Origin: Spirochaetaceae bacterium
GTDB taxonomy: Bacteria > Spirochaetota > Spirochaetia > B11-G9
Length of the DNA: 33,787 bases
Reading direction: 5' to 3'
Assembly (NCBI GenBank): GCA_030638735.1
Contig: DAOWEB010000101.1
Span: 1-33,787 of the forward strand
Part shown: positions 1 through 33,787 of the stretch, one piece after another
How positions within the stretch are numbered: the first letter of the stretch is position 1
How the letters are laid out: each line of letters opens with the position of its first letter
Position numbers and translations under genes: made by a program
Notes under the pieces: generated by a model
The model's database searches: none
Seen by the model: only the letters and a program-made list of their open reading frames with translations
What the model was told of the DNA's origin: nothing

Positions 1-57
1 AGTGACAGCTACTTTAATATGAAATATATGGAAGAAATGGTGTTTCCGGAGTATTAG
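1..57 (+). CDS. 3' end of a CDS truncated by the window edge (...SDSYFNMKYMEEMVFPEY*)
   Basis: Frame 1 is open from base 1 to TAG at 55-57; the product cannot be identified from 18 residues. Confidence 0.45.
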   Translation, partial: SDSYFNMKYMEEMVFPEY

Positions 58-75
58 GATTTAGCTGTTTAGGCT

Positions 76-195
76 GCCCTTCGACAAGCTCAGGAACCAA
101 AGAAAAGGGAGAACTGGAGACCGAATGACTGAAAGTTATAAAATATTTTAAAATCTTCCGTTCTCCCGTCTCCCGTCTTCTTTCTTCCCTTTTCT
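76..195. repeat. Intergenic repeat-like segment: GCCCTTCGACAAGCTCAGG motif plus inverted repeat AGAAAAGGGA (101-110) / TCCCTTTTCT (186-195)
   Basis: Read directly: perfect 10-bp inverted arms; GGGAGAAC / GTTCTCCC also inverted inside; short tandem TCTCCCG repeats. Confidence 0.5.
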
Positions 196-219
196 ACCCT
201 CCTGTGTTATTATCCAGGT

Positions 220-2349
220 ATGAATATACGGCCAAAACTTGTACTCCTGCAGCTGGCAGCTGTAACTGGATTTATTATAGCTCTCTCAGTAATTTTTTTC
301 TATTCCCAATCAATTATTAAACAGAAAAACTTTCAAATACATTCAGAAAAGGTTCTTGCAGGGGTAGAGCAGATTAAATCCAGGCTTGATAGGGTTATGG
401 TTTCAAATGTTGATCTTTTTGATCAAAAATCTGATATTATTGATTCTGTAAATAGTTTTGGTATTCTCTTTAATCAATTCAGAGATAAATCAATACAAAA
501 AGTTATTCCTGAAAAAGATGCTTTAATATTATCCAAACTTACTGAAAGGTGGATAGATATATATGAAACCTCTTTTCTTTCTCTTTTTAGTCAAATGGAC
601 AGGATTATTGTTAACCCCTATTCTGAGTCAGAGGGAAGCAGTGAGTTAATAAGAATTCGTTATAAAATGGTAGATGATGGAGATTTTGATAATGATTTTT
701 TAAAGGAAATTTTTCAGCTTGAAGGAAGTCTTAGATTTGTGGGTATTAATACCTATACTTTTATAACAGATCTGGAAAATGAATTGGTGTTACTTAGTGA
801 GTACACTTCGAAATCTATTACCCGTAGTATGATATTGGCGGTTAGTATTTCTATAATTACTGTTATATTCAGTATTCTGATTATAACTATTTTTTCCAGA
901 CGAATGGGATCGCGTATTATTCAGATTCGAGATGCAATTCAATCCTTATCAATGGGTGATTTTTCAAGGGAATTAGATATAAAATCCGGAGATGAGTTCG
1001 AAAATTTTTCAAATCATTACAATGTTTTTAAAAATGAACTTTGGGAAAAACTGGAATCTGTACTGGATTTTATGCTTGAAATCAGCGGGTCTATCTCTAT
1101 AGAGAGTAACCTTGACAGAGTTCTTGAAATAGTAATTGACTCTGCCGTTAAAAATACAACTGCAGATGCAGGATCAGTATTTTTAGTTGATGAAAATGAT
1201 GATTCAATGATTAAACAGAATATAGCTATTGGCTTGCTACCTCCTCTTTTTTATGTTCCCCCTGAGTATGCCAATAATATGGATAAGCTGGTTGAACTGG
1301 TTTTAAATACACCAATTTTGACAGGTGAAACTATTATTGGCAAAGCAGTTGAAACAGGGGGTAATTTTTTTATTAGAGATGTTCTGACTGAAGAAGATAT
1401 GGAACAAAATCAGAAAGAAGGATCTCTTCTGTTTATCAGCTCTATCATGGTTGTTCCACTTATTATTGGAGGTAGAGTTCTTGGTACATTGGTACTTTCG
1501 AAAAACAGACCAGGAGAAAAATTTACAGATATTGATTTTAATCATATTAGAACCTTTAGTGATTATGCGGCATTAACTATTGATAATATATATAATTACC
1601 ATGATCTGATTGAGAAGAGTGAACTCCATAGGGAAATACGAATTGCAGCGGATATCCAAAAGAATCTGCTGCCGGGAACTATTCCGGATACAAAAGGTTT
1701 ATCTTTTGCAGCTTTTACAGAGGCTGCAAGAGGTGTAAGTGGTGATTATTATGATTTTTTTAGATTGGATAAGGATAAATCAGCAATAATTATATGTGAT
1801 GTTGTAGGTAAAGGAGTTCCGGCCTCTTTGCTTATGATAATGATTAGAACTATTATCAGGCTGGCTGCTTCTCCCAGAAGGGATGCAGCTCAAATACTGA
1901 CTATACTAAACAAAGCTATTATAGGCAGAACTGAAGCCGATCAGTTTGCTACAATGAGTTTTATTATTTATGATGAATCAAAAAAGGAGTTGGCATATTC
2001 AAATGCTGCTCATGCACCACTTCTACATTATCGAAGTAAATCGGGAACTTTTCTTGAAATAGATACACCGGGACTTCCTATTGGAATTGAGAGTTCTGTT
2101 AAATATGAACAAAAAATTATTACTCTTGAAAAGGATGATATTCTTGCCCTCTATACTGATGGAATTACAGAAGCAAGGAACAGAATTCATAAAGAGTATT
2201 CCCAGTTTTCTCTTCAGCGCGTATTAAAGAATGAAGCCAGAATGAAACCAGCAAAAATAATTGACTCTTTAAGAACAGATCTTAAAACTTTTGTCGGTGA
2301 TTCCAGGCAGCATGATGATCAGACCTTACTGATTCTGAAGGCGGTATAA
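220..2349 (+). CDS. Membrane PP2C-family (SpoIIE/RsbU) serine phosphatase with HAMP and GAF domains
   Basis: N-terminal TM segments, HAMP-like region, GAF-like segment, C-terminal SpoIIE motifs (SGDYYDFFRLD, DVVGKGVPASLLM, LYTDGITEARN, HDDQTLLIL). Confidence 0.9.
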   Translation: MNIRPKLVLLQLAAVTGFIIALSVIFFYSQSIIKQKNFQIHSEKVLAGVEQIKSRLDRVMVSNVDLFDQKSDIIDSVNSFGILFNQFRDKSIQKVIPEKDALILSKLTERWIDIYETSFLSLFSQMDRIIVNPYSESEGSSELIRIRYKMVDDGDFDNDFLKEIFQLEGSLRFVGINTYTFITDLENELVLLSEYTSKSITRSMILAVSISIITVIFSILIITIFSRRMGSRIIQIRDAIQSLSMGDFSRELDIKSGDEFENFSNHYNVFKNELWEKLESVLDFMLEISGSISIESNLDRVLEIVIDSAVKNTTADAGSVFLVDENDDSMIKQNIAIGLLPPLFYVPPEYANNMDKLVELVLNTPILTGETIIGKAVETGGNFFIRDVLTEEDMEQNQKEGSLLFISSIMVVPLIIGGRVLGTLVLSKNRPGEKFTDIDFNHIRTFSDYAALTIDNIYNYHDLIEKSELHREIRIAADIQKNLLPGTIPDTKGLSFAAFTEAARGVSGDYYDFFRLDKDKSAIIICDVVGKGVPASLLMIMIRTIIRLAASPRRDAAQILTILNKAIIGRTEADQFATMSFIIYDESKKELAYSNAAHAPLLHYRSKSGTFLEIDTPGLPIGIESSVKYEQKIITLEKDDILALYTDGITEARNRIHKEYSQFSLQRVLKNEARMKPAKIIDSLRTDLKTFVGDSRQHDDQTLLILKAV

Positions 2350-2354
2350 TGTCC

Positions 2355-3521
2355 CTACTGAAACAAAAGAGACAGTGTTATTATGTTTAGATCTGTATCG
2401 GTTATTTGATCCATATGTGAATCAAAAAAGATCTGTTGTTCTTTACAGGCTTCCTGCATATATGACAGATAATGCATTCCAAGATCAGAATTAAATTCGT
2501 CTTCTGATTTTTCCTGATAGAAGTCAATAAGTGATGTTTTATTTATATCAACATTTTTTTGATCAGTAATTTTCTGTTTTAACTTTTTATATTCATTGTC
2601 CTTGTTGTATATCATTATCTGAAGTTTATTATCAGTTCCTATCGAATTTGCCGTGCCTCTGATTTTCCATGATAGAGTAAGAAATTCATTTCTACTTTCT
2701 AAAAATCGTATAAGCTCATTTCGTATAGTTGTATTATGAATAATTCTGCCAAAATCAATTTTATCTTTGTACAATCTTTTTGATAGTTTTTTTAATTGAC
2801 TGATTTCTGCATTTATAGCAAACTCCATTATCATCAATGAAAGGTATTCTGCAATTTTTGATTTCTCCAGATATTTTCTAAGTGTATTTACAATATCTTT
2901 ATGAAGCTGATTGTAATCCTGGTTTCCCTGTGATACGGAGAGTATGTACCATATTAATGAATTTAGAGAATCAAGGAACTTTTTACCTGTCTGTTTGGTT
3001 TTAGTTATTTCTTCACCAGTAAGATCCTCAAGCCCTGGAATAGAGCTAAGTGAGCTTATAATTATTTTATATTTAATCTGATCAATCATTTCATTATTTA
3101 AAGAAGGAATTTTCCCAATAAAGATATTACTTAGTATTGAGTTTTCATCCAGTATATTAGTTGGATTTGATCTGTTCCAACTACTTACAAAGGATGACTC
3201 CATGAATCTTTTTGTAATTATTTTAGAGAACCGGCGGTAAAGTATTCCATAGAATATTAGTTTTGAAATATCCATTATTTCACTGCGTTTTGCTGTAAAT
3301 GCAGTTCTTGATAACTCTATCCGGGAAACATAATTGGCAATTATCATATTTTGAATAGAAGGAGCTGAAAATTCCTCCAGGCTCATTCCGTAGGCAAGGG
3401 TATTATTTGATAATCTCTTTTTGATAAGTTTTTTATTATGATTTCTGAAGAATGAAACACCTTCATCTGTAAAAGTAATTATTAGAGGCAGTGAAATATT
3501 TGACCTCTTCTTTTCACTCAT
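2355..3521 (-). CDS. Uncharacterised 388-aa protein, third gene of the STAS / RsbW-like operon
   Basis: Long ORF overlapping the upstream ATPase gene as TAATG; no family recognised with certainty. Confidence 0.8.
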   Translation of the reverse strand: MSEKKRSNISLPLIITFTDEGVSFFRNHNKKLIKKRLSNNTLAYGMSLEEFSAPSIQNMIIANYVSRIELSRTAFTAKRSEIMDISKLIFYGILYRRFSKIITKRFMESSFVSSWNRSNPTNILDENSILSNIFIGKIPSLNNEMIDQIKYKIIISSLSSIPGLEDLTGEEITKTKQTGKKFLDSLNSLIWYILSVSQGNQDYNQLHKDIVNTLRKYLEKSKIAEYLSLMIMEFAINAEISQLKKLSKRLYKDKIDFGRIIHNTTIRNELIRFLESRNEFLTLSWKIRGTANSIGTDNKLQIMIYNKDNEYKKLKQKITDQKNVDINKTSLIDFYQEKSEDEFNSDLGMHYLSYMQEACKEQQIFFDSHMDQITDTDLNIITLSLLFQ

Positions 3522-4081
3522 TAGCTACCTGTTTGGTTTAGATCTATACCATGTTTCTTTTTTTCAAAGTTCTTATAGACCGCAATACAATTTTTTTTAC
3601 TATTAAAAACTACACCGCCATCCCAATACTCAAGGGTAGCAAATAATGCATTTCCACCATCATTTTCATCACTCTTATCTGTTCTGTATGCAAAATACTT
3701 TTCCATGGCATCAAAGTCCTGGTTTTCAAAGCATTCGCTTCTTTTTTTATTGAACTCATTCCAATCTTCAAGCTGCTGGAAGCCTTCACCCTCATCTTCA
3801 ACTATTACATGAGCAAAGCTGGTATCGAAAGCAGCCCATATTCTGACTTTTTTATTAATATCTTTATTATTTCCATGTTTTACAGCGTTTTTAATTAACT
3901 CACTAATTTGTTGTTCAAGTAAATTGATCTCTTTTATCTCTGGTGGGGCCTTTTGAACAATAACCATTGAAAAGAATCTTACCTGGCGAAAATCAGATTG
4001 AAATTCTTTGAAAAATAAACCATCTTTTTTGAGAAGTTTATTTTTATCATCTATAATAATTTCTTTATGGTCAAATAACAT
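3521..4081 (-). CDS. RsbW-like HATPase_c_2 anti-sigma factor / serine kinase
   Basis: N-box-like ISELIKNAVKHGN, VIVEDEGEGF, and DENDGGNALFATLEYWDGGVVF. Confidence 0.8.
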   Translation of the reverse strand: MLFDHKEIIIDDKNKLLKKDGLFFKEFQSDFRQVRFFSMVIVQKAPPEIKEINLLEQQISELIKNAVKHGNNKDINKKVRIWAAFDTSFAHVIVEDEGEGFQQLEDWNEFNKKRSECFENQDFDAMEKYFAYRTDKSDENDGGNALFATLEYWDGGVVFNSKKNCIAVYKNFEKKKHGIDLNQTGS

Positions 4082-4434
4082 TACTGCACCTTTTTTGCTT
4101 GTTCAATCTGAAGAAGAGCTTCTTTTACAGATCCAACAATTGGAAAATATTGGGATAGTTTTGTAAGTTTTATAACTTTTTCAACAGATCCATGAACATT
4201 TGAAATTTTTAGAATACGATTTAATTTTTTAATATTACTATAGATATGAATAAGTACTCCAATTCCACTGGAATCAATATAATCAACTTTAGCCAGATCC
4301 ACAACATAGTTTTTTATATCTTTTGCCAGCATTTTTGTGACAACATTTTTAAGCTCAAATGAGCTGTAAAGATCCATATCCCCAATAACTTCAATAATAT
4401 AAGTTGAAGAGTATTTTTTAAGTTTAATTTCCAT
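4081..4434 (-). CDS. STAS-domain anti-anti-sigma factor (RsbV/SpoIIAA-like)
   Basis: VVDLAKVDYIDSSGIGVLIHIYSNIKK is a canonical STAS phospho-Ser motif. Confidence 0.9.
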   Translation of the reverse strand: MEIKLKKYSSTYIIEVIGDMDLYSSFELKNVVTKMLAKDIKNYVVDLAKVDYIDSSGIGVLIHIYSNIKKLNRILKISNVHGSVEKVIKLTKLSQYFPIVGSVKEALLQIEQAKKVQ

Positions 4435-4502
4435 AATAATTCCAGTTTCTCCAGATACTGGAATTTATCATTATATCGTCTATGCGTCAAGGATTTTTAG
4501 TA

Positions 4503-4531
4503 TTGACAATAAGATATAAAGTGACTAGTAT
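4503..4531 (+). promoter_or_regulatory. Sigma70-like promoter for the DEAD-box helicase gene
   Basis: TTGACA (4503-4508), 17-nt spacer, TAGTAT (4526-4531). Confidence 0.6.
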
Positions 4532-4678
4532 CCACGAAAAGCTAGAGGCCTTTTGCGATATTCCTTACTACTTATTCTATAAGTAATTAGTTCTTCTTAA
4601 CTGTCTGTTAAAATTAATATTTTGTAAGATTTGTAATTAGCCTGTGTCTTAAATATATCTAAATGAACGGGTGGAATT

Positions 4679-6430
4679 ATGAACAAATTTGAGGAAATGG
4701 GTGTTGATCCCATAATTAACAGGGGATTAGTCGACCTCGGCTATGAAAATCCAATGCCGGTACAGGAACTTGCAATTCCAATTTTACTAAATAGTGAAAA
4801 GGATCTTCTGGCTCTGGCTCAGACCGGTACCGGAAAGACCGCGGCCTTTGGGATACCTATACTGCAAAATGTAGATATTTCGAAAAAAATAACCCAGGCA
4901 CTTATTTTAAGCCCTACAAGAGAACTCTGTATGCAAATTGCCGGTGATCTTGCTGATTATTCAAAGTACAAAAAGGGTTTGAATGTACTTGCTGTATATG
5001 GTGGATCCAGTATTGATACTCAGATTAGAGGTCTTAAAAGGGGTGCTCATGTTGTGGTTGCTACTCCTGGCAGAATGCTCGATCTTATTCGGAGAAAGCA
5101 AACTAATTTCTCTTCTGTAACAACTGTTGTATTGGATGAAGCAGATGAGATGCTCAACATGGGATTCAGAGATGAACTTAATGGCATTCTTGCAGAAACT
5201 CCTGAAAATAAAAGAACCTGCTTATTTTCCGCTACTATGCCCAAAGAGATTGCTGGAATGGCTCGAAAGTATATGAATGATCCCGAGGAAATTACTGTAG
5301 GGACAAAAAATAAAGGGGCTGATAATGTTTCTCATATTTATTATATGGTATCAAATAAAGATCGTTATAAGGCTTTGAAACGAATTGCAGATATGAATCC
5401 GAATATCAATGGTATAGTTTTTTGCCGTACACGTAATAATACCCAGGAAGTGGCAGAATTACTAATTCAGGACGGGTATAGTGCAGATTCCCTGCATGGT
5501 GACCTTTCCCAGGCTCAACGTGATTATGTTATGCAGAAATTCAGAAGGAAAAATTTGCGAATGCTTGTAGCAACTGATGTTGCAGCAAGAGGAATTGATG
5601 TTAGTGATCTTACTCATATTATAAATTATGAGCTTCCGGATGATCCTGAGACATATATTCATAGAAGTGGAAGAACGGGTCGTGCTGGGAAAAAAGGTAT
5701 TTCAATTGCTTTGGTTGGGCCAAGAAAAAGGCATTCTATTAAACATATAGAGAATAAATTAGGAAAGCAATTTACCCGTGCCACTATTCCAACAGGAAAA
5801 GAAGTTTGTGAAAAACAACTTTTGCATCTGGTAGACAGGGTTAATAAAGTTGAAATTAATGAAGAATTAATTGGTGAATATCTTCCTGATGTATTTAAAA
5901 AGCTTGAAAATCTGGATAGAGAGGCTGTAATTAAGCACTTTGTTTCTTTGGAATTTAATAGATTTTTAGATTATTATCAGGATGCAAGTGATATTGTTGC
6001 ACCTGAGGAAAATGGTCGTAATAGAAATGGAAGGGGCCAGAGTCATGCTTCCAAACCAGGTGATGTCAGATTATTTATAAATCTTGGCAAGATGGATAAA
6101 CTCACAGTTCCTGGTCTTATTGGTCTAATAAATGATGCAACAAGAAGGAAAAATATTCCTATAGGAAAAATAGATCTACTTAAAAATTTCTCATTTTTTG
6201 AAGTTAATGAGGCTCATGTTGATCTTTTAATTACATCTTTCAAAAAAGTTCACTATAAAGGCAGAAAGGTTAATATTGAAGTTTCAGATAAAGCCCCTTC
6301 ATATAACCAGCGACCCTCCAGGAGAGGTGGTCATAGCGGCGGAGGTAGACATTCCGGAGGAAGACCCAACTATGGGGGAGGAAAACCCTCTGGTGGCGGT
6401 GGACGTCCTTCCAGAAGAAGATCTTTCTAG
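4679..6430 (+). CDS. deaD: DEAD-box ATP-dependent RNA helicase with DbpA-like RNA-binding domain and Gly/Arg-rich tail
   Basis: AQTGTGKTAAF, PTRELCMQI, VLDEADEML, SATMP, HRSGRTGRAG; C-terminal GDVRLFINLGKMDKLTVPGLIGLI. Confidence 0.95.
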   Translation: MNKFEEMGVDPIINRGLVDLGYENPMPVQELAIPILLNSEKDLLALAQTGTGKTAAFGIPILQNVDISKKITQALILSPTRELCMQIAGDLADYSKYKKGLNVLAVYGGSSIDTQIRGLKRGAHVVVATPGRMLDLIRRKQTNFSSVTTVVLDEADEMLNMGFRDELNGILAETPENKRTCLFSATMPKEIAGMARKYMNDPEEITVGTKNKGADNVSHIYYMVSNKDRYKALKRIADMNPNINGIVFCRTRNNTQEVAELLIQDGYSADSLHGDLSQAQRDYVMQKFRRKNLRMLVATDVAARGIDVSDLTHIINYELPDDPETYIHRSGRTGRAGKKGISIALVGPRKRHSIKHIENKLGKQFTRATIPTGKEVCEKQLLHLVDRVNKVEINEELIGEYLPDVFKKLENLDREAVIKHFVSLEFNRFLDYYQDASDIVAPEENGRNRNGRGQSHASKPGDVRLFINLGKMDKLTVPGLIGLINDATRRKNIPIGKIDLLKNFSFFEVNEAHVDLLITSFKKVHYKGRKVNIEVSDKAPSYNQRPSRRGGHSGGGRHSGGRPNYGGGKPSGGGGRPSRRRSF

Positions 6431-6441
6431 GGACAAATACC

Positions 6442-6469
6442 GTAGGGTTCAGGCATGCCTGCACCCTAC
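6442..6469. repeat. 28-bp near-perfect palindrome between convergent genes (REP-like element or bidirectional terminator)
   Basis: GTAGGGTtCAGGCATGCCTGcACCCTAC: one mismatched symmetric pair only. Confidence 0.7.
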
Positions 6470-6475
6470 AATGAA

Positions 6476-9037
6476 TCAATCCTCTATTCGTTTTGCTTTT
6501 GTTCTTGCCATTGCCCAGAGAGTAAATTTTCTTACTCTTTTATCAGGATCATTTTTAAGAGCTTCCAGAATTTCTTCTCCGGATTTACTACTGAGTTTTT
6601 CCAGTGCTCTTATAACCTGTACACGTACATCCTTGTCAGGATCTCTGGCTGCGAGTACTATTCCTCTAAATGCAGATTTAGTTCCCATCATAGAGAGAAA
6701 TTCTGCAGCGGATCGTCTTATCCCAGGATCTCTGTGGGATAATTTTCTTATTACATGTTCCACATATCCGGTTGTTTCAAGAATCCCTGTAATTGATTCC
6801 TTTAGAGATGCTATATCCTCTGCCAGAAGTTTTTTTAATGCCTCTTCGCCTGATTCTCCCATTAATTTAAAGACATTCATAATTTTATCTCTAAGAACAG
6901 GTGAGGCATCTTTCATATTATCGATTATTCTTATAAGAGCTTTCTTTGAGGGTTTTATGGCAAGAGCTTTTATTGCTTCTTCTTCCAATTCTTCATTTCC
7001 ATCAATTAGTTCTATAAGAATATCAACAGCTTTATTTTGATCTGATTTACTTAAACCTGTTATGGCTGATTTTTTAACTTCAATAACCTCGTTTTCATCT
7101 TTTAACAGCTCAGAAAAGTTATTCAATTTATCCGGATTACCAAATATAGCAAGAGCTTCAGCTGCAGCAACCCTTACACGCTCAACAGGATCTCTCAACA
7201 TATCAAAACCCTGATTCAGCATTTTACTTTCTTTATAATCTGCAAGGGCCCAGATACCGGCAATTCTTACATCCGGATCGGCATCAGATAAAGCCTCTTT
7301 TATTGGTTTGAGGAATTCTTTTTTTCTGGTTCCCGGAAGGCTTGCAATAACTGCTGCTCTTACCTTTCCATCAGGCTGTTTTAATAATTTGAGAACTCTG
7401 TTATCAAATGTTTCACCTGCAAAATCAGTCAGCAAAGCAGAAAAATCCTTTGCCTCCACAACGGGAAGAGTTGGGAGCTGCTCAATAATCGGCTGAAGGC
7501 AATAAGGCAATTTGTAACTGGCCAGGATCTGTAATGCTGTAATACGTACTTTGTGGGAGAATACAGCTCGCCCGGCTTTAAGTATTCCAAAAAGTTCCGG
7601 AAGGACAATATCCTCAGGTAATAAAGAAACTGCATCAATCAGAGCTTCTCTTGCAGTAAAATTGTTATCTTTCAGGAGTTCTGCCAAAATATTAAAACTT
7701 AAAAATTCGATGTTGGAAGGAAGGTTTTTAAGTATATAATTTACCTGTAAATCATTATATTTTACTTTTTTTAGCTCTTTGAGTAAAATTACAACAGCAT
7801 TTTCATTGCCCCTTTCTTTAATACAATTAACAGCACTCTGCCATATCTTTTCATCATATTCAAAATTATTTTCAAAAACTTTTAATGCATATTTTGATAT
7901 ATATTTTCTGTCACCTGTCTCTTTCAGGAGCAATAGAGCTGTATAAAGGGCAGCTGGCGTATATGTTCCATCCCCGAGGAATCCTGTAATCTTAACTTCT
8001 GCAGCATTGGTAAGGAGTTTTGTTGTACGATTCAGGTTTGTGGTATCCTCAAAACTGACGTTTTTCAACATTTTACTAAGGGTGTTTGTTTCCTGTAGAA
8101 ACATTGCCGAAGGAAATCTCAATTCCAGATCCTCCCCTTCAAGGAAGTTTAGTGCTGCATCTATATCATTTTCAATGTCAGGATCGAGGAATTCCAGGGA
8201 ATGCAGAGATTGTACGGCTGTTAGAGATGAATAATCTATTCTATGAATGTCTTTAAAATCTGTATTTATTCGTTTATATGCAGATTCCCTGACTTCAAAG
8301 CTTGGATCATCCAGAAGATGTTCTTTTAGCAAACTATATATTTTTACTCTGTCGTCTATAATACATTCTTCTATAACAGATTTTCTTACCAGAGGGTGAG
8401 GATCAGAAAATGATTCAAGTATTACCCTTTTGGATCTGTCCGACTCTTCATTAAGAAGAAGCTTTATTGAAAAATATCTAACAGACCATTCGGGGTCACC
8501 GGCCATTTCTCTTATCTCATCCATTCTATCATTAAACATAAGTTTTGCAGCTTTGCCGTCGAAGGGTTCTCCTCCACCGCTTAATGGTAATTGCCTTAGA
8601 CTTCCCGGTTCTGTTCCCATATATTCAAGGAGCAGTTTTGTAATAGAATCCTTTTTCTGTGCGGCCAGAAAGCAGGAAAAGAGTCCCTGTGCCGGTATAA
8701 ATTTCAGTATTCGTTTTACATTTTTACTTTTTGGTTTATCTTTCAGCAGTTTTAGCCACTCAGCATCAAGCCCTGAGAGTTTGATAATCCTTCTGTCTGT
8801 CCGGTTTGCAAGGCTTTCTATCTTCTGGGAATGTTTCCTGATAAATGCCGGTGGATAAAGTTCATTTGAAAAATTATCATTTTCCAGAGCTTCATTAAGG
8901 TATTTAATAAAATTTTTAATCTTTTTTCTGTAAATCATTGAAATTATAAGAGCTGCAATTACTACTATTATTAATACACCAGCTCCTATAAGAACGGGCA
9001 GGGGAATCCCATTTACCAAACTTATAAAATTATCCAT
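6476..9037 (-). CDS. Membrane-anchored HEAT-repeat protein
   Basis: N-terminal TM helix (PVLIGAGVLIIVVIAALIISMIY); repeated units such as DADPDVRIAGIWALADY, DPVERVRVAAAEALAIFG, DPDKDVRVQVIRALEKL. Confidence 0.9.
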   Translation of the reverse strand: MDNFISLVNGIPLPVLIGAGVLIIVVIAALIISMIYRKKIKNFIKYLNEALENDNFSNELYPPAFIRKHSQKIESLANRTDRRIIKLSGLDAEWLKLLKDKPKSKNVKRILKFIPAQGLFSCFLAAQKKDSITKLLLEYMGTEPGSLRQLPLSGGGEPFDGKAAKLMFNDRMDEIREMAGDPEWSVRYFSIKLLLNEESDRSKRVILESFSDPHPLVRKSVIEECIIDDRVKIYSLLKEHLLDDPSFEVRESAYKRINTDFKDIHRIDYSSLTAVQSLHSLEFLDPDIENDIDAALNFLEGEDLELRFPSAMFLQETNTLSKMLKNVSFEDTTNLNRTTKLLTNAAEVKITGFLGDGTYTPAALYTALLLLKETGDRKYISKYALKVFENNFEYDEKIWQSAVNCIKERGNENAVVILLKELKKVKYNDLQVNYILKNLPSNIEFLSFNILAELLKDNNFTAREALIDAVSLLPEDIVLPELFGILKAGRAVFSHKVRITALQILASYKLPYCLQPIIEQLPTLPVVEAKDFSALLTDFAGETFDNRVLKLLKQPDGKVRAAVIASLPGTRKKEFLKPIKEALSDADPDVRIAGIWALADYKESKMLNQGFDMLRDPVERVRVAAAEALAIFGNPDKLNNFSELLKDENEVIEVKKSAITGLSKSDQNKAVDILIELIDGNEELEEEAIKALAIKPSKKALIRIIDNMKDASPVLRDKIMNVFKLMGESGEEALKKLLAEDIASLKESITGILETTGYVEHVIRKLSHRDPGIRRSAAEFLSMMGTKSAFRGIVLAARDPDKDVRVQVIRALEKLSSKSGEEILEALKNDPDKRVRKFTLWAMARTKAKRIED

Positions 9038-9047
9038 ATTTAACTCC

Positions 9048-10613
9048 TTAACTTACCTGCTTCAATACACTGAATATATGTAATGGTTTATCTTTACCTT
9101 TTACTTTGACTGGCTTCAGTTCCTTTAACTTAAAATGATCACCTATCAGGTCCCTTGTTTGCTGTGTGATAATTACTTCGCCCGCACCTGCAACTCCTTC
9201 GAGTCTGGCTGCAATATTTACAGTATCCCCGATAACGGAGTAATCCATTCTCCGTGAACTTCCCAGATTCCCGGAAATTAGAGGGCCGCTGTGCATACCG
9301 ATTCCTACCTGCAGGTGCTCTGCTTTTCCATGGAAGAATTTACGACTTTTAGATTTTACCAGTTCCTGAATTTCAACAGCGCATCCAACACCGGATATTG
9401 CATCTTTATCTACATTCACGACAGGTACGCCCCATGCTGCCATAATACAGTCCCCGATAAACTTATCAATATACCCGTTATACTTAATAACTATTTCTAC
9501 TGCCTCACTAAAGTATTCGTTTAGAATTTCAATGATGTATTCAGGTTCCTGCCCTTCACTGAATGAGGTATAACCTCGAATGTCTGCAAAGAAAACAGTT
9601 GCATCTTTTTTACTTCCTCCCAACTGTACAAGTTCAGGTGATTCCATGAGGTTTTTAAGTACATCTGCAGACATATATCTTGCAAACATGTCTTTAACTA
9701 TTCTCCTTTCTTCTACTGCCATGTTTGCTTTCTGCTTAAGTTCCTGCTCTCTGGACTGATCTGTAAAGAGGAGAGTCAGGCCTTCATGTTTTCCTAAACG
9801 TCCCTTTAAAGGAGAGATATTCAGGGCAAAATCCATTTCCCTGTTTTCACCTTTGTATATACCTTCAAGTCCGAGGATCTCTTTGTGGGAGTCAGCTGTA
9901 GATGTTATTTCCTTCAATATTTTTTTATTGAGTTGTTTTTTGAAAAATGCCTCGAAATCATTTCCAATAATATCCTTATTCATCCCCAGTCTTTCGGCAG
10001 CTGCCTGATTAAAATAATGAATATTCCCTTTTTCATCGGTGGTAATTAATAGGTTGGTCATGGAGCTGAAGATACTTTCCTGATATCTTTGGAGTGATTC
10101 AATTTCTTTCAGTTTCTGTTTGACTTCCTGAAATAACTCAACATTATGAACCATCCCTCCGGAAAGTTTTGTAAATGCATCCAGAAAGTGGAGCCTGTTT
10201 TTTCCGTAATAATCTATTTTTTTGGAATTAAGCACAAGTATTCCAATTTTTCGCTTTGCAGTATTCAGGGGGAGTACTATGGCACTGTTCATTTTTTTAT
10301 TTAAAAGACTTTCTTTAAAAAACTGATCTTCCCTGGAATGAATAATCAAAGCCTCTCCACAGTCTTCCATAAACTGCACAAGGCTTGATTCCCTGGAAAA
10401 GGATGGTTGTATTTCATATTTCCCACGTTTAAAAATCATTTTAAGTGGAGTTTGTTTTATATTTTCTACAGGATAGGCATATAGAGCACCTATTTCAGAT
10501 TTACTAATGTCCTGTGCCTGCTCCACCAGAATTGAAATAAGAGAAGCTCGGCTTTGATCTGTCGTTAGAAGGGCACTGGCTCTAACCAGTTCCTCTATAG
10601 TGGCTATACCCAC
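9048..10613 (-). CDS. GAF-PAS class III adenylate/guanylate cyclase
   Basis: VFFADIRGYTSFSE, YIDKFIGDCIMAAWG, MDYSVIGDTVNIAARLE; N-terminal GAF-like and central PAS-like segment. Confidence 0.92.
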   Translation of the reverse strand: MGIATIEELVRASALLTTDQSRASLISILVEQAQDISKSEIGALYAYPVENIKQTPLKMIFKRGKYEIQPSFSRESSLVQFMEDCGEALIIHSREDQFFKESLLNKKMNSAIVLPLNTAKRKIGILVLNSKKIDYYGKNRLHFLDAFTKLSGGMVHNVELFQEVKQKLKEIESLQRYQESIFSSMTNLLITTDEKGNIHYFNQAAAERLGMNKDIIGNDFEAFFKKQLNKKILKEITSTADSHKEILGLEGIYKGENREMDFALNISPLKGRLGKHEGLTLLFTDQSREQELKQKANMAVEERRIVKDMFARYMSADVLKNLMESPELVQLGGSKKDATVFFADIRGYTSFSEGQEPEYIIEILNEYFSEAVEIVIKYNGYIDKFIGDCIMAAWGVPVVNVDKDAISGVGCAVEIQELVKSKSRKFFHGKAEHLQVGIGMHSGPLISGNLGSSRRMDYSVIGDTVNIAARLEGVAGAGEVIITQQTRDLIGDHFKLKELKPVKVKGKDKPLHIFSVLKQVS

Positions 10614-10692
10614 GGTTATTACCCCTTTATCAATTGGAATCAGTGGTTTTGCTAAGAAGATTCAGCTCTCCGAATGGTATTACTAAATGATA

Positions 10693-10738
10693 TTACTAAG
10701 TTTGAAATTGTTCAACATGTTTTTTTATAACTTAGTAA
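10693..10738. repeat. Inverted repeat TTACTAAGTT / AACTTAGTAA in a divergent intergenic region
   Basis: Perfect 10-bp arms at 10693-10702 and 10729-10738, 26-nt loop; a further TTACTAA copy lies just upstream (about 10679-10685). Confidence 0.6.
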
Positions 10739-10810
10739 AAAAGTAATTTACTTGACTTTAACATAAAACTATCTGACTATATAATAATAGTTACTTATAA
10801 GGAGGCATAT

Positions 10811-11179
10811 ATGAACTTTCTTATTGTTGATGATTCCGGAGTAATGAGAAGAATTCACAAAAATATCTTATTGGATAATAAAATTGATGAATCTCAGATA
10901 TTTGAAGCTGAAAATGGTGAAGTTGCTGTTAAAATTGCTGAAAAGGAAAATATTGGTCTTTTTTTACTCGATTGGAATATGCCTAAACTTGATGGTTTGA
11001 AATTTGTTCAGATTATACGATCCATTGAGAGATATGAAGATACTCCCATAATTATGATCACTTCAGAAGCTGCGAAATATAATGTTGTTGATGCAATTAC
11101 TGCAGGTGTTACTAATTATGTAGTTAAACCCATTAAAGGGGATATCTTATGGGAAAAAATCAGCAGGTATGTTAAATGA
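10811..11179 (+). CDS. cheY: CheY-like single-domain response regulator
   Basis: Receiver fold: IVDDSGVMRR, LLDWNMPKLDGL, MITSEA, VVKPI. RBS AAGGAGG upstream. Confidence 0.92.
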   Translation: MNFLIVDDSGVMRRIHKNILLDNKIDESQIFEAENGEVAVKIAEKENIGLFLLDWNMPKLDGLKFVQIIRSIERYEDTPIIMITSEAAKYNVVDAITAGVTNYVVKPIKGDILWEKISRYVK

Positions 11180-11637
11180 AAGCAAAATATATTAACCCTT
11201 TTATTTCTGCAACAATGAATTTGTTTAAAGATTATTTAGAGCTTGAAGTGGAAAGTGGAACCCCATATGTGCTGGAAGATCCTCAGGCTCTGGATGAAGT
11301 CTCAGGAATTATTGGTCTTGCCGGAGAAACTACAGGATCCGTAGTTCTTAGTTTTTCAAGAGATACTGCTATAAAAATTATATCAAAATTTGCAGGGCAT
11401 CCATATCAGGCTCTGGGAAGTGATGTTCTTGATGGTGTAGGGGAACTAATTAATATAGTTGCCGGAAATGCAAAAAAAGATCTTATAGATTTTAAAATAG
11501 TAATATCTTTACCTGGTGTTATCACAGGAAATGATTATCGTATTCACTGGCCTGAACAGGTTCCGGTTATATCTGTTCCGTTTTCTACTTCAGCAGGAGA
11601 TTTTACCCTTAATGTATCTCTAAGAGATGCAGAATAA
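11176..11637 (+). CDS. cheX: CheX-like (CheC/CheX family) CheY-P phosphatase
   Basis: MKAKYINPFISATMNLFK start; DVLDGVGELINIVAGNAKKDL matches the CheX E-x2-N catalytic motif. ATGA overlap with cheY. Confidence 0.88.
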   Translation: MKAKYINPFISATMNLFKDYLELEVESGTPYVLEDPQALDEVSGIIGLAGETTGSVVLSFSRDTAIKIISKFAGHPYQALGSDVLDGVGELINIVAGNAKKDLIDFKIVISLPGVITGNDYRIHWPEQVPVISVPFSTSAGDFTLNVSLRDAE

Positions 11638-11639
11638 AG

Positions 11640-13856
11640 ATGTTTTCAATTAGATTTAAGGTTGTATTGACAATAATTCTGGTTTTACTGGCAACCATAT
11701 CAATCTCAATATTTCTCACTGTGTCTAATCAGCAGAGCAGTCTTCTTTCAGCTATGAGAAATAATCTTACTGTTAATAATGGTATTCTTAATACGGTAAT
11801 AAAAAATATAATGCTTAGTGGTGAAGCCCCTATAGCTAATAAAACTATGTCAGATTTAAAGGCAATGCAGGAGTTTGAAGAGATCGAAATTTATCGTATT
11901 GACGGGACTGTTGCTTTTAATGATTATTCCACAGTGGAAGCTGTAAACAACTTTCAGGATAAAATTATGTTTAGCGAAACTCCCCGTTCAGAATTAAAAA
12001 TGATAGATGATCCTAATTTTCAGAAGGTTCTTGAATCGAATACTCCAAGGTATGTTGAATTGTTGGATTCCAGGGAAGTGGAATATTTTTTCCCAATTTT
12101 AAATCTTCCCGACTGTAGAACCTGTCATGGTACAGAATCATTTGTCAGGGGAGTTGCACATTACAAGGTTTCTGTAGATGAAATATTTGAACAAATAAAT
12201 AGTTCCCGCAATATGCTGACAGTATTTTTTCTAATTACCGGTTCAGTTATTTCTTTTATACTTATCTGGATGATGCAGAGGATTGTAGTTAAACCGGTAA
12301 TATTACTTGGGAGTGTTGTTACTAAAGTTGGTAACGGTAATCTGGATATCAGGACTAATATAAAGTCTAATGATGAACTGGGATTACTTGGGACTAAGTT
12401 AAACGAAATGATATCCGGATTAAAGGAAAAAAGAGGTCTGGAACTTGAAAATATAGAGATTGAGACCAGGAACAGGGAAAATAAAAAGTATCTTGATAAC
12501 ATTAATGAAGGGCTTCTTTTATTAAATCAGGACCTGACTATCTCAAAACAATATTCCAGATTTGTTACTGTTCTTTTTAATCAGCAACAAATAACAGGTT
12601 TAAAACTTTCTGAATTTATATATCCTGATTCAGATTTATTTCAGGAAGAAAGAAAAGAACTTGATCAGTTTGTAAAAATGGTGTTTGAGAAAATCAAGAC
12701 AGATATGGAGATGATTCTAAGTATTAATCCTTTGTTTAATAAAAAAATTCAGGTAACTGATTCTGAAGGGAATAGATCTAATATAATTATTGATGCTCAT
12801 TTTCAACGTATTTTTAATAAGGATAAAGTTGAAAATGTTATGGTTATATTTGAAGATAGAACTAAAATTATTAATATTGAACTGGAGCTGGAAGAAGCCA
12901 GAAAGAAAAGTCAAAGTGAACTTGAGCAGATTGCCGTAATATTAAAAGCTGGTCCGGATTCTTTCCTTGAATTTGTACAGGATGCAGAAAGTAATATTAC
13001 TGAGTCTATGTCTGATCTGGAATCTATTAATCTTCCTGAATCTCTTGCCCGGATATTAAGGAATCTTCACTCTTTAAAAGGTTCTGCAAGGTATATGGAT
13101 TTAAAGCTTATAGCAGACAAGGTTCATGAAACAGAAGGCCTTATAATTGATTTTGGAGATCGTGGATCAGAGCCCAAAAATCAGGTTATAATTAGTCAGC
13201 GTTTAGAAGATATAAATATTGAGTTGGAAAGAATAAAAGATATTACCAGAAGGTTCAGTAGTTTTGGTGAATCTTCCGGTATAGGACACAGATCAAAAAT
13301 CGAACAATTTTTTGAGACTTTAAAGAATATGGTTGAAAAAATTGCAGAAGAACTTGGTAAAGATGTAGTTCTTGTAACCGGGAGCAATATTGAAGACTTC
13401 CCTTATCTGAGAGAGATGAGAGATCCTGTTATACATCTTATCAGGAATTCTATAGATCATGGTGTAGAGGATAGTTTTGAACGTCTCTCAGCTGGAAAAA
13501 ATAAAACCGCAAGTATAAAACTGGAAATTGGAATTCTTCAAGATGGACAATATCAGGTATTTTTATCTGATGACGGGCGTGGTATCAATTTTAATTCTGT
13601 ACGTAAAAGTGCAATAGAAAAGGAGTTAATTGATGATTCCGAAATTTCAAATCACCAGCTGGCTGAACTTTTATTTTCTTCCAGTTTCAGCACAAGAACT
13701 AAAGTCAGTTCAATTTCCGGCAGGGGAGTAGGGTTGGATGTGGTCTCTGATGTAGTAAAAACATTAAACGGAACAATTTCAATTGCAACTACTCAGGATA
13801 AAGGTACTAAATTTACTATTAAACTGCCGGCAGAGAAAAGTGATCAATTGGAGTAA
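11640..13856 (+). CDS. Transmembrane CheA-like hybrid histidine kinase: CxxCH sensor domain - HAMP - PAS - Hpt - HATPase
   Basis: TM start; extracytoplasmic CRTCH (12114-12128); second TM then HAMP; Hpt motif LHSLKGSARYMDL (His at 13068-13070); CheA-type HATPase DPVIHLIRNSIDHGVE and SGRGVGLDVVSDVV. Ends soon after the HATPase. Confidence 0.88.
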   Translation: MFSIRFKVVLTIILVLLATISISIFLTVSNQQSSLLSAMRNNLTVNNGILNTVIKNIMLSGEAPIANKTMSDLKAMQEFEEIEIYRIDGTVAFNDYSTVEAVNNFQDKIMFSETPRSELKMIDDPNFQKVLESNTPRYVELLDSREVEYFFPILNLPDCRTCHGTESFVRGVAHYKVSVDEIFEQINSSRNMLTVFFLITGSVISFILIWMMQRIVVKPVILLGSVVTKVGNGNLDIRTNIKSNDELGLLGTKLNEMISGLKEKRGLELENIEIETRNRENKKYLDNINEGLLLLNQDLTISKQYSRFVTVLFNQQQITGLKLSEFIYPDSDLFQEERKELDQFVKMVFEKIKTDMEMILSINPLFNKKIQVTDSEGNRSNIIIDAHFQRIFNKDKVENVMVIFEDRTKIINIELELEEARKKSQSELEQIAVILKAGPDSFLEFVQDAESNITESMSDLESINLPESLARILRNLHSLKGSARYMDLKLIADKVHETEGLIIDFGDRGSEPKNQVIISQRLEDINIELERIKDITRRFSSFGESSGIGHRSKIEQFFETLKNMVEKIAEELGKDVVLVTGSNIEDFPYLREMRDPVIHLIRNSIDHGVEDSFERLSAGKNKTASIKLEIGILQDGQYQVFLSDDGRGINFNSVRKSAIEKELIDDSEISNHQLAELLFSSSFSTRTKVSSISGRGVGLDVVSDVVKTLNGTISIATTQDKGTKFTIKLPAEKSDQLE

Positions 13857-13863
13857 ATATAAA

Positions 13864-14367
13864 ATGAAAATAATAATCCTTTTTGTAATGATCATAATAA
13901 TTAGTGCCTGTTCAAAACCAGAAGAACAATCTACAACTGCTTTAGTTCTATCTGAGATAAATGGTGCAGTCTTATGGGAAAGAATTTCGACAGAAGCTGA
14001 GTATAAAACATACGCTTTCTGGCCTGATCATGAGGATATACAACCAGGGCAGTCTCCTCATGGTGCCTATCATAAAATTTATATTAATAAGGTTCTTTCT
14101 GAAGCCCTCCCTTCCATGGATAAAGTTCTTCCTGAAGGTTCTATAATTGTTAAGGAAAATCTGGATTCTCAAAAATCTCTGGATGCAATAACAGTAATGG
14201 TGAAAGTTAAGGACTATAATCCTGAAGCTGGCGATTGGTTTTGGGCAAAATATACTCCTCTGGGTGAAATCCTTGCTGAAGGAACCCCGGTCGGCTGTAT
14301 CAGTTGTCATCAGGGAATGGATGATAATGATTACATTATCGTCCGTCCATTAGACCTTGAAATATAA
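13864..14367 (+). CDS. Lipoprotein with CxxCH heme motif, cytochrome P460-like
   Basis: Lipobox MKIIILFVMIIIISAC; GCISCHQGMDDNDYI (CxxCH at 14296-14310). ATG at 13864 preferred over the 13783 ORF start, which would overlap the kinase gene. Confidence 0.72.
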   Translation: MKIIILFVMIIIISACSKPEEQSTTALVLSEINGAVLWERISTEAEYKTYAFWPDHEDIQPGQSPHGAYHKIYINKVLSEALPSMDKVLPEGSIIVKENLDSQKSLDAITVMVKVKDYNPEAGDWFWAKYTPLGEILAEGTPVGCISCHQGMDDNDYIIVRPLDLEI

Positions 14368-14369
14368 GC

Positions 14370-14750
14370 TTAATTATTATTGAGCCATGATATTAATTCT
14401 CTGTCGATACCCTCTTCATCCCCGGTGTTCAATACAAGAAGTCTTCTTAAATGTGTAATAGAATCTACGTCAGCACCTTCAAATCTGAAACCTAAAAAAG
14501 TATCTTTCTGATGGACAATTTTAGCTTCAAATTCAAGTGTTATAATTGAATACGGCAGTTTGAGCATTACATGACATTTTTTTCCGGAAGATGGCATTAG
14601 TTTTTTATTCATTTTTATCAGGGCGCCCTTTAGAGCAATGTCGTAAAGCTCCCCGGTAAATACTTTATCATCTATTTTAGCTGCTGCCTCTACATGAAAA
14701 TTTATGCGCTTATAGTAGCGTTTGTTTTCCATAAAAACCTCTTTGAACAA
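14370..14750 (-). CDS. PilZ-domain protein (putative c-di-GMP receptor)
   Basis: ENKRYYKRINFHVEAAAKI (RxxxR-like) followed by LYDIALKGALIKM (D/NxSxxG-like, degenerate), ending in FLGFRFEG. Confidence 0.75.
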   Translation of the reverse strand: MFKEVFMENKRYYKRINFHVEAAAKIDDKVFTGELYDIALKGALIKMNKKLMPSSGKKCHVMLKLPYSIITLEFEAKIVHQKDTFLGFRFEGADVDSITHLRRLLVLNTGDEEGIDRELISWLNNN

Positions 14751-14884
14751 TGTAATCTAATACAGAGTAAAAGTCTATAATACAGTAATACTTAACTCTC
14801 TTGTCAATGTTCTGATTTGCAGATATCATTCCGGATAAGGCGTTGATGTGGTTTAGTATTTATTTTAAAAGGATTGCCTGAATT

Positions 14885-15580
14885 ATGGAAAATATTAAAG
14901 TGTTATCAGTGGGTGGGTCAATTGTGGCACCCGATAAGGTCGATACTGTTTTTGTTGGTAATTTTAAACAGGCCATCCTTGATTATCTTAACGAAGATCC
15001 AAATCGAAGACTGGTATTTGTTGTAGGTGGCGGTGGTCCGGCACGTTCCTACCAGAAAGCATACAGAGAAATCGTTGAAAATCCTGATATGGACTCTCAG
15101 GACTGGATAGGTATAATGGCTACCCGTTTAAACGGTGAGCTTCTTAAAGGTGTATTTGGTGATGAATGTCCTGATCCTGTTGTAACCAATCCTACAGCAG
15201 TTAAGAGTTTTAAGGGGCGGATTTTAGTGGCTGCCGGATGGAAACCGGGATTTTCCACAGATAATGACTCTGTACTCCTTGCAGAGAATATTGGTGCAGA
15301 TACAGTAATCAATCTATCTAACATAAAAAAAGTGTATTCTGCAGATCCAAAACTGGATCCAAATGCAGTGCCTTTAGACCGTATCAGCTGGGCAGAAATG
15401 AGGAAACTTGTAGGTGATAAATGGGTTCCTGGTGTTAATGTTCCTTTTGATCCGGTTGCAACAAAGAGAGCATCAGAATTGAAATTAAAGGTTATAACAG
15501 CAGCGGGAAATAATATTGAAAATATGAAAAAAATACTTGTAGGATCTGACTTTGTGGGAACTACAATAGGACCGGAATAA
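14885..15580 (+). CDS. pyrH: Archaeal-type UMP kinase (amino acid kinase superfamily)
   Basis: VLSVGGSIVAP, VFVVGGGGPARSYQKA, AAGWKPGFSTDNDSVLLAENIGADTVINLSNIKKVYSADPK. Confidence 0.82.
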   Translation: MENIKVLSVGGSIVAPDKVDTVFVGNFKQAILDYLNEDPNRRLVFVVGGGGPARSYQKAYREIVENPDMDSQDWIGIMATRLNGELLKGVFGDECPDPVVTNPTAVKSFKGRILVAAGWKPGFSTDNDSVLLAENIGADTVINLSNIKKVYSADPKLDPNAVPLDRISWAEMRKLVGDKWVPGVNVPFDPVATKRASELKLKVITAAGNNIENMKKILVGSDFVGTTIGPE

Positions 15581-17421
15581 TGGAAAGAAAATTAAATTTT
15601 CTCGATGTGTTCAGTATTGCCTCCGGATCGATGATAAGTTCCGGTATATTTGTTCTTCCTGCCATTGCATATAGTCATACGGGATCTTCCCTTTTTATTT
15701 CCTACCTTATAGGTGGCGTAATTGCTCTAATAGGAATTCTGAGTATTGCAGAACTTTCGAGTGCAATGCCCAAGGCTGGTGGAGACTATTATTTTATCTC
15801 CAGAAGCTTTGGTCCATTAATGGGAACAATAAATGGTTTTCTAAGCTGGTTTGCCCTTTCTTTAAAAAGTGCATTTGCAATTTATGGTTTATCCGGAGTT
15901 ATGTATATTCTTACAGGGATTAGTATGCCCCTTACTGCAGTTCTTGCAACCATATTTTTTGTACTGCTGAATATAGTTGGTGTTAAAGAGGCTGCATTGC
16001 TGGAGTTAATACTTGTTGCATTTTTAATATCTATAATGATTGCTTATATTATTATGGGTTTTCCTGTAATAAACATGGCTCATTTTGATCCATTTGCTCC
16101 CATGGGAATAAACTCAATACTTTCTACTGCAGGTTTCGTATTTATATCTTTTGGAGGATTACTTAAAATAGCCAGTATTGCAGAAGAAGTTAAAAATCCC
16201 GGAAAAAATATTCCCCTTGGTATGCTTGCTTCTGTAATTATTGTCACCATTTTATATGTACTTATGATTTTTATAACTACAGGTATTCTTTCTCCAGATG
16301 AATTTAAAGCATCAATACTTCCTATATCTGATGCAGCTTTTATTTTTGCAGGCAGACCTGGTTTTATTGCAATTACTATTGCTTCTTTTCTTGCTTTTAT
16401 TACTACTGCCAATGCCGGGATTATGGCTGCATCCAGGTATCCATTGGCTTTGAGCAGAGATAATTTAATTCCATCCGGTATTTCCAAAGTTTCAAAGCGT
16501 TTTAATACACCTGTAATTTCAATACTTGTAACAGGTGTATTTATTATCCTGAGTCTTCAGATTGATCTTGAAATATTGGTTAAATCAGCATCTTCAGTAA
16601 TTCTAATTGCATATATTCTTTCAAATATTTCTGTAATTATTCTTAGAGAAAGTAAGCTGTCAAATTACAGACCTGTATTTAAAGTACCCTTATATCCGTA
16701 CATTCCAATTCTAAGTATAGGAATGTATTTGTTCCTTCTAATTGATTTAGGATTGGAAGCAGTAGAAATTAGTCTTGTATTCATTGTTATCAGTATTCTT
16801 GTCTATTTATTTTATGGTAGGAAGAGATCGAAAAAAGAATTTGCACTTTTATATCTTCTTAAAAGGATAATTGACAGTAGAATGCCTCAGCATGGTCTTG
16901 AAACAGAACTTCGCGAAGTTCTTCGTCACAGAGAGGGAATACTGGATGATAAATTTGACCGGATGGTAAAGGACTCTGTTGTTCTGGATCTTGAGGGACA
17001 TTTAACTTTAGATGGTTTTTTTAATGAGATTTCAGATCCCCTTGGTTCTGATCTTGAGATGGAAAGTGAAAAAATATTCAGACTTTTAAAAGACAGAGAA
17101 AATGAAAGTTCAACTGCAATTAGTTCTTTTGTATCTATTCCTCATATAATTCTTAAAGAAACTAAAGTTCTCCATATGATGATAGTAAGGTGTCGGGATG
17201 GTGTTAGTTTTTCTGAATCAGAAAAATCTGTAAAGGCAATTTTTCTGATTGTAGGTAATGAGGGTGAGCGGGTTCTTCATCTAAGACTGCTTGCCTCTAT
17301 TGCTACTTTGGTTCAGGAGAAGGGGTTTGAAGAAAACTGGTTGAATGCAAAGGATATAAACCATCTTCGGGATATGATTTTACTCAGCAGCAGAAAACGA
17401 TTCCCAAAAAGAGGGAAATAA
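15580..17421 (+). CDS. APC-superfamily amino acid permease with C-terminal PTS EIIA (type 2)-like domain
   Basis: N-terminal APC motif (ASGSMISSGIFVLPAIAY) and about 12 TM helices; soluble tail includes SFVSIPHIILKETKVLHMMIVRCRDGVSFSESEKSVKAIFLIVGNEGERVLHLRLLASIATLVQ, an EIIA/PtsN-like pattern with the IPH histidine (17143-17145). Confidence 0.85.
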   Translation: MERKLNFLDVFSIASGSMISSGIFVLPAIAYSHTGSSLFISYLIGGVIALIGILSIAELSSAMPKAGGDYYFISRSFGPLMGTINGFLSWFALSLKSAFAIYGLSGVMYILTGISMPLTAVLATIFFVLLNIVGVKEAALLELILVAFLISIMIAYIIMGFPVINMAHFDPFAPMGINSILSTAGFVFISFGGLLKIASIAEEVKNPGKNIPLGMLASVIIVTILYVLMIFITTGILSPDEFKASILPISDAAFIFAGRPGFIAITIASFLAFITTANAGIMAASRYPLALSRDNLIPSGISKVSKRFNTPVISILVTGVFIILSLQIDLEILVKSASSVILIAYILSNISVIILRESKLSNYRPVFKVPLYPYIPILSIGMYLFLLIDLGLEAVEISLVFIVISILVYLFYGRKRSKKEFALLYLLKRIIDSRMPQHGLETELREVLRHREGILDDKFDRMVKDSVVLDLEGHLTLDGFFNEISDPLGSDLEMESEKIFRLLKDRENESSTAISSFVSIPHIILKETKVLHMMIVRCRDGVSFSESEKSVKAIFLIVGNEGERVLHLRLLASIATLVQEKGFEENWLNAKDINHLRDMILLSSRKRFPKRGK

Positions 17422-17443
17422 AGGTTGCTTCGGTAGGCTTTTT
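17420..17443 (+). terminator. Intrinsic terminator of the UMP kinase-permease operon
   Basis: AAAGGTTGC-TTCG-GTAGGCTTT stem with C(UUCG)G tetraloop, one internal mismatch, then a T-run. Confidence 0.6.
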
Positions 17444-17482
17444 ACTAAAATGAATTGAATTAATTTTATAATATGATACACT

Positions 17483-17519
17483 GTTACAAATATGTGAACA
17501 CTATTTCAGATATTGGAAC
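17483..17519 (+). promoter_or_regulatory. Tandem operator-like sites upstream of the IclR gene
   Basis: GTTACAAATATGTGAAC (17483-17499) and ATTTCAGATATTGGAAC (17503-17519), 20-bp offset. Confidence 0.6.
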
Positions 17520-17538
17520 AATGACCCTGGAGTTTTTA

Positions 17539-18273
17539 GTGAGTAATTCTGTTAAGAAAGCCTTTGAAATTATCAAATTTATTTCAAATAATCAGGGTAG
17601 TCTTTCTTTAAGCGAACTTGGGCGTCAGTTGAATATGAATAAAACAACAATGTTCCGTTATCTTGAAACCCTTGAGGTATTAAATATTCTGGAAAGAAGG
17701 GGTTCTAACTGGTATCTGGGCATAGAGCTTTTTTCCCTAGGTCATAAAGTAGATGCAAACAGCCGAATTGTGGAAAGGATTCATCCGGAGCTACTGGATA
17801 TAAGTAAAAGACTTAATGAAACAGTAAATCTTGTTGGTATGTATGATAATTCTGCTTTGTATCTGGATAAGGTAGAAAGCAGCAGAGCAATACAGATGAG
17901 GTCACAATTAGGTGACCATCTTCCTCTGCATTGTACATCCCTTGGTAAGGCTATTCTTTCCTGTTTACCCCTGGATGAAGTAGATACTATCCTTAATATT
18001 ATCGAACTTAAACCTTATACTTCCCATACTGTAACCAGTATAGATGAACTTAAAAAGCAAATAGATTTTGTAAAAGCAAATGGCTACAGTCTTGAAAAAG
18101 AGGAACTTGAACCGGGGCTGTCATGTATTGCTGTTCCTTTGCACATTAGACCTATAAATTTTTATGGGGGGCTTAGTTTCTCCGGCTCTCCTGACAGATT
18201 TACAGAAGAGAAAGTCAAAGAGTTATCCGGGGAACTTAAAACTCTGGCAAGCAATATTCTAACTATGTTTTAA
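17539..18273 (+). CDS. IclR-family transcriptional regulator
   Basis: N-terminal wHTH (SLSLSELGRQLNMNKTTMFRYLETLEVLNILER) and IclR effector domain (LHCTSLGKAILSCLP, PGLSCIAVPL). GTG start at 17539 preferred for its GGAG box at 17529-17532; the ORF track starts at 17473. Confidence 0.9.
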   Translation: MSNSVKKAFEIIKFISNNQGSLSLSELGRQLNMNKTTMFRYLETLEVLNILERRGSNWYLGIELFSLGHKVDANSRIVERIHPELLDISKRLNETVNLVGMYDNSALYLDKVESSRAIQMRSQLGDHLPLHCTSLGKAILSCLPLDEVDTILNIIELKPYTSHTVTSIDELKKQIDFVKANGYSLEKEELEPGLSCIAVPLHIRPINFYGGLSFSGSPDRFTEEKVKELSGELKTLASNILTMF

Positions 18274-18333
18274 TCTTTTATTGTTTCTATCCTCTTAATC
18301 CAATTATGAACTAATCTTAAAATCTTAATCTTC

Positions 18334-18361
18334 TTTACAATTAGTGAATCTATGTTATAAT
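18334..18361 (+). promoter_or_regulatory. Sigma70-like promoter of the oxidoreductase operon
   Basis: TTTACA (18334-18339), 16-nt spacer, TATAAT (18356-18361). Confidence 0.65.
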
Positions 18362-18398
18362 GTTCCAAATAAACAAACAGTGTTACAGATAATGAAAC
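18362..18398 (+). promoter_or_regulatory. Tandem operator-like sites immediately downstream of the oxidoreductase -10 box
   Basis: GTTCCAAATAAACAAAC (18362-18378) and GTTACAGATAATGAAAC (18382-18398), same 20-bp offset as at 17483/17503. Confidence 0.6.
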
Positions 18399-18426
18399 AA
18401 ACTGCTTTATATAAAGGGGAATAGCT

Positions 18427-18966
18427 ATGATCAGAGTCAGATGGCTGGGAAGAGGTGGTCAGGGTAGTTTTACTGCATCACGATTACTTGGAAAGGCTGC
18501 TTCTATTTATGAGGGGAAATATGCATTGGCATTCCCTTCCTTTGGTCCTGAGAGGAGAGGAGCCCCTGTTCTTGCTTTTACCAGAATTGATGATAAAAAA
18601 ATAACTGACAGAAGTGAAATCCCTGAATATGAATATCTGGTTGTTATGGATGATACCCTTATTAATGAGAATTCAATACAAGGGTTGATATATGGTGGAT
18701 CTATTGTATTAAACAGTTCCTCCTCCAGCTTAAATCCTGTTCTGAAAGGTTTAAATGTTATTAAAATTGATGCTACCTCTATTGCTCTGAATATACTGGG
18801 TCAACCAATCACAAATACAGCTATGCTGGGTGCACTTATTGCAGCTTCCGGTATGGTTAGTCTTGAGTCGGTATTAAACAGCATTGATAATGAGATGAAA
18901 CCTGTTGTTGCAGAAAAGAATAAACAAATAGTTCAGAAAGCTTATTCAATGATAAGGGGACGCTGA
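18427..18966 (+). CDS. 2-oxoacid (probably pyruvate):ferredoxin oxidoreductase, gamma subunit
   Basis: IRVRWLGRGGQGSFTASRLLGKAA and ALAFPSFGPERRGAPVLAFTRI are characteristic of POR gamma. Confidence 0.92.
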   Translation: MIRVRWLGRGGQGSFTASRLLGKAASIYEGKYALAFPSFGPERRGAPVLAFTRIDDKKITDRSEIPEYEYLVVMDDTLINENSIQGLIYGGSIVLNSSSSSLNPVLKGLNVIKIDATSIALNILGQPITNTAMLGALIAASGMVSLESVLNSIDNEMKPVVAEKNKQIVQKAYSMIRGR

Positions 18967-19274
18967 TGTTAAAACCTGAATTACAGAATTATAAAACACC
19001 AAAGCATATCAAAGATTACCCTATCGGCCCTTCATACGATGCTGGGCATCTTGTTAGTATTAATGCAGGATGGAGAACCTTTAAACCTGTTGGAACTTTA
19101 GACGCATGTACAGGTTGTTTTCAGTGTTATCTTCTGTGTCCTGATGGAGCAATCTCTAAAACCAGTGATAACAAAATTCAATTTGATTATGATTTTTGCA
19201 AGGGTTGCGGAGTCTGTGCCCATGAATGCAGATTCGAAGCAATTGAGATGATAAAAGAGGAGTCCACAAATTGA
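18966..19274 (+). CDS. 2-oxoacid:ferredoxin oxidoreductase, delta subunit (2x[4Fe-4S] ferredoxin)
   Basis: CTGCFQCYLLCPDGAI and CKGCGVCAHECRFEAI. Confidence 0.92.
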   Translation: MLKPELQNYKTPKHIKDYPIGPSYDAGHLVSINAGWRTFKPVGTLDACTGCFQCYLLCPDGAISKTSDNKIQFDYDFCKGCGVCAHECRFEAIEMIKEESTN

Positions 19275-20470
19275 GTAAGCAAAGAGTTTTTATTTCCGGT
19301 GATGAGGCTGTTGCAGAAGGTGTTCGGCTTGCAAGGCCTCATGTTATATCAGCCTATCCAATTACACCTCAGACTATTGTCGTAGAACGTTTATCCGAGA
19401 TGGTTGAGGATGGCTCTCTGGATGCAAAGTATATTCATGTTGAGTCTGAGCATTCTGCTATGTCTGCTGCTATGGGTGTTAGTGCTGTCGGTGCCAGGGC
19501 CTTTACTGCCACATCTTCCCAGGGGCTTTTATATATGGCAGAGGGTGTTCATTATGCCAGTGGTGGAAGAATGCCCATTGTTATGATGAATGCCAACAGA
19601 TCTGTTGCTCTTCCCTGGAGTATATATGGTGATCACCGGGATTCAATTTCCATGCTTGACAGCGGATGGATACAGGTCTATGTGGAAGATGCTCAGGAAG
19701 CACTGGATATGATAATCCAGGCATATAAAATTGCAGAAGATCCTTCTGTTCTTACACCTATTATGGTAAATCTTGATGGTTTTGTTCTTACCCATACTTA
19801 TGAAATTGTAGATATTCCCCTGCAGTCTGAAGTTGATTCATTTCTACCGGCTTTTAAAACTCCCAATAAAATGAGTCTGGAGCATCCAAAGAGTATGGGT
19901 TTTAGTACAAGCCCTGCAGATAATATGGAGTTCAAGTATCAGCAGCATAAAGCTATGATAGATTCAATGGACATTATTCGTTCAGTTGACAAGGAATTTG
20001 GAGATACTTTTGGCAGATTTTATGATGGTCTTATTGACAGCTATTTATGCGAAGATGCTGAAATTGTGCTTGTTACTGTGGGCAGTGTAACCGGAACTGC
20101 CAGAATTGCAGTGGATAATCTAAGAGCAAAAGGGATAAAGGCTGGTGTATTAAAACTTAGATTCCTTCGTCCCTTTCCTGATTCAGAGCTCAGAGGTATT
20201 CTTGGAAATATAAAAGCCCTTGGTGTTCTGGATAAGGATATATCTTTTGGTTATGAGGGCACTGTATTTACAAATGTTAATTCTGCTCTTGTACATATGG
20301 AAAAGCGTCCTCTTGCGGTTAACTTTGTCGGAGGACTGGGTGGCAGAGATATTTCTGTAGGTGATATTGAAGAAATATATAATGATCTGACTAATATTGC
20401 AGATACTGGAAAAGTTGAAGATTCTACCCGGATTCGTTATATAAATATGGGAGTGGAAATTGATGATTGA
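19271..20470 (+). CDS. 2-oxoacid:ferredoxin oxidoreductase, alpha subunit
   Basis: GDEAVAEGVRLARPHVISAYPITPQTIVVERLSE, VESEHSAMSAAMGVSAVGARAFTATSSQGLLYM. Confidence 0.93.
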   Translation: MSKQRVFISGDEAVAEGVRLARPHVISAYPITPQTIVVERLSEMVEDGSLDAKYIHVESEHSAMSAAMGVSAVGARAFTATSSQGLLYMAEGVHYASGGRMPIVMMNANRSVALPWSIYGDHRDSISMLDSGWIQVYVEDAQEALDMIIQAYKIAEDPSVLTPIMVNLDGFVLTHTYEIVDIPLQSEVDSFLPAFKTPNKMSLEHPKSMGFSTSPADNMEFKYQQHKAMIDSMDIIRSVDKEFGDTFGRFYDGLIDSYLCEDAEIVLVTVGSVTGTARIAVDNLRAKGIKAGVLKLRFLRPFPDSELRGILGNIKALGVLDKDISFGYEGTVFTNVNSALVHMEKRPLAVNFVGGLGGRDISVGDIEEIYNDLTNIADTGKVEDSTRIRYINMGVEIDD

Positions 20471-21362
20471 TACAAAGAAAATTACTGCAAAAAATATGAC
20501 AGACAAGGAATTTTTCTTTGGACATAAAGCCTGTGCAGGTTGCGGAGGCAGTCTGGCTGTAAGACTTGCGCTTAAAGTATTAGGAGAAAAAACTTTTTGT
20601 GCACTCCCGGCAGGTTGTATGTCTGCTGTTGGATTTATCTATCCTCAAATGGCCTTTTTAAATAATGCAATTATTTCTACCTTTCCAGGAACAGGTTCCA
20701 TGCTGAGTGGTATGCGTGCAGGCCTTGATGCTTTGGGTTATACAGATACTCATGTTGTAGGTTTTGCCGGGGACGGGGGTACAGCCGATATTGGACTTCA
20801 GGCTCTTTCCGGAGCAATAGACAGAGGAGATAAAATTATTTATATCTGCTACGATAATGAGGCATATATGAATACAGGAGTGCAGAAGAGCAGCCTTACA
20901 CCTTATGGAACAAAGACAACAACTTCTCCTGCAGGTGATAATTTACCAGGTTCAGTGACTCATAAAAAAAACCTTTTTGAAATAGTAGCTGCTCATGATA
21001 TTGCCTATGCTGCGACTGCCAGTGTTGGATATCCTCAGGACTATATGAATAAGCTGTCAAAGGCTGCTCAGGTGGATGGAACCTCATATATTCACATTTA
21101 TGCAACCTGTCCAACAGGATGGGGTACTTCAACAGAAACTTCTGTATCCCTGGCAAAAGAAGCTGTAGATTGCGGTATGTGGTATCTTGCAGAGTATGAG
21201 AACAGCGAGTTTAAATTAAACAGGAAGCCCAAAAAACTGGAAAAATTAAAAGATCATCTTTTAAAACAGGGTAGATTTAAACACCTTACAGATGCGGATA
21301 TAAAAGTTATAGAATCGGAGCGGGATCGTAAGTGGGCGCGGATGATTAAGATGTGGGGATAA
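20463..21362 (+). CDS. 2-oxoacid:ferredoxin oxidoreductase, beta subunit (TPP-binding)
   Basis: HKACAGCGGSLAVRLALK, GFAGDGGTADIGLQALSGAIDRGDKIIYICYDNEAYMNTGVQKSSLTPYGTKTTTSP. ATG at 20463 preferred over the TTG at 20460. Confidence 0.94.
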   Translation: MIDTKKITAKNMTDKEFFFGHKACAGCGGSLAVRLALKVLGEKTFCALPAGCMSAVGFIYPQMAFLNNAIISTFPGTGSMLSGMRAGLDALGYTDTHVVGFAGDGGTADIGLQALSGAIDRGDKIIYICYDNEAYMNTGVQKSSLTPYGTKTTTSPAGDNLPGSVTHKKNLFEIVAAHDIAYAATASVGYPQDYMNKLSKAAQVDGTSYIHIYATCPTGWGTSTETSVSLAKEAVDCGMWYLAEYENSEFKLNRKPKKLEKLKDHLLKQGRFKHLTDADIKVIESERDRKWARMIKMWG

Positions 21363-22527
21363 TAGAATTGATTGTTTCAAGCTGATTCCAGCTAAGTATA
21401 TTGGCATGTTTTCTTTTCCCTGACTTTTTACCGGAGTAAATAAGAAAGCATTTTTCAGGACTTATATTGCTTAAAGATTGATACTTGATTAAGCCCTTAA
21501 AAAAATCATTGCTTATTGTTTCTCCCGATTTTATTTCAATTGGAATAACCTCCGGAGGTTTATCAATAATTAAATCTACTTCATTACCGATTTTATCTCT
21601 ATAAAAGTAAGCATCAGGGTTGTTTCCTGAATGTAAAGCTGATTTATGATATTCAGAAATAATAAAATTTTCAAACAAATTTCCCCGCAGATTGAAGGAA
21701 TACAGAGCATCCCTATTTCTGACTCGTAATAATGAAGCTGCTAATCCTGTGTCATAAAAGTAGAGCTTGGATTGTTTGATAATCCTTTTATTGAAATTAT
21801 TATAATGTGGATTGAGAAGAAAAATAATATAGCTTGCTTCCAGTACAGAGATCCATGACTTGACGGTTTTATGATCAATCCCCAGATCGTTTGCAATGGA
21901 TGAGTAATTCAGTATCTGTCCGACACGTCCTGCACAAAGCTGAAGAAATCGTCTGAAAATATTCAGGTTGCCAATATTTTTTAAGCTTCTTACGTCTCTT
22001 TCTATATATGTCTGTATATAACCTGGATAGTAGTCACCAGGTTCAATATCTCTATCATATATAGCCGGGTACATGCCGGTGAAAAGAAAATCATAAACAT
22101 CACTTTTCCAGTATTTTGTATCTTTTAGTTCTGACAGTGAAAATGGGAAGAGGTTTACTATTCCTACTCTTCCAGCCAGGGTTTGAGATATTTTTTCCAT
22201 AAGAAGAAAGTTCTGACTTCCAGATAAAATAATTTTTCCCATTTTATCGGATTCATCTACAATAGTCTGGAGATATGAAAAAAGATCGGGAACATTTTGT
22301 GCTTCGTCGATTATAATACCTGACTTTGCATAATTATTTAGAAAACCGCGGATATCCTCCTCTACTTCCATTCGTTCATCCGGGTTTTCCAGGTTAAAAT
22401 AGTTATATTCAGGAAATAATGTTTTGGCCAGTGTTGTTTTACCAGATTGTCTTGGACCCGTTATGGATATAATTGGGAATTTATTTTTTATTTTATTAAT
22501 ATATACACTTAAATGACGTTGTATCAT
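21346..22527 (-). CDS. AAA ATPase with DUF4143 C-terminal domain
   Basis: Walker A GPRQSGKTTLAKTLF, IIIDEAQNVPDLFSYLQ, GSQNFLLMEKISQTLAGRVGIVNLFPFS, and DUF4143 tail YFYRDKIGNEVDLIID. Confidence 0.93.
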   Translation of the reverse strand: MIQRHLSVYINKIKNKFPIISITGPRQSGKTTLAKTLFPEYNYFNLENPDERMEVEEDIRGFLNNYAKSGIIIDEAQNVPDLFSYLQTIVDESDKMGKIILSGSQNFLLMEKISQTLAGRVGIVNLFPFSLSELKDTKYWKSDVYDFLFTGMYPAIYDRDIEPGDYYPGYIQTYIERDVRSLKNIGNLNIFRRFLQLCAGRVGQILNYSSIANDLGIDHKTVKSWISVLEASYIIFLLNPHYNNFNKRIIKQSKLYFYDTGLAASLLRVRNRDALYSFNLRGNLFENFIISEYHKSALHSGNNPDAYFYRDKIGNEVDLIIDKPPEVIPIEIKSGETISNDFFKGLIKYQSLSNISPEKCFLIYSGKKSGKRKHANILSWNQLETINSIIPTS

Positions 22528-22532
22528 AAGGT

Positions 22533-22561
22533 ATTTTAAATATGTATATATAATATGTCAA
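22533..22561 (-). promoter_or_regulatory. Near-consensus sigma70 promoter for the DUF4143 ATPase gene
   Basis: Minus strand TTGACA (22561-22556), 17-nt spacer, TAAAAT (22538-22533). Confidence 0.65.
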
Positions 22562-22593
22562 GCCAAATAGGGAATTGTATTCCCTATTTGGCT
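22561..22593. repeat. Perfect 15-bp inverted repeat, 3-nt loop
   Basis: AGCCAAATAGGGAAT-TGT-ATTCCCTATTTGGCT. Confidence 0.8.
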
Positions 22594-22603
22594 ATTTATT
22601 TCA

Positions 22604-22678
22604 CATCTTACAGATGAAGATATAAAAGTTATTGAATCGGACAGGGATCTTAAGTGGGAGAGGATGATCAGGAAGTGG
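22604..22678 (+). pseudogene. Duplicated, diverged 3'-terminal fragment of a porB-like gene
   Basis: HLTDEDIKVIESDRDLKWERMIRKW versus the porB end HLTDADIKVIESERDRKWARMIKMW (21282-21356): 19/25 aa and 63/75 nt identical by hand count. Confidence 0.8.
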
Positions 22679-22729
22679 ACAAAAATTAAGTATAAAAATT
22701 TATTAGATGATGCAGCCTATTCAGGTTTC

Positions 22730-23209
22730 TTACATGCGATAGTGCGGATGCCTATGGATATCATAAATTTTCGGATGAACAAGCTTGTCAAAATCCTTGA
22801 AATGCATTTTTATCAACTCCATGTGAGATCCTGCATTAAAGGCAATATCTTCATCCATTTCCAGAGTGTTGTCGGCATAAACAGGAATTTTATAAAGATT
22901 TCCAAATGGAGACATTGCACCTATAGTACAATCAGGAAAAGTCTCCGCCATATCAGCTTCTATGGCAAGCCTTATTTTCTTTGCCCCTGAAATTTGCTTA
23001 AGACGCCTGAAATCAACTTTCATATATGCAGGTAGAACTGCAAGGGCTGTTTTTCCATCCATTTTGATCATAACACTTTTTGCAAGTTCTTTACCCTTTA
23101 TATGGGCACTTGCTGCAGTTTCCTGAGCAGTGTAAGTTCTTGTGTGCGTAATTTTTTCGTACCAGATATTATTCTGTTCAAGGTAATTCTCGAGTTTTTT
23201 TAATACCAT
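22730..23209 (-). CDS. ybaK: YbaK/EbsC-family aminoacyl-tRNA deacylase
   Basis: TYTAQETAASAHIKGKELAKSVMIKMDGKTALAVLPAYMKVDFRRLKQ, CTIGAMSPFGNLYKIPVYAD. Confidence 0.85.
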   Translation of the reverse strand: MVLKKLENYLEQNNIWYEKITHTRTYTAQETAASAHIKGKELAKSVMIKMDGKTALAVLPAYMKVDFRRLKQISGAKKIRLAIEADMAETFPDCTIGAMSPFGNLYKIPVYADNTLEMDEDIAFNAGSHMELIKMHFKDFDKLVHPKIYDIHRHPHYRM

Positions 23210-23238
23210 AATACCCTCCTGAGAAACTAGTGATATTA

Positions 23239-23634
23239 TCAGAATATTTTAAGACTTCTGTTATCAGTCTGTCTTATTTTCCTGACTGTCTTTTCCCCAT
23301 GTTTGCTCATATGGATGTATTTATGATAGGTAGTATTCGCAATTTGATTGATAAAATGGGGAAGATTCGAATGTTCCCATATTCCCATGAATTCTTTCGA
23401 GTCCCTAAGTCTTTGACTTAATGCATATTTAACTTTTGAATTAGGCTTTAATGTAACATCCTCATTTGAAAATGATAAGTCATGCTGAAATGCCTGATCA
23501 AGGAATGTAGAAATACTATGGGAAAATGTTATTTCCAGATCTTTTTTATTTTCACTTAAATCAACTTTTTTTCTGATAGAGCCAATACACTTTCGTTCAA
23601 GACTCTCAAAATTTACAAACGAAACCCATTCCAT
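23239..23634 (-). CDS. Hypothetical protein (131 aa)
   Basis: Open frame on the same strand as ybaK; no motif recognised. Confidence 0.5.
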   Translation of the reverse strand: MEWVSFVNFESLERKCIGSIRKKVDLSENKKDLEITFSHSISTFLDQAFQHDLSFSNEDVTLKPNSKVKYALSQRLRDSKEFMGIWEHSNLPHFINQIANTTYHKYIHMSKHGEKTVRKIRQTDNRSLKIF

Positions 23635-23791
23635 GAGATCCCTCCGTACTATACGAGTAACCCGATATCTTATTCTTATAAAATAACTATTATAAAATGT
23701 GATTGCAAATTAATTGAAGATAATGTTGTAAAATACTATTTCTCAGATATCAGGAGATCTATAATTTTTTTATCTCTATCAAGTAATAAAT

Positions 23792-23974
23792 TTAGTTTCT
23801 GTATGAACTAAGCAGTGTATCTATACTTTTTTGATCAATTACAATTCCTGGTGCTGTCAACAAACCGGCTTCAACCATTAAGACAGCACTAATTTGTTCT
23901 GAAGATATTCCTTTTGATATTGCCATTTCAATTCTATCGGATATAGTGGAAACTGCAGTTCTGCTTATATTCAT
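23792..23974 (-). CDS. Small hypothetical protein (60 aa)
   Basis: ATG at 23974 has an upstream AAGGAG; no recognised family. The ORF track starts at 24001. Confidence 0.5.
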   Translation of the reverse strand: MNISRTAVSTISDRIEMAISKGISSEQISAVLMVEAGLLTAPGIVIDQKSIDTLLSSYRN

Positions 23975-24058
23975 TTTTTTCTCCTTGTTTGCGACCAACA
24001 TGAATTTATTATCGGAGTTTTTTCTCTTTACATAATTATATTAAAAATTCTGATAAAG

Positions 24059-24107
24059 TTGACAAATATATAAATAGGGCTTATCTTTTTAGTAGACCAA
24101 CTTGGTC
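24059..24107 (+). promoter_or_regulatory. Toxin-antitoxin promoter and operator palindrome
   Basis: TTGACA (24059-24064), 17-nt spacer, TATCTT (24082-24087), then perfect palindrome GACCAA-C-TTGGTC (24095-24107). Confidence 0.6.
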
Positions 24108-24130
24108 AATGGCAATACAGGAGGACTAAT

Positions 24131-24379
24131 ATGCTGCTTACAAATATATATGAAGCTAAAACTCACCTTTCCTCTCTTATTCAAAAAGCAATAAATGGAG
24201 AAGAGGTTGTTATAGCAAAAGCAGGAAAACCGTTGGTTGAATTAGTTCCTTATACTGCTCCAAAAGAGCAAATAAAGTTTGGTTTATTAAAAGGCCGGAT
24301 TAGTATACCGGATCACTTTGACGATTTTAATGATCAGGTTGCAGATATGTTTTCAGATTATATTCCGGATGAAAAATAA
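24131..24379 (+). CDS. Phd/YefM-family antitoxin
   Basis: NIYEAKTHLSSLIQKAINGEEVVIAKAGKPLVELVPY. Confidence 0.92.
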   Translation: MLLTNIYEAKTHLSSLIQKAINGEEVVIAKAGKPLVELVPYTAPKEQIKFGLLKGRISIPDHFDDFNDQVADMFSDYIPDEK

Positions 24380-24753
24380 TGTCACTAATACTTGATACCT
24401 GTGTATTCTTTTGGATTCTCGGTGATTCTGAGAAACTGAGTCCAGAGGTAAAAAATATTATTCAGAAAAATTCTCCATGCTATTTAAGTTCAATATCTTT
24501 AGCGGAAATTGAAATTAAACGTTCTATTGGTAAACTGGATATTCCTGATAATTACAGGAGTTATATAGATCTTTCAGGATTAAAGGAACTGGAGTATAGT
24601 TTTGAAGATTCTGTTGTTTTAAACAGTCTAACATTTCATCATAAAGATCCTTTTGACAGAATGCTTATTGCTCAGGCACTTTCAAGGAATATAACAATAA
24701 TGACAAGTGATAAAATTTTTGCAAAATACCCTCTAAAAACTATAATAATATAG
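24379..24753 (+). CDS. vapC: PIN-domain (VapC-like) toxin
   Basis: MSLILDTCVFFWIL, SSISLAEIEIKRSIGKL, HHKDPFDRMLIAQALSRNITIMTSDKIF. Confidence 0.93.
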   Translation: MSLILDTCVFFWILGDSEKLSPEVKNIIQKNSPCYLSSISLAEIEIKRSIGKLDIPDNYRSYIDLSGLKELEYSFEDSVVLNSLTFHHKDPFDRMLIAQALSRNITIMTSDKIFAKYPLKTIII

Positions 24754-24809
24754 TGAGGTTTACTTTCTCTTTACATAATCTATAATAGAGTTAAGGAATA
24801 TATATATAT

Positions 24810-26027
24810 ATGAAAACAAGAACATTTATTTCAACCGGGCATTTGATAGATTCAGGCATTATGTCCGAAATATTTAATACCATTATGAATGAGGGTGCTG
24901 ATTATGAAGTTACTTCTTTTAATATTGGTAAGAGGAAAAGTGAAAAATCCAGGCTTGAGTTGATACTTAAGTGTGAGGATTTGGAAAAACTTGAAATTCT
25001 CTCCAGCCAGTTGACCTCTCTTGGTGCATACGAGAAGGGTGCAATAGAATCAGTTTTTAAACCGGCAGAAAAAGACAGTAATGTGCCTGAGGATTTTTAC
25101 TCTACATCAAACCACCGTACAGAGATTTTTTTAAATGGGAAGTGGGCAAATGTAAGTTTCCAGAGAATGGATGCAGTTATAGTTCTTAAAGAGTCTGGAC
25201 CTGGTTGTGTTAAATTAAGAGATGTAAGGAAGGGGGATCGTATACTTTGCGGTTCTGAATCTGTTCGTGTTTTTCCACCGGTTTCTGACATAAGAGACTC
25301 CGGATTTGGTTTTATGTCAAATGATGTTTCCTCAGAAAGAAGTGATAACATTGCAGTTATAAAAATAGCAGATGAGCTTAAATTGTTAAAAAAAGAGGGT
25401 AAAAAAGCTATTGTTGTAGCAGGTCCTGTTGTTATACATACCGGTGGCGGCAGTGCTCTTGCCGGTTTAGTCAGAGATGGCTGGATTCACGGTCTTTTAG
25501 GTGGAAATGCTATTGCTGTTCACGATATTGAATCCTGCTTCTATGGTACCTCTTTAGGTGTGGATCTGGAGACAGGAAAACAGGCTGTTGGCGGGCATTA
25601 TCATCATATGCGGGCAATAAACAGAGTAAATCATTATGGTTCCATTAAAAATACTGTAGAAGCGGGCGCACTAAAATGTGGACTTATGTATGAAATTGTA
25701 AAGGCAGATATACCCTATAGTCTGGCAGGTTCCATAAGAGATGATGGTCCATTACCTGAAACAGAAATGGATATGATAAAAGCCCAGGCAGCATATTCAG
25801 AAATAATAAAAGCTACAGACATGATTATAATGCTCTCTACAATGCTTCATTCAATAGGAACAGGTAATATGACTCCCTCCTGGGTAAAAACAGTTTGTGT
25901 GGATATTAATCCATCTGTTGTAACCAAGCTTTCCGACAGGGGTACCAGTCAGGCTGTGGGTATTGTAAGTGATGTTGGATTATTTTTAAGGGCTCTTGCT
26001 ACAAGATTGGGGGTTGATCACCAGTAA
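24810..26027 (+). CDS. TIGR00300 / LOR-SDH domain protein (ArgZ/ornithine cyclodeaminase-like)
   Basis: Whole-length resemblance to TIGR00300: VVAGPVVIHTGGGSALAGLVRDGWIHGLLGGNAIAVHDIE, VDINPSVVTKLSDRGTSQAVGIVSDVGLFL. Confidence 0.82.
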   Translation: MKTRTFISTGHLIDSGIMSEIFNTIMNEGADYEVTSFNIGKRKSEKSRLELILKCEDLEKLEILSSQLTSLGAYEKGAIESVFKPAEKDSNVPEDFYSTSNHRTEIFLNGKWANVSFQRMDAVIVLKESGPGCVKLRDVRKGDRILCGSESVRVFPPVSDIRDSGFGFMSNDVSSERSDNIAVIKIADELKLLKKEGKKAIVVAGPVVIHTGGGSALAGLVRDGWIHGLLGGNAIAVHDIESCFYGTSLGVDLETGKQAVGGHYHHMRAINRVNHYGSIKNTVEAGALKCGLMYEIVKADIPYSLAGSIRDDGPLPETEMDMIKAQAAYSEIIKATDMIIMLSTMLHSIGTGNMTPSWVKTVCVDINPSVVTKLSDRGTSQAVGIVSDVGLFLRALATRLGVDHQ

Positions 26028-26028
26028 A

Positions 26029-26553
26029 ATGAATTATGATGATTTAGAGGCTGGTTTTAATGAAGCTGATTATCTGATGCAGACTGGGAAATTTAGATCT
26101 GCAATAAAGCTTCTATTTAAATACAGGAAAAAACATCCGGGGAATTCTCTGATCAATTTTAATCTTGGAGTAGTTTACTACAAATCAGGAATGTATATAA
26201 AATCAATCTATTCACTGGAAGAAGCTGTTAAACAGGGAGCAGATGAACCTGAAATTTTTAATCAGCTTGGCCTTGCCTATGACCGGAATAATGATTTGGA
26301 TGGGGCAAGAGCATATTACAAAAAAGCCCTGGAGATGGATGCCGGTTTTGCAATGGCCTGGAATAATCTTGGTGTAACATATTTTTTAGGTGGAGATTTT
26401 TTAACAGCAAAGTTTAATTTTGAGAAGGCCCTGGAATTTGATAATTCAGATCCTGATTCATGGTTTAATCTCCGTGATACCTGCACAGAACTTGGTCTGA
26501 CCAAAGAAGCGGAAGATGCTGATTTAAAGTACCACGAACTTCTCAGGCACTAA
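26029..26553 (+). CDS. TPR-repeat protein
   Basis: Tandem TPR units: NFNLGVVYYKSGMYIKSIYSLEEAVKQ, FNQLGLAYDRNNDLDGARAYYKKALEMD, WNNLGVTYFLGGDFLTAKFNFEKALEFD. ATG at 26029 preferred over the 25996 ORF start. Confidence 0.88.
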   Translation: MNYDDLEAGFNEADYLMQTGKFRSAIKLLFKYRKKHPGNSLINFNLGVVYYKSGMYIKSIYSLEEAVKQGADEPEIFNQLGLAYDRNNDLDGARAYYKKALEMDAGFAMAWNNLGVTYFLGGDFLTAKFNFEKALEFDNSDPDSWFNLRDTCTELGLTKEAEDADLKYHELLRH

Positions 26554-26654
26554 TAATCCTCTTCGAAGTATTCAAATCCGTCAATAATATCCAGATAAAC
26601 ACCATCAAATCCTGCATCAAGTATTAACCTTAAATTTTTGATATATTTTCTCCA
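26550..26654 (-). pseudogene. C-terminal remnant of a GH114 / TM1410-like glycosidase gene
   Basis: Minus-strand frame WRKYIKNLRLILDAGFDGVYLDIIDGFEYFEEDY*, with the GFDGVYLDxID(A/G)(Y/F)EYF signature and no N-terminal portion. Confidence 0.72.
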
Positions 26655-26656
26655 GG

Positions 26657-26682
26657 TTTAATTTTCTACAGTAGAAATTAAA
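26657..26682. repeat. AT-rich hairpin at the stop codon of the 689-aa ORF
   Basis: TTTAATTTTCTA-CAG-TAGAAATTAAA, one bulge. Confidence 0.5.
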
Positions 26683-28747
26683 TTTTGCATCCTGCACAAA
26701 TCCTCGCTGCATTAATTTGGATAGACATTCTTTTAATGGAATTTATCACATTGGAATCATCAATTCCATCAAGAATATCATAATATAATTTCCAGCCTTC
26801 TTTATCATTATTATATGCTTTCAGAAGAAGATCTCCATCCCCATATGCAAATTCAATTGATCTCTCAAGTCGTTCAAAACTCTGAATCATGAAATCTGAA
26901 GCCAGCTGATCATTTCCTGCTTCAAACAAATCAGCAGCTTTCATACAGAAACGTAACAGTACAGTTGTAATGGGGATTTTACTTACAAAACTTCCTGTAA
27001 AGGGATCAATAGTATTTTTAATTTCAGATATATCTTCAGTTAAAATTTCCGCATATCTGGAAAAGTAAAGGGTTCTGATAAAGTCCCCTATCATATTTCC
27101 AGCGGAAGCGGCTTTCATTGCATCTCCTGCAAAAGCTTCTTTATCGTGTCTCATTATCAGGCCGTCTTCATGGAGATATGCAAGACCAGTAGAGTTATTT
27201 CCCAGAACAGATAGAAGGTATGCCTGATCTTCTGCTCTTCCAATAAACCCAGGTGTAAATGGTCTATGCTTTCGTAGCGATTTTACCAGTATTCCGTTTG
27301 TTCCTCCTGTTACATGTATTCTCTGTATACATGAAGTTTTTCCGTCTATTTTATTTTCTCCATACCGGGTTGCCAGTTCTGATCCTGTTGAAAGCCCCAT
27401 CATAAGTTTGCTGTAAAAGAATCTTTCCTCCAGTTTCAAATCCTGTCTGTCATCGAATACAACATCCGGAGTAAATAATCCCTTATGAATATCTTTTTCA
27501 TTTACAAGTGCACCTGCAATCATCCCAAGTTCAATTTCATTTCCAGAGGAATCAATTCCCTCGGCTCCCCATAGTGGTGTCTTGAAGTGTTCGAATGCAC
27601 TTTTTCCTGATTGTTCTTTTAGTTCTTTTTCAGGGAATATCTGATCAAGGTCTATCTTAAATGTTGCACTCTTATCAGCATCTACCAATATATTCCAGAA
27701 TGCTGTTATTGCCTTTAAAAAGGAGTAATGTCGACCATACTCACCATCAACACCAAAGACTGATTTTAAAATATTTTCTCTAAATTGATTATCAGTATCT
27801 GATTTTCCCATAAGTAAAGCTGCAGGAAGAAATATTTCGTCTATAAGTTTTTCTGTATCTTCTTCTGTAAAAATATAAATATCCAGATGTTCAAAACTTC
27901 CATAGTTTTCAAGCTCTTCTTTAATATATTTTTTTGCAATTTTTTGAAGACCTTTATGGGTTACAGAAGCGGAAAGAATGCAGGTTAGTTTTTGATCCTT
28001 ATCCATATTCCCATTTTTTTTCTCATACTCTGCAGTTTTATTTAAACCATTTAGGCCATATATTATTTCATTGGCCTCTGGAGGCGTACCAATAAGTATA
28101 GGGTGATCATAAAAAAATGCTTGTTTTTCCCCAGCCGCCAATCTTATTCCATTTTTAAGATCATCAGAATAATTTAGATAATCTATATCAGTTTTTGAAT
28201 TTGGCACAGTTATAAGAATGTTAGAGGTAAAGATTACCTGTTTCCCCGGGCTTATAATGGGGTTAGGATTTTCAGCTGTTATTTTAACTGTTCTGAGATC
28301 TCTTAATTCTTTGGATCTACTCTCTTTATTCTTAAAGATATTTTCTGCTTCAGGAAAGAATACTGACCAATATGCATCTACTGAATCCAAATCGAAAAAA
28401 CTATTATTTTTAGATATGTGATTTTCTAAATTTAATAACTTCAGTTTAAAATCATCATCCTGATTTATCTTATTTTCTATTTCTTTTTCTACAAGGTTTT
28501 TACCGTTGAGATAGAACTTTGCAAGATTTCCATAAAAATTATTACTTTTCATTTCTTCAAGATATGCTTTGGCATTTTTATATTCAGAATGATCAGAACC
28601 GGATAGTATGATCATAAATGCTGTATTTAATGAACGGCATATAATGCTTTGGTTTTTATTATCTGCCTCTGATATGATTTCAAATTTTTCTGTGGGAAAA
28701 TTTTCATTATTTTCCAATATCCAATTAATTGCTTTTCCAATATTCAT
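26678..28747 (-). CDS. Large uncharacterised protein (689 aa), possibly glycosyltransferase-like
   Basis: Long uninterrupted ORF; KIDLDQIFP (DxD-like) and HRPFTPGFIGRAEDQAYLLSVL resemble GT-A motifs, without certain family assignment. Confidence 0.78.
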   Translation of the reverse strand: MNIGKAINWILENNENFPTEKFEIISEADNKNQSIICRSLNTAFMIILSGSDHSEYKNAKAYLEEMKSNNFYGNLAKFYLNGKNLVEKEIENKINQDDDFKLKLLNLENHISKNNSFFDLDSVDAYWSVFFPEAENIFKNKESRSKELRDLRTVKITAENPNPIISPGKQVIFTSNILITVPNSKTDIDYLNYSDDLKNGIRLAAGEKQAFFYDHPILIGTPPEANEIIYGLNGLNKTAEYEKKNGNMDKDQKLTCILSASVTHKGLQKIAKKYIKEELENYGSFEHLDIYIFTEEDTEKLIDEIFLPAALLMGKSDTDNQFRENILKSVFGVDGEYGRHYSFLKAITAFWNILVDADKSATFKIDLDQIFPEKELKEQSGKSAFEHFKTPLWGAEGIDSSGNEIELGMIAGALVNEKDIHKGLFTPDVVFDDRQDLKLEERFFYSKLMMGLSTGSELATRYGENKIDGKTSCIQRIHVTGGTNGILVKSLRKHRPFTPGFIGRAEDQAYLLSVLGNNSTGLAYLHEDGLIMRHDKEAFAGDAMKAASAGNMIGDFIRTLYFSRYAEILTEDISEIKNTIDPFTGSFVSKIPITTVLLRFCMKAADLFEAGNDQLASDFMIQSFERLERSIEFAYGDGDLLLKAYNNDKEGWKLYYDILDGIDDSNVINSIKRMSIQINAARICAGCKI

Positions 28748-28820
28748 TAGTGTTCCCCTATATTTATCAGTATATAATAATGTAAAAAGTTATTCTCAGT
28801 TTTAATCAGCAGTTCCTCTT

Positions 28821-30161
28821 TTATTTTTCCAGAAGAGTGTTATATCTTAACATAAAATCATAATAACCTTTTGGTATAGAAATATTGTCTATTGAGTTTT
28901 TATTCAGATATTTCAGAAACTTAATAATTTTCTGGTAACGTAAATTTATTATAAATTCAAATATTGGAGAGTTTAGTCTTATTTTTTCAATTCCAATAAT
29001 AATTTGATGAAGCATTTCTTTTTGTGTGTATATAGTCAGAGGTTCAATGTATGTAATTCCTGCCAGTTTCTCCATGAGATCCAGACTGATATTTTCTGTT
29101 TTATTATCAAACTTGCTTAGTAATGCAGATTTAAAAACAGGTATTACAAGATCTGTAAAATATTTATTTGTTTTTACTCTTTTATTTTTGCCAATTCCAA
29201 GAAGACGCAATGCCTCTTTCTGTTTTTCTATATTTAGATTGTTAAACATTTTTTCAATTATATTTTCGTAACCGTAAATATAGTATTCTTCACCATACAG
29301 ATAGTTATATTTTTTCATTGTATCAAGATAACCTTCAATAAGGTACTTTTCAGATATGTCTTTTTCAAATGTTAGAAAGGATCCATAATGTTCTCTGGGT
29401 TTTATTATAGTTAGATTATAAGAGTTATAAAAGTTTTGTTTTACAGAATTGGCAATGTCGATAGGGGTCTGAAATGCAAGATCGACAACAACTATATCCT
29501 TAAATCCTCTGTTTACAGCCATCTCAACAGGGACATTGCTGTAAACCCCTCCATCAATAAGGGTTTCTCCCCTAATCTCCGCTCTTTTAAATAATGGGAA
29601 ATTAGCACTTGCAAGAATATAATCAATTAATTCGCCTTCAGGTATTTGATCAATATAGAGCATAATTGGCTCCATTTTTGAAACCGAAAAAATTACAAGA
29701 CCATAATCGATCTCTGATGATCTTACTTCCTCTTCAGAAATTATATTTGTTAATAATTGTCTTAGAGGGGAAACATCAATTCCTTTGTTAGATCTGAATT
29801 CCTTCATGATATCTATATAATTTTCAAATGAAAGTTTATCAAAATCTCCCCGTAAAAAATTTTCTGCTGCAGTTGATATATCCATTACAGTAAAATATGA
29901 TATTTCAAACCATAGATCTCTAACCTTTTTATAGTCGTTCATAATTATTCCAGGTCCATTAATTGAACCTACAGAAGCACCGTATACTCCACCTATTTTG
30001 AAACCAAGATCAGATAAAGCTTTCCATACACCTATTTCATATGCACCTCTGCCTCCCCCTCCTGAGAAAACCAGGGCAATCTCCTGATCTGTCTGTATCT
30101 GTGCTGAAAGTAAATTAGTTGAGAAAATAATTAATAATATCAAAAACAGTTTATTGATCAT
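28821..30161 (-). CDS. Secreted patatin-like phospholipase
   Basis: ALVFSGGGGRGAYEIGVWKAL, GASVGSINGP (GxSxG), LIDGGVYSNVPVEMAV (DGG/A). MINKLFLILLIIFSTNLLSAQ signal peptide; the ORF track starts at 30206. Confidence 0.9.
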   Translation of the reverse strand: MINKLFLILLIIFSTNLLSAQIQTDQEIALVFSGGGGRGAYEIGVWKALSDLGFKIGGVYGASVGSINGPGIIMNDYKKVRDLWFEISYFTVMDISTAAENFLRGDFDKLSFENYIDIMKEFRSNKGIDVSPLRQLLTNIISEEEVRSSEIDYGLVIFSVSKMEPIMLYIDQIPEGELIDYILASANFPLFKRAEIRGETLIDGGVYSNVPVEMAVNRGFKDIVVVDLAFQTPIDIANSVKQNFYNSYNLTIIKPREHYGSFLTFEKDISEKYLIEGYLDTMKKYNYLYGEEYYIYGYENIIEKMFNNLNIEKQKEALRLLGIGKNKRVKTNKYFTDLVIPVFKSALLSKFDNKTENISLDLMEKLAGITYIEPLTIYTQKEMLHQIIIGIEKIRLNSPIFEFIINLRYQKIIKFLKYLNKNSIDNISIPKGYYDFMLRYNTLLEK

Positions 30162-30315
30162 TAAATCGTATATACCTCTTTTACTATGATATCTAAATAT
30201 ATTCATTCAATAGAATATATCTCTCTTTAATTTTTATACAAGTACTATAAGTCAGGTTGTTTAGGAAGTTTAAAAAGATATAGAATGAGTATCTATAAGC
30301 ATGAGAGGAGATATT

Positions 30316-31452
30316 ATGAAAATTTTAATAGCACCGGATTCATTTAAAGGTTCTGCAACAAGTAGAAAAGCTGCAGAAGCAATAGGAAAAGGTGTTCATC
30401 TGGTATTTCCAAATGCTGAGTTAATTGAAATCCCTGTTGCAGATGGTGGTGAAGGTACAGTAGAAGCCCTGACAGATAGCCTTAAAGGTCAGGTGGTTAA
30501 AAAGAGAGTTAAAGGTCCCCTTGGTGAACTTGTAGATGCAGAGTACGGCATATTACCTGGAGAAGTTGCAGTTATTGAGATGGCTTCCGCATCAGGGCTG
30601 CCTTTAATCCCTGATAATAAACGTAATCCCCTGATAACTTCCACATACGGTACAGGACAACTGATACTGGATGCCATGGAAAGGGGTTGCAGGGAAATTA
30701 TTCTTGGAATAGGCGGCAGTGCTACTAACGATGGCGGTACAGGTATGGCCAGAGCTCTTGGATTTAGATTTTTAGACTTAGAGGGAAAAGAGCTTCCTGA
30801 AGGTGGCGGATCAGTAATTGGCCTTGCAGATATTGATGATTCAGGAATAGATAAAAGAATTTTAGAAACCAATTTTCTTATTGCCTGTGATGTGACAAAT
30901 CCTCTTACCGGCCCTGAGGGTGCCAGTTATATATATGGAGCACAAAAAGGAGCATCCCAATCAGATATACAGCATCTGGATGACGCTTTGGGAAAACTTG
31001 CAGAAATTATAAATATCAAATATTCCAGAGCCAATGATAACATTCCCGGAGCAGGAGCAGCTGGAGGTCTTGGCTATGGTCTGATGGAATTTTGTGGAGG
31101 AACCCTAAAATCAGGAATTGAAATTGTTCTGGATCTTATAAAATTTAATGATTATTTAGATGGTGTTGATCTTGTTATAAGCGGTGAAGGTCGTATTGAT
31201 GGACAGTCTGTTTATGGAAAGGTTCCTGTTGGAATTGCCGGCAGAGCAAAAAAGAAAAATATACCTGTTCTGGTTGTTGTTGGAGATATAGGTCCAAAAG
31301 TTGAAGCTGTTTATGATCATGGTATAGATGCTGTAATGAGTTCTGTAAATAAGGCAATGAGCCTGGATGAGGCAATGTCCCGTGCCTACGAACTTCTAAT
31401 TGACAGCTCATCCAGGGCAATGAGAATGATTAAGATAGGGATGGAAATATAA
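30316..31452 (+). CDS. glxK: Glycerate kinase (GlxK/GarK type)
   Basis: MKILIAPDSFKGSATSRKAAEAI, PVADGGEGTVEAL, GIGGSATNDGGTGMARALG, GAGAAGGLGYGL. Start moved from 30301 to ATG 30316 on the AGAGGAG box. Confidence 0.94.
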   Translation: MKILIAPDSFKGSATSRKAAEAIGKGVHLVFPNAELIEIPVADGGEGTVEALTDSLKGQVVKKRVKGPLGELVDAEYGILPGEVAVIEMASASGLPLIPDNKRNPLITSTYGTGQLILDAMERGCREIILGIGGSATNDGGTGMARALGFRFLDLEGKELPEGGGSVIGLADIDDSGIDKRILETNFLIACDVTNPLTGPEGASYIYGAQKGASQSDIQHLDDALGKLAEIINIKYSRANDNIPGAGAAGGLGYGLMEFCGGTLKSGIEIVLDLIKFNDYLDGVDLVISGEGRIDGQSVYGKVPVGIAGRAKKKNIPVLVVVGDIGPKVEAVYDHGIDAVMSSVNKAMSLDEAMSRAYELLIDSSSRAMRMIKIGMEI

Positions 31453-31459
31453 CTTCTCT

Positions 31460-33118
31460 TTATTTTCTGTTAAGAACTGTATCTCCTGTCCAGTTTTTAT
31501 CTGGAGGGTTTAGTATATACTTATTGCATCTTTCCAGAAAAAGTTTCGAAGAGGAATCTGTTTTGAGTAGTTTTTGTGTAATCTGGAAAAATGTCATAGC
31601 TGTTCGAAACTCTCTTTTATAGAAATAATCAACACCGGTTTCATGAGCTTCCCATGCTTCTTTTTTAGCCGGAGTCAGATTTCTGCAAACTGAATATATA
31701 TCTACACTGACAGTTTTGCCTTTTACAACAACTTTATCTATAAGCCTGCAGGGAAGTTCTTTATAAACTTCGTTATATAAGGATTCTGAAATTAGTATTG
31801 GTTCTTTATATAATTTAGTAAGTCCTTCCAGTCTGGATGCAAGGTTTACCATATCTCCAATAATAGTATAATCCATTTTTTTCTCTGAACCCATGTTCCC
31901 AATAGTTACCTCTCCGTAATTAATGCCCATACCTATTTTAAATTCTTTTCTTCCCTGTTTTTTTTGCCACTTATTAAAACCTTCCAGTTTTTCTATCATC
32001 TCCAGTCCTGACAGAACAGATTGAAGTGCATCGTCTTCATGGTGGACAGGAGCACCGAAAAAAGCCATTATTGCATCACCAATATATTTATCTACAATTC
32101 CATTATGACCTGTAATTACGTCGACCATGGTTTCAAAATATTTATTTAAAGATTCGACAAGTTTATCCGGTTCCAGCCCTTCTGAAATTGTGGTGAAACT
32201 TCTAATATCAGAAAATAGTATCGATAGAACTCTGTTTTCTCCTATAAGCATAGATTCAGGATCAGTAAAAAATTTATCAATTACATCTTTTGGAACATAT
32301 TTTTGAAAAATATTACGAATCTTTATCTCCTTGTGTTCAGAGACAACTGCCTGGAGTGCATATCTCTTCATCTGGTTATAAGCTTTTTCAAGTTCTCCTG
32401 TCATTATATTAAAAAAATGTCCCAGTTTCCCGGTTTCATCTTTATATTGGAGGGTAACCTTGGTGGATAGGTCATTTGTAGTAATTATATTTTTTATTGC
32501 ATCTACTATATTTTCCAAAGGTTTTGTAAGGTAACTGGAGAAACCAATCAGAAGTATAATCGCAACTATTAAAGATATAAGAAATATTATGCCCGTTCGA
32601 AAATATAATTGGGTAATTGATCCGTAAAATGTATCTTTTTCTACAGTTATAAGAATAAACCAGTTGAATGGTTCAAAAAAAATAGTTTCAGCAATCAGTT
32701 CAATATTATTAAGACTGATATTCTGCCATCCTTCGGTTTTATTTATAATAAGCTGTCTTAGTAACTCTTTATCTTTTTCATTTAATTGGAGCTCTGAGCT
32801 TTGCATTACAAGGTTTCCGGAATAATCTACTGCTAAAATATGTTCAGAATTACTGTTTATAAGTGATTTTGCAAAACCTTCTACAGCGGACTTGGAAATA
32901 TCAATAAATTCTTCATTTTTATCCATATCATTGGAAACCAGCAGATTCCATTGGTTTTCCATATAATTATTAAGAACTTCTGTTTTAAAGGTAAGAAATT
33001 CAGTTGCCACTAGTGTTATTCCATTTCTTGCTGACAATCCTGCAACAATTAAAGTTAATATAAGAGGTGTAATTATTAGAGGCAGTGTTATGAGGATTAT
33101 TTTTGAACGTATATTCAC
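31460..33118 (-). CDS. Membrane class III adenylate cyclase with extracytoplasmic sensor and HAMP domain
   Basis: Two TM segments, HAMP, cyclase motifs ILFSDIRSFTTISEGL, IVDKYIGDAIMAFFGAP, KMDYTIIGDMVNLASRLEG. Confidence 0.92.
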   Translation of the reverse strand: MNIRSKIILITLPLIITPLILTLIVAGLSARNGITLVATEFLTFKTEVLNNYMENQWNLLVSNDMDKNEEFIDISKSAVEGFAKSLINSNSEHILAVDYSGNLVMQSSELQLNEKDKELLRQLIINKTEGWQNISLNNIELIAETIFFEPFNWFILITVEKDTFYGSITQLYFRTGIIFLISLIVAIILLIGFSSYLTKPLENIVDAIKNIITTNDLSTKVTLQYKDETGKLGHFFNIMTGELEKAYNQMKRYALQAVVSEHKEIKIRNIFQKYVPKDVIDKFFTDPESMLIGENRVLSILFSDIRSFTTISEGLEPDKLVESLNKYFETMVDVITGHNGIVDKYIGDAIMAFFGAPVHHEDDALQSVLSGLEMIEKLEGFNKWQKKQGRKEFKIGMGINYGEVTIGNMGSEKKMDYTIIGDMVNLASRLEGLTKLYKEPILISESLYNEVYKELPCRLIDKVVVKGKTVSVDIYSVCRNLTPAKKEAWEAHETGVDYFYKREFRTAMTFFQITQKLLKTDSSSKLFLERCNKYILNPPDKNWTGDTVLNRK

Positions 33119-33204
33119 CTTTGTTTATTATCGCTATATAAAGTTGTATACTTAACCGATACTCGTTAAAGACTACAACTAATTTATTACGGCTGGTAAA
33201 TAGC

Positions 33205-33787
33205 ATGGCAAGTTTACTACAACGTGCAAAGTATAATTTAGAAAGGCGCAAAGAAGAGGAAGCTGTACAATCAATTCCTATAGAGGAAAGGGAAAAAATC
33301 TATGGTGAAATTGACAGAGCTGTTGCATCCAATAAACTCAAAATTAAAGAAAATACTTTTACCTTTACACCTGTCCGCAGTGATATTAAACTTCCTGTTT
33401 TAATTAATTTAGGTGCTTTTATTCTGATAGCCGGGTTAAGTATAGCTTTCTATTTTATTTTTAATCAGGCTGAAAATTCTATTGTTTCCAAAAAAGAAAA
33501 TGTTATTTCTGCAGAAGGATTACTGCTCCAGGCATTAAAAGAAGAATCTGAACAACGGTTAGGAGAAAAAGAGAAAGAAATTTCCAGTATACAGAACAGA
33601 CTGGATGGTATGCGTGAAGAACAGCAGAAACTAATTTCCAGTTCAGAAGAACAAGCCCGTCAATTTGAAGCAGATCTTAAACAGGAATATGAGAAAGAAC
33701 TGGAAGAAGAGAGACTCAGGCTCCAGAATGAAGGTCTTTCCACAGATTCCATAGATTTGAAATTGCGTGAGTTTGAAACAATAAAAC
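33205..33787 (+). CDS. Membrane coiled-coil protein, 3' end outside the window
   Basis: ATG at 33205, open to the window end: MASLLQRAKYNLERRKEEEAVQSIPIEER..., one TM segment (LPVLINLGAFILIAGLSIAFYFIF), then Glu/Lys-rich coiled coil. Absent from the ORF track because it is partial. Confidence 0.75.
   Translation, partial: MASLLQRAKYNLERRKEEEAVQSIPIEEREKIYGEIDRAVASNKLKIKENTFTFTPVRSDIKLPVLINLGAFILIAGLSIAFYFIFNQAENSIVSKKENVISAEGLLLQALKEESEQRLGEKEKEISSIQNRLDGMREEQQKLISSSEEQARQFEADLKQEYEKELEEERLRLQNEGLSTDSIDLKLREFETIK

What the first reader, a model, noticed from the sequence alone, without database searches (positions are those of the whole stretch)
10811..14367. Candidate heme-sensing chemotaxis-like pathway: CheY, CheX, CxxCH-containing transmembrane CheA chimera, CxxCH lipoprotein
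The kinase gene reads TM - extracytoplasmic domain with CRTCH - TM - HAMP - PAS - Hpt (HSLKG) - CheA HATPase, and ends without a CheW-like domain. It therefore appears to merge receptor and CheA and should not couple to ordinary CheW arrays. CheX supplies a dedicated CheY-P phosphatase. The next gene is a lipoprotein with its own CxxCH and P460-like sequence. Together they suggest a self-contained redox, O2 or NO sensing relay to CheY. Component families are known; I do not recall this exact arrangement as characterised, but I could not search.
Basis: partly seen in the sequence, partly recalled or inferred. Interest (0 to 1): 0.75.

Follow-up and report, generated by a model that had tools for sequence, protein, structure and literature searches.

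The report
Heme-sensing receptor-kinase wired to CheY
In uncultured spirochaetes a membrane protein carries an outside heme sensor and an inside chemotaxis-type kinase in one chain, comes with its own CheY messenger, CheX off-switch and a second heme lipoprotein, and so may be a chemotaxis-like pathway that needs no receptor array; this is inferred from sequence and untested.

Summary
Four tightly packed genes encode CheY, CheX, a 738-aa kinase (TM, extracytoplasmic CRTCH domain, TM, HAMP, PAS, Hpt, CheA-type P4, then stop) and a 167-aa lipoprotein of the cytochrome P460 family with its own CxxCH. No CheW or CheA dimerisation domain is found in it or its relatives. It is not a one-off: 15 spirochaete genomes carry CheX (CheY in 14) directly before such a kinase, and the P460 lipoprotein next to it wherever the contig continues. 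The sensor is a divergent sCache_heme (GSU0935/Tll0287-like) domain; CxxCH and a candidate axial Met58 are invariant in 47 of 47. The same sensor is fused to class III cyclases in 28 other loci, again next to the P460 lipoprotein. Sensor and P460 co-occur in 49 genomes of 395 and share their deepest tree split even where the output domain was swapped, so P460 looks like part of the receptor. The genome also has FliM/FliN, a canonical cheA-cheW-cheX-cheY operon and ResB/CcsA. Best reading: an array-free NO/redox receptor-kinase phosphorylating its own CheY, with CheX ending the signal. Heme loading, ligand, phosphotransfer and CheY target are untested. New variant of known kinds.

The parts
10811..11179 (+). 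CheY-like single receiver protein (DD, DWNMP, TSEA, KP retained; Y at the E. coli Tyr106 position)
   Evidence: PF00072 E 4e-24; best PDB hits H. pylori CheY 3h1g E 1e-24 and E. coli CheY; subfamily alignment
11176..11637 (+). CheX-type CheY-P phosphatase with the ExxN motif (GELIN)
   Evidence: PF13690 E 2e-23; ExxN retained in all 25 CheX proteins of this kinase family aligned and in the canonical CheX
11640..13856 (+). 738-aa transmembrane receptor-kinase: TM1, sCache_heme, TM2, HAMP, PAS, Hpt, CheA-type P4; no CheW, no P3
11736..12173 (+). extracytoplasmic sCache_heme-like sensor domain (aa 33-178)
   Evidence: AlphaFold2 model pLDDT 85; Foldseek to GSU0935 3b42 E 6e-6 and GSU0582 3b47 E 1e-4; profile hit to 3b47 E 0.002
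11811..11813 (+). Met58, candidate distal heme ligand, invariant in 47 of 47
   Evidence: aligned with the Met60 position of GSU0582 (weak alignment, own count of positions)
12114..12128 (+). CRTCH heme-c attachment motif of the sensor (aa 159-163), CxxCH invariant in 47 of 47
12279..12425 (+). HAMP domain (aa 214-262)
   Evidence: PF00672 E 9e-8; all 15 relatives
12507..12857 (+). PAS-like domain (aa 290-406)
   Evidence: AlphaFold2 model; PAS_9 in 3 of 15 relatives
12954..13277 (+). Hpt (P1-like) four-helix domain (aa 439-546)
   Evidence: PF01627 E 4e-7; helices in model
13068..13070 (+). His477 (HSLKG), predicted phosphorylation site, present in 14 of 14 relatives that reach it
13296..13829 (+). 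CheA P4-type ATP-binding domain (aa 553-730) with N, G1 and G2 boxes
   Evidence: Foldseek to CheA P4 1i58 E 1e-14, 40% identity; NCBIfam CheA model E 6e-43 over 561-731
13864..14367 (+). P460-family c-heme lipoprotein (167 aa)
   Evidence: PF16694 E 4e-13; profile hits to 7ead (cytochrome c'-beta) E 6e-12 and P460 6amg E 2e-4
13909..13911 (+). lipobox Cys16, invariant in 41 of 41
14152..14154 (+). Lys97, aligned with the heme cross-linking Lys106 of Nitrosomonas sp. P460, invariant in 41 of 41
14296..14310 (+). CISCH heme-c attachment motif of the lipoprotein (aa 145-149)

Best explanation
A one-piece, array-independent chemotaxis-type relay with a two-heme periplasmic receptor. A lipid-anchored P460-fold c-heme protein and the sCache_heme domain of the kinase jointly read NO or the redox state outside the inner membrane. 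NO, or oxidation, displaces the axial methionine (Met58) and the change passes through TM2, HAMP and PAS to control phosphorylation of the Hpt histidine (His477) by the CheA-type P4 domain. Dimerisation is through HAMP and coiled coil instead of CheA's P3 and the CheW array. Phosphate goes to the dedicated CheY; CheX removes it. The likeliest target of CheY-P is the flagellar switch FliM/FliN, so the pathway would feed the motor in parallel with the canonical array. Shown by sequence: parts, order, conservation, absence of CheW and P3, presence of motor and of System II cytochrome c maturation. Inferred: heme loading, ligand, phosphotransfer, physical partnership of the two heme proteins, CheY target.
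For: Parts and order, recurrent in 15 genomes with CheX 15/15, CheY 14/15 (the 15th ends at the contig edge) and P460 adjacent in all 13 loci not cut before it. Sensor fold matches c-heme receptors GSU0935/GSU0582; CxxCH and Met58 47/47; GSU0935 uses Met60 as a redox- and NO-displaceable ligand (PMC8396549); a signalling-type sCache_heme protein binds NO, not O2 (PMC12889525). P460 pairing: 49 shared genomes of 54 and 52 among 395, Fisher p 5e-53 without phylogenetic correction; same deepest split in both trees. P460 has the cross-link Lys (41/41) but a carboxylate at the Ala131/Glu96 position in only 1 of 41 (mostly Thr), which in NsP460 goes with no hydroxylamine oxidation (PMC11928373). No CheW or H-kinase_dim match in 15 kinases. 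CheX ExxN intact. ResB-CcsA in the genome. FliM with LSQDEIDALL near its N-terminus present.
Against: No experiment. The Met58-Met60 match rests on a weak alignment. The organism already has a canonical cheA-cheW-cheX-cheY operon, so this CheY need not reach the motor; the soluble-input version of the same module sits upstream of SpoIIE/HATPase/STAS-looking genes (named by eye), which hints at non-motor outputs. One HD-GYP-fused sensor lacks a neighbouring P460 gene (G042), and sensors of another phylum lack one within 1.5 kb, so P460 is not needed by every such sensor. Adjacency does not prove physical contact.
Confidence: 0.55

Rival explanations
1. Same receptor-kinase, but CheY-P does not act on the motor. 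It acts on another protein (a partner-switch phosphatase, a cyclase such as the divergent GAF-PAS-cyclase upstream, or another effector), making this a non-flagellar regulatory pathway built from chemotaxis parts.
For: Soluble-input relatives are followed by SpoIIE/HATPase/STAS-looking genes (L044, L150). The sister loci drive cyclases. The canonical motor CheY is separate. The divergent cyclase (9048-10613) sits beside the operon here and in G004.
Against: FliM/FliN are found in all but one of the genomes with the kinase, the exception being 73% complete; the CheY keeps E. coli-like residues around Tyr106; the cyclase neighbour is absent in G001.
Confidence: 0.4
2. The receptor reads electron-carrier or quinone-pool redox potential rather than NO: Met-ligated heme is oxidised or reduced, and the P460-like lipoprotein is its electron donor or acceptor.
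For: Geobacter homologues switch ligand with redox state (PMC8396549); Met58 is invariant; a partner cytochrome could be an electron carrier.
Against: A P460 heme, with a ligand-accessible distal side and Lys cross-link, is a poor electron-transfer design (general knowledge); the signalling-type sCache_heme protein studied behaves as an NO sensor (PMC12889525).
Confidence: 0.35
3. The P460 lipoprotein is an ordinary NO/hydroxylamine detoxification or oxidation enzyme that is regulated with the sensor, not part of the receptor.
For: Some P460 proteins oxidise hydroxylamine (PMC11928373); Lys97 is invariant; a few genomes (G004, G001, G006) carry a second, weaker P460 match away from the sensor.
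Against: The distal carboxylate that goes with hydroxylamine oxidation is absent in 40 of 41 (PMC11928373); sensor-P460 pairing survives output swaps and gene-order reversal.
Confidence: 0.2
4. The kinase is a degenerate CheA that still joins the chemoreceptor array through the other CheA or CheW proteins.
For: Genomes also hold canonical CheA and CheW.
Against: No P5/CheW and no P3 match in any of 15; it has its own receptor, HAMP and PAS.
Confidence: 0.03

Closest known systems
sCache_heme (DUF3365/Tll0287, PF11845) receptors, incl. Geobacter GSU0935 and GSU0582
   Same: extracytoplasmic Cache/PAS-like domain with CxxCH between two TMs and HAMP; fold match; known fusions include class III cyclases, HisKA kinases, MCPs, GGDEF/EAL (PMC12889525)
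   Different: divergent subfamily (no Pfam hit in the window protein, weak hits in relatives); here fused to Hpt plus CheA P4, and paired with a P460 lipoprotein; CheA, P460 and spirochaetes are not mentioned in the main text of PMC12889525
CheA (F classes, ACF, Tfp)
   Same: Hpt phosphodonor and CheA-type P4; CheY and CheX encoded alongside
   Different: lacks P3 and P5/CheW, which all CheAs of a 13,673-sequence survey have (PMC10542144); has its own transmembrane receptor
Spirochaete cheA-cheW-cheX-cheY operon (canonical, here at C345)
   Same: CheX-CheY pair serving a CheA-type kinase
   Different: separate paralogues; the canonical one uses CheW
Cytochrome P460 / cytochrome c'-beta
   Same: PF16694 fold, CxxCH, cross-link Lys position
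   Different: lipoprotein, genetically tied to a signalling receptor, no distal carboxylate; a word search of the review PMC11928373 for sensor, lipoprotein and spirochaetes found no such role
Amt-fused sensor histidine kinase Ks-Amt5 (PMC5764959)
   Same: receptor and kinase in one chain; Amt-input relatives of our kinase exist
   Different: the paper's text does not mention CheA, Hpt, CheY or spirochaetes; ours uses Hpt/P4 and CheY-CheX

Membership tests
CheA | CheA-type HATPase (P4) | tested here: met
CheA | Hpt (P1) with phosphorylatable His | tested here: met
CheA | H-kinase_dim (P3) | tested here: not met
   no Pfam match in 15; model goes from Hpt helices directly into P4. P3 is poorly conserved, so a very reduced form is not fully excluded
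CheA | CheW domain (P5) | tested here: not met
   protein ends after HATPase; no match in 15
sCache_heme / Tll0287-like | CxxCH in the beta3-beta4 insert of an extracytoplasmic Cache fold | tested here: met
   CxxCH 47/47, fold, strand-helix(CxxCH)-strand order
sCache_heme / Tll0287-like | profile match of the window protein to PF11845 | tested here: not met
   no hit for the window protein; 26 of 47 relatives match weakly, best E 4e-5
sCache_heme / Tll0287-like | covalent heme, NO binding | not testable with these tools
   needs protein
CheX | PF13690 and ExxN catalytic motif | tested here: met
CheY | stand-alone receiver with phosphoacceptor Asp, Thr/Ser and Lys | tested here: met
CheY | binds FliM/FliN | not testable with these tools
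   needs binding assay
Cytochrome P460 | PF16694 fold and CxxCH | tested here: met
Cytochrome P460 | heme cross-linking Lys | tested here: met
   Lys97 41/41 aligned with Lys106; the residue is present, the cross-link itself is not shown
Cytochrome P460 (hydroxylamine-oxidising type) | distal Glu/Asp | tested here: not met
   Thr/Ser in 38 of 41, Asp in 1

The most novel reading that the evidence does not exclude
A bipartite two-heme periplasmic receptor in which a P460-fold lipoprotein serves as a gas- or redox-sensing co-receptor of a sCache_heme domain, kept as a unit while its cytoplasmic output is exchanged (CheA-type kinase with CheY-CheX, class III cyclase); and, with it, a family of array-free chemotaxis-type receptor-kinases with exchangeable inputs in spirochaetes.
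Probability: 0.4. Interest if true: 0.85.

Novelty: new variant of a known kind. Interest (0 to 1): 0.7.

Why it matters
In the CheA survey read here, CheA always has a CheW domain and depends on separate chemoreceptors. A conserved kinase that joins receptor, Hpt and CheA-type catalytic domain without CheW, with its own CheY and CheX, would be a natural test of what the array is needed for: gain, adaptation and cooperativity could be compared between array and array-free inputs, possibly to one motor. [quoted passage not shown]

Tried and rejected
Chance co-location: rejected by recurrence in 15 genomes. Sensor as a plain Pfam DUF3365 member: no hit for the window protein, only weak ones in relatives, so assigned by fold and motif. 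P460 as a general neighbour of every heme-c Cache receptor: in 30 loci of a second phylum (centre: the genome of a Desulfamplus MAG, G398) no P460 lay within the roughly 1.5 kb of flank held. The scan of named genomes with the wide sensor alignment failed (no conserved stretch); the kinase alignment worked and found spirochaete MAGs plus Breznakiella homolactica. Rfam: nothing. Promoter scan: a TTAACA-16-TATAAT at 10758-10785 before cheY, but the number of such sites in the region is not above shuffles. Literature searches for CheA-like kinases without CheW and for sCache_heme with P460 found no precedent in the held library.
Full report
WHAT IS THERE. Four genes lie on the plus strand of a spirochaete MAG contig (window = G000:C304): cheY 10811-11179, cheX 11176-11637, a 738-aa kinase gene 11640-13856 and a lipoprotein gene 13864-14367. 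They overlap or are 2 and 7 bases apart. Pfam calls Response_reg, CheX, HAMP plus Hpt plus HATPase_c, and Cytochrome_P460 respectively. The kinase ends directly after the HATPase. The nearest named relative is a contig of 'Spirochaetia bacterium isolate GH26', 82% identical over the whole kinase.

SENSOR. A profile of seven homologous sensor domains matches GSU0582 (PDB 3b47) at E 0.002. The AlphaFold2 model from 47 sequences (pLDDT 85) matches GSU0935 (3b42) at E 6e-6 and GSU0582 at 1e-4; Tll0287 (5b82) follows at 0.04. Pfam Tll0287-like and Mcp40H-20_sensor hit 26 and 37 of the 47 relatives weakly and the window protein not at all. It is therefore a divergent member of what a 2026 preprint calls sCache_heme (PMC12889525), whose signalling-type representative was reported to bind NO tightly and not to form a stable O2 complex. 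CxxCH and Met58 are invariant in 47 of 47. In the alignment Met58 falls on the Met that, by my count from His143, is residue 60 of GSU0582; Met60 is the redox- and NO-displaceable axial ligand reported for the Geobacter sensors (PMC8396549). That alignment segment is weak on its own, so the ligand assignment is a proposal.

KINASE. The model (pLDDT 76) runs TM1, Cache, TM2, HAMP, coiled coil, PAS fold (290-406), coiled coil, four Hpt helices (439-546), then P4. Foldseek finds CheA P4 (1i58, E 1e-14, 40% identity). The Hpt His477 and the N, G1 and G2 boxes are kept in all relatives that reach those positions. None of 15 has a CheW or H-kinase_dim match. In a survey of 13,673 CheA proteins both were always present (PMC10542144), so the protein is not a CheA by that definition, though it should work like one at the catalytic step. 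Its dimer interface must then come from HAMP and coiled coil (inference).

CONSERVATION. In a sample of 395 genomes of the class, 54 have the sensor. Of 47 loci inspected, 15 are kinases; CheX lies immediately upstream in 15 and CheY in 14 (G091 ends at the contig edge). P460 is adjacent in the 13 that are not cut before it, and G004's downstream fragment on another contig also shows it. Twenty-eight loci are class III cyclases; 27 have P460 adjacent and the other is cut. Some of these clusters also have ResB and CcsA genes for cytochrome c maturation close by, for example G006, G125 and G231. One HD-GYP fusion has no P460 neighbour (G042).

SENSOR AND P460 AS A UNIT. P460 was found in 52 of the 395 genomes, 49 of them sensor genomes (Fisher p 5e-53, not corrected for phylogeny, and the P460 profile was built from sensor neighbours). 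The sensor tree has two deep clades; the clade of the kinases also holds three cyclase fusions and the HD-GYP fusion, so the output changed within it. The P460 tree has exactly the same deepest split, including those cyclase loci, in which P460 lies before rather than after the sensor gene. Pairwise identities of sensor and P460 correlate (Spearman 0.85; partly shared ancestry). The partnership is therefore older than the choice of output. In a second phylum the sensor occurs mostly on proteins that look like ordinary kinases, and no P460 lay within about 1.5 kb in 30 loci.

P460 CHEMISTRY. All 41 have the lipobox Cys and a Lys aligned with the heme cross-linking Lys106 of Nitrosomonas sp. P460; CxxCH is present in all 40 that reach it. 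The position of the distal carboxylate that goes with hydroxylamine oxidation is Thr or Ser in 38 of 41. NsP460, which has Ala there, has the cross-link but does not oxidise hydroxylamine (PMC11928373). A ligand-binding rather than catalytic role fits best (inference).

THE KINASE MODULE IS PLUG-AND-PLAY. The PAS-Hpt-P4 core, with CheX and in most cases CheY alongside, also occurs behind ammonium-transporter-like domains (G019, G033, G053, G054, G057; recognised by eye from sequence), multi-TM inputs (G057, L151, Breznakiella homolactica L153) and a soluble N-terminus (G041, L150); the last sits upstream of SpoIIE/HATPase/STAS-looking genes. One Amt-type locus (G014, L048) showed neither CheX nor CheY in the stretch read.

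CELLULAR SETTING. The genome has FliM/FliN, a canonical cheA-cheW-cheX-cheY operon (C345) and further CheA genes at C421 and C8, and ResB-CcsA, so c-type heme can be made. FliM begins MSDGSLSQDEIDALL, which I recognise from memory as the CheY-binding peptide. Among 22 genomes with a relative of the kinase, 21 have FliM/FliN; the exception is 73% complete. All 20 tested have CheW. The motor is a plausible target for this CheY, but non-motor targets remain nearly as likely.

VERDICT. Architecture, order and conservation are solid. Array independence is a strong inference from the missing P3 and P5. Heme loading of both proteins is likely (about 0.85, my estimate), P460 as a functional partner likely (0.75), NO or redox as signal about even, motor as target about even. 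Component families are known; the combination and the P460 partnership were not found in the held literature.

Noticed in passing
9048-10613 (-): Divergent GAF-PAS-class III cyclase next to the operon, of the same cyclase type that is fused to the heme sensor in other spirochaetes; neighbour conserved in G004, not in G001.
   Followed up: partly
L041 (G006), L101 (G125), L094 (G231): Sensor-cyclase and P460 clusters with ResB and CcsA genes in or next to the cluster, as if carrying their own cytochrome c maturation.
   Followed up: partly
L046, L047, L049, L050, L051: Ammonium-transporter-like domain fused to PAS-Hpt-CheA-type kinase with CheX (and mostly CheY) neighbours: a candidate ammonium-sensing version of the same relay.
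   Followed up: partly
L044, L150: Soluble version of the kinase followed by SpoIIE-, HATPase- and STAS-looking genes; one of these proteins shares the kinase's N-terminal region (FFWKYKG...ATNENL).
   Followed up: no
14370-14732 (-): PilZ-domain protein convergent with the operon, kept in G001.
   Followed up: no
15580-17421 (+): Amino acid permease with a C-terminal PTS EIIA_2 domain.
   Followed up: no
24810-26027 (+): ArgZ-like arginine dihydrolase/LOR-SDH domain protein.
   Followed up: no
220-2349 (+) and 3521-4081 (-): GAF-SpoIIE phosphatase and a HATPase_c_2 (anti-sigma-like) protein near the window start, partner-switch type parts.
   Followed up: no
L042 (G042): Same heme sensor fused to HD-GYP, without a neighbouring P460 gene; a P460 gene lies on another contig (C84).
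   Followed up: partly
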